From contig NZ_CP019701.2 in assembly GCF_002005205.3 (NCBI RefSeq), positions 1,798,001 through 1,862,000 of the forward strand: a stretch of DNA of 64,000 nucleotides. Direction: 5' to 3'. Below the pieces are notes generated by a model, which ran no database searches, was not told where the DNA came from, and saw only the letters and a list, made by a program, of their open reading frames with translations. The position numbers were made by a program, and so were the translations under genes. Below, in pieces: positions 1-64,000 of the stretch. The first letter of the stretch is position 1; the number at the start of each line of letters is the position of its first letter. This DNA is from Rhizobium rhizogenes. GTDB taxonomy: Bacteria; Pseudomonadota; Alphaproteobacteria; Rhizobiales; Rhizobiaceae.

Positions 1-562
1 GACGGCGCTGGTCGAGGCCGTGGCTCGAAGCCTCCATCGCCGCATGTGTCACGCCTTCGGAGGCAAGCTCGGCCAGAAGCGCATGCAGCGTCACCGGGTC
101 AGGCGTTGTCAGCGCGCCGTAATCCTCTCGACCCGGAGCGATGACACCCGTCGTGCCGATCTGCGCGGCCGCATGGCCGGCAAAGGCCCATATCTGCCGC
201 ACAAAGGAAGCGACGGAGGTTTTCCCCGCCGTTCCGGTGACGGCAACCATGATTTCCGGCTGTTTTCCATAAAAACGGGCGGCGGCGAGCGAAAGATAGA
301 GCCGCGGGTCGGAGACGACCAGCACCGGCACATCGGCCTCCACCGCATGACCGGAAACGACAGCAACCGCGCCCTTGGCAACCGCGTCCTTCACATAGGC
401 CGCGCCATCCGCCTTCGTGCCCGCAACCGCCACGAACAGACTGCCGGGCTGAGCCTTGCGGCTGTCTGCGGTTATCCCCCCGATTTCGACCGCCCCTATT
501 CCAGACAGGAGCAATTCATTCAATTCCGGAAACGCATTTCCGGATATATCTCGCAAATTCAT
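1..562 (-). CDS. murE: MurE, UDP-MurNAc-tripeptide ligase (partial)
   Basis: Cytoplasmic ligase adding meso-diaminopimelate to UDP-MurNAc-L-Ala-D-Glu in peptidoglycan precursor synthesis. The minus strand from the ATG at 562 reads into the window edge without a stop, giving the first 187 residues: an N-terminal Mur domain starting [15 protein letters not shown], then the ATP-binding glycine-rich loop VTGTAGKTS near residue 110, and TTPDP and ASSHGLDQ motifs typical of MurE near the edge. It lies 59 nt downstream of ftsI in the same direction, as in other dcw clusters. The C-terminal domain lies outside the window, so DAP versus lysine specificity is inferred from the Gram-negative context. 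Confidence 0.95.
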
Positions 563-621
563 CGACTGTGTCCGTCTTGTCCCCCCGGCGCGAATCGCCG
601 GAACATCATAAGCTCTAACAA

Positions 622-2364
622 TCAATAAGACACGAGCAAGGCCGAGCCATCCTTGCCGAACTTCGGCTTCACACCCAGCACCGCCGCCGTGCGGGCGATG
701 ATGTCGCGCACCATCGGCGCTGCGGAGGTGCCGGCGAGTGCCGCGCCATTGCCTTTGTCCGTCTTCGGTTCATCGATGAAGGTCAACACCACATATTGCG
801 GGTCGTCGATCGGGAAAGCTGACAGGAAGGCGTTGAAGTTCTTGTCGCGGACATAACGGCCATTAACGACCTTGTCCGCCGTGCCGGTCTTGCCGCCGAC
901 GTTGAAACCGTCGACGCGCGCATTGCGGCCCGATCCGTTCACACCATTCCATTCGAACAGGAAACGCATGTCCTTGCTGGTGGTGGGTTTCAGAACCTGC
1001 TTGGCCACCAGATCCGCCTGTTCGCGGGTGCGCGGCAGGAACGTCGGCTCGATCAGCTTGCCGCCATTGACGAGCGCCGCCCCGGCAACCGCCGTCTGCA
1101 GCGGCGTCGTCGAAACACCGTGACCGAAGGAAATGGTGATGGAGTTGATCTTCTTCCATTCACGCGGCTGCGATGGCAGCGCCACCTCCGGCAATTCGGT
1201 CTGCATGCGGGTCAAAAGCCCGAGCTTCGTCAGAAACTCCTTGTGGCCCTCGGTGCCGACGGTGTCGGCGATCTTGGCCGTACCGATATTGGACGAAAAC
1301 TGGAAGATTTCCGGCACCGACAAAATGCGGTTCTTGCCGTGGAAGTCCTTGATGGTGAAACCGCCGATACGGATCGGATAACGGGCATCGAAACTGTCAC
1401 CCAGACGCACGCGGCCCGAATCGAGGCCCATGGCGATGGTGAAGGACTTGAAGGTCGATCCCATTTCGAACGTACCGTTCGACATGCGGTTGAGCCAGCC
1501 CTCCTTCGCGCCTTCGGCCGGGTTGTTCGGATCGTAATCCGGTACCGAGGCCATGGCGAGAACTTCACCCGTGTGCACGTCCAGAACGACAGCGCCGGCG
1601 CCGATTGCCTGGAACTTGGCAATGGCCGAAGTCACGACCTCACGCACGATGGACTGCACGCGCAGATCGATCGAAAGCTTCACCGGTTCCAGCGGCTGGT
1701 CGCTGGTCATGCCAAGCGCCGTCAGATCGGCGAGGCCCTGGCTGTCAACGTAGCGTTCCATGCCCGCCACGCCACGATTGTCGATATTGACGTGGCCGAC
1801 CACATGGGCCGCCGTCGGGCCGCCCGGGTAGAACCGGCGTTTTTCCGGACGGAAGCCGATGCCGGGAATACCGAGCGCCAGAATCTGGCTCTGCTGCTTG
1901 GGCGTCAATTGACGGCGCAGCCACTGAAAGCGGGAATTGGAGGTGAGCTTCTGATAGGTGCCACGCTGATCGAGATCAGGCAGAACGGTGCGCAGCTTCT
2001 CGATCGCCTCGTCGATATCGACGATGCGATGCGGCTCGGCAAACAGCGAGACGGTGCGGATGTCGGTGGCGAGAACCTCGCCATTGCGGTCGAGAAGGTC
2101 CGGGCGCGACGCCATCAGCCGGTCTGCGGGCGCGATGCTTGAAACGGTTTCCTGTTCCGCCATGCCATATTGTACGAGACGCCCGCCCACGACGGCATAA
2201 AAGGCCACGAAACCGAAAATGATCAGACCAACCCGGCTTTTCGCCTGGGCAGCACGCTTCTTGCGGGCACCCTCGAAAGCCGCATGATCGGTATAAACAC
2301 CGGTGGTGCTGGCGGAAAAATGAGCCTTGCTCTTCAAAACCATGACGCGGGAGAGAAAAGACAT
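622..2364 (-). CDS. ftsI: FtsI/PBP3, septal peptidoglycan transpeptidase
   Basis: Division-specific class B penicillin-binding protein that cross-links septal peptidoglycan. The 580-residue product has a short cytoplasmic N-terminus, one membrane anchor (about residues 45-65, [16 protein letters not shown]), a PBP dimerisation domain, and a transpeptidase domain with all three active-site motifs: STFK near residue 300, SSN near 355 and KTGT near 490. Length is normal for FtsI. The start codon overlaps the ftsL stop by one base (TGATG), indicating translational coupling. It works with FtsW and FtsL at the septum. Confidence 0.96.
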
Positions 2365-2918
2365 CAGCGGTTCACCGATCCTGTTATCGTGTCATCCATG
2401 TCATCGGTTTCATCACCGGCGACGGCGGAGACGGCCGGAGCCGCTGGGGGACGGGAAACGCGCGCCCTCGGCGTCGGAACCGGGGCGCCATTGGCGGCGA
2501 TCTGGCCGGCCGGCGGCGATTTCTTTTTGGCGGCCGCGCCAAGCGTCGCGCCCGGCTTGGAACCGTTGACGGCGGCGGCAATCACGTCCTCGACGCTCAT
2601 GCCTTCCGGCTCAGGCGGCTGCGGCAGTTGCGAGCGCAGCATGGGCAGTTCGCGCGGCTGCGCCAATTGCGTCGGCAGCGTCGGCGAAAGGCCAAGCTCA
2701 TCCTGATAGGCATTGACCAGACGATGCAGACGGTTCGGCTGCGTCAGCAGCGCCCAGTCGGCCCGCAACAGATCGATCGTATCCTTTTCAAGCTTGATTT
2801 CGGCCTCGAGCTTGCGGACCTCTTCGAGCTTCAGATCGGCCTTGTGCTTGATCGAATAGGTCACGACGGCCGCAGCAACCATGACCCCCATCAAAATGAC
2901 ATCGAAAGTGCGCAGCAT
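2364..2918 (-). CDS. ftsL: FtsL-like divisome protein
   Basis: Small bitopic protein in the position of FtsL between rsmH and ftsI. I place the start at the ATG at 2918 (MLRTFDVILMGVM), which follows GGGAGG and lies one base after the rsmH stop; a longer reading from 2939 would overlap rsmH by 20 nt. The 184-residue product has one N-terminal membrane segment (about residues 5-22), a coiled-coil stretch rich in Leu/Glu/Lys (VRKLEAEIKLEKDTIDLL) as in FtsL, and a long low-complexity Pro/Ala-rich tail. FtsL is poorly conserved in sequence, so the call rests on position, topology and coiled coil. The long tail is more than twice the enterobacterial length overall. Confidence 0.85.
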   Translation of the reverse strand: MLRTFDVILMGVMVAAAVVTYSIKHKADLKLEEVRKLEAEIKLEKDTIDLLRADWALLTQPNRLHRLVNAYQDELGLSPTLPTQLAQPRELPMLRSQLPQPPEPEGMSVEDVIAAAVNGSKPGATLGAAAKKKSPPAGQIAANGAPVPTPRARVSRPPAAPAVSAVAGDETDDMDDTITGSVNR

Positions 2919-2919
2919 A

Positions 2920-3945
2920 TCAGCCTCCCATCTTTTCAAGGCTGGCGAGATCGGGAAGCTCGAAGATCGAAAAATCCGCCGCGCGCGCCGGCGCGGTCGT
3001 GCGCAGACCCGCCCGCAGCTTGGCTGACCGCGCGCGCGGATTGAGTTCCGCCTCCGCGTCGCTGGCGGCGATCATCGGCTTGCCGATATTGTCGAAAATG
3101 GCCGGCTTGTCTTCGACCATCGGCAGATGCCGGGAACCGGCGGCCTTGCCGGAACGGTCGGAGAAGAATTTCTTGACGATGCGGTCTTCCAGCGAATGGA
3201 ACGTGACGACGACCAGGCGACCACCGGGCTTCAGGGACCGCTCTGCAGCGAAAAGCGCCTGCGCCAACTCGCCGAGTTCATCATTGACGAAAACCCGAAG
3301 CGCCTGAAACACCCGAGTCGCGGGATGGATCTTGTCCTTCGCCTTGCGCGGCGTGACGATCTCGATAAGACCGGCGAGATCACGCGTGGTGCGGAAGGGC
3401 TCTTCCGCCCTCCTCTTCTCGATGGCGCGGGCGATGCGGCCCGGCTGCTTTTCCTCACCGAGAAAACCGAAGATGCGGATCAGATCACCGACTTTCGCAC
3501 GATTGACGACATCCGCCGCCGAAACGCCGGAGGCGGACATGCGCATATCAAGGGGACCGTTCTTCTGAAAGGAAAAGCCGCGCTCTGCCTCGTCGATCTG
3601 CATGGAGGAAACACCGATATCAAGTACAACGCCGTCGAGACCGCCCGCGGGCGCATGCTTCGCCAGATCGGAAAATTGTGATTGAATGAGGTTTAACCTG
3701 CCGCCATTGGCGGCAACCATCGCCTGACCGCCAGCTATCGCGGTCGGATCGCGGTCGAGCGCGATGACATTGGCGCCCTGATCGAGAATGGCCTGGGTGT
3801 AGCCGCCGGCACCAAAAGTACCATCAAGGATGATTTTTCCGGATGCGGGTTCAAGCGCGGCGATAACTTCGCGAAGCAGGACAGGGATGTGACGCTGAGG
3901 TCCGCCATCGGCATCAGAAGATCGCCCACCAGAATTCGCCGCCAT
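2920..3945 (-). CDS. rsmH: RsmH, 16S rRNA m4C1402 methyltransferase
   Basis: S-adenosylmethionine-dependent enzyme that N4-methylates C1402 in the ribosomal P site (formerly MraW). The 341-residue product shows the motif I segment [14 protein letters not shown] near residue 35, the GPLDMRM motif, the ATRVFQALR segment and [12 protein letters not shown] near the C-terminus. An open frame extends far upstream to 4587, but this runs over mraZ in another frame. The ATG at 3945 gives the family N-terminus (HIPVLLREV follows within 20 residues) and lies 14 nt after the mraZ stop. Second gene of the dcw cluster. Confidence 0.96.
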
Positions 3946-3959
3946 TCCGTGTCCCCGTC

Positions 3960-4400
3960 CTATGCGGGGCGAGCAGCCGAAAAACCGCGCCCCGCTCTTG
4001 CTTCCGCCTGCGCGCCCAAAAACGCCTGCGGTTGCCAAAGCTGAAAATGATCCGCCCGTCCGACGAAGGTGACCTCGGTGGATATGCCGGTAAATTCCCG
4101 CATGAAATCCGTCACCATCAACCGACCTTCCTGGTCGAGCTTCATGAAGACACCGCCGCCGTGAACCAGCAGCGACATCGCGTTCGCCTCCGGCGAGAAG
4201 GCATCCATCGACGCAATCTGCCGCTCGTAGCGCTCCAGCAAATCCGGACCGCCGATACTGATTGCCGGGAAAGCAAAATCCTGAAGGCAATAAAGCTCCT
4301 GGATACCGCGCCTCACCAGCACCGAACGAAACGGAGACGGAACCGAAACACGCCCCTTGGCGTCGATCCTGTTCGTCACGTTCGATAAAAAGCGGTCCAT
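3960..4400 (-). CDS. mraZ: MraZ, dcw cluster transcription regulator
   Basis: First gene of the dcw cluster; a ring-forming DNA-binding protein with two SpoVT/AbrB-like swapped hairpin domains that in E. coli represses its own operon. The 146-residue product begins [20 protein letters not shown], where DAKGRV is the first AbrB-like motif, and has the second motif [15 protein letters not shown] near residues 90-105. Length matches the family. Its likely target is visible upstream as four TGGG boxes with 10-bp periodicity (4577-4611). No strong Shine-Dalgarno is visible. Confidence 0.95.
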
Positions 4401-4817
4401 TACTCAACTCGCCCAAACCGCAATCCGCCAGGCGAACCATCCGCCCCACAGACAACACCGGTACGCACGACACATCGCCAAGCGCCAGGGCAACATGCCC
4501 TGCAGCAGCCCCTTGCAGGCTCCTCACTCGTTTCAGCGATTGCGGGTCAAAAACACGACCCAGTGTGGTGTGCATTTGGGATATCATGGGACACTATGGG
4601 CGTCAATGGGAGAAGCCGGCACGATACCGACTTCGCATCGGAAATTCATAAGCCGTTAAGTTTAACGAATGGTTTACTTCGGGCGCAAAGATGCGCTTTC
4701 ACGGCACAAGAAAATGCGGTGAAATTGACGTTTTTCTTTTTTGAAACAAGAGTGTGACTGAACGCCTCTGCGTTCCCACGCGGTAGAACAAACACCAATA
4801 TTCGAAAATACCGAAAA
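4401..4817. other. Intergenic region upstream of mraZ
   Basis: About 417 bp without a supported gene. It holds the mraZ promoter region, the TGGGN array, a CtrA-like TTAA-N7-TTTA sequence at about 4661-4675, and the short tail after the ParE-like toxin gene. Small open frames here overlap the repeat array, have no ribosome binding site and look like chance. The right part is relatively AT-rich with poly-T/poly-A runs. Confidence 0.7.
4577..4611 (+). promoter_or_regulatory. MraZ box array (4 x TGGGN)
   Basis: Four pentamers TGGGA, TGGGA, TGGGC, TGGGA start at 4577, 4587, 4597 and 4607, so each is separated by exactly five bases. E. coli MraZ is known to bind TGGGN direct repeats with 5-nt spacers in front of mraZ. 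The boxes read on the plus strand and lie 177-211 bp upstream of the mraZ ATG, so a promoter nearby is inferred. Confidence 0.85.
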
Positions 4818-5162
4818 TCAATCGGGCGAAGCGGCGACCGGTTCTCCCCGCCACAAGCTCTGCGCCTCCCCTTCGAACTCCTGACCTTTGACCAAGACGC
4901 GGAGAACAACCACATCATCGTGCTCTACGACAAAGGCTATGCTGGCACTTCGCTCAAAACCGATTATGCGCAGCCCTGATCGCACCTCATTGCGCACCGT
5001 GCCACGCTCGGGGAATACGTTCAGTGACGCGAGAAAAGCACCAACACGCTCAATATACCGATCCGCCGTGACAGCTGAGCCAGATTTGCGAACAACATTG
5101 CTGTGGATTTGCACCAGATCGGTTTGCGCTTCAGGGGACAAACGCACGACGTAATATTTCAT
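4818..5162 (-). CDS. ParE/RelE-superfamily toxin
   Basis: Predicted toxin of a type II toxin-antitoxin pair. The 114-residue product starts MKYYVVRLSPEAQTDLVQI, the typical first strand and helix of ParE toxins, and contains the ADRYIERV helix, the region FPERGTVRNEVRSGLRIIGFERSA (split here as a central basic segment) and a final strand VVLRVLVKGQEF. ParE toxins usually act on DNA gyrase; whether this one does cannot be read from sequence. The antitoxin gene lies upstream, separated by a 79-nt AT-rich gap rather than overlapping as is common. The ribosome binding site is weak. Confidence 0.85.
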   Translation of the reverse strand: MKYYVVRLSPEAQTDLVQIHSNVVRKSGSAVTADRYIERVGAFLASLNVFPERGTVRNEVRSGLRIIGFERSASIAFVVEHDDVVVLRVLVKGQEFEGEAQSLWRGEPVAASPD

Positions 5163-5241
5163 TTAAGCAATTCCAGCAAAAATCTGCAGCGGCTTTGCAT
5201 TATAAATTATTTAAAAAACAAGGAGATGAAGTGGAAATATG

Positions 5242-5520
5242 CTACGTGCGCCCTTCGCCCTTGGCGATCCGCGCCTTCACCTCAGCCATACCTTCATTGA
5301 GCGGCTTCGCACGGTCCGGGTCGGCTTTGTGGGCATCGTATGCGGCTGCGACCTCTTCCTGCAGCCAACGCTCCACAGCTGCATCGCGTGCGACCAGGGT
5401 GCGCAGGCCATCACGAATAACTTCGCTTTCCGTCGCATATTCACCAGAGGCTACCTTTGCCTTGACCATCTCGGCCATATCCAGAGGAAGAGTGATGCTG
5501 AAAGCCTGAGTAGTGCGCAT
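5242..5520 (-). CDS. ParD/CopG-type antitoxin
   Basis: Ribbon-helix-helix antitoxin partner of the ParE-like toxin. The 92-residue product has an N-terminal strand (AFSITLPLDMAEMV) followed by the helices KAKVASGEYATESEVIRDGL, the pattern of ParD/CopG DNA-binding domains, and an acidic/polar C-terminal tail that would bind the toxin. It precedes the toxin gene, as in parDE loci, and would be expected to repress the promoter just upstream (5521-5640). The 79-nt gap before the toxin is unusual. Confidence 0.85.
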   Translation of the reverse strand: MRTTQAFSITLPLDMAEMVKAKVASGEYATESEVIRDGLRTLVARDAAVERWLQEEVAAAYDAHKADPDRAKPLNEGMAEVKARIAKGEGRT

Positions 5521-5639
5521 GGTTCTGCCTTTCGTTCCTTAGCCTTTCATATCACGGCATATGATTTAATCATACATCTTCGCGCATTGGTCAAAGCGAC
5601 CCGGCATCCAGAAGGACCGCTGCATATATTGAGGAAAAT

Positions 5640-6045
5640 TCGCCAGTTGGCCTGTAAGCCGGGTTCTGTATGGCCCCGGTTTGACCCGGAACGTGGCAGC
5701 CATTCATCTGGGACGGCATTTGCATGCCGCCTCGCGCAACCCACCCGGATGACGGGCCCGGAAACCGGCTGTGAACGGGCTTTCGCCCATCCCGTGTCAT
5801 CCCTATTCGGTCTTGCTCCCGGTGGGGTTTACCTTGCCACCACTGTCACCAGCGGCGCGGTGGGCTCTTACCCCACCCTTTCACCCTTACCATGCAAAGC
5901 ATGGCGGTTTGCTCTCTGTGGCACTTTCCCTGGGGTCACCCCCGCCGGACGTTATCCGGCACCGTATTTCCGTGGAGCCCGGACTTTCCTCACCTTACCG
6001 TCTTTCGACATTGATAAAGCGCGGCTGCCCGGCCAACTGGCATGG
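5640..6045 (-). ncRNA. rnpB: RNase P RNA (class A)
   Basis: Catalytic RNA that removes tRNA 5' leaders. On the minus strand the conserved 5' element with GAGGAAAGTCCGGGCTC lies near 5984-6000, GGGGGTGACCCCAGGGAAAG near 5925-5945, and the 3' element ACAGAACCCGGCTTACAGG near 5652-5670. The terminal P1 helix is visible: CCAGTTGGCC (complement of 6031-6040) pairs with GGCCAACTGG (complement of 5643-5652). The length of about 400 nt is normal for alphaproteobacteria. Ends are placed from P1 and are approximate by a few bases. Confidence 0.97.
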
Positions 6046-6096
6046 GCTGCATAACCATGTTCCGGAGCGAAAGCCACCGAAAAGCGCAATCAAGGA

Positions 6097-7287
6097 TCAA
6101 AGAAATGCCGGCGTGAAATCCGTCATGAAAGCACGATCGGCTATTTTTCCATCCCGCAGCAGCGTGGCACCCAGTCGCCCGATTTCGTCGGAACTCTTTG
6201 CCGCGGTGCCATTGCCGCCGGTGAGAACCGCGATATGCGGTGAGGCGGTAAAACCGATGGCGGGATAACCACTCCGGGTTTTGGAGACGACGCAGGCGGC
6301 CATCGAGACACGCGAGAGATCGACGGAAGGCACCAGTGTTTCGACGATGGCCGACAGATGATCCCGCACGCTTTCACGTCCACCGGAACGAAACCATTCC
6401 CGGATTTCCGGGTCGCTGCCGACCGCCTTGTCATCGGGATCACCGCCGATTTTCAGATAGAATTTGCCATCGGGATAACGCACCGGCGGCAGAAGATAGA
6501 TATGTTTCGTGGTGTCGCGCGGCTCGTAGATCAGCGACGGCATAGCCGCATATTGCTCAAGATCGGCTTCATCAATCTCGAAGAAGGCGACGGTCCGCGC
6601 ATAGACATTGAGCGCGACCGGCTGCGGCAGCAGGTCTTTCGTGATCGAGAAACCGCCGGCTGCCACCAGCACCCGGTCTGCGGTATAAACCGCGCCGGAA
6701 GCCGTCCGCACCGATGCCCGGCCATCCTCTTCCCGCGTCGAGACGACGATATCGTCGATCAGCGTAACACCGGCCTTTTCCGCCAGAACCACCTGTGCCT
6801 TGACCAGCGCGCGCGGATTGACGTATCCGGCATTGTCCCTTTCGAAGACGCCTTCGCAGCCCGGCTCGAAAGAGAAATAGGGAAACCGGCTTTTCAGGTT
6901 TGCGCCATCCAGCAATTCCGTCGAAACACCGAGTCGCGACGCCGCTTTGGAAACATCATCGATAAAGGGATTGTCGCCGCCCCGCTGAGGCCCCACCATC
7001 AGGCAACCGACCGGCGCGTAAAATTCCACGCCGCTTCTCGCGGCAATATCGGCATAACGCGCAATCGAGCGGTTGGCGAGCAGCGCCCAGTCGGCATCAC
7101 CATCGATGGTGCGGGTAATCCGCGCCTCATCATAGTGACTGGCGAAAACGCCCTGATGTGATTTGATATCGGCAGGTTCTCCGGGGCCAATCAGCGCCAC
7201 GCCATCCACCGTTTCCGCCAGATGGCGGGCGGCGGCGGCACCCATCATGCCGCGACCCACGACGATATAGTTGAAATGTCCCGACAT
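6097..7287 (-). CDS. DAO-family FAD-dependent oxidoreductase (paralogue 1)
   Basis: Flavoenzyme of the D-amino-acid/sarcosine oxidase family, expected to oxidise a C-N bond of an amine or amino acid. The start at 7287 (MSGHFNYIVVG) is chosen because GAGGG lies eight bases upstream; an open frame extends 11 codons further. The 396-residue product has the N-terminal dinucleotide-binding motif GRGMMGAAAARH (a GxGxxG variant) and a C-terminal GLTGGNGTAAK-like FAD-contact segment. It is the second gene of a tandem pair with a near-equal-length paralogue at 7347-8534; the gap is 59 nt. The substrate is not identifiable from sequence. Confidence 0.85.
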   Translation of the reverse strand: MSGHFNYIVVGRGMMGAAAARHLAETVDGVALIGPGEPADIKSHQGVFASHYDEARITRTIDGDADWALLANRSIARYADIAARSGVEFYAPVGCLMVGPQRGGDNPFIDDVSKAASRLGVSTELLDGANLKSRFPYFSFEPGCEGVFERDNAGYVNPRALVKAQVVLAEKAGVTLIDDIVVSTREEDGRASVRTASGAVYTADRVLVAAGGFSITKDLLPQPVALNVYARTVAFFEIDEADLEQYAAMPSLIYEPRDTTKHIYLLPPVRYPDGKFYLKIGGDPDDKAVGSDPEIREWFRSGGRESVRDHLSAIVETLVPSVDLSRVSMAACVVSKTRSGYPAIGFTASPHIAVLTGGNGTAAKSSDEIGRLGATLLRDGKIADRAFMTDFTPAFL

Positions 7288-7346
7288 GCTGCCCTCTTCA
7301 TCCGCCCTGTTCAGCAGCAACCTTGTAGCCGCTTAACAGAAGGATG

Positions 7347-8534
7347 TCAGACGAAAACCGGCGACATTTCGGCCGCGAATTCATCCTCGGTCAGTTGACC
7401 GCTCGCAAGCAGCACGGCACCCAGCCGCCCAATCTCGTCCGAAGACTTGGCGGAGACGAAATTGCCACCCGTCAGAACTGCGATATTGGAGGATTGTGTA
7501 TAGCCTATATAGGGATAACCGCTGCGGGTAATGGATGCGACACAGGAGCCGGAGGTCACGGGGCAGCCGGCAAGTTCGGGCATCAGCGACAGGGCCTTCC
7601 TCGTCAGGAATTCCACCTCACCCGGCGTGCCGTCGGAATGGAACCAGTCCACCGCCTCGGCCAGTGTCTCAAGCCTGCCCTTCTCGCTTTCGCCGCCGAT
7701 CTTCAGATAGACCTTGCCATCGGGATACCGCACCGGCGGCAGGATGTAGACGATGTCGTCCTCCGTCTCCGCCAGCACGATGGTCGACGGCATGGAACCG
7801 AATATGGCCTGCCTTGCCTCATCCAGTTCGAAAAACACGATGGTGCGACCGGTGGCCGCCATATCGACCGGCGAAGGCAAAAGCTCAGCCATGTTGGTGA
7901 AACCGCCTGCGGCCACGATGACCTTTTCAGCGATGTGAACAGTACCTTCCCGCGTTATCACCTCGACGCCATGCGAGGTATCGCGAACATGCGCTGCGGT
8001 TTCGCGCACCAGATGCGCGCCCTGTGCCCCGGCAATCGAGCACTGCGCCTTCACCAAGGCGCGGGGATTGATGTGGCCGGCATTGCGGGCCTCGAAGTAG
8101 CCGCCGTAACCGGCAGGCAGCGCGAACATCGGAAACCGGCCAGTCAGCGCGTCGGCACCGAGCGTTTCCACGCCAAGACCGAGACGACCGGCCGAAGAAA
8201 GCGCCCGCGACACATAGTCTCCCGCAAGCCCCTTGCCGTTTCCGGTAAACAGGCAGCCGGATTCGGTAAAGAAGCGGATACCGCTCTTGGCCTCGATCTC
8301 GGCGTAACGCCGGATGGAACGCTGCGCGAGTTCCGCCCAGACAGGGTCGCCATCAAACCCACGGGTGATACGCGCTTCGTCGTAATGGCTTGAAAACACG
8401 CCTTTATGGCTCTTGCGATCGGCGGGTTCGCCCGGTCCGATCAGCGCCACACCGTCCGTTTGCGCAGAAAGGTGCCGCGCAGCAGCAGCCCCCATCATTC
8501 CGGCCCCGACCACGATATATTTGAAATCCGGCAT
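7347..8534 (-). CDS. DAO-family FAD-dependent oxidoreductase (paralogue 2)
   Basis: Tandem paralogue of the downstream gene. The 395-residue product starts MPDFKYIVVGAGMMGAAAAR, with the ADP-binding GAGMMG motif, and shares block after block with its neighbour: LIGPGEPAD..SH.GVF.SHYDEARITR, NPRALVKAQ, ILPPVRYPDGK.YLKIGG and AVLTGGN..SAKSSDEIGRLGA. Both probably arose by duplication and now may have different substrates among N-methylated or cyclic amino acids. No transporter or regulator is adjacent that would name the substrate. Confidence 0.85.
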   Translation of the reverse strand: MPDFKYIVVGAGMMGAAAARHLSAQTDGVALIGPGEPADRKSHKGVFSSHYDEARITRGFDGDPVWAELAQRSIRRYAEIEAKSGIRFFTESGCLFTGNGKGLAGDYVSRALSSAGRLGLGVETLGADALTGRFPMFALPAGYGGYFEARNAGHINPRALVKAQCSIAGAQGAHLVRETAAHVRDTSHGVEVITREGTVHIAEKVIVAAGGFTNMAELLPSPVDMAATGRTIVFFELDEARQAIFGSMPSTIVLAETEDDIVYILPPVRYPDGKVYLKIGGESEKGRLETLAEAVDWFHSDGTPGEVEFLTRKALSLMPELAGCPVTSGSCVASITRSGYPYIGYTQSSNIAVLTGGNFVSAKSSDEIGRLGAVLLASGQLTEDEFAAEMSPVFV

Positions 8535-8685
8535 GACATGCTCCGTATCAGATTTGCTCCTAACTACAGCATGCCCGCGCGAACCGGAATCGCTTTTCGC
8601 AAAACCATGGCGCGCGGTCGCATTTCCGGACGGAAAACGGCGCCACTTTTCCGGGAAAGGCTTCCGGAAAAGATAAGCGCAGGTC

Positions 8686-9225
8686 TCAACCGGCCAGCAG
8701 TGCCTGCACCTTGCCGCAATAACGCTTGGACACCGGGTTCATGCGCGTGGCGCCATGGCCGGCATTATAACGCAGGATCGTGCTGCAAACCTCGCCGCCG
8801 CCAAGCTGATGGGCAGTTGCCAGATATTGCATGCCCCAGCGAATATTGGTCTCGGGATCGTAGAGCGCCTTTGTCGTACCTCGAAAACCCATCATGCGCG
8901 CCGTTGCCGGCTTGATCTGCATCAGCCCGACCTCGCCGGCGCTGCCGCGGGCCTTCGGGTTGAACTTGCTTTCCACCGAAACCACGGCATGCGCCAGATT
9001 GGTGGGAACGCCGTAACGCTTGGCATATTTGACGATCAGATCGGAATAATCGTTCCTGAGGGAGGAAGGCAGGCTCTTTTCCGGAATGGGATAACCGGAC
9101 TTGCGGAAGAAGGTCTCCAGCGTCACGGTCTTGGTCTTGACGTCCTCGTCTTTGGCAAAAGCAATCCCCGCCTGCGAAGCGAGCATAACAACACCCGCCG
9201 CAACAGCAACAACAACCCTGTTCAT
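8686..9225 (-). CDS. Slt-type lytic transglycosylase, secreted
   Basis: Cleaves the MurNAc-GlcNAc bond of peptidoglycan with anhydro-muropeptide formation. Start at 9225 gives a clean signal peptide (MNRVVVAVAAGVVMLASQAG, cut after AFA). The SLT domain follows: catalytic glutamate in VSVESKFNPKARG, then GLMQIKPATARMMGF, and AYNAG-like RYNAGHG near the end. At 179 residues it is a single-domain periplasmic enzyme. It neighbours an amidase and other peptidoglycan hydrolases. Confidence 0.92.
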   Translation of the reverse strand: MNRVVVAVAAGVVMLASQAGIAFAKDEDVKTKTVTLETFFRKSGYPIPEKSLPSSLRNDYSDLIVKYAKRYGVPTNLAHAVVSVESKFNPKARGSAGEVGLMQIKPATARMMGFRGTTKALYDPETNIRWGMQYLATAHQLGGGEVCSTILRYNAGHGATRMNPVSKRYCGKVQALLAG

Positions 9226-9287
9226 ATGTAGAAAAAGTCTCCAGATCGGATGACGGCAACAGTGAAGCGACACAAATATTCAACGCC

Positions 9288-9383
9288 CGGAAAGTCGATC
9301 TCGACTTTCCGCTGTCCAGTCTCCTTGATTGATATTGACGGCAGGTTCCCCTGAAGAACGTCACCGCATGCAGTGACGTTCTT
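9288..9383. repeat. Two strong inverted repeats upstream of the lytic transglycosylase
   Basis: First repeat: 11-bp arms CGGAAAGTCGA / TCGACTTTCCG at 9288-9298 and 9301-9311 with a 2-base centre, shaped like a dimeric regulator site. Second repeat: 11-bp arms AAGAACGTCAC / GTGACGTTCTT at 9354-9364 and 9373-9383 with an 8-nt loop, shaped like a hairpin, which could end transcription from the amidase gene although there is no long T-run. The functions are inferred. Confidence 0.5.
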
Positions 9384-9472
9384 AAACTTCTTCAATGCGG
9401 ATTATCTATGGCACAACAAAAAAAGCGACTTGAACAGCCGGAAAACGGGGAACGCTTTTCCAGAATCTGCCT

Positions 9473-10252
9473 TCAGGCGACCGAAAATTTCGGAAGGCTG
9501 GTAATCAGCCGGTGCAACGTGTCGATGGTGGAAAAATCCGCGATGCCGTCCACCAGAGCCGGACGGAAATGCCGCTGGAAGGCAGCAACGGCGCCTTCGG
9601 TTTTCTCGCAATAAGCGCCTGTAATTTCAACGCCATATCCATAAATGGACAACATCGACTGAAGTGCTTCGACGGGCTGGCCATGATCACCACGCTGGAA
9701 AAAGCGGCCGCCGCGGATCGGCGCGGGCTCCACCCAATGGCCGACACCGTGCTGCGACAGGATGTCCCACGGGAATTTCTCACCCGGATCGACCTTGCGG
9801 ATCGGCGCTACATCCGAGTGGGCAAGCACCCTTTCAGGCGCGATAGACCATCGCTGGCCGCAATCGCGACACAATTCGATGACGGCCGCCACCTGCTCCC
9901 TCGGGAATTCAGGCAGACCGCCCGGATGACCCTTATTGGCGATTTCGATGCCGATGGAGCGGGAATTGATGTCTTCATGCCCTGCCCAGACGCTCTTGCC
10001 CGCATGCCAGGCACGGCGGGTTTCCGGAACCAGCTGAACAACCCGCCCGTCTTCGAAGACGAAATAATGGCTGGAGACCTGACTTTCCGGATTGCAGAGC
10101 CACGACAGCGCGCCATCGGCGGTCGTCATGCCGGTATAGTGCAGAAGAATGATATCCGGCCCGGCCACATCAAGCCTTTCGCCATGGTTAGGCGAAGGCG
10201 CAACGGCCGCGCCCCCGAAATCCGGGGTAAAATCCGGCAGACATTCACTCAT
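9473..10252 (-). CDS. AmpD/AmiD-type N-acetylmuramoyl-L-alanine amidase
   Basis: Zinc amidase cutting between MurNAc and L-Ala. The 259-residue product has an Amidase_2 domain (about residues 25-165) with candidate zinc ligands in IILLHYTG and VLAHSDVAP, the SSHYFVFEDG segment and IGIEIANKG, followed by a C-terminal peptidoglycan-binding domain (about 190-250, LQSMLSIYGY..GAYCEKTEGAVAAFQRHFRP). There is no signal peptide, so it may be cytosolic (anhydromuropeptide recycling, AmpD-like) despite the wall-binding domain. The start overlaps the upstream TerB-DnaJ gene stop (ATGA). Confidence 0.93.
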   Translation of the reverse strand: MSECLPDFTPDFGGAAVAPSPNHGERLDVAGPDIILLHYTGMTTADGALSWLCNPESQVSSHYFVFEDGRVVQLVPETRRAWHAGKSVWAGHEDINSRSIGIEIANKGHPGGLPEFPREQVAAVIELCRDCGQRWSIAPERVLAHSDVAPIRKVDPGEKFPWDILSQHGVGHWVEPAPIRGGRFFQRGDHGQPVEALQSMLSIYGYGVEITGAYCEKTEGAVAAFQRHFRPALVDGIADFSTIDTLHRLITSLPKFSVA

Positions 10253-10986
10253 GCGACGCGGCGTTCTTTCTCTATGGCCGCATAGGCGGCATTAAGAGCC
10301 GCCATACGCTCATTCGCCGCCGCATGCAATTCCATGGGAACGCCGCGCGCGATGAGCTTGTCCGGATGGTGCTCGGCAACAAGCGAACGGTAACGTTTGC
10401 GAATGTCGGAGAAATCGTCGGAAGGCGAAACGCCGAGTACGCGGTAGGGATCGCGCCCGTCCATGTGGACGTGTCGCGCCATGATCGTTTCGAAGTGATC
10501 TTCGGTGATATGGAAGATTTCCGCGATACGGCCAAGGAAAGCCAGTTCCCGCTCGTGGATCAGCCCATCGGCCTTGGCGATATGGAACAGGCCATCGATG
10601 ACGCTTTCCAGCATCTCGCAATTGTCATGGCCGGAACCGCACAGACCCGCGAGCCGCTCCGCATAGGCCTCGTAACCAGCGACATCCTGACGGGCAAGAT
10701 TATAAAGACGGGCGACGTTCCTGGCTTCCTCTTCCGGAAAATCGAATATCTGCCGGAAGGCGCGCACCTCGGCATCGTTGACGACGCCGTCGGCTTTCGC
10801 CATCTTGGCGGAGAGCGCGATGATCGCCACGGAGAAGGAAACTTTGCGGCGTGTTTCCGGGTCACCCTCGAACAGGGTGCGGATGGCTTCCACAACGCGC
10901 CCGAGCGCGCCGCCTGCCGCGTCGCCGATTGCGCCGAGCAGCCGTTCCCACAGGGATGAAATTTGCAGACAGGCGAAATCGAACAT
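10249..10986 (-). CDS. DjlA-like protein: TerB domain plus C-terminal J domain
   Basis: Co-chaperone-like protein. A TerB-type helical domain (EVRAFRQIFDFPEEEARNV and AKADGLIHERELAFLGRIAEI, acidic metal-binding-like motifs) precedes a J domain beginning DPYRVLGVSPSD with the essential HPD motif in VAEHHPDKL, which would stimulate a DnaK ATPase. The start is uncertain: the frame opens at 11025, but the ATGs at 10989/10986 (MMFDFACLQISSLWERL) give the usual family N-terminus; no clear Shine-Dalgarno precedes either. It overlaps the amidase by 4 nt, so the two are co-transcribed. DjlA of enterics has a membrane anchor, which is not evident here. Confidence 0.85.
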   Translation of the reverse strand: MFDFACLQISSLWERLLGAIGDAAGGALGRVVEAIRTLFEGDPETRRKVSFSVAIIALSAKMAKADGVVNDAEVRAFRQIFDFPEEEARNVARLYNLARQDVAGYEAYAERLAGLCGSGHDNCEMLESVIDGLFHIAKADGLIHERELAFLGRIAEIFHITEDHFETIMARHVHMDGRDPYRVLGVSPSDDFSDIRKRYRSLVAEHHPDKLIARGVPMELHAAANERMAALNAAYAAIEKERRVA

Positions 10987-11320
10987 CATGGCGACAAGCA
11001 TGACGGGATATCGCCGCGAATGCAATATGTCGAGGGGGCCAGCGGCATTAACTTTTATTCATCTTTGCGACAGTTTTGCTTCAGGAACAAGAGCGCGGGA
11101 AACGGCGCAACCGAGGTTTTCCACAGGCGCTGCAATCGGACATGGGCGCGTGGCGGCTTCGATGCGGATTGAAACGATTATATTCGGCGGGTTTCCTCAA
11201 GCCGCTGAAAAACCGCGAGAAATCGGCGTTTTTCTTCATAAATTCACTTTACACCTACACGCGGCTGTCGCATCCATTTGCCAGACATGTCTTTGGGTAT
11301 ACGTAAAAAGGAGAGCCATG
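10987..11320. other. Divergent intergenic region, djlA-like/pfp
   Basis: About 330 bp between two divergent genes, with no supported gene. It must hold both promoters. The part next to pfp is AT-rich and ends in AAAAAGGAGAG, the pfp ribosome binding site. No convincing operator was recognised. Confidence 0.6.
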
Positions 11321-12532
11321 ATGGCCAAACAGAAAGTCGCAATGCTGACCGCGGGTGGCCTTGCGCCCTGTCTCTCTTCGGCCGTTGGCGGCCTGATCGA
11401 GCGCTATAGCGACATCGCGCCTGAAATCGACATCGTGGCCTATCGCTCCGGCTATCAGGGCGTGCTTCTCGGCGACCGTATCGAGATCACGGCGGACATG
11501 CGGGAGAAGGCGCATCTCCTGCACCGCTATGGCGGCTCGCCGATCGGCAACAGCCGCGTCAAGCTCACCAACGCCGCCGATTGCGCCAAGCGTGGCCTGG
11601 TCAAAGAAGGCGACAATCCGCTGCGCGTCGCCGCCGAACGGCTGGCCGCAGACGGCATCACCATTCTCCACACCATCGGCGGTGACGACACCAACACGAC
11701 GGCCGCCGACCTCGCCGCCTATCTCGGCGCCAACGGTTACGACCTTACCGTCGTCGGCCTGCCGAAGACGGTGGACAATGACGTTGTACCGATCAAGCAG
11801 TCGCTTGGCGCCTGGACGGCTGCCGAAGTCGGCGCCTCCTTCTTCGACAATGTCAGCAACGAACAGAGTGCGGCGCCGAAGACCTTCGTCATCCACGAAG
11901 TCATGGGCCGCCATTGCGGCTGGCTGACGGCTGCCACCGCCCGCGCCTATATCCAGAGGACCAGCGGCAATGAATATGTCGAAGGTCTGATGATGAACAC
12001 GCAGATGAAGAACATCGACGGCATCTATCTGCCGGAAATGGCCTTCGACATCGAAGCGGAAGCCGAGCGTCTGAAAGAGATCATGGACAGGAACGGCTAT
12101 GTCACCCTGTTCGTGTCGGAAGGTGCGGGCCTCGATTCCATCGTCGCGGAACGCGAAGCGTCCGGCGAAGCCGTCAAGCGCGATGCCTTCGGCCATGTGA
12201 AGATCGACACCATCAATGTCGGTGGCTGGTTCCAGAAGCAGTTCGCGAGCCTCATCGGCGCCGAACGCTCCATGGTGCAGAAATCAGGTTATTTCGCCCG
12301 TTCCGCCGCCGCCAATGGCGAAGACCTGCGCCTCATCCAGGGCATGGTCGATCTCGCCGTCGAAAGCGCCCTCAACAAGGTTTCCGGCGTTACCGGCCAT
12401 GACGAAGACCAGAAAGGCAAATTGCGGACCATCGAGTTTCCGCGTATCAAGGGCGGAAAGCATTTCGACCTCTCTGCAAAATGGTTTACCGAAGTGATGG
12501 AACACGTCGGTCAGCCGTTCACAGCGGCCTGA
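11321..12532 (+). CDS. pfp: PPi-dependent 6-phosphofructokinase
   Basis: Interconverts fructose 6-phosphate and fructose 1,6-bisphosphate using pyrophosphate. The 403-residue product carries GGDDTNTTA where ATP enzymes have GGDGS; the second Asp is the hallmark of PPi-dependent enzymes. PKTVDND and MGRHCGWLT are the substrate-binding signatures. Two in-frame ATGs (11318, 11321) follow AGGAG; I choose 11321 on spacing. Rhizobiaceae generally lack a strong ATP-PFK pathway, so a gluconeogenic or PPi-recycling role is likely. Stands alone, divergent from the TerB-DnaJ gene. Confidence 0.93.
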   Translation: MAKQKVAMLTAGGLAPCLSSAVGGLIERYSDIAPEIDIVAYRSGYQGVLLGDRIEITADMREKAHLLHRYGGSPIGNSRVKLTNAADCAKRGLVKEGDNPLRVAAERLAADGITILHTIGGDDTNTTAADLAAYLGANGYDLTVVGLPKTVDNDVVPIKQSLGAWTAAEVGASFFDNVSNEQSAAPKTFVIHEVMGRHCGWLTAATARAYIQRTSGNEYVEGLMMNTQMKNIDGIYLPEMAFDIEAEAERLKEIMDRNGYVTLFVSEGAGLDSIVAEREASGEAVKRDAFGHVKIDTINVGGWFQKQFASLIGAERSMVQKSGYFARSAAANGEDLRLIQGMVDLAVESALNKVSGVTGHDEDQKGKLRTIEFPRIKGGKHFDLSAKWFTEVMEHVGQPFTAA

Positions 12533-12584
12533 TTTTACGATAGTCTAAAATAAGACGGCGACAGGGAGGGCAAGGAGGAAGAGA

Positions 12585-13220
12585 ATGTCTGGACAGGCCT
12601 GGCTGATTTTTTGTGCAGCATGTGCCGTTGTGTTCGCACTTCCCTCTCCCCTTGTATTCTCTGTTGCCTCCTATGCCGCCATTCGCGGCAGGAAGACGAT
12701 TTTCGCCTCTGTCAGCGGCGGCGCCCTCGGTATCGTCACGACCATGACGATTTCAGCCATTCCGGTGGCCGGCCTCACCTATCTGCCGCAAGCCTTCGTT
12801 GAAATCGTGCAATGGGCCGGTATTGGCTGGCTTATGCTGTTTTTCCTGTGGACCTTCGCCACGCCCGCCGCCCAGGCAGCCAATGCCGACAACGACAATC
12901 TGCCCGGCAAATCATGGATCGGCATTTTCAGCGATTGTTACGCCATCGCCGCGCTGCGCCCGCGCTATTTCGCATTCTTTCTGGCGCTGCTGCCGCAATT
13001 CGTTTCCACCTCCGGCAACGCCGTTGAAACGTTCGCCATGGCGCAGGCCGCAACCCTGCTTCTGGCGCTTGCCATGCTGACGGCGCAGGCGCTGTTTGCC
13101 GCCTCGACGCTGGCGCTGGTGCGCCGCATGTCGGGCGAGAAAAAAATCAGGCCGAAATACCGTACCCACTTCATTTCCGGCCGTGCCGTCAGCGCCGGAT
13201 ACAGGCGCATTGCGGCCTGA
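12585..13220 (+). CDS. LysE/RhtB-type membrane exporter-like protein
   Basis: Inner-membrane protein of 211 residues with about five or six hydrophobic segments (for example ACAVVFALPSPLVFSVASYA, IVTTMTISAIPVAGLTYLP, GIGWLMLFFLWTFATP, AFFLALLPQFVSTSG). The small-residue-rich N-terminal third and the NP/RPRYFAFFLALLPQF segment resemble the second half of LysE/RhtB amino-acid exporters, including the typical FFLALLPQF motif. GGAGGG upstream of 12585 fits a ribosome binding site. The substrate is unknown. Confidence 0.75.
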   Translation: MSGQAWLIFCAACAVVFALPSPLVFSVASYAAIRGRKTIFASVSGGALGIVTTMTISAIPVAGLTYLPQAFVEIVQWAGIGWLMLFFLWTFATPAAQAANADNDNLPGKSWIGIFSDCYAIAALRPRYFAFFLALLPQFVSTSGNAVETFAMAQAATLLLALAMLTAQALFAASTLALVRRMSGEKKIRPKYRTHFISGRAVSAGYRRIAA

Positions 13221-13343
13221 AAAACCGGGAGATTACTCCCGGCTTGCCGCTTTCCTTACAATAGGTTAATGAAAGCTCGACGGGACACTGCCTGCTTCGC
13301 TCGACGCGGGGTATCGAAAGACAGGCATAACGAAGGCGGCAAC

Positions 13344-14408
13344 ATGCGAAATTCGGGCAAATTCCGCGGAAGAAGGACACTTCTTCTGTCTTCCACCATG
13401 GGCCTGGCACTGGCATTGGCCGGATGCACCAGCGTCGAATATACCGCGAAGGAAGGGCCCGACGGCCCGAAGATCGCCACGGTTCACCCCGCCACTTCCG
13501 GCCAGCCGGCCGCACAGTCGGCAACGGCAGAGACCCCGGCCGGCGTCGCTCCGGCAACGCAGACCGCCGAAGCCTCTTCTCACCCTGCGGAACTTCCGAC
13601 TGCCGTCGCCGTCAAGGGCGGCCGCGTCGCACTGCCGCCGGCATCCGAAATCGCCGCTGCGGCCGCCATCTCTGCCCAGATGCAACCGCAACAGAACGAG
13701 ATGGCGCAGGCCGCCGTGATGACATCTGCGCCGACCACGGCCGCGGCTCTCGCACCGACAGGCGCCGCTCCGGCCGCAGCCGCAATCGAAACGGCTGACA
13801 TGGCGGCAAAGTCCGCACCCCACAATGCCACCGCAGACCTGCCGCAGGTGGTTGCCGTCAAGGGCAGCTTCCCGCCCGCGCCGCCACCGCCCGGTTCACC
13901 CTCCATCGGCACCGAACTGACGGCGGAGCGGAAGGTCGTTCCTCTGCCGAAGCCGGACAGCGCGGTTCTGGCCTATGCCGCCGGCCCCACCAATGCCGCC
14001 CTTGCCGCCATCCGGCAGAACGAAACGATGACGGCGCCGCTCAGATCGGCGCCAGCCGGACGCGAGAAGCTGAGCGGGCTGATTTCCAAATACGCCACCA
14101 TGTATGACGTGCCGGAAGATCTGGTACACCGCGTAGTGCAGCGTGAAAGCATGTATAATCCCGGCGCCTATAATGGCGGCCATTTCGGCCTGATGCAGAT
14201 CAAGCACGCCACGGCCCGCTCCATGGGCTTTGATGGCCCGGCGTCTGGCCTGTTCGATGCCGAAACCAACCTGAAATATGCCGTCAAATACCTGCGCGGC
14301 GCATGGCTTGTCGCCGATAACAACCGCGACAACGCGGTCCGCCTTTATGCGCGCGGTTATTATTACGACGCCAAGCGCAAGGGCATGCTGCACGTCCTGC
14401 GCAAATAA
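13344..14408 (+). CDS. Lipoprotein lytic transglycosylase (Slt domain)
   Basis: Predicted outer-membrane-anchored lytic transglycosylase of 354 residues. The ATG at 13344 gives a signal peptide ending in the lipobox LALAGC; the frame is open 25 codons further but without a signal. A long Ala/Pro/Thr-rich linker (about residues 35-225) spans to a C-terminal SLT domain: catalytic Glu in VQRESMYNPGAYNG, then GLMQIKHATARSMGF and NLKYAVKYLRGA. The linker would allow reach through the periplasm. It is unrelated in linker to the 8686-9225 enzyme but similar in catalytic domain. Confidence 0.92.
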   Translation: MRNSGKFRGRRTLLLSSTMGLALALAGCTSVEYTAKEGPDGPKIATVHPATSGQPAAQSATAETPAGVAPATQTAEASSHPAELPTAVAVKGGRVALPPASEIAAAAAISAQMQPQQNEMAQAAVMTSAPTTAAALAPTGAAPAAAAIETADMAAKSAPHNATADLPQVVAVKGSFPPAPPPPGSPSIGTELTAERKVVPLPKPDSAVLAYAAGPTNAALAAIRQNETMTAPLRSAPAGREKLSGLISKYATMYDVPEDLVHRVVQRESMYNPGAYNGGHFGLMQIKHATARSMGFDGPASGLFDAETNLKYAVKYLRGAWLVADNNRDNAVRLYARGYYYDAKRKGMLHVLRK

Positions 14409-14650
14409 TGGCTTCAGGCTGTTCCGGGAATGCCGTTCAAATAGGAGCGGTCTGCCGGAACGCCCGCCCATAAGCCTCGAAAACAACACCTCCGCCACCC
14501 TCGGGCCTGCCCCGGGAACCTGCCATTGCAACGGGCTTTGATTCTTCGGCTCAAAACCGGGGATGGCTTGCATGACGGACCTTGGCCATCAACCCGGGGC
14601 ACCGTCCGCTTTCCCATCGTCTTTTCGATTCCTGCCTCAGCCCACAGGCC

Positions 14651-14668
14651 CTGTCATCAAACTGTAGC
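14651..14668 (+). promoter_or_regulatory. Pho-box-like PhoB site before btaA
   Basis: CTGTCAT-CAAA-CTGTAGC: two 7-bp direct repeats with 11-bp periodicity, the first a perfect match to the PhoB consensus half-site CTGTCAT and the second 5 of 7. It lies 43 bp upstream of the btaA start, with a TGTAGAG -10-like hexamer region about 10 bp downstream. Betaine-lipid synthesis is known to be induced by phosphate starvation through PhoB in rhizobia, which supports the call. Confidence 0.8.
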
Positions 14669-14684
14669 GTCACGGCTGTAGAGG

Positions 14685-14704
14685 CCTCTCAATCGACTGA
14701 GAGG
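14685..14704 (+). promoter_or_regulatory. Inverted repeat covering the btaA Shine-Dalgarno
   Basis: CCTCTCA (14685-14691) and TGAGAGG (14698-14704) form a perfect 7-bp stem with a 6-nt loop. The 3' arm is the purine-rich GAGAGG that serves as the btaA ribosome binding site seven bases before the ATG. If the transcript includes the 5' arm the hairpin would block translation; if transcription starts near 14688 it would be only partial. Confidence 0.5.
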
Positions 14705-14711
14705 TGAACAT

Positions 14712-15962
14712 ATGACGAGTGCGGCACCCAAGACCGGCTTCAGCAAAAACACGAAACTGAAGTCCGCATTGCTCCAGCACAAGGCACTCTCGAAAAGCGG
14801 CCTTTCCGAACGGTTCTTCGGAGTTCTTTTTTCCGGTCTCGTCTACCCTCAAATCTGGGAAGACCCGGAAATCGACATGGAAGCGATGGAGCTTGGCGAA
14901 GGTCACCGCATCGTCACCATCGGCTCCGGCGGCTGCAACATGCTGGCCTATCTCTCCCGCAACCCTGCCAGCATCGATGTCGTGGATTTGAACCCGCATC
15001 ACATCGCCCTCAACAAGCTGAAGCTCGCCGCCTTCCGCCACCTTCCCGCCCATCAGGATGTCGTGCGCCACTTCGGCCGCGCCAATACCCGCAGCAACAG
15101 CCATGGCTATGACCGTTTCATCGCCGACCACCTCGACGATACGACCAAGGCCTATTGGTCGAAGCGCACGCTGACCGGCCGCCGCCGCATTTCTGTCTTT
15201 GACAGGAATATCTATCGCACCGGTCTGCTCGGCCGTTTCATCGGCGCCGGCCACCTCATGGCCCGCCTGCACGGCGTAAAACTCACCGAAATGGCCAACA
15301 GCCGTACACTGGACGAACAGCGCCAGTTCTTCGACAGCAAGGTCGCACCGCTGTTCGACAAGCCGGTGGTGCGCTGGCTGACGAAGCGCAAAAGCTCGCT
15401 GTTCGGCCTCGGCATTCCACCCCGCCAATATGACGAGCTCGCAAGCCTTTCCGCAAACGGCACGGTTGCCGCCGTGCTCAAGGAGCGGCTGGAAAAGCTT
15501 GCCTGCAACTTCCCGCTCAGCGACAATTATTTCGCCTGGCAGGCCTTCGCACGCCGTTATCCCGAACCGCATGAGGGTGCCCTGCCCGCCTATCTCAAGC
15601 CGGAATATTACGAAACGATCCGCAACAACACCGCCCGCGTCGCCGTGCATCATGCCACCTATACCGAGCTTCTTTCCAAGAAACCGGCAAGCGCCGTCGA
15701 CCGCTATATCCTGCTCGACGCGCAGGACTGGATGACGGACGCGCAGCTCAACGAATTATGGTCGCAGATCAGCCGCACCGCCGCTGCCGGCGCACGCGTC
15801 ATCTTCCGCACCGCCGCCGAAAAAAGCGTCATCGAAGGCCGGCTCTCCACCGACATCCGCAACCAGTGGGTCTACCTCGAAGAGCGCTCGAAAGAGCTGA
15901 ACGCCATGGACCGCTCGGCCATCTATGGCGGCTTCCATATCTATCAAAGGGCTATGGCATGA
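14712..15962 (+). CDS. btaA: BtaA, SAM:diacylglycerol 3-amino-3-carboxypropyltransferase
   Basis: First enzyme of the phosphorus-free betaine lipid DGTS: it transfers the 3-amino-3-carboxypropyl group of SAM to diacylglycerol. The 416-residue product has the family features LVYPQIWEDPEIDMEAM near residue 45, the SAM-binding IVTIGSGGCNMLAYL with a downstream acidic VVDLNPHH, and the C-terminal RYILLDAQDWM. Length matches BtaA of Rhodobacter and Sinorhizobium. The stop overlaps the btaB start (ATGA). Pho-box upstream suggests induction under phosphate limitation. Likely membrane-associated. Confidence 0.94.
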   Translation: MTSAAPKTGFSKNTKLKSALLQHKALSKSGLSERFFGVLFSGLVYPQIWEDPEIDMEAMELGEGHRIVTIGSGGCNMLAYLSRNPASIDVVDLNPHHIALNKLKLAAFRHLPAHQDVVRHFGRANTRSNSHGYDRFIADHLDDTTKAYWSKRTLTGRRRISVFDRNIYRTGLLGRFIGAGHLMARLHGVKLTEMANSRTLDEQRQFFDSKVAPLFDKPVVRWLTKRKSSLFGLGIPPRQYDELASLSANGTVAAVLKERLEKLACNFPLSDNYFAWQAFARRYPEPHEGALPAYLKPEYYETIRNNTARVAVHHATYTELLSKKPASAVDRYILLDAQDWMTDAQLNELWSQISRTAAAGARVIFRTAAEKSVIEGRLSTDIRNQWVYLEERSKELNAMDRSAIYGGFHIYQRAMA

Positions 15963-16675
15963 AAACCATCGGCGAGAATGTGGGCCTTGCAGACAGCGCG
16001 CATGCGGGCCTGATGGACCGCATGTATCGCCATCAGCGGCATATCTACGATATCACCCGCAAATATTACCTGCTCGGCCGCGACAGGACCATTTCCAGTC
16101 TCGACGTGCCGAAGGGCGGCACGCTGCTGGAAGTCGGCTGCGGCACCGGCCGCAACCTGCTGCTGGCCAGCCGCAAATTTCCCCAGGCCAGACTGTTCGG
16201 CCTTGATATTTCCGCCGAAATGCTGCTGACCGCATCCGAGAATTTTGCCGGCAAGGCAGAGCGTCCGCTTCTGCGCGTGGCCGACGCCACCGCCTTCCGT
16301 GCCGCCGAATTCGGTCAGCCCGGCGGTTTCGACCGCGTCATGATCCCCTATGCGCTGTCCATGATACCGGACTGGGAAAAGGCGATCGAACAGGCGCTCA
16401 CGGCCCTGAAACCCGGCGGCTCCCTGCATATCGTCGATTTCGGCCAGCAGGAGCAATTGCCGACGTGGTTCCGCACTCTTCTGCAGGCATGGCTCACCCG
16501 TTTTCACGTCACGCCCCGCGCCAATCTTCGTTACGTTCTGGCCAATATGGCCGGTCGTTTCGACGGCAATCTGGAATTCGAGGAGATCGCCCGCGGTTAT
16601 GCGTGGCGGGCCGTCATCACGCTTCCCGTGCCCCAGGAGCAACCGAAAATCAGCCGCATCCTGGCCGACGCCTGA
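15959..16675 (+). CDS. btaB: BtaB, betaine lipid N-methyltransferase
   Basis: Methylates the diacylglyceryl-homoserine made by BtaA three times to give DGTS. The 238-residue product starts MKTIGENVGLADSAHAGLMD (an upstream in-frame extension overlaps btaA and is rejected) and has the class I methyltransferase motif I LLEVGCGTGRNLLLASRKF near residue 55, LFGLDIS, and the post-motif ALKPGGSLHIVDFGQQ. Translationally coupled to btaA by a 4-nt overlap. Confidence 0.94.
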   Translation: MKTIGENVGLADSAHAGLMDRMYRHQRHIYDITRKYYLLGRDRTISSLDVPKGGTLLEVGCGTGRNLLLASRKFPQARLFGLDISAEMLLTASENFAGKAERPLLRVADATAFRAAEFGQPGGFDRVMIPYALSMIPDWEKAIEQALTALKPGGSLHIVDFGQQEQLPTWFRTLLQAWLTRFHVTPRANLRYVLANMAGRFDGNLEFEEIARGYAWRAVITLPVPQEQPKISRILADA

Positions 16676-16923
16676 TTCTCGAAGGGATTTCAGTACCTCA
16701 GCTCGCGCAGCGGCAGCGGCGGGCTTTGGGGCGTTTCCTGCGGCGTTGATCGGCCATTGCCGCCACAAAAACGCAAATCGCTTCAAATCCAGTGGCTTGC
16801 AGGGCGCAAAAGGCGTGGTGCCTCTTGCCATAACCGCTTGTTTACCATGTTATGGGTAAATCGGGAGATGCGGCGCGCCATTTTTGCGGCCGTGGGATGG
16901 ACAACACTTTCTTCAGGGTTCCA

Positions 16924-17703
16924 ATGCGGCTGCGTTTATCGGCACTTTTGTCGGCTTTGCTGTTGATCGGCGGCTGCACATCCACGAGTTATGACCTGCT
17001 TGAAACCGCATCCGTTTCCAAGCCGAAATTTTCCGATACCGATCCGCAGGATTTCGGCATGAACAACCCGCACCGTCATGAGGTGCATGGCATCGACGTA
17101 TCCAAATGGAATGGCGATGTTGACTGGCCGACCGTGCGCAAGTCGGGCGTCTCCTTCGTCTTCATCAAGGCGACGGAGGGATCGGACCGCATCGACCCGA
17201 AATTCGGTGACCATTGGCGCAGCGCCGCAGCGGCGAATATCCTGCACGCGCCCTATCATTTCTATTATTTCTGCTCGACCGCCGACGCGCAGGCCGACTG
17301 GTTCATCCGCAACGTGCCGAAGGACGCCGTCACCCTGCCGCCGGTTCTCGACGTGGAATGGAACCCGGCCTCGCCCACCTGCAAGACGCGCCCGGCGCCC
17401 GGCATCGTTCGCGCCGAGATGCAGCGTTTCCTCGACCGCATCGAGGCGCATTATGGCAAACGCCCGATCATCTATACCTCGGTCGATTTCCACCGCGACA
17501 ATCTCGTCGGCCAGTTCAAGGACTATCATTTCTGGGTGCGCTCCGTCGCCGCGCATCCGACCAAGATCTATGAAGACCGGCAATGGGCCTTCTGGCAATA
17601 TACGGCAACCGGCGTCGTGCCCGGCGTGAACGGTCCAACCGATATCAATGTCTTTGCCGGCAGCGAGAAAAACTGGCGTAAATGGGTCGCTTCCGCCAAA
17701 TAA
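16924..17703 (+). CDS. GH25 lysozyme-like lipoprotein
   Basis: Predicted N-acetylmuramidase. Start at 16924 gives MRLRLSALLSALLLIGGC, a signal peptide with lipobox IGGC; earlier ATGs (16852, 16897) would bury the signal. The GH25 barrel follows: HGIDVSKWNGDVDWPTV at the first strand with its acidic Asp, FIKATEG, then LDVEWNPAS carrying the second acidic pair, and FWQYTATGVVPGVNGPTDINVF at the C-terminal end. 259 residues is the usual single-domain length. Confidence 0.92.
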   Translation: MRLRLSALLSALLLIGGCTSTSYDLLETASVSKPKFSDTDPQDFGMNNPHRHEVHGIDVSKWNGDVDWPTVRKSGVSFVFIKATEGSDRIDPKFGDHWRSAAAANILHAPYHFYYFCSTADAQADWFIRNVPKDAVTLPPVLDVEWNPASPTCKTRPAPGIVRAEMQRFLDRIEAHYGKRPIIYTSVDFHRDNLVGQFKDYHFWVRSVAAHPTKIYEDRQWAFWQYTATGVVPGVNGPTDINVFAGSEKNWRKWVASAK

Positions 17704-17726
17704 ACACGGCCAAGAAGCAACACATT

Positions 17727-17779
17727 CAAAAAAACCGCGTTCTCACCGGTCGCCAGACCGCGAGACCCGTTTTTTTGTC
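17727..17779 (+). terminator. Rho-independent terminator after GH25 gene
   Basis: An A-run plus CTCACCGGTC at about 17740-17749 pairs with GACCGCGAG near 17754-17762 (one bulge), and the flanking AAAAAAAC / GTTTTTTT arms extend the stem into a T-run ending near 17777. It lies 25-75 bp after the GH25 stop. Confidence 0.6.
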
Positions 17780-17826
17780 GCAAACATATGGGTAAAGCGG
17801 GCCTACAACCCATTGAGGAAATTCCC

Positions 17827-19053
17827 ATGTCCACCTTCCGGTCGCGCAGCATCGTTTTTGCCGCCGCTTTGTCGCTTCTTTCCACCGGCTCCGCCTTCGC
17901 CACGCCACCCGTGGCCTCGCCTGACGATCCCAAGCAGGTTGCCTGCGGCGGTGATCTCGGCGCCTTCCTTGAAGGCGTAAAGGCCGACGCGCTCGCCAAG
18001 GGCATTCCGGCCGACGCGATCCAGAAGGCGCTCGCCGGCGCGCAGGTCGACCCGAAGGTGCTCTCGCGTGACCGCGCGCAGGGTGTGTTCCGCCAGACCT
18101 TCCTGGAGTTCTCCCAGCGTACCGTCAGCCAGGCTCGCCTCGATATCGGCCGCAGGAAGCTGCAGGAACTCTCCTCCACCTTCGCCCGCGCCGAAAGTGA
18201 ATACGGTGTACCGGCCGGCGTCATCGCCGCCTTCTGGGCCATGGAAACCGATTTCGGCGCCGTTCAGGGCGATTTCAACACCCGCAACGCGCTGGTGACC
18301 CTCTCGCATGATTGCCGTCGCCCGGAACTTTTCCGTCCGCAGCTGCTGGCGCTGATCGAAATGGTCCAGCACGGCGACCTCGATCCCGCCACCAATACCG
18401 GCGCATGGGCGGGCGAAATCGGTCAGGTGCAGATGCTGCCCAAGGACATCATCGCCTTCGGCGTTGATGGAGACGGCGACGGGCATATCAACGTCAAGAG
18501 CAGCGCCCCGGATGCCATTCTGACGGCGGCCAAGTTCATCCAGCATCTCGGCTTCAAGAAGGGCGAACCCTGGATTCAGGAAGTCTCCCTGCCGGAAAAC
18601 CTGCCCTGGGAAAAATCCGGCCTCGGCGGTCCGCTGACCGCCGGTGAATGGTTTGCGCTGGGCGTGACCCCGCGTGACGGCAACAGGAACTTCGCCTCCC
18701 TGCCTGCAGCCCTCATCATGCCGCAGGGCCGCAAGGGACCGACCTTCATCACCTACCCGAATTTCAACATCTATCTGGAATGGAACCAGTCGTTCATCTA
18801 CACAACGTCGGCCGCCTATTTCGCCACCCGCCTGATGGGCTCCCCTGTCTACAACAAGGGCAATCCCGAGCCCGGCTTCGATGACGCGACCATGAAAGAG
18901 CTTCAGACCAAGCTTGAGGCGCGCGGACACAATGTCGGCAAGGTGGATGGCATTCTCGGTTCCGGCACCCGCGTCGCCATCCAGAAGGAGCAGCAGCGCC
19001 TCGGCATGCCCGCGGATGGCTGGCCGTCGACCGCGCTTCTGCAGGCGCTTTAA
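17827..19053 (+). CDS. MltB-family lytic murein transglycosylase
   Basis: Secreted lytic transglycosylase of 408 residues. Start at 17827 follows GAGGAA and gives a signal peptide (MSTFRSRSIVFAAALSLLST, cut after AFA); an open frame adds 13 codons upstream. The SLT_2 domain has catalytic Glu in FWAMETDFGAVQGDFNT and the GEIGQVQMLPKDI motif; DGDGDGHINV follows. A C-terminal peptidoglycan-binding domain (about residues 350-405) has RGHNVGKVDGILGSGTRVAI. Free of a lipobox, so soluble periplasmic. Confidence 0.94.
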   Translation: MSTFRSRSIVFAAALSLLSTGSAFATPPVASPDDPKQVACGGDLGAFLEGVKADALAKGIPADAIQKALAGAQVDPKVLSRDRAQGVFRQTFLEFSQRTVSQARLDIGRRKLQELSSTFARAESEYGVPAGVIAAFWAMETDFGAVQGDFNTRNALVTLSHDCRRPELFRPQLLALIEMVQHGDLDPATNTGAWAGEIGQVQMLPKDIIAFGVDGDGDGHINVKSSAPDAILTAAKFIQHLGFKKGEPWIQEVSLPENLPWEKSGLGGPLTAGEWFALGVTPRDGNRNFASLPAALIMPQGRKGPTFITYPNFNIYLEWNQSFIYTTSAAYFATRLMGSPVYNKGNPEPGFDDATMKELQTKLEARGHNVGKVDGILGSGTRVAIQKEQQRLGMPADGWPSTALLQAL

Positions 19054-19331
19054 GCAATCTTAACGGCGCTGCCAGGCCTTTAATCTGTGAGCCGGAATCA
19101 AGGCGGAAATCGTTAATCTCGACCGGATGACTGGGGATAACGCCCCGGTCATTTACTTTTTTTAAACATATGAAGCACTGCGTGATAAGAAAATAATCTT
19201 TTATTTTCAATATATTATAGAATTTTCTTTTTTACACCATGCCAAAGCGTGCTGCACTGCATCACAAAAACCGCTTTTCAACTGCCACAAAACGGTCATA
19301 TTATCGACCCTGTCAACAACAGGAGGCACCC

Positions 19332-19409
19332 ATGGGACTTACAAAATCTCTCAATGCCTTGGCAGTCGGTTTGGCGTTTTTGTTCGTAGCGATGATGCTT
19401 TTCATCTGA
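19332..19409 (+). CDS. 25-residue single-span membrane microprotein
   Basis: ATG at 19332 follows a perfect AGGAGG seven bases upstream and reads 25 codons to TGA at 19407. The product starts MGLTKSLNALAVGLAFLFVA and ends in a hydrophobic stretch, so it is essentially one membrane helix with a basic N-terminus. It sits alone between an AT-rich promoter-like stretch (19150-19320) and a strong terminator (19459-19492), that is, as a complete small transcription unit. The function is unknown. Very short membrane proteins of this kind are known in rhizobia; expression is inferred. Confidence 0.75.
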   Translation: MGLTKSLNALAVGLAFLFVAMMLFI

Positions 19410-19458
19410 CGAGACGTGAAGACCAAACGCAGTGAAGAACCGTAGTGACACGAGTTTG

Positions 19459-19492
19459 AAAAGCGCAGATCCTTTCGGGCCTGCGCTTTTTT
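19459..19492 (+). terminator. Rho-independent terminator after microprotein
   Basis: Ten-bp stem AAAAGCGCAG (19459-19468) / CTGCGCTTTT (19481-19490) with a 12-nt loop and a T-run. It ends the microprotein unit and may also act on metF from the other strand. Confidence 0.85.
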
Positions 19493-19516
19493 CCTGCCTG
19501 AAATCTGCTGCCTGAA

Positions 19517-20410
19517 TCAGGCGGCGCTGCGGCGCAGACGCTCCAGCCCGAGATTTTCGAGCACGGCGTCGACCAGCGGCGCACGGTTCATGGTATAGAG
19601 GTGGAACTCGTTGAAACCACGCCGTTGCAGATCGGCGATCTGCTCGGCCGCAACTTCGGCGGCCACGCGGGCGCGCCCTTCCAGATCCTCGTCATAACCT
19701 TCAAAACGCTCATCCAGAAAACCGGGAACGCTGGTGCCGCAACGGCCGGCGAAACGCTTGAGCTGGGTAAGGTTCTGGATAGGCATGATGCCCGGAACCA
19801 CCGGAATGGTAATGCCCGCCGCTGTCACCCGCTCCATGTAACGCTCGAACACGTCATTATCGAAGAAGAACTGCGTCAGCGCCCGGGTCGCGCCATTGTC
19901 CGCCTTGCGCTTCAGCATGTCGATATCAACAGCTTCGCTTGCGCTTTCGGGATGCTTTTCCGGATAGGCCGAAACGGAAATTTCGAAATCGCCGATCTCG
20001 CGCAGGCCTCTCACCAATGCGGCGGCATTCTCATACCCTTCGGGATGCGGCTTGTAAGCCGTGCCGATACCGGTCGAGGGGTCGCCGCGCAGCGCCACAA
20101 AATGGCGAACGCCGGCATTGCGAAACTCTTCGATGACCTGATGCACGTCGTCACGGCTGGCATCCACGCAGGTCAGATGCGCGGCGGTCGACAGATGGCT
20201 GTCGCCGATCATACGGCGCACCGCATCCAGCGTCGGCGCCTTGGTGGAGCCACCCGCGCCATAGGTGACGGACACGAAATCCGGATTCCACTTCTTCAGC
20301 TCGGCAACCGTTTCCCAGAGCTGGGTTTCCATCTCGGGATTCTTGGGCGGGAAAAATTCGAAAGACAACCGGATATCGCCATCACGGCGCGCGGTTTCCG
20401 ACCTCAACAT
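19517..20410 (-). CDS. metF: MetF, 5,10-methylenetetrahydrofolate reductase
   Basis: FAD enzyme producing 5-methyl-THF, the methyl donor for MetH. Start at 20410 (MLRSETARRDGDIRLSFEFFPPK) follows GGGAGG; the 297-residue length is normal for MetF. Conserved elements: LSFEFFPPKNPEME with catalytic Glu, VSVTYGAGGSTK, HLTCVDASRDDV, ALRGDPS, QFFFDNDVFERY and PGIMPIQNLTQL. It begins one base after the stop of the ArsR-methyltransferase gene, so the two form an operon under the palindrome at 21455-21470. Confidence 0.96.
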   Translation of the reverse strand: MLRSETARRDGDIRLSFEFFPPKNPEMETQLWETVAELKKWNPDFVSVTYGAGGSTKAPTLDAVRRMIGDSHLSTAAHLTCVDASRDDVHQVIEEFRNAGVRHFVALRGDPSTGIGTAYKPHPEGYENAAALVRGLREIGDFEISVSAYPEKHPESASEAVDIDMLKRKADNGATRALTQFFFDNDVFERYMERVTAAGITIPVVPGIMPIQNLTQLKRFAGRCGTSVPGFLDERFEGYDEDLEGRARVAAEVAAEQIADLQRRGFNEFHLYTMNRAPLVDAVLENLGLERLRRSAA

Positions 20411-20411
20411 A

Positions 20412-21425
20412 TCATGCCCTCCCGGCAGCAAGTAAAACGGCCTCTTGCACCACATCGTCTGCCATCAGCAGCCGCTGGTCGCGGGCAACCCATATCGTCA
20501 CGTCGAGAGCCTCGTCGGACGCTTTTTCAGAATGAAGATCGACAGCGCGTTCCAGCGAAAGCCCGGCCTTCTTCAGCCATTCTTCCATCAGCGGATGCGA
20601 AAAACCGAGCCGCACATGCGCGTGCTCATCGCGCAGATATTCGAAGGAATGCGGCGCAAGATCGATGACGATCAGCCGCCCACCGGGGCGCAGCATACGT
20701 GCGGCCTCGGAAAGCGCGATTTCCGGCTGGTCGAGGAAATGCAGCACCTGATGGATGACGATCAGATCGAAATCCTGTCCCTCCAGCGGCAGGTTGAGAA
20801 TATCACCATGACGGACAGATGCATTGACCACGCCCGCCTTGTCGAGATTGGCACGCGCCACCGACAACATATCGCGGCTGGCATCCACACCGATCGCACG
20901 GCGATAGATGCCGCTCAGAAGCTGCAGGATACGGCCGGTGCCGGTGCCGAGATCGAGAAGGGAATCGATCGGGGTGGTCCCCACCAGCTTCAGCAACGCG
21001 CCTTCCACGGCTTCGTCGCTGACATGCAGACGGCGCAACTCGTCCCAGGCGGATGCGTTGCGGCTGAAATAATCCTGCGCACGTTCAGCCCGCACCCGCT
21101 TGACGGTGGCAAGCCGCTCGCTGTCGCGCTGGAGAACCGCGTCAGAGGGCGATGCAGCGGCAAGCAGCTGCCGCACAACGCCCGCAGGCTCGCCATCCTG
21201 CCGCAAGCGGAAATAGGCCCATGCGCCTTCCTGATAACGCTCGATCAGCCCCTCTTCCGTCAAAAGCTTGAGGTGGCGGGAAATGCGCGGCTGCGACTGG
21301 CCGAGGATTTCAGTAAGATCGGTAACCGTCAGATCGCCGGCCGAAAGAAGCGCCAGCAAACGAAAGCGCGTCGGCTCACCCGCCGCCTTCAGGAGATCCA
21401 CCAATTTGTCCAGACCGAACGCCAC
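20412..21425 (-). CDS. ArsR-type regulator fused to SAM methyltransferase domain (SahR-like)
   Basis: Residues 1-90 form an ArsR winged helix (AAGEPTRFRLLALLSAGDLTVTDL..GQSQPRISRHLKLLTEEGLI, no arsenic-type cysteines). From about residue 120 comes a class I methyltransferase fold with motif I SLLDLGTGTGRILQLL, IGVDASRDML and LRPGGRLIVIDLAPH. Such ArsR-methyltransferase fusions act in proteobacteria as SahR, sensing S-adenosylhomocysteine and repressing methionine-cycle genes. The position one base ahead of metF and the matching palindromes in front of this gene and metH fit that role. Whether the domain still methylates anything is not visible. Confidence 0.88.
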   Translation of the reverse strand: MAFGLDKLVDLLKAAGEPTRFRLLALLSAGDLTVTDLTEILGQSQPRISRHLKLLTEEGLIERYQEGAWAYFRLRQDGEPAGVVRQLLAAASPSDAVLQRDSERLATVKRVRAERAQDYFSRNASAWDELRRLHVSDEAVEGALLKLVGTTPIDSLLDLGTGTGRILQLLSGIYRRAIGVDASRDMLSVARANLDKAGVVNASVRHGDILNLPLEGQDFDLIVIHQVLHFLDQPEIALSEAARMLRPGGRLIVIDLAPHSFEYLRDEHAHVRLGFSHPLMEEWLKKAGLSLERAVDLHSEKASDEALDVTIWVARDQRLLMADDVVQEAVLLAAGRA

Positions 21426-21454
21426 TCTGCCGCGCCTCGCAAGCTAATCAAGAT

Positions 21455-21470
21455 ATAAAGATATCTTTAT
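21455..21470. promoter_or_regulatory. Palindromic operator, SahR-type (metF operon)
   Basis: ATAAAGATATCTTTAT is a perfect 16-bp palindrome located 30-45 bp upstream of the regulator start codon. A 20-bp version with one mismatch occurs upstream of metH (55227-55246). I take it as the binding site of the adjacent ArsR-methyltransferase protein. Confidence 0.75.
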
Positions 21471-21536
21471 GTCGATCTGGTGTTCGATGCAAGCGCAAAC
21501 TGTAATGCGCCGCCATCAACTCCATTTATTGCACAA

Positions 21537-21566
21537 GAAAAGGCCCGCTTTGCGGCGGGCCTTTCT
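21537..21566 (-). terminator. Terminator after ettA
   Basis: Ten-bp stem AAAGGCCCGC / GCGGGCCTTT (21539-21548 and 21555-21564) with a 6-nt loop, followed on the minus strand by TTTTCTT. It lies 20-45 bp past the ettA stop. Confidence 0.85.
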
Positions 21567-21585
21567 GAAGCGATGCGGAAAAGGA

Positions 21586-23235
21586 TCAGCGCGTCAGGCG
21601 CTTGTAGCTGACCCGGCCGGGCTTGATGCTTTCCGGGCCGAGGCGGCGGACCTTGTCCTTTTCGTAGTCTTCGAAGTTGCCTTCGAACCATTCCACGTGG
21701 CTGTCACCCTCGAAAGCAAGGATATGGGTGGCCAGACGGTCGAGGAACATGCGGTCGTGGCTGATGATAACGGCGCAACCGGCGAAGGCTTCCAGCGCCT
21801 CTTCGAGCGCTGCCAGCGTTTCCGTATCAAGGTCGTTGGTCGGTTCGTCGAGCAGCAGCACGTTGCCGCCGGCCTTCAGCATCTTGGCAAGGTGAACGCG
21901 GTTGCGCTGACCACCCGAGAGATTGCCGACCTTCTGCTGCTGATCGCCGCCCTTGAAGTTGAAGGCGCCGCAATAGGCGCGCGAATTCACTTCGAACTTG
22001 CCAAGCTTGATGATGTCGTTACCGCCGGAGATTTCCTCCCACACGGTCTTGTCACCCGCCAGCGTATCGCGGCTCTGGTCGACATAACCGAGCTGCACCG
22101 TTTCACCGACAGTCACCGAACCGCTATCGGGCTGTTCCTGACCGGTGATCATCTTGAACAGCGTCGACTTACCCGCACCGTTCGGACCGATGACACCGAC
22201 AATGCCGCCGGGCGGCAGCTTGAAGGACAGGTTTTCGATCAGCACGCGGTCGCCGAAGGACTTCGTCAGATTGTCGGCTTCGATGACGACGCGGCCGAGA
22301 CGCTCGGCAACCGGAATGACGATCTGCGCATCGCCGGGACGGCGGTTTTCCGCCGCTTCCACCAGCTCGTCATAGGCCTTGATACGCGCCTTGGACTTGG
22401 TCTGGCGTGCCTTCGGGCTGGAGGCGATCCACTCGCTTTCGCGGCTGATGGCCTTCTGGCGGGAGGCATCTTCGCGGGCTTCCTGCTGCATGCGCTTGGC
22501 TTTCGCCTGCAGGTAAGCGGAATAGTTGCCTTCGTAAGGAATGCCACGGCCACGGTCGAGCTCGAGAATCCAGCCCGTCACATTGTCGAGGAAGTAGCGG
22601 TCGTGGGTGATCATCATCACGGCGCCGGGATAGTCGCGCAGATGCTTTTCCAGCCAGGCGATGGTTTCGGCGTCAAGATGGTTGGTCGGTTCGTCGAGCA
22701 GCAGCAGGTCCGGCTGCGAAAGCAGCAGACGGCACAGCGCCACACGGCGACGCTCACCGCCCGAAAGACCTGTTACGGCCGAGTCGCCGGGCGGGCAACG
22801 CAGGGCGTCCATGGCCATTTCGACCTGATTTTCCAGATCCCAGAGGTTCTGGCTGTCGATCATGTCCTGAAGCTTTGCGCCCTCATCCGCCGTTTCGTCG
22901 GAGTAGTTCATCATCAGTTCGTTGTAGCGGTCGACGATGGCGGTCTTATGCGCCACGCCTTCCATGACGTTTTCCATCACGGTCTTGTTTTCGTCGAGCT
23001 TCGGCTCCTGCTCGAGATAACCGAGCGTCGCGCCTTCGGCGAGCCAGGCTTCACCGGTATATTCCTTGTCGAGACCGGCCATGATTTTCAGAACGGTCGA
23101 CTTACCGGCGCCGTTCGGGCCGAGGATACCGATCTTGGCATCGGGGTAGAAGGAGAGATGGACGTTCTCCAGAACCTTCTTCGCGCCATAGGACTTGTTC
23201 AGCCCAGCCATGTGATAGATGAATTGACGTGCCAT
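21586..23235 (-). CDS. ettA: EttA, ABC-F translational throttle ATPase
   Basis: ABC-F protein binding the ribosomal E site and gating the first elongation step according to ATP/ADP. The 549-residue product has two ABC cassettes without membrane domains: Walker A GPNGAGKST near residues 39 and 348, signatures LSGGERRRVAL and LSGGQRNRVHLA, Walker B LLLDEPTNHLDA and LLLDEPTNDLDT, joined by a basic linker (AKAKRMQQEAREDASRQKAI). The insert YTGEAW after the first cassette and the N-terminal ARQFIYHMAGLNKSYG match EttA rather than Uup. Divergent from the lipase gene. Confidence 0.95.
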   Translation of the reverse strand: MARQFIYHMAGLNKSYGAKKVLENVHLSFYPDAKIGILGPNGAGKSTVLKIMAGLDKEYTGEAWLAEGATLGYLEQEPKLDENKTVMENVMEGVAHKTAIVDRYNELMMNYSDETADEGAKLQDMIDSQNLWDLENQVEMAMDALRCPPGDSAVTGLSGGERRRVALCRLLLSQPDLLLLDEPTNHLDAETIAWLEKHLRDYPGAVMMITHDRYFLDNVTGWILELDRGRGIPYEGNYSAYLQAKAKRMQQEAREDASRQKAISRESEWIASSPKARQTKSKARIKAYDELVEAAENRRPGDAQIVIPVAERLGRVVIEADNLTKSFGDRVLIENLSFKLPPGGIVGVIGPNGAGKSTLFKMITGQEQPDSGSVTVGETVQLGYVDQSRDTLAGDKTVWEEISGGNDIIKLGKFEVNSRAYCGAFNFKGGDQQQKVGNLSGGQRNRVHLAKMLKAGGNVLLLDEPTNDLDTETLAALEEALEAFAGCAVIISHDRMFLDRLATHILAFEGDSHVEWFEGNFEDYEKDKVRRLGPESIKPGRVSYKRLTR

Positions 23236-23382
23236 TGTAGCGAATGCTCCACATCGGATTTTTAAGAGTACGTATCGGGAAATTTGCCGCTATGTAGGGT
23301 AAATAGGACCTTGGGGCAACCTCTGGCACGATTATGACCCCATGATTATGACAAGGCACATGATGACACGCTGGGTGCGACG

Positions 23383-24363
23383 ATGAATGAGACGACTGAT
23401 GACTTCGCCTTCAGCCGGATCGAGAGGCTCGAGGCTCCTTCCGGCGCATCCATCGCCTTTCGCCACCTGCCCTCGGCTGTTTCACCGGCGCGGGGCGTGC
23501 TGATGATCTGCCACGGTCTGGTGGAACATGCCGGCCGCTACCGCCGTTTTGCCGGTGTCATGGCGAAACAGGGTTTCGAGGTCTATGCCCACGACCATCG
23601 CGGCCACGGCCGCACGAAAGCGGCGGACGCACCGATCGGCCGCTTCGCCTGGAAGGATGGCGCCGAAAAAGTGGTCGCCGATGTCATGGCGATGCGCATC
23701 ATGATTGGCGAGAGACATCCCGGCCTGCCGGTCATCCTGTTCGGCCATTCCATGGGCGGCCTCGTGGCGCTCAACACCGCCGTCAGTCATCCGGATGTCT
23801 TCGATGGCCTGTCGATCTGGAATTCCAATCTCAATCCCGGTTTCATGGGCCGCATCGCGCAGGTGGTGCTGCGGCTTGAAAAAATGCTGAAGGGCTCGGA
23901 CGTGCCGAGCGCCATCCTGCCGAAAGCGACCTTCCGCGCCTGGAACGCGAAAATGCCGGAAAGGCGCACCCACGCCGACTGGCTGAGCCATGACAGGCTG
24001 GCAGTGGACGCCTATGTGGAAGACCCGCTCTGCCAGTTCGAGGCCAGCGTTTCCCTGTGGCAGGATGTCTTCGAACTCTCCTATCGCGCCCCGAAGCTCA
24101 TCGAGCGTCTGCCGAAGACTTTGCCGCTTCTGCTGGTCAGCGGCGATCAGGACGCCGCGACCAATGACGGCAGGGAGATCGTCTGGCTCGCAGAGCGGTT
24201 TCGAGAGGCAGGTTTCAGCCATGTCGAACACACCATCTACAAGGGCATGCGGCACGAGACCCTAAACGAGATCGGCTGGCAGGCGGTAGCGGCGGATTTC
24301 GCCGCCTGGTGCGGCCGCGTCGTGGATGACAGTAAAACGCCCTCCCCGTCATTCCGGCCTTGA
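23383..24363 (+). CDS. Alpha/beta hydrolase, monoacylglycerol-lipase-like
   Basis: Serine hydrolase of 326 residues related to lysophospholipases/monoacylglycerol lipases (PldB type). Nucleophile elbow GHSMGGLVAL near residue 122, oxyanion-region ICHGLVEHAGRYRRFA, YAHDHRGHGRT, acidic residue in LLLVSGDQDAATN and His in YKGMRHETLNEI complete the triad. No signal peptide. The final residues PSFRP and the stop codon are written by a palindromic repeat at 24346-24376, so the native C-terminus has probably been altered by that element. Confidence 0.9.
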   Translation: MNETTDDFAFSRIERLEAPSGASIAFRHLPSAVSPARGVLMICHGLVEHAGRYRRFAGVMAKQGFEVYAHDHRGHGRTKAADAPIGRFAWKDGAEKVVADVMAMRIMIGERHPGLPVILFGHSMGGLVALNTAVSHPDVFDGLSIWNSNLNPGFMGRIAQVVLRLEKMLKGSDVPSAILPKATFRAWNAKMPERRTHADWLSHDRLAVDAYVEDPLCQFEASVSLWQDVFELSYRAPKLIERLPKTLPLLLVSGDQDAATNDGREIVWLAERFREAGFSHVEHTIYKGMRHETLNEIGWQAVAADFAAWCGRVVDDSKTPSPSFRP

Positions 24364-24376
24364 GCCGGAATGACGG
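24346..24376. repeat. REP-like palindrome at lipase 3' end
   Basis: CCGTCATTCCGGC (24346-24358) and GCCGGAATGACGG (24364-24376) are perfect 13-bp arms with a 5-nt loop. The lipase stop TGA falls in the loop. The same outer arms in a related form (CCGTCATACCGGC) occur at 46771-46885. Confidence 0.85.
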
Positions 24377-24531
24377 AATTAGGGGACTCTCAAAACACAA
24401 CGAATGTCGAAGCTGCCGTGTCAGCCCCAGTTTAGTGCCGTTCCAAAACGGAATAAGTCCATGAGATAAAATCACATGCGGCGGAGCAAGGCGCGGTCTA
24501 TAACCGGCAGGCACAAAATACCGGGGGACAG

Positions 24532-25734
24532 ATGACCGACATGCCGAACAGGAAATCGCCACTATCAGGCATTCGCGTCATCGAGCTCGCGCGTGTTCTG
24601 GCCGGTCCCTGGGCGGGACAGATGCTGGCCGATATGGGCGCAGACGTCATCAAGGTGGAAAACCCCGAAGGCGGTGACGACACCCGCACATGGGGACCGC
24701 CCTTCGTTGAAGGCGCGGATGGCGAGAACCTCTCCGCCGCCTATTACCACGCCACCAATCGCGGCAAACGCTCCATCGTCGCCGATCTGAAAACGCCGGA
24801 GGGCTGCGAGCTGGTGCGCCGGCTGGTGCGCACCGCCGATGTCGTCATCGAAAACTTCAAGCGCGGCGGACTTGCCAAATATGGCCTCGATTACGAGAGC
24901 CTGAAGGCGCTCAATCCGAAGCTGATCTATTGCTCCATCACCGGCTTCGGCCAGACCGGTCCCTATGCCGATTTCGCCGGTTATGATTATATCGTGCAGG
25001 GCATGTCGGGCTTCATGTCGATAACAGGCGAACCGGATGGCCAGCCGATGAAGGCTGGCGTGGCTGTTGCCGATATCTTCACCGGCATCTATTCCGTGAC
25101 AGCCATTCAGGCCGCGCTGATCCACGCCATACGGTCAGGCGAAGGCCAGCATATCGACATGGCGCTTCTCGATGTGCAGTCGGCCGTGCTCGCCAACCAG
25201 AACATGAATTACCTGATTTCCGGCAAGCCGCCCGTCCGGCTTGGCAATGCCCATCCGAATATTTCCCCTTATGAGGTGGTGCCGACGGCCGATGGCTTCC
25301 TGATCCTCGCCGTCGGTAATGACGGCCAGTTCCGCCGCCTCTGTAATATCCTCGGCATAGGCGCGATTGCCGATGACGAGCGTTACGCGACGAACAAGGC
25401 CCGCGTGGCGCACAAGGTCGAAGTCCGGCAGATCATTTCCACCGAAACGCTGAAATGGCAGAAGCGCGATCTTCTGACCGCTTGCGAGCAGAATGCCGTG
25501 CCGGCCGGGCCAATCAACTCCATCGAGGAAATGTTCGCCGATCCACAGGTTCAGGCACGCGGCCTGCGTGTTGATCTCGAAGCTCAGGATGGCACGGTCA
25601 TCCCCGGTGTACGAACACCGATTATCATGTCACAGACGCCGCTGCACTATGAACGCCCGAGCCCGAAGCTCGGCGAACATCAGGCGCAGGTGCTGGCCGA
25701 ACTGGAAAACATCGAAAGGACCACGACGCCATGA
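24532..25734 (+). CDS. Family III (CaiB/BaiF) CoA-transferase
   Basis: Formyl-CoA/carnitine-CoA-transferase-like enzyme of 400 residues that exchanges CoA between acids. It starts PLSGIRVIELARVLAGPWAGQMLADMGADVIKVENPEGGD, the classical N-terminal block, continues with NRGKRSIVADLK, ENFKRGGLAKYGL and SITGFGQTGPY, and has the presumed catalytic aspartate in GQHIDMALLD. The stop overlaps the start of the ThDP enzyme (ATGA), so they are translated together. The pair resembles the frc-oxc arrangement of oxalate degradation, but the partner is not clearly oxalyl-CoA decarboxylase, so the acid is unassigned. Confidence 0.88.
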   Translation: MTDMPNRKSPLSGIRVIELARVLAGPWAGQMLADMGADVIKVENPEGGDDTRTWGPPFVEGADGENLSAAYYHATNRGKRSIVADLKTPEGCELVRRLVRTADVVIENFKRGGLAKYGLDYESLKALNPKLIYCSITGFGQTGPYADFAGYDYIVQGMSGFMSITGEPDGQPMKAGVAVADIFTGIYSVTAIQAALIHAIRSGEGQHIDMALLDVQSAVLANQNMNYLISGKPPVRLGNAHPNISPYEVVPTADGFLILAVGNDGQFRRLCNILGIGAIADDERYATNKARVAHKVEVRQIISTETLKWQKRDLLTACEQNAVPAGPINSIEEMFADPQVQARGLRVDLEAQDGTVIPGVRTPIIMSQTPLHYERPSPKLGEHQAQVLAELENIERTTTP

Positions 25735-27383
25735 AAAGAACCGGTGGGCAACTGATCGTCGAAGCGCTGAAGGCCAATGGTGTCTCCCGCGTTTCCTGCG
25801 TTCCGGGCGAAAGCTATCTGGCGGTGCTGGACGCGCTTTATGAAAGCGGCATCGAAACCGTGGTCTGCCGCCAGGAAGGTGGCGCCGCCATGATGGCCGA
25901 TACCTGGGGCCGGCTGACGGGTGAACCCGGCATCTGCATGGTGACCCGCGGTCCGGGTGCCACCAACGCCTCGGCCGGCCTGCACATCGCAAGGCAGGAT
26001 TCCATTCCGATGATCCTGTTCATCGGCCAAGTGCAGCGCGAGGCCCGCGAGCGCGAAGCCTTTCAGGAAGTGGAATATCGCCGCGCCTTCACCGAATTCG
26101 CCAAATGGGTGGGCGAGATCGATGATGCCCGCCGCATCCCCGAATTTGTCACCCGCGCCTTCACTGTCGCCACCTCCGGCCGCCCTGGCCCGGTGGTGCT
26201 GACGCTGCCCGAAGACATGCTGGTGGAAGAGGTCGAAGCGCCCGAGGCAAAGCCCTACACATCAGTCGAAGCGCATCCCGGCCCGTCACAGATCGCGGCC
26301 TTCGCGAAAATGCTGGGCGAGGCAAAACGGCCGATCTTCATTATCGGCGGCACGCGCTGGTCCGAGGAGAGCGTGGCGAGCTTCAGGGCATTTGCCGAAA
26401 ACCACAAGCTGCCCGCCGGCTGTTCCTTCCGCCGCCAGATGCTGTTCGATCACTTAAGCCCTTCCTATGCAGGCGATGTCGGCATCGGCATCAACCCGGC
26501 GCTGGCAAAGGAGATCAAGGAATCCGATCTCGTGGTCCTGCTCGGCGGCCGCCTCTCCGAAATGCCGTCTTCCGGTTATACGCTGCTCGACATCCCCTAC
26601 CCGTCGCAGAAACTCATCCACATCTATCCGGAAGCCGAAGAGCTTGGACGCGTTTACCGTCCCGATCTCGCAATCTGCGCCGCGCCGGATGATTTCGTCG
26701 CCGCCCTCTCCTCCATCTCGCTTCCGGCAAACGCCGCATGGGCCGAGCGCACCGCCGCCATACATGCGGCTTACCTCAACTGGTCCACGCCGCCGCAGAC
26801 CGGCCCCGGCCCGGTGCAGATGGGTCCGATCATGGACTGGATCGAGGCCAATGTGCCCGAGGATGCGATCTTCACCAATGGCGCCGGCAACTATGCCACC
26901 TGGGTGCACCGCTTCCACCGCTTCCGCCGCTTCAACACGCAATCGGCGCCAACCTCCGGCTCGATGGGTTACGGCTTACCCGCGGCGGTTGCTGCAAAGC
27001 ACCTGTTCCCGGAGCGGGAGGTGATCTGCTTTGCCGGTGACGGCTGCTTCATGATGCACGGACAGGAATTCATCACCGCCGTGCGCTACGGCCTGCCGAT
27101 CATCACCGTGCTGGTCAATAACGGCACCTATGGCACGATCCGCATGCATCAGGAACGGGAATATCCCGGCCGCGTGAGCGGCACCGATCTCGTCAATCCC
27201 GATTTCAACGCTTTTGCCAAAGCCTATGGCGGCCACGGCGAAACGGTGGAAAGAACGCAAGACTTCGCCGCTGCCTTCGAGCGGGCGCGTGCAAGCGGCA
27301 AGCCTGCGATCATCGAGGTGAAGCTGGACCCGGAAGCGATCACGCCAACGCGCACGCTGACACAGATCAGGACAAAAAGCTGA
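25731..27383 (+). CDS. Thiamine-diphosphate enzyme, acetolactate-synthase-like
   Basis: ThDP-dependent decarboxylase/carboligase family, 550 residues. N-terminal Pyr domain with catalytic Glu in VVCRQEGGAAMMADTWGRLTG, the TRGPGATNASAGLHIA loop, a central domain (about 190-330), and a C-terminal PP domain with the metal/ThDP motif GDGCFMMHGQEF..VNNGTYGTIRMHQ. Acetolactate synthases normally need a small subunit, and none is next to it. Coupled to the CoA-transferase, it could decarboxylate an acyl-CoA (oxalyl-CoA decarboxylase-like) or a 2-oxo acid. Followed by a double-hairpin repeat. Confidence 0.85.
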   Translation: MKRTGGQLIVEALKANGVSRVSCVPGESYLAVLDALYESGIETVVCRQEGGAAMMADTWGRLTGEPGICMVTRGPGATNASAGLHIARQDSIPMILFIGQVQREAREREAFQEVEYRRAFTEFAKWVGEIDDARRIPEFVTRAFTVATSGRPGPVVLTLPEDMLVEEVEAPEAKPYTSVEAHPGPSQIAAFAKMLGEAKRPIFIIGGTRWSEESVASFRAFAENHKLPAGCSFRRQMLFDHLSPSYAGDVGIGINPALAKEIKESDLVVLLGGRLSEMPSSGYTLLDIPYPSQKLIHIYPEAEELGRVYRPDLAICAAPDDFVAALSSISLPANAAWAERTAAIHAAYLNWSTPPQTGPGPVQMGPIMDWIEANVPEDAIFTNGAGNYATWVHRFHRFRRFNTQSAPTSGSMGYGLPAAVAAKHLFPEREVICFAGDGCFMMHGQEFITAVRYGLPIITVLVNNGTYGTIRMHQEREYPGRVSGTDLVNPDFNAFAKAYGGHGETVERTQDFAAAFERARASGKPAIIEVKLDPEAITPTRTLTQIRTKS

Positions 27384-27436
27384 CATGACGCATGGACATG
27401 CCTCCGGCATGGTGTAAATCCTGACGCTCGCTTGAC

Positions 27437-27522
27437 GCCATCCTCGGGCTTGTCCCGAGGATCCAACCACGTCGCGCTAAATCGATCGGTTGCAGATGCA
27501 CGGGACAGGCCCGAGCATGACG
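27437..27522 (-). repeat. Double-hairpin dispersed repeat, copy 1 (reverse)
   Basis: About 86 bp with a palindromic arm CATCCTCGGGCTTGTCCCGA at the left and a second GC-rich arm CACGGGACAGGCCCGAGCAT at the right, joined by a less conserved middle. Read on the minus strand it aligns with the copies at 28379 and 56676, including CTGCAACC and ACGTGGTT..GATCCTCGG. It lies between the ThDP enzyme and HugZ-like genes. Confidence 0.85.
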
Positions 27523-27570
27523 TGGAGAGGTTTTACGCTTCTCTCAGCATCCACTAACTCAGGATAAGAC

Positions 27571-28335
27571 ATGCCGGACGTTGCCCCTCCCGTCATCACC
27601 CCACGCGGCGCGAGGATCGAGCCCTCGGCCGGCGCACCTTTCGAGGCGGTGCGCGTGGCACGCGATGTGCTGCACACATCCCGCACGGCGGCGCTCGCCA
27701 CGCTCGATCCGGTCAGCGGCTATCCCTATACGACCGCCACCAATATCGGCATCGAGCCGGATGGCACGCCATTCTTCTTCGCAGCCGGGCTAACGCTGCA
27801 CGCGCGCAACATGGAGGCCGACCCGCGCATCTCGCTGACGCTGGCGCCCTTCGGCAAGGGCGACGCGCTGACGCTTCCGCGGCTGACACTGGTGGGCAAG
27901 GTGGAACAGCTCGGCCCGGATGAGACGCAACTCGCCATCAGGCGCTACATTGCCCGTTACCCCAAAGCGAAACTTTATCTCTCCCTTCCCGACACGAGAC
28001 TTTACCGGCTGCGGACGGAAGGCGTGCAGATCAATGGCGGCCCGGCCCGCAATGCCAGCAACATCACCCCGGCCGACCTGCGCACCGATCTCTCAGGCGC
28101 GGCGGAACTGATGGCGGTGGTGGAAAGCGAAGCGGCCCGCCTCAACGCCATCAAGGGCGAAGCGTCGCGGTTGGCGGTTCTCGCCGGCGCAAAGGCCGGC
28201 CGCTGGGCGATCACCTCCATCGACCCTGAGGGCATCGATCTTGCCTCGGTAAATGATCTGGCGCGGCTGTGGTTTGCGGAGCGGGTGGAGACGTTGAAGC
28301 AGTTTGAGAAGGCGCTTGCTTTGCTTCTGAAATGA
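27571..28335 (+). CDS. HugZ-family / pyridoxamine-oxidase-fold protein
   Basis: 254-residue protein with an N-terminal FMN-binding split barrel (ARDVLHTSRTAALATLDPVSGYPYTTATNIGIEPDGTPFFFAAGLTLHARNM shown only in part: the TSRTAALATLD and GYPYTTAT strands) and a C-terminal DUF2470-like helical half ending LWFAERVETLKQFEKAL. This order matches HugZ/HutZ-like haem-utilisation proteins, though many relatives have unknown roles. No iron-uptake genes are near. The start follows AGGA and is flanked by repeat copies on both sides. Confidence 0.82.
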   Translation: MPDVAPPVITPRGARIEPSAGAPFEAVRVARDVLHTSRTAALATLDPVSGYPYTTATNIGIEPDGTPFFFAAGLTLHARNMEADPRISLTLAPFGKGDALTLPRLTLVGKVEQLGPDETQLAIRRYIARYPKAKLYLSLPDTRLYRLRTEGVQINGGPARNASNITPADLRTDLSGAAELMAVVESEAARLNAIKGEASRLAVLAGAKAGRWAITSIDPEGIDLASVNDLARLWFAERVETLKQFEKALALLLK

Positions 28336-28378
28336 AGGGCGCAAACGATTCACAAACCTGGGACAATCGTCTCTCTTC

Positions 28379-28464
28379 CGTCATGCTCGGGCCTGTCCCG
28401 AGCATCTGCCACCTATCAAGTTGTGATACGTGAGTGGATCCTCGGGACAAGCCCGAGGATGACG
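28379..28464 (+). repeat. Double-hairpin dispersed repeat, copy 2
   Basis: Left arm GTCATGCTCGGGCCTGTCCC, then AGCATCTGCC, a variable middle, and right arm GATCCTCGGGACAAGCCCGA ending GGATGAC. Each arm folds into its own hairpin. It lies between the convergent HugZ-like and RidA genes. Confidence 0.85.
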
Positions 28465-28486
28465 AAACGAGCGTTTCGAATTTCCC

Positions 28487-28530
28487 ATCAAAAAAGGCCG
28501 GGCCGCATTCCGCGACCCGGCCTTTCTTTG
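28487..28530 (-). terminator. Terminator after ridA
   Basis: Arms AAAGGCCGGG (28493-28502) and CCCGGCCTTT (28516-28525) form a 10-bp stem; the minus strand continues into six T. It lies just past the RidA stop and could also act for HugZ-like transcripts. Confidence 0.85.
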
Positions 28531-28546
28531 GAAATCAGACTGATGC

Positions 28547-28888
28547 TCAGAGAGCAGCAGTGACGATGAATTCAACCTTGTAGTCCGGCGTTGCCAGCGC
28601 TGCTTCGCTGGTGGCACGGGCCGGCGGGTTTGCCGGGTCGATCCAGCCTTCCCAGACGGCGTTCATTTCGCCGAAGGTGGACATGTCGGAGAGGTAGATG
28701 ATGGTCTGCAGGACCTTCGACTTGTCGGAGCCGGCAGCGGCCAGCAGGCGGTCGACTTCAGCCAGCGCAGACTTGCTCTGTTCCGTCACGCTGGTGCCTT
28801 CGCCAACCTGGCCGGCCAGATAAACGGTGTTGCCGTGAACGACGGCGCCGCTCATGCGCTTGCCCGGCTCGATACGCTTGATGGTCAT
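28547..28888 (-). CDS. RidA-family protein
   Basis: Rid/YjgF/YER057c family, known for hydrolysing reactive enamine/imine intermediates. Start at 28888 follows CAGGAG; the long upstream extension overlaps the DUF442 gene and is rejected. The 113-residue product has GNTVYLAGQVGE, QTIIYLSDMSTFGEMN and the conserved Arg-containing PPARATSEAALA. It lacks some canonical RidA residues, so I do not assign the RidA subgroup proper. Shares an operon with the gene upstream (49-nt gap). Confidence 0.9.
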   Translation of the reverse strand: MTIKRIEPGKRMSGAVVHGNTVYLAGQVGEGTSVTEQSKSALAEVDRLLAAAGSDKSKVLQTIIYLSDMSTFGEMNAVWEGWIDPANPPARATSEAALATPDYKVEFIVTAAL

Positions 28889-28937
28889 GGAAAACTCCTG
28901 TTGATTGGCATTTGAAAACAAAATGAAGCGCGAAAAA

Positions 28938-29276
28938 TCAACCGCGCAGGTGGTGGGTCTTTTCGTAGATCGCCGTCGAGCGCGCGCCGGAACGGCAATA
29001 GCCGAGCATCGGGCGCTGCAATTCGTCAAGCGCATCCACCATGCCGGCAACGGCATCGGCGTCGACGCCATAACGGCCGACAGGCACATGCATGATGGTA
29101 ATACCGAGCTGCTCTGCGCGCTCGGCAATATCGGCGAAAAGCGGCTGGCCGTCTTCTTCACCATCAGGGCGGTGGCAGACGATCGACTTGAAGCCGAGTG
29201 CCTTGACCTCATCCAGATCGGCGACGCTGATCTGTCCCGTTACCGAATATTCGTCGTCTATGCGCCTGATATCCAT
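28938..29276 (-). CDS. DUF442 / TIGR01244 phosphatase-like protein
   Basis: 112-residue protein starting MDIRRIDDEYSVTGQISVAD; the frame is open to 29360 but the shorter start gives the family N-terminus. It has the dual-specificity-phosphatase-like P-loop LGYCRSGARSTAIY (Cx5R) near the C-terminus and KSIVCHRPDGEE in the middle. The family includes the beta-lactamase-hydrolase-like (Blh) N-terminal domain linked to sulfide metabolism, where it may act as a sulfur transferase or phosphatase. Co-transcribed with RidA. Confidence 0.85.
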   Translation of the reverse strand: MDIRRIDDEYSVTGQISVADLDEVKALGFKSIVCHRPDGEEDGQPLFADIAERAEQLGITIMHVPVGRYGVDADAVAGMVDALDELQRPMLGYCRSGARSTAIYEKTHHLRG

Positions 29277-29403
29277 CTTATGCCTCCGCTGAAATCGGCA
29301 TCCGCGCCGCTGGCACGCTCTCGCCACCCTTAGAAATCCGCATCCGATGTAAGGGCTCAAAACCCATGCGTCAATGATGCGGTGTCCTCATTCGGTACGG
29401 CAT

Positions 29404-30267
29404 TCAGAGGATGGAAAAGCGCAGGCCGAAGGAGCGGCTTTCACCGGGCTGGAGAATATTGAATTCGCCTGCAGCCTCAAGCTCGCTCCGCCCCACCCAG
29501 CGATGCGAAACCGGCTCGATGCCGAGCACATTGGCCGGCTCCTGCTGGTTGCGCCACATCTGCAGATAGGGCAGCGTCTCGGTGCGAAAACGCACGGTCA
29601 GCGTCTTCCCGCCAATGGCCGCGACGGGACCGAGCTTCAATTCCGCCCATTCGTCATTACCGGCAGGAACACAGAAAACATTGCCCGGCTCCTCGCCGAA
29701 ACGCCAGCCATGGCCGCCGCCATCCAGCATTGCGCCTTCCAGCCGCACCGCATCGTCAAACAGACGGGCACCGACATTCATGTGATACATCAGGAACACC
29801 GGCGTCGGCCGGTCTGACGTATTGACGATCCGGTCATCAAGGCTGACTTCGCCGCTTTCGCCATCGATGCGCCACGTCCGCTCCAGCAGCGCAGTGCCGC
29901 CATCGGCAAGCTTTACGGGAACCTCGACGCGCGCCAGTGCATTGGTCTCATGAACATCGAAGGCGACTATCTTTGCCGGATGCGAGGAAAAGGACCCATG
30001 CAACGGATATCGACGCCCCTCGCCGTCACCTTCGATCGGTTCGGGATGGCGGATATGATCGGGACCGCAGGTGAAGAGAAAGCCTTCCAGCGAATGATCG
30101 ATGCGCGCATCGCCATCGTCGGGAATGGCGCGGCCGGGCGCGATGTCGATGCCATCGACGACGCAGGCGCCGATATCGAAAACGGAGGTTTCATCGAGGA
30201 AAATGCGTGGCGATTTGCCGGCCTGAAACGAACGCAAGACAACCTCCCTGTGGCGGTAAAAACGCAT
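29404..30267 (-). CDS. Aldose-1-epimerase-like protein (DUF4432)
   Basis: 287-residue protein of the galactose-mutarotase superfamily. Motifs: an early acidic segment, PLHGSFSSHPAKIV with the conserved His, RTWRIDGESGEVSLDDRIVNTSD, and FLMYHMNVGARLFDD with a second His. A late ETLPYLQMWRNQQEPANVLGIEPVSHR is typical of DUF4432. It probably converts the anomers of a sugar or binds one; the sugar is unknown. Stands alone; divergent from the L,D-transpeptidase gene. Confidence 0.82.
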   Translation of the reverse strand: MRFYRHREVVLRSFQAGKSPRIFLDETSVFDIGACVVDGIDIAPGRAIPDDGDARIDHSLEGFLFTCGPDHIRHPEPIEGDGEGRRYPLHGSFSSHPAKIVAFDVHETNALARVEVPVKLADGGTALLERTWRIDGESGEVSLDDRIVNTSDRPTPVFLMYHMNVGARLFDDAVRLEGAMLDGGGHGWRFGEEPGNVFCVPAGNDEWAELKLGPVAAIGGKTLTVRFRTETLPYLQMWRNQQEPANVLGIEPVSHRWVGRSELEAAGEFNILQPGESRSFGLRFSIL

Positions 30268-30392
30268 GAATCACGGAAACGCTACTAGTCGTGACGGAAA
30301 TTAAGATTGCATTAACCGCGAATTCACCTTTTTCACAATAGGGTCAAGATTGCGGTGTGTTTATCGGTGAACAAGCAAGGGATAGCAGAATC

Positions 30393-31787
30393 GTGAAACA
30401 GTTTCTTAACGCAGCTCTGGGTCTGACAGTCGCGGTAGTGGCAGCTTTCGCCCCGCTACAGGCTGGCGCGCAGCAGCGTTATGGCGATCAGCAGACGATG
30501 CTGGTGACCCCGGACGGTCGCGTGCTCGACTTCATGCCGGAGCGCGGCGATATCGTCATCAGCCGCGATGCCATGGGTCGCACGGTGTTTTACGATCAGT
30601 ACGGCAATCTGCTGGCCACCGAAATGCCCTCCGGTTACCAGCAGCAACGGCAGCAGGCGCGCCAGCAGCGCGACACCACCTATTATCCGCCCGCCCCCGG
30701 CGGCCAGTATCGCGAACCACAGCGCGACTACGGCTATCAGGACAATGGCAGCGTGCGTGATTATCGCGAATATCGCGGTGATGGCTCCGATGACAATGTC
30801 TATACCGGCTCCGTTCCCGGCCCCGGCGCGGTGGAAAGCGGGCCGCTCGGCCAACCCATGCCCGGCGAAAGCACCACCGCCGCCGTTCCGCAGCCGGATC
30901 ACCTGATCGAGCGCCACACACCGGTGACGACACCGGTCAACCGTTCCCGTCAGGAAATCGTCGCGCTGCAGACTTTCCTCGACCGTGAAGGCATCTCGCC
31001 CGGCGTTATCGACGGCAAGATGGGTGACAACGTCAACAAGGCCATTGCCGCCTGGCAGGACATGACCGGCGAAAAGCTGGACCCGAACAATTCCGACGAC
31101 ATTCTGGAACGCCTGCGCTCTTCCGGCGGCATGCCGATCGTCGACTACACCATCACCGCCGCCGATGCCGCCGGCCCCTATGTCGCCTCCATTCCGGACG
31201 ACTATGCCGAGAAGTCGCAGTTGCCCGCTCTGTCCTTCACCTCCACGTCCGAGGCGCTCGCCGAGCGCTTCCATATGGATGAGAACTATCTGAAGGAACT
31301 GAACCCCGGCATCGACTTCACGGTGCCCGGCACCATCATCAAGGTGGTCAATCCGGGCGAGACGAAAAAGGGACAGGTGGCCCGCATCGTCGCGCATAAG
31401 GGCATCAAGCAGGTCTTCGCCTATGGCCAGGACGGCAATCTGATCGCCGCTTATCCCGCCACCATCGGTTCCACGGATACGCCTTCGCCGAGCGGCACGC
31501 ACACGGTGGAGCGCATCGCGCTCAATCCCGGCTACACCTATAATCCGAAGATCAACTTCAAGCAGGGCCAGAACGACAAGATCCTGCAGATTCCGCCGGG
31601 TCCGAACGGCCCGGTCGGCACGGTCTGGATTGCCCTGTCGAAGCCGACCTACGGCATTCACGGCACGCCGGAACCTTCCAAGATCGGCAAGACGAACAGC
31701 CACGGCTGTATCCGCCTGACCAACTGGGATGCGACCGAACTGGCAAAGATGGTCCGCCCCGGCGTTGTGGTCGAATTCGCGGAATAG
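30393..31787 (+). CDS. L,D-transpeptidase (YkuD) with peptidoglycan-binding domain
   Basis: Periplasmic cross-linking enzyme. I choose the GTG at 30393, which gives the signal peptide (V/M)KQFLNAALGLTVAVVAAF cut after AGA; the frame opens 12 codons earlier. After a Gln/Arg/Pro-rich segment comes a peptidoglycan-binding domain (LQTFLDREGISPGVIDGKMG), a LysM-like region (LAERFHMDENYLKELNPGI) and the YkuD domain with the catalytic motif IHGTPEPSKIG..SHGCIRL. The 464-residue three-part architecture fits polar-growing Rhizobiales, which rely heavily on L,D-transpeptidases. Confidence 0.94.
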   Translation: MKQFLNAALGLTVAVVAAFAPLQAGAQQRYGDQQTMLVTPDGRVLDFMPERGDIVISRDAMGRTVFYDQYGNLLATEMPSGYQQQRQQARQQRDTTYYPPAPGGQYREPQRDYGYQDNGSVRDYREYRGDGSDDNVYTGSVPGPGAVESGPLGQPMPGESTTAAVPQPDHLIERHTPVTTPVNRSRQEIVALQTFLDREGISPGVIDGKMGDNVNKAIAAWQDMTGEKLDPNNSDDILERLRSSGGMPIVDYTITAADAAGPYVASIPDDYAEKSQLPALSFTSTSEALAERFHMDENYLKELNPGIDFTVPGTIIKVVNPGETKKGQVARIVAHKGIKQVFAYGQDGNLIAAYPATIGSTDTPSPSGTHTVERIALNPGYTYNPKINFKQGQNDKILQIPPGPNGPVGTVWIALSKPTYGIHGTPEPSKIGKTNSHGCIRLTNWDATELAKMVRPGVVVEFAE

Positions 31788-31810
31788 GATCGACCGGAAT
31801 AAAAGAGAAA

Positions 31811-31843
31811 AAGCCCGGCGGTTTGGTCCGTCGGGTTTTTTCA
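31811..31843 (+). terminator. Terminator after L,D-transpeptidase
   Basis: CCCGGCGG (31814-31821) pairs with CCGTCGGG (31828-31835, one G-T) and is followed by seven T. The MFS gene on the other strand ends at 31856. Confidence 0.85.
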
Positions 31844-31855
31844 TTTAGTGGTGTT

Positions 31856-33061
31856 TCAGTCGCGCTTTTCCGTCAGGAAATACAGCAGGGCGGCCACCGG
31901 CAAGGCGAAACCGATCCACGAGGCGGCTTGCCATTCGCCGACAGCATAAGCCCAGCCGCCCACGGCGGAACCGATTGCACCGCCCATGAAAAACGTCGCC
32001 ATATAGATGCCGTTCAGACGGCTGCGGAATTCCGCCCCGAGCGTGAAGATCGCCCGCTGGCCAAGCACCAGATTGGTGGTGACGCCGAAATCCAGAACGA
32101 TGGCTGCGACTACCAGAATGGCGAGCGCCAGATGCGAGCCTTCGGGCGCGAGATGTGTGACGACGAAGGAGAGCGCCACAGCCACCAATGCCAGGAAAGT
32201 CGCCGCGCGGGTCCAGCCGCGATCGGCCATCCGCCCGGCAATTGGCGCAGCCACGGTGCCCGCAGCACCGGCAAGCGCAAAGAGCGCGATCTCACCCTGG
32301 CTCAGGTTGAAATGCGGTCCGCTCAGATAAAGCGGCGTCGTGGTCCAGAACAGGCTGAAAGCGGCAAACAGGAAGGCATGGTAGATTGCCCGCCGCCGCA
32401 GGATCGGCGTGTGGAGGGCAAGCCTGCCCATCGAGGCCATCAGCGAGCCGTAACCCAGCCTTGCCTCCGGCATGCGCGGCGGCAAAAGCCGGAAGAGCAC
32501 GACGGCAAGAAGCGCCATGACTGCCGCCGACGTCAGAAAGACGCCGCGCCATGAAACGACTTCCGACAGCAGGCTGGAGACCGGCCGCGCCAGCATGATG
32601 CCGGCCATCAGACCGCTCATGACATTGCCGACCACCCGGCCGCGAATGGCGTGCGGCGCCATGTGCGCGGCATAGGGAACGATGACCTGCACCGCCACTG
32701 AACTGACGCCGACCAGAAAGGCCGCGATCAGGAACGGGGCCGCCTGCGGCGCGAATGCCGCTGCCACAAGGGAAAGCACCGCCATCGAGACGGAACCGAC
32801 CACCAGCTTGCGGTTTTCAACGAGATCGCCGAGCGGCACGACGAACAGCAGGCCGACACCGTAACCGATCTGCGTCAGGGTCACGATCAGCCCGGTGGCG
32901 CCGGCGGAAAGACCAAGCTCCGCCCCGATGATGCCGGCAAGCGGCTGGGCATAATAAAGATTGGCGGCAATCAACCCGCAGGCTGTCGCCAGCAGAAAAG
33001 TCAAAGCCGGAGAAAGGGATGTTGCATCAACATCCTCCCCTTCAATTACACGCGTCGTCAT
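31856..33061 (-). CDS. MFS transporter (DHA-type)
   Basis: 401-residue major facilitator with about 12 membrane segments; the segment LPLGDLVENRKLVVGS is the loop 2-3 signature. Start at 33061 (MTTRVIEGEDVD) is six bases after GGAG; earlier TTG/ATG at 33073/33064 are less well spaced. Closely related to drug/arabinose-type exporters, substrate unknown. The promoter region carries a 16-bp palindrome (33077-33092) that also precedes the divergently placed upstream TetR gene, so it is probably derepressed by an efflux ligand. Confidence 0.9.
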   Translation of the reverse strand: MTTRVIEGEDVDATSLSPALTFLLATACGLIAANLYYAQPLAGIIGAELGLSAGATGLIVTLTQIGYGVGLLFVVPLGDLVENRKLVVGSVSMAVLSLVAAAFAPQAAPFLIAAFLVGVSSVAVQVIVPYAAHMAPHAIRGRVVGNVMSGLMAGIMLARPVSSLLSEVVSWRGVFLTSAAVMALLAVVLFRLLPPRMPEARLGYGSLMASMGRLALHTPILRRRAIYHAFLFAAFSLFWTTTPLYLSGPHFNLSQGEIALFALAGAAGTVAAPIAGRMADRGWTRAATFLALVAVALSFVVTHLAPEGSHLALAILVVAAIVLDFGVTTNLVLGQRAIFTLGAEFRSRLNGIYMATFFMGGAIGSAVGGWAYAVGEWQAASWIGFALPVAALLYFLTEKRD

Positions 33062-33076
33062 CATTTTCTCCAATAT

Positions 33077-33092
33077 GGAAACGAACGTTTCC
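33077..33092. promoter_or_regulatory. TetR operator before MFS gene
   Basis: GGAAACGAACGTTTCC: perfect 7-bp arms around a 2-base centre, located 16-31 bp upstream of the MFS start codon. The same arms recur at 33744-33759 in front of the TetR gene with one change. Confidence 0.85.
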
Positions 33093-33107
33093 TAAATAGA
33101 CATAAAT

Positions 33108-33731
33108 TCACTCGGCAAGCTTCATGGCGATATCCACCACGGCCACCATGTCCTTGAGGCTGCGCCCCGTCTTTCCCACCACGCGCATGCCGTACATCAT
33201 GCACAGCATCGCCCGGGAAAGATCATCGGGATCGGCCCTGGAATTCACCGAACCATCCTTCTGCCCCTCGGCAACGAGGCGGGCGACGATCCGCTCCCTC
33301 GCCTTGACGGCCCGCTCGACCACAACGGCAATGTCGTCATCCAGCGCCGCCAGATCGGCAGCGGCACCGACAACCAGACATCCATCAGAGCCGGCACCGC
33401 CATGCGACCGTTCCGCATAAAACATCAGCCCTGCCCGCAGGCGTTCACGACCGGTATCGTAACCGGCCACCGCCGCCTCGAAACGCTCTGTCTGCACAAT
33501 CCTGTAGCGCTCCATCGTGGCGATGAAGACGGCCTTCTTGTCCTTGAAAGCCTTGTAAAGACTGCCCTGCGCCAGCTCCATCGCATCGGTAAGGTCGCCC
33601 ACAGAGGTGGCGTGATAACCGCGTCTGGAAAAAACCCGGATCGCACCATCGAGAGCGCGGTCGATATCGAACTCGCGCGGCCTGCCGCGATGGCGCTGTT
33701 CCTCGGACTGGTTGTGGCTGGTATTGCTCAT
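33108..33731 (-). CDS. TetR/AcrR-family repressor
   Basis: 207-residue regulator. Start at 33731 (MSNTSHNQSEEQ); the open frame begins 33 codons earlier but that part lies over the operator. The N-terminal helix-turn-helix is FDIDRALDGAIRVFSRRGYHATSVGDLTDAMELAQGSLYKAFKDK (key parts GYHATSVGDL and GSLYKAFKDKKAVF). The C-terminal ligand domain is of the TetR_C type seen in efflux repressors. It is co-directional and upstream of the MFS gene; both carry the same operator, consistent with repression of the transporter and autoregulation. Confidence 0.93.
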   Translation of the reverse strand: MSNTSHNQSEEQRHRGRPREFDIDRALDGAIRVFSRRGYHATSVGDLTDAMELAQGSLYKAFKDKKAVFIATMERYRIVQTERFEAAVAGYDTGRERLRAGLMFYAERSHGGAGSDGCLVVGAAADLAALDDDIAVVVERAVKARERIVARLVAEGQKDGSVNSRADPDDLSRAMLCMMYGMRVVGKTGRSLKDMVAVVDIAMKLAE

Positions 33732-33743
33732 GGCCGGAATATA

Positions 33744-33759
33744 GGAAACGATCATTTCC
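33744..33759. promoter_or_regulatory. TetR operator before tetR gene
   Basis: GGAAACGATCATTTCC: 16 bp, imperfect palindrome with the same GGAAAC..TTTCC arms as 33077-33092, 13-28 bp upstream of the TetR start. Taken as the autoregulatory site. Confidence 0.8.
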
Positions 33760-33900
33760 AAATCAAGCAAATAATGAAGCCATCGCGGAAAAACGACGAC
33801 TGACACGCCGGCAAGCCGGACGGCCGCCAATGGTCCGAGACAGCATCATCCGTCTGCGGTTATGAGCGCCGCAGACGGATCGAAAGTTGAAAGCAATGTT

Positions 33901-34617
33901 TCAGGCGGCTTTACGGGTAAAAAGACGCGCGGGTGGCGTACCGAGCCGCAGCAGGCGTTTCGGCAGCAGGCCAAGCACTTCGCCCGCGAATGCTCTGGCA
34001 TTCTCGACCGCCTTGTCGATATTGCTCACCTTGGTCTTATCGAGACAGAGAAGCGTGCCGCCAAGATCGAAAATATCGCGATAGGCGGCTCTCTCAACGA
34101 TCGGGGTGTTGAGAACCGAGACATTTTTCTCGGCCAGCAGCATCTTGACCAGCAGCAGCGAACGCGTCGCCACCATGGCGTTGACCCGCGTCAGCACGAT
34201 GGAATGAGCAATCTCCTTGCCCATCTTGCGGTTCAGAAATTCGATATGATCCAGAACCTCGGCGGCCCCGCGCGCATCCATGGCGCAGCCCTGAACCGGG
34301 ATCAGCACATGATCGGAAATGCCGAGAGCCATGGTCAGAAGCGGGGTCTTCGCTCCCGGCAGATCGATGATGAAACAGTCGGTGCTGGTTTTATTCTCGC
34401 GAATATGGCCCTCAAGCGATGCCATCGTCACATGCGAAATCACCGAAAGATTTTCGATATCACCTGATAATTCGTGCCAGCGGGAAATCCACAATTGCGG
34501 ATCGGCATCCAGAACCGTCACGCGGTGACCGCTGCGGGCCAGTTCGGTTGCCAGAAGCAGCACGGCGGTGGTTTTTCCGGCACCGCCCTTGGTATTGGCG
34601 AAAGTGATGACTGACAT
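33901..34617 (-). CDS. Orphan ParA-family ATPase
   Basis: 238-residue Walker-type ATPase starting MSVITFANTKGGAGKTTAVL, the deviant Walker A of ParA/MinD with its signature lysine; DADPQLWISRW follows, and the switch region CFIIDLPGAKTPLL. No ParB gene or parS-like repeats are adjacent, and size is that of short ParA proteins. Such orphans position cellular cargoes (for example VirC1, chemotaxis or polysaccharide systems). Sequence order KGGAGKTTA..LDAD..RW also resembles VirC1, but the cargo cannot be named. Confidence 0.88.
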   Translation of the reverse strand: MSVITFANTKGGAGKTTAVLLLATELARSGHRVTVLDADPQLWISRWHELSGDIENLSVISHVTMASLEGHIRENKTSTDCFIIDLPGAKTPLLTMALGISDHVLIPVQGCAMDARGAAEVLDHIEFLNRKMGKEIAHSIVLTRVNAMVATRSLLLVKMLLAEKNVSVLNTPIVERAAYRDIFDLGGTLLCLDKTKVSNIDKAVENARAFAGEVLGLLPKRLLRLGTPPARLFTRKAA

Positions 34618-34740
34618 GACACCCCCTGTTGGTCAGAGCCGTTTCATGCTCATTCACGCACCGAAGCAATTCATGGTGCTTTCCATAATCTTAACGAACA
34701 GGGTTAATAAAAGGCTAAGAACGGTTATGCCGGGCAACGA

Positions 34741-34770
34741 AAAGCCCGCGACCGGGTCGTCGCGGGCTTC
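34741..34770 (-). terminator. Terminator-like hairpin past the ADH gene
   Basis: AAGCCCGCGAC (34742-34752) pairs with GTCGCGGGCTT (34759-34769) around a short loop; the minus strand then reads TTTTCG. It lies between the alcohol dehydrogenase and ParA genes. A second perfect inverted repeat TTTCTTCTCCCC / GGGGAGAAGAAA at 34829-34855 lies closer to the ADH stop. Confidence 0.75.
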
Positions 34771-34828
34771 ATGGATTAGAGGTCATGTCGTAGCTCGGTT
34801 CTGATACAGGGCACGACGTTGCCGCTAT

Positions 34829-34855
34829 TTTCTTCTCCCCCTCGGGGAGAAGAAA
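34829..34855. repeat. 12-bp-arm inverted repeat downstream of ADH
   Basis: Arms TTTCTTCTCCCC and GGGGAGAAGAAA with a 3-nt loop (CTC). Likely an RNA stabiliser or terminator for the operon ending at 34907. Confidence 0.6.
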
Positions 34856-34906
34856 CAAGCAGCACCCTCTCAACCTCTCACAAACCTGATGAATAAAGGT
34901 AGCTCC

Positions 34907-36052
34907 TTAAAAGCAAGCCTCAAAAAGCGCCTTGGTATTTTCCAGCGTCATCGGCACCGGATTACCACTGCAGCTCGGATCCTTGATCGCTTCCGCCGCC
35001 AGTTCGTCGATACGATCCGGCTTGATGCCCATGGCGGTCAGGTTTTCCGGTACGCCGAGTTCCTTGCGAAGTTCCAGCACGTAATCATAAAAACCGTCGA
35101 AACCGCCGGAGATGCCGAGATAGGCGGCCGCGCGGGCAATCTTGTCTTCAATGGCCGGGCGGTTGAAGCGCAGCACGGCCGGCATGACGACGGCATTGGT
35201 CATGCCGTGATGGGTGTTGTAAACCGCGCCGATCGGATGCGAGAGCGAGTGAATGGCACCGAGACCCTTCTGGAAGGCCACCGCCCCCATCGCTGCCGCT
35301 GCCATCATATTGGTGCGCGCTTCAATATCCGTGCCGTCCCTATAGGCGCGCGGCAGGAATTCCTTGACGAGACGTAAGCCCTCCAGCGCCACGCCGGCGC
35401 TCATCGGGTGATAGAAGGGCGAGGAATAGGCTTCAAGGCAATGGGCAAAGGCATCCATGCCCGTACCGGCCGTGATGACCTTCGGCATGCCGACCGTCAG
35501 TTCCGGATCGCAGATGACGACGCCGGGCAACAGCTTCGGATGGAAGATGATCTTCTTCACATGGGTCTGCGAATTGGTGATGACGCTGGCGCGGCCGACT
35601 TCCGAACCCGTACCAGCGGTTGTCGGAACGGCGACAATGGGCGCGATCCTGGAAGCATCCGCCCGGGTCCACCAGTCGCCGATATCTTCGAAATCCCAGA
35701 CCGGACGTGTCTGCCCGGCCATGAAGGCAATGGTCTTGCCGAGATCGAGGCCAGAGCCGCCGCCAAAGGCGACGACACCGTCATGACCGCCATCGCGATA
35801 GGCTTTCACGCCGGCTTCCATGTTGATCTCGTTGGGGTTCGGATCGACCTCGGCGAAGATCGCCCGGCCGAGGCCTGCCTCTTCCAGCACGTCGAGCGCA
35901 TGCGCGGTGATCGCCATATTGGCAAGGCCGCGATCCGTCACGAGCAGCGGCTTCTTGATGCCGAGCGTCTTGCAGGCTTCCGCCAGTTCCTTGATCCGGC
36001 CACGGCCAAGCTTGACGGCGGTGGGGTAGCTCCAGTTGGCGACGATATTCAT
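34907..36052 (-). CDS. Iron-containing alcohol dehydrogenase
   Basis: Group III (iron-dependent) alcohol dehydrogenase, 381 residues. Start at 36052 (MNIVANWSYPTAVKLGRG) overlaps the upstream aldehyde dehydrogenase stop (ATGA); the longer frame runs over that gene. Motifs: GGGSGLDLGKTIA and PTTAGTGSEVGRASVI for NAD binding, and the metal-binding HxxxH pattern in GLGAIHSLSHPIGAVYNTHHG. The metal-ligand Asp/His set is complete by eye. Last gene of the predicted amino-alcohol operon; would oxidise a gamma-glutamyl-alcohol to the aldehyde. Confidence 0.92.
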   Translation of the reverse strand: MNIVANWSYPTAVKLGRGRIKELAEACKTLGIKKPLLVTDRGLANMAITAHALDVLEEAGLGRAIFAEVDPNPNEINMEAGVKAYRDGGHDGVVAFGGGSGLDLGKTIAFMAGQTRPVWDFEDIGDWWTRADASRIAPIVAVPTTAGTGSEVGRASVITNSQTHVKKIIFHPKLLPGVVICDPELTVGMPKVITAGTGMDAFAHCLEAYSSPFYHPMSAGVALEGLRLVKEFLPRAYRDGTDIEARTNMMAAAAMGAVAFQKGLGAIHSLSHPIGAVYNTHHGMTNAVVMPAVLRFNRPAIEDKIARAAAYLGISGGFDGFYDYVLELRKELGVPENLTAMGIKPDRIDELAAEAIKDPSCSGNPVPMTLENTKALFEACF

Positions 36053-37437
36053 TTCGTGACTTTCTTCAGATGGTAGGATTTCGGGCGGGTCAGGTTCTGG
36101 AAACCAAGGACGGAAAGCGAACCGCCACGGCCGGTTTCCTTCACACCGGTCCAGCAAAGCGCCGGGTCGAGATAATCGGCGCGGTTCATGAACACGGTTC
36201 CGGTCTCGATTTCGCGGCCGATCCTCGCGGCCCGTGTCGCATCCTGCGTCCAGAGCGAAGCGGTTAGGCCGTATTTGCTGTCATTCATCAGCGCGATGGC
36301 TTCATCGTCGTTCTTGACCTTCATGATGCCGATGGCGGGACCGAAAGTCTCTTCGGTCATGAATTCCATGGAATGATCGACATTGACGAGGATCTGCGGC
36401 GCGACATAAGCACTCTCGCCATCATCGGCCGGGAAAAGCTTCTGATCGACCAGCGCCTTGGCGCCCTTGGCAACGGCGTCGGCAATCTGCGCCCGCACCA
36501 CCTTGGCAAACCGCTTGTTGGCCATCGGCCCGAGCGTGGTTTCCTGCTCAAGCGGATTGCCGAGCTTGTAGTTGGACACCCACGCCACGGACTTCTCGAC
36601 GAATTCGTCATAGAGGTTTTCATTGACGTAGATGCGCTCGATACCGCAGCAGCATTGCCCGGAATTATAGGTGCCGCCATCCATCAGCGTATCGACGGCG
36701 GCGTCGAGATCGGCATCCTCCATCACATAACCGGGGTCCTTGCCGCCGAGTTCAAGCCCGAGGCCGGTGAAGGTGCCGGCAGCGGCGCGTTCGATGGCAC
36801 GGCCGCCTTCCACCGAACCGGTGAAATTGACGAAGTTGAACAGGCCCTCGGAAATCAGCGCAGAAGTCGTGCCATGGTCGAGGAAGACGTTGATGAAGAC
36901 ATCGTCAGGCACCCCAGCCTCGACGAAAGCCCGCACCATGCGCTCGCCGACCAGCAACGTCTGCGCCGCATGTTTGATGACCACCGTGTTGCCGGCCATC
37001 AAAGCGGGCGCGACGGTGTTGATTGCCGTCATGTAAGGATAGTTCCACGGCGCGATGACGAAGACCACGCCATGCGCCTCGCGCTCGATGCGGCGTTCGA
37101 AATTGCCGCTTTCCTCGATGACGAGCGGCGCCAGCGCATCGGCGGCGATGGAGGCGACATAATTGGAGCGCTCGTTGAAGCCCTTGAACTCGCCGCCATA
37201 ACGCACCGGACGGCCCATCATATGCGCCAGTTCCGGCACAACCTCCGCCACCATTTCGTTGAGGCGCGCCACACCCTTCAGAACCAGCTGAACGCGGTCC
37301 TCAAGCGGGCGTCGGGCCCAGTCTCTTTGCGCCTTGCGCGCTCTCGAAACGGCGGCCCGCGCCGCCTCCAGCGACATCGCCTCCCGCTCGGCATAAACCG
37401 AGCCGTCGATGGGCGAGATATTCTGGATCATGGTCAT
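36049..37437 (-). CDS. NAD(P)-dependent aldehyde dehydrogenase
   Basis: 462-residue aldehyde dehydrogenase. Conserved elements: APWNYPYMTAINTVAPALMAGN, NFTGSVEGGR (nucleotide site), LELGGKDPGYV with the general-base Glu, catalytic Cys in NSGQCCCGIERIYV, and EETFGPAIGIM. Three cysteines in a row at the active site are unusual. In the operon it follows the glutamine-synthetase-like gene by 18 nt and overlaps the alcohol dehydrogenase, fitting oxidation of an aldehyde intermediate to the acid. Confidence 0.93.
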   Translation of the reverse strand: MTMIQNISPIDGSVYAEREAMSLEAARAAVSRARKAQRDWARRPLEDRVQLVLKGVARLNEMVAEVVPELAHMMGRPVRYGGEFKGFNERSNYVASIAADALAPLVIEESGNFERRIEREAHGVVFVIAPWNYPYMTAINTVAPALMAGNTVVIKHAAQTLLVGERMVRAFVEAGVPDDVFINVFLDHGTTSALISEGLFNFVNFTGSVEGGRAIERAAAGTFTGLGLELGGKDPGYVMEDADLDAAVDTLMDGGTYNSGQCCCGIERIYVNENLYDEFVEKSVAWVSNYKLGNPLEQETTLGPMANKRFAKVVRAQIADAVAKGAKALVDQKLFPADDGESAYVAPQILVNVDHSMEFMTEETFGPAIGIMKVKNDDEAIALMNDSKYGLTASLWTQDATRAARIGREIETGTVFMNRADYLDPALCWTGVKETGRGGSLSVLGFQNLTRPKSYHLKKVTK

Positions 37438-37455
37438 GATGTTTTCCCGTAATGA

Positions 37456-38823
37456 TTAGGCTCGTTCGAAACCGCGCGCCACTTCCCAGTCGGTCACGCG
37501 GCGGTCGTATTCTTCCTGTTCCCACCGTCCGGCATGGACGTAATGATCGATCACATCGTCGCCGAAAGCGTTGCGCAGCATTTTCGATCCGTCCAGAAAG
37601 GCAGTGGCGTCACGCAGGGTCTTGGGTATCTCGCGCACATCCTTGCCGCCATAGGCGTCACCGACAAAAGCGGGCTCAAGTTCAAGTTTATTTTCGATGC
37701 CGTCAATGCCTGCCGCAAGCAAAGCCGCCATGGCGAGATAGGGATTGAGATCGGATCCGCCGACGCGGCATTCGATGCGGATGCCCTTCGTGCCCTCGCC
37801 GCACAGGCGATATCCGGCCGTGCGGTTGTCGAGGCTCCAGATCGCCTTGGTGGGCGCAAACGTGCCGGCCATGAACCGCTTGTAGGAATTGATATAGGGC
37901 GCCAGGAAATAGGTTATCTCGCTGGCATGGGCCAGAAGCCCGGCAACATAATGCCGCATCAGCTCCGACATGCCATGCTTGGCATCCTTGTCGAGGAAGG
38001 CCGGCGTCTTGCCGTCGAGGCTCCACAGCGACTGGTGAATATGCGAGGAACTGCCGGCGGCATTGTAGTTCCACTTGGCAAGGAAGGTCACCGCCTTGCC
38101 TTTCGACCAGGCGATCTCCTTGGTGGCGTTCTTGATGATGGCGTGCCGGTCGGCCATGGTCAGCGCATCGGCATAACGCACGTTGATCTCCGCCTGACCG
38201 GCGGACGCTTCGCCCTTGGAGTTTTCGACCGGAATGCCGGCACCCTGAAGGCCCTTGCGCAGCGCCCGCATGACATCCTCTTCCTTGGTCGTCTGGAAGA
38301 TATGGTAATCCTCATTATAACCGCTGGCGAGGTTCAGCCCCTTGTAACCGCTGGCGCGCGCCGCATCGAAGGTCTGGTCGAACAGGAAAAATTCCAGTTC
38401 GGTCGCCATATAGGCCTTGAGCCCCATGGCCTCCAGCCGCGCCACCTGTTTTTTCAACAACGCGCGGGGCGAATGCGGCACCTCTTCGTGGGTGTGATGA
38501 TCGAGTACATCACAGAGCACCAGCGCCGTGCCTTCCAGCCACGGCACCCGTCGCAGCGTCGAAAGGTCGGGTTTCAGCACATAGTCGCCATAGCCCTTTT
38601 CCCAGCTGGACGATTTGTAGCCGGGAACGGTTTCCATCTCCATGTCGGTGGCAAGCACGTAATTGCAGCTATGGGTTTCCTCATAGGCGCTTTCGACGAA
38701 GAACTCGGCCTGGAACCGCTTGCCCATCAGACGCCCCTGCATGTCGACAAGGCAGGCCAGAACCGTGTCGATGCGCCCTTCGGCGACATCCATCTTGAGC
38801 GCGTCGAATGTGTAGCTCGTCAT
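37456..38823 (-). CDS. Glutamine-synthetase-like gamma-glutamyl-amine synthetase
   Basis: 455-residue member of the glutamine synthetase superfamily, divergent from GlnA. The ATP/metal glutamates ATELEFFLFD and GEASAGQAEIN, the NAAGSSSHIHQSL histidine motif and the KRFMAGTFAPTKAIWSLDNRTAGYR arginine region are all present (quoted in parts), so it is probably active. Related enzymes ligate glutamate to amines, for example PuuA (putrescine) and Streptomyces GlnA4 (ethanolamine). The adjacent ethanolamine-type permease favours ethanolamine or another amino-alcohol. Good ribosome binding site AAAGGGA. Confidence 0.88.
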   Translation of the reverse strand: MTSYTFDALKMDVAEGRIDTVLACLVDMQGRLMGKRFQAEFFVESAYEETHSCNYVLATDMEMETVPGYKSSSWEKGYGDYVLKPDLSTLRRVPWLEGTALVLCDVLDHHTHEEVPHSPRALLKKQVARLEAMGLKAYMATELEFFLFDQTFDAARASGYKGLNLASGYNEDYHIFQTTKEEDVMRALRKGLQGAGIPVENSKGEASAGQAEINVRYADALTMADRHAIIKNATKEIAWSKGKAVTFLAKWNYNAAGSSSHIHQSLWSLDGKTPAFLDKDAKHGMSELMRHYVAGLLAHASEITYFLAPYINSYKRFMAGTFAPTKAIWSLDNRTAGYRLCGEGTKGIRIECRVGGSDLNPYLAMAALLAAGIDGIENKLELEPAFVGDAYGGKDVREIPKTLRDATAFLDGSKMLRNAFGDDVIDHYVHAGRWEQEEYDRRVTDWEVARGFERA

Positions 38824-38889
38824 TTTGTCCGTTCCCTTTTTGTGTGGCGATCGGGCGGCCGGCAGACGGCCGCCCGTTTCGTTTGAGCA

Positions 38890-40404
38890 TCAGGCCTTTG
38901 CAGCCGCCGCTGCCATGGCAGCCTGCTTGTGCTCCAGCGCGAATTCCTCTTCCGGCGACAGGATGAGGCGGTGGCGTCCGACAAAGGCGAAATAGGCGAT
39001 CGCCACGGCAAACCAGACGGCGACCCAGAGAACGCCCTTGGTGAAGTTCGGATCCTGGATCTGGTAAAGCAGCGTGACGATGGCGATGATGATCGTCAGC
39101 ACCGCACCCGGAATGCCGAAGGGCGAACGGAACGGCCGCTCGATATGCGGCAGGTTCTTGCGGAGCAGGATGAAGGAAACCGCCTGCATGATGTAGGAGA
39201 ACATGGCGCCGAACACGGCCATGTTCAAAAGCACGCTGCCGATGATGCTGCCGCCCTCTTCCGCACCCAGCGAGAACCAGATGACGAGCATGACCGCGAG
39301 GCCGACGACAGCGCCGGCGATATTGGCAACGAAGGGTGTGCGGTATTTCGAGTGGGTGATCGACAGCACGGTCGGGAAATAACCCGCACGCGACAGCGAA
39401 TAGATCTGCCGGCCCTGCGCATAAAGGATCGTATGGAAGCTGGCGATCAGGCCGGTCAATGCGACAAGGCCAAGCAGCACGACACCGCCATCGCCATAGA
39501 TAGCCTTGAAACCATCCAGCAGCGGCTCAAGCGAGGAACCGAGATGGAAGGCGCCGACACCCGGCAGCGACGGGTTGAGCAGCACGATCATGAAGGCGGA
39601 TACCATCAGCGTGATGACGCCGAGGATGATGCCCTTCGGCATGTCGCGTTTCGGATCGACCGATTCTTCGGCGGCCAGCGGCAATTGCTCGATGGCGAGG
39701 AACAGCCAGACCGCGAAAGGCAGCGTGGCGAGAACACCTGAAAAGCCGAAGGGGAAGAAGGAACCGCCGCCTTCCGGCAGCTCCACCGCCTTGCCATCAG
39801 GGCCAACACCGATATTCAGCGCGTAACGCGAAAAATCGATATTCGGGATGGCGCTGATCCAGAAGAACACCAGAACGCCGAGCGAAATCAGCGTGATGAT
39901 CAGGGTGACCTTGAAGGAAAGCTCCAGCCCGAAGACGTTGAGGGCAAGGAAGATCGCATAGAAGGCTATCCACACAAAGGGTGAATAGGCGGGATCAAGC
40001 CCGAGGATGGAATTCACGTAGGCGGTGATGAAGGTGACGACGACCGCCGGCGTCAACACATATTCGACATTCTCGCAAAGTCCGGTGACGAAGCCGCCCC
40101 ACGGGCCCATGGCCGTGCGGGCGAAGGAATAGGCAGCACCGGTGTGCGGAAGCGCCGGGCTCATTTCCGCGATCGAAAATGTCAGCCCGAGATACATGAT
40201 GGCGATGATGATGCCCGCCACCAGCATGCCGCCCCAGCCGCCGGTGGAAAAGCCGAAATTCCATCCGGAAAAATGCCCTGATATGACCGCACCGACGCCG
40301 AGCGACCAGAGCGACCACACCCCCGCATAACGGGAAAGTCCGCGTTTTTCGAAATAGGATGCATCAGCCTTCTTATAGCTGACGCCTGACGATGAACTGT
40401 CCAT
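38890..40404 (-). CDS. APC-family permease, ethanolamine-type
   Basis: 504-residue amino acid/amine permease with about 12 membrane segments. Start at 40404 (MDSSSSGVSYKKADA) follows GGAGAGAAGG; the frame opens ten codons earlier. N-terminal VWSLWSLGVGAVISGHFSGW, with GW-N motif and GGAYSFARTAMGPWGGF-like region (TGAAYSFARTAMGPWGG), resembles the ethanolamine permease subfamily (EutP/Eat). It would import the substrate of the catabolic genes downstream. A 66-nt gap separates it from the glutamine-synthetase-like gene. Confidence 0.85.
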   Translation of the reverse strand: MDSSSSGVSYKKADASYFEKRGLSRYAGVWSLWSLGVGAVISGHFSGWNFGFSTGGWGGMLVAGIIIAIMYLGLTFSIAEMSPALPHTGAAYSFARTAMGPWGGFVTGLCENVEYVLTPAVVVTFITAYVNSILGLDPAYSPFVWIAFYAIFLALNVFGLELSFKVTLIITLISLGVLVFFWISAIPNIDFSRYALNIGVGPDGKAVELPEGGGSFFPFGFSGVLATLPFAVWLFLAIEQLPLAAEESVDPKRDMPKGIILGVITLMVSAFMIVLLNPSLPGVGAFHLGSSLEPLLDGFKAIYGDGGVVLLGLVALTGLIASFHTILYAQGRQIYSLSRAGYFPTVLSITHSKYRTPFVANIAGAVVGLAVMLVIWFSLGAEEGGSIIGSVLLNMAVFGAMFSYIMQAVSFILLRKNLPHIERPFRSPFGIPGAVLTIIIAIVTLLYQIQDPNFTKGVLWVAVWFAVAIAYFAFVGRHRLILSPEEEFALEHKQAAMAAAAAKA

Positions 40405-40574
40405 GCCCTTCTCTCCTGAATAAGAAAAAAACAAGCCAGTCAGCCGTTATTGGCCGATTGTGCCCCAGTTTTCAGCACCTGCGGAAGGTTTCCGCGCTGT
40501 GCCGCACGCACTTGCTGTTCCCTTGCCGCTTCATGCCTTTCCGGCTTTCCCTGAATGTCGGCAGTCTCGTTTGG

Positions 40575-40609
40575 TGGCCGGCCCCGGTGTTTTCACCATC
40601 GGCCGGCCA
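40575..40609 (-). repeat. GGCCGGCC hairpin between hydrolase and permease genes
   Basis: TGGCCGGCC (40575-40583) and GGCCGGCCA (40601-40609) enclose an inner GGTG-TTTT-CACC hairpin. It lies in the 213-bp gap inside the predicted operon, without a T-run; possibly a processing or attenuation point that sets different levels of hydrolase and permease mRNA. Confidence 0.55.
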
Positions 40610-40617
40610 TAGCTCCC

Positions 40618-41391
40618 TCACTCATCGATCGATGAGAGTGCCTTCCCCATAAGTTCGTGGAGGAAACCGGCGATGGCCGCCTGCTCTCCTTCATTGGTGA
40701 TCAGATCGTTGCGGATTTCGATCATCACGTTCAAAAGCCCGCCCGGCAGCGCATGCAGCCTCAGCGTATGCGTCACGCCGTCTTCCGGACCATAGGGGTC
40801 GTTGCGTTTGACCGTGAGCGCCGACCCTTCGGCGCCCGCCAGCATCGCATCGGCCAGGCGGCTGTCGCTGTCATGCAGGATGCCGATCTGAACCTGCCGG
40901 AACTGCCCGTGATAGACCGGCGTGAAACTGTGGATGGTCACCACCACCACCCTGCGGCCCGCAGCCTGACGCCCGGCGATGATTTCGCTCACCCGATCAT
41001 GAAACGGCACGTAAAGCGCCGAAGTACGGGCAAAACGCTCCGCTTCGGAAAGGTCGAGATTGCCGGGAATATTGTAGATTTCGCTTTTCACCGGCATGGC
41101 GGAAGGCGATTCGGGCGGCCGGTTGCAATCATAGACGAGCCGCGAGAACCGCTGGTAGACGAGCGTGGCGTCAAGGCTTTTCGACAGCAGCCGCGCAACG
41201 GCAAGGGCACCCGGGTCCCAGGCCGCATGGCTGGAAAGCACATCGGGCGAAAGACCGAGCGTACCGAATTTTTCCGGAATGGTGGCAGAGGCATGCTCAC
41301 AGACGAGAAGGACGTCGCCCTTCGCCGCGGCGTTCTCGACACCGACCGCCTGCCCTTCCGCCTGCGTGAAAAAATCCGAACGCACCGTCAT
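40618..41391 (-). CDS. N-formylglutamate amidohydrolase-family protein
   Basis: 257-residue zinc hydrolase of the N-formylglutamate amidohydrolase (HutG-like) family. Start at 41391 (MTVRSDFFTQ); the frame is open 12 codons earlier. Motifs: LLVCEHASATIPEKFGTLGLS with the metal-binding E-H, HAAWDPGALAVARLLS, YDCNRPPESPSAMP, TIHSFTPVYHG and IEIRNDLI. No histidine-degradation genes are adjacent, so in this operon it may hydrolyse another N-acylated or gamma-glutamyl glutamate derivative. First gene on the minus strand next to the divergent RpiR regulator. Confidence 0.9.
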   Translation of the reverse strand: MTVRSDFFTQAEGQAVGVENAAAKGDVLLVCEHASATIPEKFGTLGLSPDVLSSHAAWDPGALAVARLLSKSLDATLVYQRFSRLVYDCNRPPESPSAMPVKSEIYNIPGNLDLSEAERFARTSALYVPFHDRVSEIIAGRQAAGRRVVVVTIHSFTPVYHGQFRQVQIGILHDSDSRLADAMLAGAEGSALTVKRNDPYGPEDGVTHTLRLHALPGGLLNVMIEIRNDLITNEGEQAAIAGFLHELMGKALSSIDE

Positions 41392-41473
41392 GAAAGCACC
41401 CCGCCGGGGAACCCCGCTCCCCGCCAATGACGAAAAGAATTCTTCACATTATTGCGAGTGTCAAATGGAATTT

Positions 41474-41489
41474 TGAAATTTTCTCTTCA
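41474..41489. promoter_or_regulatory. Candidate RpiR operator
   Basis: TGAAATTTTCTCTTCA: TGAA/TTCA ends with an AT-rich centre, similar in style to reported RpiR-family sites, located in the 177-bp divergent region between the hydrolase and regulator genes. Weak symmetry, so tentative. Confidence 0.4.
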
Positions 41490-41568
41490 TTTTTCCCATT
41501 GACTCGATAGCTGGCGCAGATGTTTATTTTAGCCGATAGACCGGCATAAAGACCGGAAGGGGAAAGAT

Positions 41569-42447
41569 TTGCGCAGCACGACGGCGACCGTGTCGGATGT
41601 CATCCATGCCCATTACGACGCGCTGACCCGTTCGGAAAGACGGCTGGCGGAGAGCCTGCTTGGCAACTACCCCGTATCCGGTCTCGGCAGCATCACCACC
41701 ATCGCTGAAAATGCCGGCGTTTCGACGCCGACGGTGGCGCGCATGGTGCAGAAGCTCGGTTACAAGGGCTATCCGGAATTCCAGGCGCATCTGCATCAGG
41801 AACTGGAGGCGACGATCTCCGGCCCGGTCGCCAAGCACGACCGCTGGGCGACCAATGCGCCCGGCCTGCACATTCTCAACCGCTTCGCCGATGCCATTAC
41901 CGGCAATCTGCGCGATACGCTGAGCGATCTCGACACCGCCGTCTTCGACAATGCCGCAGCGCTGCTTTCCGACCGCAAGCGCAGCATCTATTTCGTCGGC
42001 GGACGCATCACCGGGGCGATCGCCGAATATTTCTTCACCCATATGCAGGTGATCCGCCCGAAAACGACGCTGATGTCATCGAATTCCAGCGCCTGGCCGC
42101 AATATATGCTGAACATGAACGCCGGTGACGTGCTGGTGATCTTCGACATCCGCCGTTACGAGCATGACATGACGACGCTTGCCGAAGTGGCGAGGGCAAA
42201 CGGTGTTGAAATCATCCTCTTCACGGATCAGTGGACCTCACCGGTGGCCCGCCACGCCCTGCACACCTTCCGGGTAAAAATAGAGGCGCCCTCGGCATGG
42301 GATTCCTCCGTCGTGACATTATTCGTCGTCGAGGCGCTGATTGAGGCCGTCCAGAGCGGCACCTGGGATGAAACCAAGGAACGCATGAACGCGCTGGAAG
42401 GCCTGTTCGAACAGACGCGTCTGTTCCGCAGGCCGGACAGAACATGA
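41569..42447 (+). CDS. RpiR-family transcription regulator (HTH + SIS)
   Basis: 292-residue regulator translated from a TTG at 41569 preceded by AAGGGG. An N-terminal RpiR helix-turn-helix (YDALTRSERRLAESLLGNYP..GSITTIAENAGVSTPTVARMVQKLGYKGYPEFQ, in parts) precedes a SIS sugar-phosphate-type ligand domain (about residues 125-260). SIS domains usually sense phosphosugars, but RpiR proteins next to amine catabolism exist. Divergent from the operon starting with the hydrolase gene, which it probably controls. Confidence 0.9.
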   Translation: MRSTTATVSDVIHAHYDALTRSERRLAESLLGNYPVSGLGSITTIAENAGVSTPTVARMVQKLGYKGYPEFQAHLHQELEATISGPVAKHDRWATNAPGLHILNRFADAITGNLRDTLSDLDTAVFDNAAALLSDRKRSIYFVGGRITGAIAEYFFTHMQVIRPKTTLMSSNSSAWPQYMLNMNAGDVLVIFDIRRYEHDMTTLAEVARANGVEIILFTDQWTSPVARHALHTFRVKIEAPSAWDSSVVTLFVVEALIEAVQSGTWDETKERMNALEGLFEQTRLFRRPDRT

Positions 42448-42738
42448 AATTGCATAGCCGGCAACTTGCTTGACGCGGATGTCGCGCGCTGATTGGATAC
42501 CTGTGATCGCTACCAGCACGATAAAACAGGATAAGTAACCAAGCTGGGGAACAGATCTGGCCAACAAGGATGATGAGGGGATTATCCCGCGATTGCAGGC
42601 ACAAAAGCCTGATGATGGCGGAAAATGGGCGTAAAGTGGCGGAATCCGGATAAATAAATTGCAATCCAGCCGTCACATTAGCTTCATCTAGAATCCGTAT
42701 CAGCGTCCGCAATATGAGAACACGAAGAGGAGAAAAAA
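42448..42738. other. Intergenic region upstream of ABC importer
   Basis: 291 bp without a gene. Near 42670-42687 lies CCGTCAC-ATTA-GCTTCAT, an imperfect Pho-box-like pair with 11-bp spacing (6 of 7 and 4 of 7 matches). The ribosome binding site GAAGAGGAG precedes the GTG start at 42739. Confidence 0.45.
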
Positions 42739-43845
42739 GTGATCTCTCACTGCCGCCGACTGCTTGCTACGACCACCGCAATGGTCATTGCCTCCACCGC
42801 GATCGCTGCCGCCGAGCCGAGCGCCGAACTGATCGCTGCCGCCAAGAAGGAAGGCATGCTGACCACCGTTGCGCTGCCGCATGACTGGTGCGGTTACGGC
42901 GACGTCATCGCCGCCTTCAAGGCGAAGTACCCGGAAATCACCGTCAACGAACTGAACCCCGACGCCGGCTCCGCCGACGAAGTGGAAGCAATCAAGGCAA
43001 ACAAGGACAACAAGGGCCCGCAGGCTCCTGACGTCGTCGACGTCGGCCTCGCTTTCGGTCCGCAGATGAAGGCCGAAGGCCTGCTGCAGCCCTACAAGGT
43101 TTCCACCTGGGACGAAATTCCTGACAACGTCAAGGATGCCGACGGTTACTGGTACGGCGACTATTACGGCGTCATGTCGATGTTCGTGAACAAGGACCTC
43201 GTCACCAACGCTCCCAAGGACTGGGCCGACCTGCTGAAGCCGGAATATTCCGGTCAGGTGGCACTCGCAGGCGATCCGCGCGCTTCCAACCAGGCGATCC
43301 TCGGCGTTCTCGCCGCTGGCCTCTCCACCGGTGCGAAATCCGGCAAGGAAGCCGGTGAAGCCGGCCTGAAGTACTTCGCCGACCTCAACAAGGCCGGTAA
43401 CTTCCTGCCTGTTATCGGCAAGGCTGGCACGCTGGCACAGGGCGCAACCCCGATCATCATCGCCTGGGACTATAACGCCCTGTCCTGGAAGAAGACGCTG
43501 AACGACAACCCGCCGACAGAAGTCGTCGTCCCTGAGAAGGGCGTTCTGGCTGGCGTTTACGTTCAGGGCATCTCCGCTTACGCGCCGCACCCGAACGCCG
43601 CCAAGCTGTGGATGGAACATCTCTATTCCGACGACGGTCAGCTCGGCTGGCTGAAGGGCTATTGCCACCCGATCCGCTTCAACGCCATGGTCAAGGCCGG
43701 CAAGGTTCCGCAGGAACTGATCGACAGCCTGCCGCCGGCAGCAGCCTATGAAAAGGCAATCTTCCCGACACTCGAGGAAGTTGACGCCAACAAGGCCGCC
43801 GTCACGGCCGGCTGGGACAGCGTCGTTGGCGCAAACGTGAAGTAA
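42739..43845 (+). CDS. ABC importer, periplasmic substrate-binding protein
   Basis: Iron(III)/2-aminoethylphosphonate/polyamine-type solute binding protein (SBP type 1/6), 368 residues. GTG start behind GAGGAG; signal peptide MISHCRRLLATTTAMVIAST cut after IAAA. The product contains ELIAAAKKEGMLTTVALPHDWCGYGDVIAAF and PDVVDVGLAFGPQMKAEGLL, typical of the group. Substrate not determined: candidates are iron, AEP, thiamine-like or opine-type compounds. Followed by a terminator and then the two permeases and ATPase of the same importer. Confidence 0.9.
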   Translation: MISHCRRLLATTTAMVIASTAIAAAEPSAELIAAAKKEGMLTTVALPHDWCGYGDVIAAFKAKYPEITVNELNPDAGSADEVEAIKANKDNKGPQAPDVVDVGLAFGPQMKAEGLLQPYKVSTWDEIPDNVKDADGYWYGDYYGVMSMFVNKDLVTNAPKDWADLLKPEYSGQVALAGDPRASNQAILGVLAAGLSTGAKSGKEAGEAGLKYFADLNKAGNFLPVIGKAGTLAQGATPIIIAWDYNALSWKKTLNDNPPTEVVVPEKGVLAGVYVQGISAYAPHPNAAKLWMEHLYSDDGQLGWLKGYCHPIRFNAMVKAGKVPQELIDSLPPAAAYEKAIFPTLEEVDANKAAVTAGWDSVVGANVK

Positions 43846-43857
43846 ACTGTTGAAAAC

Positions 43858-43895
43858 GCACCCCGGCCGATCAAAAAGCCGGGGTGCTTCTTTTA
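43858..43895 (+). terminator. Terminator/attenuator inside ABC operon
   Basis: Stem GCACCCCGGC (43858-43867) / GCCGGGGTGC (43878-43887) with a 10-nt loop followed by TTCTTTTATAATT. It lies between the binding-protein and permease genes, so binding protein would be made in excess. Confidence 0.85.
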
Positions 43896-43948
43896 TAATT
43901 AAACCTTAAGACACAGACCGTTTTAAAAACGGCGTTTGGGGACAAGGC

Positions 43949-44833
43949 ATGCCATCAACCAACACCGGCGGACCATCCGACGCGGGCAGAAAGTTGCCGT
44001 TGCACTGGATAGGCGTCGTACCTTTCGCCGTCTTTGTTCTGCTGTTTCTGATCATGCCGACGATGAAGATCGTGATCGGCGCTTTCCAGCGTCCTGATGG
44101 CAGCTTCACGCTGGAAAACATCACCGGGCTCTTCACCTCCTCCATCCTCGCGGCCTACTGGATTTCGATCAAGATCAGCCTCGCCTCGGCGGCTCTGGGC
44201 TGCCTGATCGGTTTTGCCGTGGCCGCCGCCGTCGTGCTGGGCGGCCTGCCGCAGCGCATTCGCGGACCGCTTCTGACCTTTTCGGGCGTCGCCTCGCAAT
44301 TTGCCGGCGTGCCGCTGGCCTTCGCCTTCATCGCCACGCTCGGCCCGGTCGGCCTGCTCACCGTCTTCCTGAAGACGCAGGTTGGCATCGATCTTCGGCT
44401 CCTCGGCTTCAACATCCTGTCCTTCTGGGGCCTGACGGTCACCTATCTGTTCTTCCAGATTCCCCTGATGATCCTCATCATCACGCCGGCACTGGACGGG
44501 CTGAAGCGCGAATGGCGCGAGGCTGCGGAAATTCTCGGCGCCACCGGCCTGCAATACTGGCGCATGGTGGCCTTTCCCATCCTGCTGCCATCGCTGCTCG
44601 GCACCATGTCGCTGCTCTTCGCCAACGCCTTCGGCGCCGTGGCAACCGCAATCGCGCTCACCGGCTCCTCGCTCAACATCGTGCCGATCCTGCTCTTCGC
44701 GCAGATCCGCGGCGACGTTCTCGGCAATCCGCATCTTGGTTACGCACTCGCCTTCGGCATGATCGTCGTTACCGGCATCGCCAATGCGCTTTATATCTGG
44801 CTGCGCGCCCGCAGCGAAAGGTGGCTGAAATGA
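43949..44833 (+). CDS. ABC importer permease 1
   Basis: 294-residue inner-membrane permease with six predicted spans and the EAA loop REAAEILGATGLQYWRMVAFPILLPSL. N-terminal span GVVPFAVFVLLFLIMPTMKIV. Partner of the adjacent permease and ATPase; overlaps the next start by 4 nt (ATGA). Confidence 0.92.
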   Translation: MPSTNTGGPSDAGRKLPLHWIGVVPFAVFVLLFLIMPTMKIVIGAFQRPDGSFTLENITGLFTSSILAAYWISIKISLASAALGCLIGFAVAAAVVLGGLPQRIRGPLLTFSGVASQFAGVPLAFAFIATLGPVGLLTVFLKTQVGIDLRLLGFNILSFWGLTVTYLFFQIPLMILIITPALDGLKREWREAAEILGATGLQYWRMVAFPILLPSLLGTMSLLFANAFGAVATAIALTGSSLNIVPILLFAQIRGDVLGNPHLGYALAFGMIVVTGIANALYIWLRARSERWLK

Positions 44834-45612
44834 AGCGGTTCTTCGCCTGGGGCGCGCTGATCTTCGGCCTCCTGTATTTCGCCCTGCCGCTGATCGGCAT
44901 GACCAATTTCTCGCTGAAAATGCGGCGCGGCGAATATTCCTTCGACGCCTATGGCAAGGTGCTGACCGATCCGCGTTTCCAGGAAACCTTCAGCTATTCG
45001 GTGGTGATGGCGCTGTTCACCATCGTTTTCGGGGTCCTGCTGGTCGTGCCCACCGCCTATTGGGTACGGCTGAAACTGCCGGGCCTGCGGCCCTATATCG
45101 AATTCATCACGCTTTTGCCGCTCGTCATTCCGGCCATCGTCATCGTCTTCGGTTATATCAGGCTTTACAACACCTCCAGCTGGCTGCCGCTGACCGGCAC
45201 GACCTCCGGCACCAACCTGCTCTTGATGTTCGGTTATGCCACGCTCGCTTTGCCTTATATGTACCGTGCCGTCGATACGGGCCTCAGAACCATCGATGTC
45301 TCGACGCTGACGGAAGCCGCCCAAAGCCTCGGGGCCGGCTGGACGACCATCCTGTCGCGCATCATCCTGCCCAATGTTCTGGTCGCCGTGCTGTCAGGCG
45401 CGTTCTTGACCTTCGCCATCGTCATCGGTGAATTCACCATGGCGGCCCTTTTGAACCGCCCGGCCTTTGGCCCCTACATGCAGCTGCTCGGCGCCAACCG
45501 CGCCTATGAACCGGCCGCACTTGCCGTGATTTCCTTCGGCATCACCTGGGGTTGCCTGGGTCTGATCCAACTCGTTTCACGCTACCAGAAGGGCGCGCCT
45601 CCCAAGGCCTGA
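44830..45612 (+). CDS. ABC importer permease 2
   Basis: 260-residue permease, start at 44830 in the ATGA overlap; the longer frame from 44512 lies over permease 1 and is not real. The EAA loop reads TEAAQSLGAGWTTILSRIILPNVLVAV. Forms a heterodimeric channel with permease 1. Confidence 0.92.
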   Translation: MKRFFAWGALIFGLLYFALPLIGMTNFSLKMRRGEYSFDAYGKVLTDPRFQETFSYSVVMALFTIVFGVLLVVPTAYWVRLKLPGLRPYIEFITLLPLVIPAIVIVFGYIRLYNTSSWLPLTGTTSGTNLLLMFGYATLALPYMYRAVDTGLRTIDVSTLTEAAQSLGAGWTTILSRIILPNVLVAVLSGAFLTFAIVIGEFTMAALLNRPAFGPYMQLLGANRAYEPAALAVISFGITWGCLGLIQLVSRYQKGAPPKA

Positions 45613-45625
45613 GGACAATATTTTC

Positions 45626-46684
45626 ATGAGCTTTTTGACACTTAGCAACATCAAGAAATCCTTCGGCTCCGTGCAGGTCGTGCATGATTTCAACATGGCC
45701 ATCGAAAAGGGCGAATTCGTCTCCTTCCTCGGGCCGTCGGGCTGCGGCAAGACCACCGTGCTGCGCATGATCGCCGGTTTCGAAATCCCGAGCGGCGGAT
45801 CGATCGTCATCAATGGCAAGGACCAGACGGCGCTGCGGCCCAACCAGCGCAATATCGGCATGGTGTTCCAGGCCTATGCGCTGTTCCCGAACATGAATGT
45901 CTATGAAAACGTCGCCTTCGGCCTGAAAGTCGCCGGCAAGCCGAAAGCCGAGATCGACGCCCGCGTGAAGGAAATGCTCCAGCTCATCCATCTGGAACAT
46001 CTGGCCGACCGTTATCCCTATCAGATGTCGGGCGGCCAGCAGCAGCGCGTGGCGCTGGCCCGCGCTCTGGCCCCGAAGCCGGAAGTACTTTTGCTCGACG
46101 AGCCGCTCTCCGCGCTCGACGCCAAGATCCGCGTATCGCTGCGCGAGGAAATCCGCCAGATCCAGCAAAAGCTCGGCATCACCACCATTTTCGTGACCCA
46201 CGATCAGGAAGAGGCCCTGTCGATTTCCGACCGCATCGTCGTGATGAATTCCGGCCGCGCCGACCAGATCGGCTCGCCCTTCGATATCTACAACAAGCCC
46301 GCAACCCGTTTCGTCGCCTCCTTCGTCGGTACGCTCAACCTTATCGATGCCACCGTCGTCGATTCCTCGTCCAACACCATCCGTGTCGGTGAGCAGCAGA
46401 TCACCCTGCACAAGCCGGTCGATGCAGCAAACGGCGAAAAACTCACCCTCGCGCTTCGCCCGGAAGCGGGTTCGCTTGGCAGCGACGCGAAAGGCGATGT
46501 CGCCATTTCCGGCACCGTCACCTCCAGCCAGTTCCTCGGTTCCGTCATCCGCACCCGTCTCGATCTCGGTGGTTCGACCCTGTCTTTCGACATGTTCAAT
46601 GATCCCGGCACCGCGCCGCCTGCCCTTGGTGAGCAGGTGACGCTCAAATTCGCAGCGGGCGATCTTATGGTGATCAAGGATTAA
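45626..46684 (+). CDS. ABC importer ATPase
   Basis: 352-residue ATPase of the PotA/FbpC type: Walker A LGPSGCGKTTVLR, Q-loop, signature SGGQQQRVALARAL, Walker B LLLDEPLSALD, H-loop VTHDQEEAL, and a C-terminal TOBE-like regulatory domain (about 260-345). Thirteen bases after permease 2. This completes the importer. PotA-type ATPases couple polyamine, iron or phosphonate systems. Confidence 0.94.
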   Translation: MSFLTLSNIKKSFGSVQVVHDFNMAIEKGEFVSFLGPSGCGKTTVLRMIAGFEIPSGGSIVINGKDQTALRPNQRNIGMVFQAYALFPNMNVYENVAFGLKVAGKPKAEIDARVKEMLQLIHLEHLADRYPYQMSGGQQQRVALARALAPKPEVLLLDEPLSALDAKIRVSLREEIRQIQQKLGITTIFVTHDQEEALSISDRIVVMNSGRADQIGSPFDIYNKPATRFVASFVGTLNLIDATVVDSSSNTIRVGEQQITLHKPVDAANGEKLTLALRPEAGSLGSDAKGDVAISGTVTSSQFLGSVIRTRLDLGGSTLSFDMFNDPGTAPPALGEQVTLKFAAGDLMVIKD

Positions 46685-47090
46685 AGCGCTATTGGCGAAA
46701 GAGGGCATTTCCGCTTTACCCAAACATAGTATACGACGCGAAGATTTCCTGCACCGGGGTACCGCCCTATCCGTCATACCGGCCTTGAGCCGGTATCCAG
46801 TCGATGCACGTCTGTGCGGCGGGAAGAGCCCTTTCAGCCCAAGGACTTGGGCTGGCTGGATACCGGCTCGAGGCCGGTATGACGGAAGAGGGAAGCGTCA
46901 CGAACCCCGACGATAGTCGAGCCTGTTTTACGGGTCCAACATAACTGTTGTGTACTGTGTCCCCAAAAAGCAAGAACTCTCTCTATCTGTTTTTCGCTCT
47001 TCCAGACGCAAAACCGCTTCGCACTTTTTCTGGAAATGCTCTAAGAGCAGGTACAGGTTAGAACCCGCCTTCCAGTGATATGAGGCCATG
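46685..47090. other. Intergenic region with compound palindrome
   Basis: About 400 bp without a gene. Most of it is the 115-bp repeat at 46771-46885. The rest contains a TCTCTCTA stretch and the ribosome binding site TGAGG of the zinc alcohol dehydrogenase. Confidence 0.6.
46771..46885. repeat. 115-bp compound palindrome (two REP-like hairpins)
   Basis: Starts CCGTCATACCGGC-CTTGA-GCCGGTATCCAG and ends with the near mirror CTGGATACCGGC-TCGAG-GCCGGTATGACGG; each half is a hairpin and the halves are inverted. The inner part has another stem (AGCCCAAGGACTTGGGCT). The outer arms are related to the single palindrome at 24346-24376. Confidence 0.85.
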
Positions 47091-48134
47091 ATGCGCGCGC
47101 TTTTTTACGAACTGTTCGGCGAGACCCCTGTTGTCGCATCGCTGCCCGATCCGGAACCGGCCGATGGCGGCGTGGTCATCGAGGTAAAGGCAACAGGCCT
47201 CTGCCGCAGCGACTGGCACGGCTGGATGGGGCATGATCCGGATATCCGCCTGCCGCATGTTCCCGGCCACGAATTCGCCGGCGTCATCGCCGCAGTCGGC
47301 AAGAACGTCACCCGCTTCAAGACCGGCGACCGTGTCACCGTGCCTTTCGTTTCCGGCTGCGGCCACTGCCATGAGTGCCGCTCCGGCAACCAGCAGGTCT
47401 GCGAAGCGCAGTTCCAGCCCGGCTTCACCCATTGGGGTTCGTTTGCCGAATATGTCGCCATCGATTATGCCGACCAGAACCTCGTGCATCTGCCGGAGTC
47501 CATGAGCTACGCCACCGCCGCCGGTCTCGGCTGCCGGTTTGCCACGTCTTTCCGGGCCGTGACCGATCAGGGACGCCTGAAGGGTGGCGAATGGCTGGCC
47601 GTCCACGGCTGTGGCGGCGTCGGTCTCTCCGCCATCATGATCGGCGCGGGTCTCGGCGCGCAAGTCGTCGCCATCGACATTGCCGAAGACAAGCTTGAAC
47701 TCGCCCGCCAGCTCGGCGCGACCGCGACGATCAACAGCCGCTCGGTCGCCGATGTTTCGGAAGCAGTACGCGAAGTGACGGGCGGCGGCGCGCATGTGTC
47801 AATCGACGCGCTCGGCCACCCGCAGACCTGCTGCAATTCCATCAGCAACCTGCGCCGGCGCGGACGCCACGTGCAGGTGGGCCTGATGCTGGCCGATCAC
47901 GCCATGCCCGCCATCCCCATGGCGCGGGTCATCGCCCACGAACTGGAGATCTATGGCAGCCACGGCATGCAGGCATGGCGTTACGAGGACATGCTGGCCA
48001 TGATCGAAAGCGGCAAGCTTGCGCCGGAAAAACTGATCGGCCGCCACATCACCCTCACCGAGGCTGCAACCGCCCTGCCCGCCATGGACAGCTTCACGGA
48101 AAGCGGCATCAGCATCATCGACCGGTTCGAATAG
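47091..48134 (+). CDS. Zinc-dependent medium-chain alcohol dehydrogenase
   Basis: 347-residue NAD-dependent MDR dehydrogenase. Catalytic zinc ligands in [12 protein letters not shown] and [12 protein letters not shown], structural zinc cysteines in [15 protein letters not shown], nucleotide motif [19 protein letters not shown]. Two ATGs (47088, 47091) follow GAGG; the second has better spacing. Substrate unknown; the [10 protein letters not shown] variant occurs in threonine/sorbitol/alcohol dehydrogenase relatives. Confidence 0.92.
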
Positions 48135-48176
48135 CACCATCCCCCAACCATCTGAGGTCCGGGGGTTTCGTCTTGT

Positions 48177-48815
48177 TCATGCACCCCTGCGCCCGAACAC
48201 CCGGACCGGAGCGTCTGCCCGAGAAGATACATGGACCGACGATGCTGCCGGGATACGCGCCGCGTGATCCGTCTGGCTATCACGCCATTGACGGTTCAGC
48301 AGCTGTTTCTTGCGGACCTCCAGCGGGTCGGGGACCTCCTCCTGCTGCTTATTTTCCGTGGCTGCGGAGGTTGTCGCCGATCGCGAAATCCACCGGGCAA
48401 CTTGTATCCCCTTGTGAACAAGCACAAAAATACCAACAATTGCGACCGCTACAATAATCACGAGGTTCCAGGGCGCGTCGCTACCCCTTGCCGCCCTCTC
48501 CATGCGGTCTTTTGTCGTCGGATCAAAACCAAGCGTCGCCTTCAGCCCGGCAATATCCGCATCGCTGAGCCTGCTGTACCGCTCACCACGATACAGCACA
48601 TAACCGCTCCTATCCCCGCTGTTGAGATAACCAAGGTCGAATGCTTCCCCGTCGCGAAGAAAAGGCTCGTTGTCCGGCAGGTCATAAACGAGATCGATGG
48701 TCTCGCCGCCGCCAAATCCGGGTATGGCAAAAAAACGAGACTTCCGCGCCTCGGCTTCGCTCACGAATATCGCGGAAAATAGAACCGCGACCGAAAAAAG
48801 CGCAATATGCTTCAT
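48177..48815 (-). CDS. Hypothetical secreted/membrane protein
   Basis: 212-residue protein I do not recognise. A signal peptide (MKHIALFSVAVLFSAIFVSEAEA) is followed by a conserved-looking periplasmic segment rich in Gly/Asp (FGGGETIDLVYDLPDNEPFLRDGEAFDLGY), then one membrane helix (NLVIIVAVAIVGIFVLVHKG) and a polar, Gln/Arg-rich C-terminal tail. Topology suggests a small membrane-anchored periplasmic protein. No neighbouring gene names a role. Confidence 0.7.
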   Translation of the reverse strand: MKHIALFSVAVLFSAIFVSEAEARKSRFFAIPGFGGGETIDLVYDLPDNEPFLRDGEAFDLGYLNSGDRSGYVLYRGERYSRLSDADIAGLKATLGFDPTTKDRMERAARGSDAPWNLVIIVAVAIVGIFVLVHKGIQVARWISRSATTSAATENKQQEEVPDPLEVRKKQLLNRQWRDSQTDHAARIPAASSVHVSSRADAPVRVFGRRGA

Positions 48816-49150
48816 TCATCCTCTCCAAAAACAATGAGAATGACGACAACTGGCATTGTTGAATTAATTTGAAGTTTATACTCAAGGTAACATCTTAATA
48901 TTAGATAGTTTATTGAAGATAAATAGTATATTTTAGAATCATTACTCAATTTACGCCATACTAAATTATAATAACATTGATTTCTAACGAGGCGGCACGG
49001 CGTATTTCCGCCACCACCGCAAACCATTGGCGCGAACAGTGCCCCACGTTAAGCTGTAATCACACGCAATTGCTTTGAGACTCGGGCCATGATGATGCGA
49101 CAGAGCGCGACGTCGGTGAACATGACGGATTAGATGCAAGGACCGCAAAG
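48816..49150. other. AT-rich intergenic gap
   Basis: About 335 bp, clearly more AT-rich than the flanks, especially 48860-48990 with runs such as AATTAATTTGAAGTTTATAC. No supported gene or RNA is visible. It probably holds the promoters of the divergent hypothetical and AAA genes; the drop in GC could mark acquired DNA. Confidence 0.6.
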
Positions 49151-49927
49151 ATGCTGTTTCTCGACAGCGTGACCATGAAGGAAACCCCGGGCGGGAGGGA
49201 CGAATATCCCTTCTCGGTTCCGGCGCTGCGCCATCTGGAGCGCCTTGAATTCAAGACGCCGATCACCTTTTTCGCCGGCAATAACGGTTCCGGCAAGTCG
49301 ACACTTCTGGAAGGGCTGGCGGCGGGAATGACGGCCTATGCCATCGGCAACCATGGTCAGGTTTCAGGCGATATCTACCTTCAGCACGCCGGGACCGTGG
49401 CAAAAGCCTTCTATTTCGCCCGCAGGAAATATCCGAAAATCCGCATGTTCATGCGTGCGGAAGATGTGCTCGGCTATATACGCCGGCTGAACGAGGAGAC
49501 GCTGGACGATTTTCGCTGGGAGCGGGAAAAGGCCGAGAAAAAAGGCGAGGACTTTCCCGAGGAAACCCCGGAGACGTTTCGCACCATCGTCAGAAACAAT
49601 GCCATCGACCAACGATCGCATGGTGAAGGGTTTCTCGACATCATGCAGCAGCGGCTGCACGGTGCCGGCCTCTATTTTCTCGACGAACCCGAAAGCCCGC
49701 TTTCGCCACAGAAGCAGCTGGAACTGGCGGCCATTATCCGTCATGCGGCCGATGGCGGCGGGCAATTGATCATCGCCACCCATTCGCCGGTCCTTTTGGC
49801 CATTCCCGAAGCGACAATCTATTATTTCGATGAGAACGGCATCACCGAACGCCTGTATGACGAACTGGAGAATATCTCTTTCCTGCGGCGTTTTCTCGAT
49901 CGTCCATCGAAATACCTCAGCGATTGA
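49151..49927 (+). CDS. AAA/ABC-type ATPase
   Basis: 258-residue soluble ATPase of the SMC/ABC-type AAA group. Walker A FFAGNNGSGKSTLLEGLAAG near residue 43, Walker B LYFLDEPESPLS near 175, H-loop LIIATHSPVLL. The signature region is hidden in the central helices (QRSHGEGFLDIM), a Rad50-like SxGE pattern. Such stand-alone proteins occur in DNA repair, defence or stress contexts, but nothing here links it to any. Next to an AT-rich gap and followed by an unrelated transporter. Confidence 0.85.
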   Translation: MLFLDSVTMKETPGGRDEYPFSVPALRHLERLEFKTPITFFAGNNGSGKSTLLEGLAAGMTAYAIGNHGQVSGDIYLQHAGTVAKAFYFARRKYPKIRMFMRAEDVLGYIRRLNEETLDDFRWEREKAEKKGEDFPEETPETFRTIVRNNAIDQRSHGEGFLDIMQQRLHGAGLYFLDEPESPLSPQKQLELAAIIRHAADGGGQLIIATHSPVLLAIPEATIYYFDENGITERLYDELENISFLRRFLDRPSKYLSD

Positions 49928-50005
49928 GCATCGATAAGGCTTGAAATCACGCCGCGCTTGGCCCATGCCCATAAGTAATATGTAATTAGAAAAAGAAGCA
50001 GGCTC

Positions 50006-51337
50006 ATGTCTCCCACCACCACACCGGCGGCAGCCCGGCCCCTCAATGGTCAGGATTACAGAACTCTCGGTCTTTCGGCCCTCGGCGGTGCGCTCGAATT
50101 TTACGATTTCATCATTTTCGTATTTTTCGCCACCGTCATCGGCCATCTGTTCTTCCCGCCGGAAATGCCCGACTGGCTGGTCATGATCCAGACCTTCGGC
50201 ATCTTCGCCGCCGGTTATCTGGTGCGGCCGCTGGGCGGCATCGTGCTCGCCCACTATGGCGACCGGTATGGCCGCAAGCGCGTCTTCGCCTTCTCCATCC
50301 TCCTGATGGCGCTTTCCACGCTGGGCATGGCGCTGATGCCAACCTATGCCACCATCGGCGTGGCGGCACCCATCCTGCTCATCATCCTGCGCATGCTGCA
50401 GGGCGCAGCCATCGGCGGGGAAGTACCGGGCGCCTGGACCTTCGTTGCCGAGCACGTGCCCTTCCGACGCGTCGGCCTCGCCTGCGGTTTCCTCACATCG
50501 GGTCTTTCCTTCGGCATCATGCTGGGATCGCTGATCGCCTTTGCCATCAACTCGCTCTTTTCGCCGGAAGATGTTGCCGGTTATGCCTGGCGTATTCCCT
50601 TCCTGCTCGGCGGCATTTTCGGCCTGATCGCCGTTTATCTGCGCCGCTGGCTGGAAGAGACGCCGATCTTCACCGAGATGAAGAAATCGAAGTCGCTGAC
50701 GGACAGGCTGCCGCTCGGGCTGGTCCTGAAGCACCATATGCGCGGCGTGATCATCTCCGCCCTGCTCACCTGGGTTCTCTCGGCCGCCATCGTGGTGACC
50801 ACGCTGATGACGGCCACCTTCCTGCAGAAGCTTTATGGCTATAGCCCGACTCAGGCTCTGGCCGGCACCAGCTTCGGCACGCTGTTCCTCATTTTCGGCG
50901 TCATCATCGCCGGCGCACTGATCGACCGTGTCGGCTCCGGCGTCTTCTTCATGGGCGCCAGCATCTTCTTCGGCATCGCCACCTTCACCTTCTACAGCTA
51001 TGCCGGCACCTCGCTCGAAACCATGTTCATTCTTTACGGCGTGATGGGCCTTTCAGTCGGCATGGCGGGGGCCGTGCCCTATGTCATGGTCCGCGCCTTC
51101 CCGGCATCGGTCCGCTTCTCCGGCCTCTCCTTCGCCTACAACGTCTCTTATGCCGTCTTCGGCGGGCTGACGCCGATCGGAGTGACGACCGCGCTTGCCC
51201 TCAATCCCATGGCCCATGCCTGGTATCTGGTCTTCATCGCCGTGCTCGCCTTCTGCATTGGCCTTTACCTCTATTTGCGCGGCAGCGAGGTTGAGAGCCA
51301 TGTCGGCATCGAGGAACTGGCGGCGCTAAGATCGTAA
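50006..51337 (+). CDS. MHS-family MFS transporter
   Basis: 443-residue major facilitator of the metabolite:H+ symporter group (proline/betaine, citrate, shikimate-like): ALEFYDFIIFVFFATVIGHLFFP, the FGIFAAGYLVRPLGGIVLAHYGDRYGRKR signature, and GAAIGGEVPGAWTFVAEHVPFRRVGLACG (quoted in parts). About 12 membrane spans. The substrate is not deducible. Ends at the strong bidirectional terminator shared with metH. Confidence 0.9.
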   Translation: MSPTTTPAAARPLNGQDYRTLGLSALGGALEFYDFIIFVFFATVIGHLFFPPEMPDWLVMIQTFGIFAAGYLVRPLGGIVLAHYGDRYGRKRVFAFSILLMALSTLGMALMPTYATIGVAAPILLIILRMLQGAAIGGEVPGAWTFVAEHVPFRRVGLACGFLTSGLSFGIMLGSLIAFAINSLFSPEDVAGYAWRIPFLLGGIFGLIAVYLRRWLEETPIFTEMKKSKSLTDRLPLGLVLKHHMRGVIISALLTWVLSAAIVVTTLMTATFLQKLYGYSPTQALAGTSFGTLFLIFGVIIAGALIDRVGSGVFFMGASIFFGIATFTFYSYAGTSLETMFILYGVMGLSVGMAGAVPYVMVRAFPASVRFSGLSFAYNVSYAVFGGLTPIGVTTALALNPMAHAWYLVFIAVLAFCIGLYLYLRGSEVESHVGIEELAALRS

Positions 51338-51351
51338 GCGCAACGGCCAAC

Positions 51352-51382
51352 AAAAAAGCGCGGGCAGAACCCGCGCTTTTTT
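51352..51382. terminator. Bidirectional terminator between MHS transporter and metH
   Basis: AAAAAAGCGCGGG / CCCGCGCTTTTTT, a 13-bp stem with a CAGAA loop; both strands end in a T-run, serving the two convergent genes. Confidence 0.92.
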
Positions 51383-51406
51383 GTTACGGCAACGACGCCC
51401 GAAACA

Positions 51407-55180
<3,774 letters not shown>

Positions 55181-55226
55181 GGGCACACTCCTCATTTCGA
55201 TTTGCAAGATCGCAAGCCGTCAAGTC

Positions 55227-55246
55227 ACATAAAGATATGTTTATGT
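55227..55246. promoter_or_regulatory. Palindromic operator, SahR-type (metH)
   Basis: ACATAAAGATATGTTTATGT, a 20-bp palindrome with one mismatched pair, 47-66 bp upstream of the preferred metH start. It shares ATAAAGAT with the perfect palindrome at 21455-21470. Confidence 0.75.
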
Positions 55247-55372
55247 CAATATATCTTCAAGGGACAGGCATGGCTTTGTGTCATTGCGGCAGGTTACGAA
55301 ATTTCACTGACAGATGACAGGTTTATACGGCAAGGATATAAGCCGAAGCAGCAAACCGCATGGAGGACGAGA

Positions 55373-56620
55373 ATGCCCGAGGACGATCACAACAGCCGCA
55401 ACTGGAACGCCCTGCCCTGGCACCGCCAATGGCTGGTAAAACAGGCCGAGGGACTTTTCGATTTCTTCCAGTATCGCGCCCTTAACCCTGCCGGCGGCTT
55501 CTTCGATCTCGATAGCAACGGCGCGCCGTTACAGGCAAACGATCCCGTGCGCGGCATCCACGCCTCCGCCCGCATGGTGCATTGCTTCTCCATCGGCCAC
55601 CTGCTCGGCCGTCCCGGCTGCGGCGATATCGTCGACCACGGCATGACCTATCTCTGGAACCATCATCGCGATGGCGAACATGGCGGTTATTTCTGGCAGG
55701 TGAACGATGCCGGCCCGGTAGACGCCACCAAGCAGGGTTACGGCCATGCCTTCGTGCTTCTGGCCGCCTCCTCCGCCAGGACCGTCGGCCACCCTCTCGC
55801 AGACAAGATGCTGGCCGATATTACCGAAGTGCTGGAAACCCGTTTCTGGGAAGAAAAACACGGCGCGATCGCCGAGGAATTCAACCGCGACTGGTCGCCC
55901 ATCGATAATTACCGCGGCCAGAATTCCAACATGCACCTCACCGAAGCGCTGATGGCGGCCTATGAGGTGACCGGCGAGAGCCATTACCTCAACAAGGCAG
56001 AGCGTATCGCCGATCTCGTCATCCGCCGCCGCGCCGGCGAGCTGGATTTCCGCGTGCCGGAGCATTTCGACGACAACTGGACGCTCGACAAGGATTATCG
56101 CGGCAACGAAATGTTCCGCCCCTCCGGTTCCACCCCCGGCCACTGGCTGGAATGGGCCCGCCTCATCCTGCAATTATGGGTTCTGGGCGAGCGCCGCCAC
56201 GACTGGATGCCGGTGGCCGCAAAATCGCTGTTCGTACAATCCATGGCGCTCGGCTGGGACCGGGAAAAGGGCGGCTTCTTTTATACGCTTGACTGGAACG
56301 ACAATCCCGACAAGCGGGCAAAGCTCTGGTGGCCCATGTGCGAGGCGGCGGGGGCTGCCCACTTCCTCAACGAAAACCTGCCGGCGGACCCGTTCTACGA
56401 AGACAGCTACCGCCGCATCTGGAGCACCATCGCCAACAACTTCATCGATCACGGCAATGGCGGCTGGCATGAGGAACTGACGGAAAACCTGGTTCCGGCG
56501 CATACGCTGTTCCCCGGCAAGGGCGATATCTACCACGCGCTCCAGGCCTGCCTCATCCCGCTTTTCCCGGCCTCGGGAAGCCTGACGAAGGTGATCGCGG
56601 AAAGTGGCGGGAATTATTGA
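55373..56620 (+). CDS. AGE-family epimerase/isomerase (mannose-isomerase-like)
   Basis: 415-residue (alpha/alpha)6 barrel enzyme of the N-acylglucosamine 2-epimerase/mannose isomerase family. Start at 55373 follows GGAGGACGA; the open frame begins much earlier but overlaps the metH 5' end. Conserved stretches: HPRARMVHCFSIGHLLG-like (ASARMVHCFSIGHLLG), NHHRDGEHGGYFWQV with the RDGxxGG motif, YGHAFVLLAAS, NSNMHLTEALMAAYEVTG and HWLEWARLIL, with catalytic His candidates in GHAF and the late SxPxHWLEWAR. Converts mannose-type ketose/aldose sugars in relatives. Stands alone, divergent from metH. Confidence 0.9.
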   Translation: MPEDDHNSRNWNALPWHRQWLVKQAEGLFDFFQYRALNPAGGFFDLDSNGAPLQANDPVRGIHASARMVHCFSIGHLLGRPGCGDIVDHGMTYLWNHHRDGEHGGYFWQVNDAGPVDATKQGYGHAFVLLAASSARTVGHPLADKMLADITEVLETRFWEEKHGAIAEEFNRDWSPIDNYRGQNSNMHLTEALMAAYEVTGESHYLNKAERIADLVIRRRAGELDFRVPEHFDDNWTLDKDYRGNEMFRPSGSTPGHWLEWARLILQLWVLGERRHDWMPVAAKSLFVQSMALGWDREKGGFFYTLDWNDNPDKRAKLWWPMCEAAGAAHFLNENLPADPFYEDSYRRIWSTIANNFIDHGNGGWHEELTENLVPAHTLFPGKGDIYHALQACLIPLFPASGSLTKVIAESGGNY

Positions 56621-56675
56621 GCAGCCTTGCAGGCAACGGAGGACGGCTGACGACAACGTTCGAAGGCTTCTCTTC

Positions 56676-56762
56676 CGTCATGCTCGGGCTTGTCCACAGC
56701 ATCTGCAACCTATCTGCCGGACGCAACGTGGTTCGATCCTCGGCACAGGGCCGAGGATGGCC
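56676..56762 (+). repeat. Double-hairpin dispersed repeat, copy 3
   Basis: CGTCATGCTCGGGCTTGTCC, AGCATCTGCAACC, a variable middle with ACGTGGTT, then GATCCTCGGCACAGGGCCGA ending GGATGGCC. Same layout as copies at 27437 and 28379. It lies between the convergent AGE-epimerase and phosphatase genes. Confidence 0.85.
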
Positions 56763-56780
56763 CCGCGTATAAGGTAACAT

Positions 56781-57359
56781 TCAAAAGCCGATGGTTTCCT
56801 CGAAATCATCCCAGGACTGGTACATTTCATAGCGCCCAATACCGGGGATCGGCACATGCCCGTAATAGGGCGAAAGCTGGAATTCGGCGGCCGCCTCGCT
56901 CTTGCCGGCCACGGCCCCGACATAGATGGCGGAGGCAAGCCCGGTGCGGTTGGCACCGTGTTCGCAATGGATGAGGATCGGCTTTTCCGCATTGCGCAGC
57001 ACCGCCACCAGCGTTTCCGCATCCTGCGGCGATAGCTTTTCACTTGAGCTCATCGGATAATCGACAAGCCGGATGCCATTGTTTTTCGCCGCCTTGCTTT
57101 CCGCATCATACCAGCCCTCGCGTTTTTCATCGCGCAGGTTGATGATCGTCTTGATGCCGTAGGTCTTGGCATAGGCGGTGATGTCCTTGCCGCTCGGCTG
57201 TGCCGAACGATAAAGCTCTCCGGGGATGACCTCGTGAAAATTTCCGGTCAGCTGACCGATACCCATATGCGCGCCCGCCAGAACCGGCAGGGCAACAAGG
57301 CCGATGGCCGTGATTTTCAAAAACTTCAGAACTATACGCAAACCGTCAACCCGCGACAT
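56781..57359 (-). CDS. Membrane-anchored dual-specificity-type phosphatase
   Basis: 192-residue protein with an N-terminal membrane segment (KITAIGLVALPVLAGAHMG) and the protein tyrosine phosphatase P-loop HCEHGANRTG near residue 131. Upstream acidic segment TIINLRDEKREGWYDAE and YPMSSSEKLSPQD are typical of DSP/PTP-like bacterial enzymes. Substrate unknown; periplasmic or cytosolic side cannot be told. Confidence 0.88.
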   Translation of the reverse strand: MSRVDGLRIVLKFLKITAIGLVALPVLAGAHMGIGQLTGNFHEVIPGELYRSAQPSGKDITAYAKTYGIKTIINLRDEKREGWYDAESKAAKNNGIRLVDYPMSSSEKLSPQDAETLVAVLRNAEKPILIHCEHGANRTGLASAIYVGAVAGKSEAAAEFQLSPYYGHVPIPGIGRYEMYQSWDDFEETIGF

Positions 57360-57541
57360 TCATCGGACGGGTGGGGAGATGGCATCGCAAACGGGCGAAA
57401 ACAAGTCATGCCAGGCACGAACCGGCATCGGTGCGACTGGCGCCGGCGCAGCGGATTCATGAATCCTCTGGAATAAAAGGCGTTTCGCAACGGCGCGGGA
57501 ATTTTCAAAATACCGTGATGGCCGGCGAACGAATGAACCGC

Positions 57542-57994
57542 TCAGTCGAATTCCGCTGAAATGACCGTAACCCGCCATTCCAGGCGTTGCGGTTCCACCC
57601 TTTCATTGTTGCGCAGCCGGAACGCGCGGCATGCGGCGAAAGTCTCGCCGGCCTCGATCCGCCTTTCGCTGACCTGATAGGGATCGAAGGCAACGGAAGC
57701 GCGGAAAGCCGGTTCGAAGCCCTCCAGCGTATAGGTCAGGCGCTGCACCGCGACATCATTGTCGTTGCGAAAGCTGACCCGAATGGGCAAGGCGGGGTCC
57801 GGGCAGGCGGCATCGAAACTTGCTGTCGCAACGACGTGAGCAAGCCGCTGATTGCCGCGTTGCCAGTCATAGATGACAAAGGCCGCAGTGGTTGCCCAGA
57901 CCAGCAGCAGGCAGATGACGACGGGTTTGAGATGCCGTGGAAATGCGATGAGGGTGAGAAGAAGAATGGCACTGAGAACCGCTCCGACGATCAC
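57542..57994 (-). CDS. Hypothetical membrane protein
   Basis: 150 residues: two hydrophobic N-terminal spans (GAVLSAILLLTLIAFP, VVICLLLVWATTAAFVIYDW) and an extracytoplasmic domain with two cysteines (AACPDP, FAACRAF), possibly a disulfide. Beta-rich appearance. Not recognised; no operon partner. Confidence 0.65.
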   Translation of the reverse strand: MIVGAVLSAILLLTLIAFPRHLKPVVICLLLVWATTAAFVIYDWQRGNQRLAHVVATASFDAACPDPALPIRVSFRNDNDVAVQRLTYTLEGFEPAFRASVAFDPYQVSERRIEAGETFAACRAFRLRNNERVEPQRLEWRVTVISAEFD

Positions 57995-58440
57995 GTCGCT
58001 CCTCCCTCATAAAATCTAACCCTCATGCGTTCCCGCCCTCCTTTGACCCATTCCTGCCCACCGAACCTGCGCGTCACGATGTAACGGAGCGTTTCAACGA
58101 AACGTCACATCCTCACCGACGAAGGCGACCGGGCGCCGAAGCAGCGACCTGCCTCGGGCAGGCACAACTCTATGGTCGTACCCCCTGCTGTCAAGACAAC
58201 CAAGCGTGACAGCGAATGACCAATCCGCCGGCGCTACGGGGCAAATGCCAAGGGAACCAAACGCCGCCAAAGACGTTCGCCGCATCACAACAGCATGACA
58301 GGGCGACAGAAACGCCGCGATCAGGGCACGACAGCCGCGAACCCGTGAAGACGGGTCGCCTCTTGGAATCGCCGCGCCCGCGACCATATTAAATGAGACT
58401 AATATATGCTATAGACGTCAGTAGCTCAGGGAGAATAACG
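57995..58440. other. Intergenic region upstream of Omp25-like gene
   Basis: About 446 bp without a supported gene. It has two small hairpins (CCTGCC-TCG-GGCAGG at 58148-58162 and ACCCGT-GAAG-ACGGGT at 58341-58356) and a TTGGAA (58363) to TATTAA (58387) promoter-like pair with 18-bp spacing, followed by AGGGAGAA before the start. Confidence 0.5.
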
Positions 58441-59073
58441 ATGAAAACGCTGATCGTAACGTCACTCCTGGCCCTTTCGGCCAGCACCGCAATGGCTGCG
58501 GATGCCGTCTACGAAAACCCGGCGCCTCCTGTCGCACAGGAAACCCTGCCGGTCTTTACCTGGTCGGGTCCCTATCTCGGTATTCAGGGCGGCGCCGGCT
58601 GGGCGAATGGTGATTTTTCGGCGGGCGGCCCCGTTGCCTCGGATAATTTCGATGGCGGCATTCTCGGCGCCTTCGCCGGTTACAATTACCAGTTCGACAA
58701 CAACATGGTTCTCGGCATCGAGGGCGACGTCGACTATAACTGGAATGACAATGATTATGCCGGCGTGCAGATCGGCACCGACTGGCAGGGTTCGGTTCGC
58801 GGTCGCGTCGGTTACGCTTTCGACCGCGCCCTGATTTATGCGACGGCTGGCTGGACCGCCACACGCGGCTTCATAGAAACGCCGGCAGCCGGCAAGGACA
58901 GTACCACCTTTAACGGCTACACCGTCGGCGCGGGTCTCGATTACGCCTTCACGGACAATGTCTTCGGCAGGCTGGAATATCGTTACAACGATTATGGCGA
59001 CAAGGACATTTTCGGCGTCAACACCGACTTCGACCAGCATACCGTCAAGGTCGGCCTCGGCGTGAAATTCTGA
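58441..59073 (+). CDS. Omp25/RopB-like outer-membrane beta-barrel protein
   Basis: 210-residue outer-membrane porin-like protein. ATG at 58441 with GGGAGAA; signal peptide MKTLIVTSLLALSASTAMA. The rest alternates aromatic/Gly strands: FTWSGPYLGIQGGAGWANGD, YDYRFDNNMVLGIEGDVDY-type repeats, and a final aromatic-rich strand ending VGLGVKF, the beta-signal. Matches the Omp25 family of Rhizobiales. Confidence 0.92.
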   Translation: MKTLIVTSLLALSASTAMAADAVYENPAPPVAQETLPVFTWSGPYLGIQGGAGWANGDFSAGGPVASDNFDGGILGAFAGYNYQFDNNMVLGIEGDVDYNWNDNDYAGVQIGTDWQGSVRGRVGYAFDRALIYATAGWTATRGFIETPAAGKDSTTFNGYTVGAGLDYAFTDNVFGRLEYRYNDYGDKDIFGVNTDFDQHTVKVGLGVKF

Positions 59074-59096
59074 CCCCACCCAACCGGTTTCAGCGG

Positions 59097-59124
59097 AAAA
59101 GCCCGGCCGACAGCCGGGCTTTTT
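59097..59124 (+). terminator. Terminator after porin gene
   Basis: AAAAGCCCGGC (59097-59107) and GCCGGGCTTTT (59113-59123) form an 11-bp stem with CGACA loop and T-run. Confidence 0.9.
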
Positions 59125-59287
59125 CAGATCTGAAAACCCCGCCGCTCCGGACCCGCCAAAACAAGCGGCGTGCGAACAATATGAACCGCTCAAAAACGAA
59201 ACATTCACAAACCGTTCAGCCGTCCCGTGCCATCATCCGGGCATAATGAGCCTCTATCTCCCAAAGCAGGCTTATGGAGTAGCCCCG

Positions 59288-59659
59288 ATGAAAAAGATCA
59301 TTCTTTCCACCCTTGCCGCACTGGTTGCCACCGGCAGCGTCTTCGCATCCTACGGCACCGCCGCCGCACAGGATTATCCCTATCGTCCGCGCTACGACCG
59401 TGGTTATGACCGTGGCGGCCCGCCCCCGCCGCCCTACCGCGAACACCGCCGCCACAATGACGGTGCAGCAATCGCCGGCGGCCTCGCCGCAGGCGTCATC
59501 GGCGGCCTGATCGGCGGCGCCATCGCCAACAGCAACAACGGTCCCCGCTACTACGAGCCCCCGCCGCCGCCACGCCCGCGCTGCTGGTTCGAAGACCGCC
59601 GCGTTCCCAATTCCTATGACGGTGGCTGGCACACCGAAAGCATGCGGGTCTGCAACTGA
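59288..59659 (+). CDS. Glycine-zipper secreted/envelope protein
   Basis: 123-residue protein. Start at 59288 gives signal peptide MKKIILSTLAALVATGSVFA; a Tyr/Arg/Pro-rich stretch (PYRPRYDRGYDRGGPPPPPY), then AGGLAAGVIGGLIGGAIANS, a glycine zipper helix, and a Cys-containing C-terminus (PRPRCWFEDRR, MRVCN). Unknown function, probably periplasmic or outer-membrane. Confidence 0.75.
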   Translation: MKKIILSTLAALVATGSVFASYGTAAAQDYPYRPRYDRGYDRGGPPPPPYREHRRHNDGAAIAGGLAAGVIGGLIGGAIANSNNGPRYYEPPPPPRPRCWFEDRRVPNSYDGGWHTESMRVCN

Positions 59660-59805
59660 TCCCAAAATCCGCGATCTGGTTTGCCATGGAAACAGACCAG
59701 ATCGCACGGTGGCGTCCCGATATTCTGCGCGTGAGCGCAGACCGCACGCCGAGCGGCACAGCTGCATCGTAAAAACAGCCTAACAATCTGATTTAAAAAG
59801 AAAAA

Positions 59806-59881
59806 TGGTGGGCCTGGAGAGACTCGAACTCCCAACCAAGCGGTTATGAGCCGCCGGCTCTAACCATTGAGCTACAGGCCC
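59806..59881 (-). tRNA. tRNA-Ile2 (CAU anticodon)
   Basis: On the minus strand GGGCCTGTAGCTCAATGGTT begins at 59881 and pairs with CAGGCCC before an encoded CCA at 59808-59806. Anticodon stem GCGGCTCATAACCGC has CAU in the loop, and its sequence resembles E. coli ileX more than elongator Met, so the C is probably changed to lysidine by TilS to read AUA. Length 76 nt with CCA. Ile versus Met is inferred. Confidence 0.9.
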
Positions 59882-60061
59882 TTATCGGAACAGGTGATCC
59901 GAAACACCGGCTTCGCAATGGTTCGAATCCGGTGGGTCACGCTCTAACGCAATTTTTTGAGCCCGACAAGCCATTGATGCTTTCGCGAGGCGCCGCCGCC
60001 GTATTAGCTACACAATCTAAGGCAATACCCTCCAAAGGGACACAATCAACGAGGAAACACC

Positions 60062-60805
60062 ATGAAGACAAAAACGGCCCGCCTTTTCGCACTCACCGCA
60101 ATGACCGCAGCAGCCATGATGCCGCTTGCCGCCCAGGTGTCTGCGCAGGAGGCTACCCCGCGCGAAGCCACCATCAGTGTTTCCGGTGAAGGCCAGGCGG
60201 CCATCGCCCCTGACATGGCGATCCTGTCGTTCAGCGTCGTCAAACAGGCGGAGACGGCGGCTGCGGCGCTTACGGAAAACTCCAAGGCACTCGCCGATGT
60301 TCTCAAAGCGCTGAAGGAGGCGGCCATCGAAGACCGCGACCTGCAGACCAGCAACTTCTCGGTGCAGCCGCTCTACAAGCATTATGAACCCAAGGACGGT
60401 GTCTATGTCGCCCCCGAGATCACCGGCTATCAGGTTTCCAACGGCCTGACCGTGCGGGTGCGCGACCTGAAGAAGCTCGGCACCATCCTCGATACCTCCG
60501 TCAAGCTCGGCATCAATCAGGGTGGCGATATCACCTTCACCAATGACAAGCCGGAAGCCACGGTGACCGAGGCCCGCAAGCAGGCTGTCGCCGATGCTCT
60601 TGCCAAGGCGAAGACGCTTACGGAAGCAGCCGGCGTAAAACTCGGCCGCGTCATCCAGATCAGCGAAAACATGCAGCGCCCGATGCCGGTGCCGCAGGGC
60701 ATGATGCGCGCCTCGATGATGAAGGAAGCCGACAGCGTTCCGATCGCTTCGGGTGAGAACAGCTACAGCGTCGTGGTCAACGTCACCTTCGCGCTCGATC
60801 AGTAA
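60062..60805 (+). CDS. SIMPL-domain (DUF541) periplasmic protein
   Basis: 247 residues with a signal peptide (MKTKTARLFALTAMTAAAMM, cut after VSA) and the SIMPL fold: ISVSGEGQAAIAPDMAILSFSVV, LKEAAIEDRDLQTSNFSVQPLY and SYSVVVNVTFALDQ at the end. Family members such as BP26/OMP28 of Brucella form periplasmic channels or ring assemblies. BP26-like. Start at 60062 follows GAGGAAACACC. Confidence 0.9.
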   Translation: MKTKTARLFALTAMTAAAMMPLAAQVSAQEATPREATISVSGEGQAAIAPDMAILSFSVVKQAETAAAALTENSKALADVLKALKEAAIEDRDLQTSNFSVQPLYKHYEPKDGVYVAPEITGYQVSNGLTVRVRDLKKLGTILDTSVKLGINQGGDITFTNDKPEATVTEARKQAVADALAKAKTLTEAAGVKLGRVIQISENMQRPMPVPQGMMRASMMKEADSVPIASGENSYSVVVNVTFALDQ

Positions 60806-60880
60806 GACCGGCGGGGGCGGCACCTCGGTGCCGCCTTCACCTCATCCGGGGTTTTCCACCATCGGCATCCATGCAAAATG

Positions 60881-60927
60881 AAATGCCCCTCGCCTGCCTT
60901 TGCGGGACAAGCGAGGGGCATTTTTAT
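60881..60927. terminator. Bidirectional terminator after SIMPL gene
   Basis: AAATGCCCCTCGC (60881-60893) pairs with GCGAGGGGCATTT (60911-60923); the plus strand continues TTTTAT. Shared by the SIMPL gene and the convergent hypothetical gene. Confidence 0.85.
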
Positions 60928-60971
60928 CCATCCGGCGGACGGGGATGTCACCGGACCGAATATTGTCCGCT

Positions 60972-61313
60972 TTAGCGGCGGATTACAGGGCAGCCGCGCT
61001 CATTGGCGAAGACGATGCGGTCGCGACCGCGACGGTCAAAACCGGCGACCACGACGCGGCGCGGCGACACATCAACCACGCGGGCACGGCGAAGACCCAT
61101 GCGGCTTGCCTTTTCTTCCGCAAATCGCGGCGAGCAGCCAAAACGCGGGCGATCCGGACGTCCCCAGCCGCGGCCCCTGTCATGGCCGTATCCATCCTGA
61201 ACCTGAACCCTGAACTGAACATCCGAACCGGCGGAGGCAGTGACAGCCGTGGCGGAAATTCCACCGAGAGCGATGAGGGCGGCCAGACCGGCTTTTGCGA
61301 AGGTGTTGAACAT
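60972..61313 (-). CDS. Small secreted basic hypothetical protein
   Basis: 113 residues, signal peptide MFNTFAKAGLAALIALGGIS cut near ASA; mature part is Arg/Gly/Asp-rich (GHDRGRGWGRPDRPRFGC) with two cysteines. Resembles small secreted rhizobial proteins of unknown role. Confidence 0.65.
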   Translation of the reverse strand: MFNTFAKAGLAALIALGGISATAVTASAGSDVQFRVQVQDGYGHDRGRGWGRPDRPRFGCSPRFAEEKASRMGLRRARVVDVSPRRVVVAGFDRRGRDRIVFANERGCPVIRR

Positions 61314-61462
61314 GAACTCACTCCGTTTGTTTCTTCGCCGGCAGGGAATGTCCCCGGCGATTGACGAGACCCTATCCCCGCCCGCCTGAACACCGACCGA
61401 ACCACATGTTCAGCCGAGGTTCATGGATATTAACGGGAAAACACACCATGCCTGACGGAAGA

Positions 61463-61885
61463 TCAGGCCGAAATATGCAGCACGATTTCGCGGCGATGCG
61501 GCCGGTCGCGATGTTCGAAAAGATAAAGCCCCTGCCACGTGCCAAGCGCAAGCCTGCCTTGGCCGATCGGCACGCCGATCGAAACCGTCGTCAGAGCCGA
61601 CTTGATATGGGCGGGCATATCGTCGGGGCCTTCCAGCGTGTGGGTGACCCAGCGCATCGCGGCGTCGTCGGAGGGCGGCACGAGGCGGGAGAAAAACGTC
61701 ATGAGATCGCGCCGCACATCCGGATCGGCATTTTCCTGGATAAGCAGGGAACAGGATGTGTGACGGACGAAGACAGTCAACAGACCTTCCTCCACGCCCG
61801 CCTGCCTCACGAAGCCCGTGGCTTCGGATGTGAATTCGTAAAGCCCCTGCGCGTGGGTGGCGATGGTTATCTTTTTCTGTGGCAC
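61463..61885 (-). CDS. YjbQ/UPF0047 family protein
   Basis: 140-residue protein of the YjbQ family, reported to have thiamine-phosphate synthase side activity. GTG start at 61885 ((V/M)PQKKITIATHAQGLYEFT) chosen over the upstream frame, which lacks a ribosome binding site. Motifs: GLLTVFVRHTSCSLLIQENADPDVRRDL, RWVTHTLEGPDDMPAHIK and LGTWQGLYLFEHR with conserved histidines and the GTWQ metal-site block. Confidence 0.9.
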   Translation of the reverse strand: MPQKKITIATHAQGLYEFTSEATGFVRQAGVEEGLLTVFVRHTSCSLLIQENADPDVRRDLMTFFSRLVPPSDDAAMRWVTHTLEGPDDMPAHIKSALTTVSIGVPIGQGRLALGTWQGLYLFEHRDRPHRREIVLHISA

Positions 61886-62139
61886 AGTTTTTCTTTCAGA
61901 TAATCCGGAACAAAATCGGCGCAACAATCGTTGCACCGTGTCAAATTCTATCCGATGGCGATAGAGACAAGACAATAACGTGACGGCGGCCCGTAATATT
62001 GAAACGGAAAACCGGCGTCCCGGTTGCAAAAAACGGGGAAGGATTGGCAATCTCAGAATGAATTATTCAGGTTTTCCCATTCCCTCACAAAGAGAATATT
62101 TACAGCGCAAGACAGGCACAGGGTGCGAAAGACTAATTC

Positions 62140-64000
62140 ATGGCATCCATTGACGACAACGTCGACCTGACCAATTGCGATCGCGAACCCATTCACATTC
62201 CAGGTTATATTCAACCGCACGGCTGTCTCATCGCCTGCGATAATGCCATGCGCATGGTTCTCAGGCATTCGCAAAACTGCCGCGACCTATTGGGCATGGA
62301 GGGCGATATCAACGGCAGGACTGCCGAGGATGTGCTCGGCAAGGATCTGGTCCACGAGCTTCGCAATGCGTTGACCGTGACCGGGCGAACCACACGTCCG
62401 GCCATGCTGCCGGGCATGGAAACGAGCGATGGCCGCAAAGTCGATATTTCGCTCCACCGCTACAAATCCACCACGATCATCGAATTCGAGCCGTCGCGAA
62501 GCGAAACGCAACCGCTGGGTACCGCGCGTAAGATGGTGGACCGCATCCGCGAGGCGGACAGCGTCGAAAGCCTGATTTCAAGAACGACCCGGCTGATAAA
62601 GGCGACTTTGGGATACGACCGGGTGATGATCTACCGTTTCGAGGATGACGGTGCAGGCAAGGTCGTGTCGGAAGCAAAGCAGCCGGAGCTGGAGAGTTTT
62701 CTCGGGCAATATTTCCCGGCCAGCGACATTCCCCAGCAGGCCCGCGCGCTTTATCTCAGGAATACGCTGCGCATCATCTCCGATGCCAGCGGCGCGCGTG
62801 TTCCCGTGCTGCCCGCCCTCGACGCTTCTGGAGAACCCCTCGATCTGTCCTTCGCGCATCTGCGCAGCGTCTCGCCCATCCATTGCGAATATCTTCGCAA
62901 CATGGGGGTTGCCGCTTCGATGTCGATTTCAGTGATTGTCGATGGCGCCCTGTGGGGGCTGATCGCCTGTCACCACTATTCACCGCGCATCCTGACCATG
63001 CCGGTCAGGATCGCCGCCGAAATGTTCGGAGAGTTTTTCTCCATGCATTTGCAGGTTCTCAAGCAGAAACGCCGGCTCGATACCGTCAACCAGGCCCATG
63101 CCGCACTCGACCGCTTTCTGCGGCTTGCCGCCCATCACGCCAACATCGAAGAATTGCTGATCGACAGCTTCCAGGACTTCTCCGATCTCATGCCCTGCGA
63201 TGGCGTCGGGCTCTGGGTCGGAGACAATTGGCACGGCCATGGGGCAACGCCGCCGCATGACGCCATTCCAAGGCTGGCGCGTTTCGTCGCCTCGGCTTCG
63301 GAAGGAAAGGTCTGGGCCACCCATGCCCTTTCGCAGGCGATACCGGAAGCGGAAATTTATGCTGGCACCGCAGCCGGAATGCTCGCCATTCCCCTCTCCC
63401 AGGTCAAGAACGACTATCTGCTGTTTTTCCGCCGGGAGATCGTGCAGAATCTGAACTGGGCCGGCAATCCGGAAAAATCCTATGAGGCCGGTCCGCTGGG
63501 CGACCGCCTCACCCCGCGAAAGAGCTTTGCGATCTGGAAGGAAACGGTTCGCCAGCAGGCGCAGCCCTGGTCGGAAGCCGACCGGGAAATTGCCGAAGCA
63601 GCCAGAATCGCGCTCGTGGAGGTCGCTTTCCATCACAGCGAGCTGATGGCGGGCGAAAGGGAACGCGCGGAAGTGCGCCAGCGCATGCTGAACGAGGAAC
63701 TCAACCACCGCGTCAAGAATGTTCTGGCCATCATCAAATCGCTGGTCGGCAATCCCTCGCAGGAGGGCAAGACCCTGCAGGAATATGTCACCGCACTGAA
63801 AGGCCGCATTCAGGCATTGTCCTTTGCCCATGACCAGATCATTCGCGGTGAAGGCGGCGGTGCGCTTCGCGATCTTCTGGATGCCGAACTGTCGCCGCAT
63901 CGCTCGCCGGAAACGGTTGTGAAACTGACCGGCTCGCAGGTGACGCTCGATTCGCGCGCTTTCTCCGTCATGGCTCTCGTTCTGCATGAGCTGGCGACGA
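62140..64000 (+). CDS. Bacteriophytochrome with HWE histidine kinase (Agp2-like, partial)
   Basis: Red/far-red light sensor. ATG at 62140; the frame runs past the window edge. N-terminal PAS domain with the biliverdin-binding Cys in VDLTNCDREPIHIPGYIQPHG, GAF domain with the conserved PASDIPQQARALY and RSVSPIHCEYLRNMGV, PHY domain (about residues 310-500), then an HWE-type kinase with LNEELNHRVKNVLAIIKSLV. HWE kinases autophosphorylate on that histidine. Matches Agrobacterium Agp2/AtBphP2, a bathy phytochrome with far-red ground state; the spectral class is known of the family, not visible here. Confidence 0.94.
   Translation, partial: MASIDDNVDLTNCDREPIHIPGYIQPHGCLIACDNAMRMVLRHSQNCRDLLGMEGDINGRTAEDVLGKDLVHELRNALTVTGRTTRPAMLPGMETSDGRKVDISLHRYKSTTIIEFEPSRSETQPLGTARKMVDRIREADSVESLISRTTRLIKATLGYDRVMIYRFEDDGAGKVVSEAKQPELESFLGQYFPASDIPQQARALYLRNTLRIISDASGARVPVLPALDASGEPLDLSFAHLRSVSPIHCEYLRNMGVAASMSISVIVDGALWGLIACHHYSPRILTMPVRIAAEMFGEFFSMHLQVLKQKRRLDTVNQAHAALDRFLRLAAHHANIEELLIDSFQDFSDLMPCDGVGLWVGDNWHGHGATPPHDAIPRLARFVASASEGKVWATHALSQAIPEAEIYAGTAAGMLAIPLSQVKNDYLLFFRREIVQNLNWAGNPEKSYEAGPLGDRLTPRKSFAIWKETVRQQAQPWSEADREIAEAARIALVEVAFHHSELMAGERERAEVRQRMLNEELNHRVKNVLAIIKSLVGNPSQEGKTLQEYVTALKGRIQALSFAHDQIIRGEGGGALRDLLDAELSPHRSPETVVKLTGSQVTLDSRAFSVMALVLHELAT

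Follow-up and report, generated by a model that had tools for sequence, protein, structure and literature searches.

Which pathway is served by a glutamine synthetase-like (GS-like) ligase, two dehydrogenases, a permease and a hydrolase of the FGase family that lie side by side in a member of the Rhizobiaceae? In the window, by which we mean the whole 64-kb stretch of DNA analysed, five genes occupy the minus strand from 34907 to 41391: an iron-containing alcohol dehydrogenase (FeADH, 34907..36052; PF00465, 162.8 bits), an aldehyde dehydrogenase (ALDH, 36049..37437; PF00171, 387 bits), the GS-like ligase (37456..38823; PF00120, 339.6 bits), an APC-family permease (38890..40404; AA_permease, TIGR00908-like) and the FGase-family hydrolase (40618..41391; PF05013, 148.6 bits). 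An RpiR-family regulator (41569..42447, plus strand; PF01418 and PF01380) is encoded divergently opposite them. All six genes are intact and carry the domains named, and both the open reading frames (ORFs) and the domain matches confirm the claim of the first-pass annotation that five minus-strand genes of these families face a divergent RpiR gene. The spacing is operon-like, with gaps of 213 bp between hydrolase and permease, 66 bp between permease and ligase and 18 bp between ligase and ALDH, while ALDH and FeADH overlap by 4 bp. The listed ORF of the permease starts at TTG 40434, but a ribosome-binding site, AGGAGA, precedes an ATG at 40404, which is therefore the most likely start.

The cluster very probably encodes the Agrobacterium form of a pathway already known, the gamma-glutamylation of ethanolamine, for which we infer the enzymatic steps, the substrate and the regulation from published relatives. 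The APC permease is predicted to import ethanolamine, as probably would the adjacent ABC transporter, and the GS-like enzyme, a predicted gamma-glutamylethanolamide synthetase, would join ethanolamine to glutamate with the use of ATP. The FeADH, as a gamma-glutamylethanolamide dehydrogenase, would then oxidise the alcohol to the aldehyde, the ALDH would convert the gamma-glutamyl aldehyde into gamma-glutamylglycine, and the FGase-family metallohydrolase, a predicted gamma-glutamylglycine amidohydrolase, would release glutamate and glycine; RpiR may regulate the genes of the cluster. This order of import, glutamylation, two oxidations and hydrolysis had already been put forward for the locus and stands as its best reading, with ethanolamine as the best-supported substrate, but it is not novel, having been published before.

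The closest description is that of the Phaeobacter sp. MED193 operon (MED193_10021-10056), which, as given in PMC10132767, comprises the same RpiR regulator, gamma-glutamylglycine amidohydrolase, transporter (EtoVWX), ethanolamine gamma-glutamylase and two dehydrogenases, with the same proposed steps, and in which RpiR and hydrolase genes adjoin (MED193_10021/10026) just as they do in the window. Phosphorylethanolamine is described there as raising the amidohydrolase, EtoX, the glutamylase and both dehydrogenases, and the Phaeobacter binding protein as binding ethanolamine (PMC10132767). The two loci differ in that the MED193 transporter is of the TRAP type whereas the window has an APC permease, and in that the gene list in the figure legend of PMC10132767 contains no ABC transporter whereas one adjoins the module in the window. 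For C. salexigens, PF00120, PF00465, PF00171 and PF05013 were tabulated together in 2022 (PMC9397018, Table 2), and genes of all four families are adjacent in the window. The S. coelicolor GlnA4 cluster (SCO1610-SCO1615, PMC6529630) shares the gamma-glutamylethanolamide synthetase as first step and a proposed FGase-family last step; there, however, the Fig. 2 legend assigns the alcohol step, as a prediction, to a short-chain dehydrogenase in place of the window's FeADH, and the passages of PMC6529630 consulted on the cluster name no RpiR regulator. Finally, the pathway has been demonstrated in A. tumefaciens C58, according to PMC10132767, which cites Vetting 2015. Atu2144 of C58 matches the hydrolase over its full length, and the window probably holds the direct orthologue of the C58 pathway, which is known here through citing papers and this match. 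The pathway has already been described, in Agrobacterium too as reported in PMC10132767, and the leads that remain are the ABC transporter, the exclusion between ligase and EutB, and a plasmid-borne hydrolase-EutBC cassette.

Six GS-family matches are present in the genome, and the ligase of the cluster is not a plain glutamine synthetase, a candidate rejected on a TIGR00653 score of 264.1 bits against a cut-off of 429.15 and on the FDGSS motif, the loop holding ammonium-site residues of true glutamine synthetases. Aligned with the genome's own GlnA, the ligase retains the E-x-EFF, NSYKR, NR(S/T)A..R and E-x-R motifs, but FDGSS was not aligned either in it or in 29 of 29 aligned orthologues, one of the 30 (L073) having been excluded for an over-long ORF. 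The motif is likewise absent, by alignment, from the other GS-like paralogues of the genome (L003-L005), and its absence therefore marks the ligase as something other than a plain glutamine synthetase and is not specific to ethanolamine. Among solved chains, the ligase matches 11zs best, at 683 bits, followed by 5dm3 at 657, with the next chain at 180; 5dm3, whose record name says just 'L-glutamine synthetase', we take to be the C. salexigens enzyme.

Both dehydrogenases keep their expected catalytic and metal-site residues unchanged among orthologues. D200, H204, H268 and H281 of the FeADH, presumably the metal ligands, are invariant in 29/29 orthologues, and so are E229 of the ELGGK motif and C263/C264 of the GQCC motif in 27/27 orthologues of the ALDH. 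A requirement of the FeADH for an alcohol substrate bears on whether the cluster could instead glutamylate putrescine or a related diamine in the manner of the Puu polyamine pathway, to which the 205 bits scored by the ligase with the gamma-glutamylputrescine synthetase model might point. Putrescine has no alcohol group, the permease is closest to ethanolamine permeases, and the synthetase identity itself was rejected with 205.2 bits on NF045547 against a cut-off of 650, so that a Puu-like function is highly improbable.

Gene content, conservation, catalytic residues and the patterns of linkage and exclusion were observed directly in the genomes compared. A sample of 299 genomes of the phylum contained 31 with the ligase at E<=1e-120, the window's genome included, and the ligases of the 30 others are 63-86% identical to that of the window. 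In the DNA compared around these distant ligases, at most 20 kb per locus, FeADH recurs in 29/30 loci, ALDH in 27/30, the hydrolase in 23/30, RpiR in 22/30 and the substrate-binding protein (SBP) of the ABC transporter in 12/30, so that seven neighbourhoods are without the hydrolase and three without ALDH. The recurrence of FeADH, ALDH, hydrolase and RpiR near the ligase in such distant genomes places their grouping far beyond chance. Closer to the window, RpiR, SBP and the three further ABC genes were present in 80/80 named Rhizobiaceae loci; these loci came from 555 hydrolase matches, of which the best 80 were taken, a sample therefore biased to close Rhizobiaceae that have the hydrolase. 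Two of the 80 (L156 and L177) are without some core genes, and both the L156 contig and the L177 DNA are short.

The hydrolase is one of seven FGase-family matches in the genome and aligns across 257/257 residues to PDB 2odf, deposited under the title 'Hypothetical protein Atu2144', for which its placement in the pathway suggests a function. Could it instead be the N-formylglutamate deformylase (HutG) of histidine breakdown, sitting in the operon by chance? Membership of PF05013 fits such a role, as do eight residues (H33, R84, D88, N90, R91, H154, N197 and E225) common to all 21 aligned FGases, true HutGs among them. Yet the hydrolase reaches only 21.7 bits on TIGR02017, where the cut-off is 278.75, so that the HutG identity was rejected, while two genes elsewhere in the genome, the true HutGs, score 399 and 389 bits; together with the recurrence of the hydrolase near the ligase in distant loci, this makes a chance HutG barely credible, and gamma-glutamylglycine hydrolysis remains the preferred role. 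The first-pass annotation had regarded that role as new. It is not, because an FGase-family enzyme for gamma-glutamylglycine hydrolysis was proposed in 2019 (PMC6529630), PF05013 stands in the table for C. salexigens cited above (PMC9397018), and the amidohydrolase step is given in PMC10132767. Overall, genes that carry the annotations 'glutamine synthetase' or 'N-formylglutamate amidohydrolase' can be placed in an ethanolamine pathway, the ligase of which occurs in 110 of 151 sampled genomes of the family.

One line of evidence on which amine enters the pathway comes from the permease and its replacements. The top NCBIfam match of the permease is the ethanolamine permease TIGR00908, at 356.2 bits just below the cut-off of 381.75. 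At a threshold of E<=1e-150, its orthologues were found in 16 of 151 family genomes, where neighbours assigned by coordinates placed nine next to the ligase, four next to EutB-EutC (G325, G338, G339 and G416, all without the ligase), one next to the SBP (G307) and two elsewhere (G334 and G367); the EutBC and G307 cases were checked in the DNA and confirmed. Among the best 80 hydrolase loci, the uptake genes adjoining the hydrolase are of a second APC type in 40, of the window's permease type in 27 and of the TRAP type in 12, with none of these in one (L124); one member of the second APC type matches best the amino acid permeases of TIGR00907, with a score under the cut-off. The TRAP genes EtoVWX are not in the window, where the APC permease occupies their slot, and the TRAP transporter is a variable part of the pathway and not its core. 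Moreover, the TRAP genes found in the permease slot of other Rhizobiaceae are of the EtoVWX transporter type described in PMC10132767, which supports the ethanolamine reading.

Further support comes from the ethanolamine ammonia-lyase route. Among the 151 family genomes, 110 carry the ligase, 102 the hydrolase (E<=1e-40), 85 the SBP and 27 EutB. Ligase and EutB tend toward mutual exclusion, with both in seven genomes, the ligase only in 103, EutB only in 20 and neither in 21 (Fisher p 1.7e-8, a value that counts related genomes as independent). EutBC works by ammonia-lyase chemistry, unlike the glutamylation encoded in the window, but the substrate is probably the same, and both routes share orthologues of the permease as well as, within the family, the SBP. 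The exclusion, together with the permease orthologues beside EutBC in genomes without the ligase, supports ethanolamine. It also weighs against the proposal that the cluster degrades another amino-alcohol, such as 2-aminopropanol, 3-aminopropanol or serinol, by the same chemistry, with ethanolamine as a side substrate. The amine cannot be told from the sequence by itself, and ligase, alcohol dehydrogenase and ALDH would suit other short amino-alcohols; nevertheless, with published relatives responding to phosphorylethanolamine and the Phaeobacter protein binding ethanolamine, as PMC10132767 describes, such a substrate is unlikely.

The earlier gene set rightly comprised the six genes but left out the ABC transporter that flanks them at 42739-46684 on the plus strand and is linked to the module. 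This transporter consists of the SBP (42739..43845; SBP_bac_6, PF13343, 108.2 bits), permease 1 (43949..44833), permease 2 (listed as 44512..45612) and an ATPase (45626..46684; PF00005 and PF08402), and the orthologues of both permease ORFs and of the ATPase adjoin the module in all 80 named loci. Homologues of permease 2 are often about 265 aa long, so its true start is probably near 44815. The transporter seems to travel with the module: of the 67 family genomes that have both SBP and ligase, 62 have the two within 10 kb of each other (the exceptions being G314, G319, G356, G390 and G413), with the SBP 5' and on the opposite strand in 27, as in the window, 3' and on the same strand in 32 and placed otherwise in three. 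Since the linkage is kept in two arrangements, function is favoured over mere inherited order. By class of genome, the SBP was found in 61 of the 103 with the ligase only, 16 of the 20 with EutB only, six of the seven with both and two of the 21 with neither, a contrast inflated by the small genomes (G303, G304, G341 and G352; 1.1-2.6 Mb) in the last class. As it lies within 40 kb of EutB only in G339 and G374 among the genomes compared, its link with EutBC is one of co-occurrence and not of adjacency.

These patterns make the ABC transporter the main new point, albeit a modest lead. It might be a second dedicated uptake system of the Rhizobiaceae for ethanolamine or its phosphate or glycerophospho ester, serving whichever route, glutamylation or EutBC, a genome carries, a proposal to which we give slightly less than an even chance, and the form of ethanolamine taken up is putative. 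A 2-aminoethylphosphonate transporter was considered and rejected, with the SBP scoring 63.9 against 310 (NF011620) and the ATPase 423.2 against 457.7 (TIGR03265). No operator motif shared by the hydrolase-RpiR and RpiR-SBP intergenic stretches was found in the 80 named loci; the top shared 10-mers were counted just six times, which leaves a single regulon of hydrolase and SBP unsupported. Modelling the structure of the SBP from an alignment of 12 sequences gave a poor result (mean pLDDT 41.8), which was set aside. No ethanolamine ABC transporter in rhizobia was recognised among the open-licence papers listed and, if the proposal is true, APC-type permeases and the TRAP transporter EtoVWX would be joined by one more class of ethanolamine importer. 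The link of the ABC transporter with the module and the exclusion between ligase and EutB both bear on the use of ethanolamine, a phospholipid head group, by bacteria that live in soil or in association with plants.

The window's genome is itself among the seven exceptions that hold ligase and EutBC together. The earlier statement that no Eut ammonia-lyase is present is correct for the 64-kb window, in which EutB was not found, but not for the genome, where EutB occurs only at C3:188362-189660 and C2:1210804-1212105, each followed by EutC. A 212-aa ORF 3' of EutC on C3, which has no Pfam or NCBIfam match, was not taken as a gene because at this place the annotation of pRi1724 has a hypothetical gene on the other strand. 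As a separate observation, a cassette of hydrolase and EutBC is found on plasmids.

Immediately upstream of the EutB-EutC pair on C3, a 202 kb replicon of the window's own genome, lies a paralogue of the operon's hydrolase, an arrangement located at L016:5560-8781 and also seen in loci L180 and L181; the C3 paralogue shares 56-58% identity with the operon's hydrolase (window 40618-41391, minus strand). At a guess, the EutBC-linked hydrolase might cleave gamma-glutamylethanolamide or a similar amide and so provide EutBC with free ethanolamine. Two-thirds of the plasmid records matching the C3 stretch (12 of 18, pRi1724 included) have EutB, EutC and an N-formylglutamate amidohydrolase annotated under the match, and opposite this trio in pRi1724 and pAoF64/95 are an amidase, an ABC transporter and a Zn-dependent hydrolase. 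Elsewhere in the window's genome, strong matches to the HutG model TIGR02017 identify two HutG genes (399 and 389 bits), one on the replicon C2 and one on C3.

Within the operon, the hydrolase evolves more quickly than the neighbouring genes. Across loci L113-L179, with the exception of L153, its identity to the window copy is 56-66%, while the ligase, ALDH and FeADH, where found, retain 76-91%.

In L094, a locus of a genome carrying EutB without the ligase (G401), an FeADH homologue (61%) and an APC permease of the second type are grouped with the ABC transporter, without ligase or ALDH, as if this were a relic of the module. Finally, a ParA-like ATPase gene (window 33901-34617) adjoins the operon, and such a gene also adjoins FeADH in loci L052, L053 and L055.
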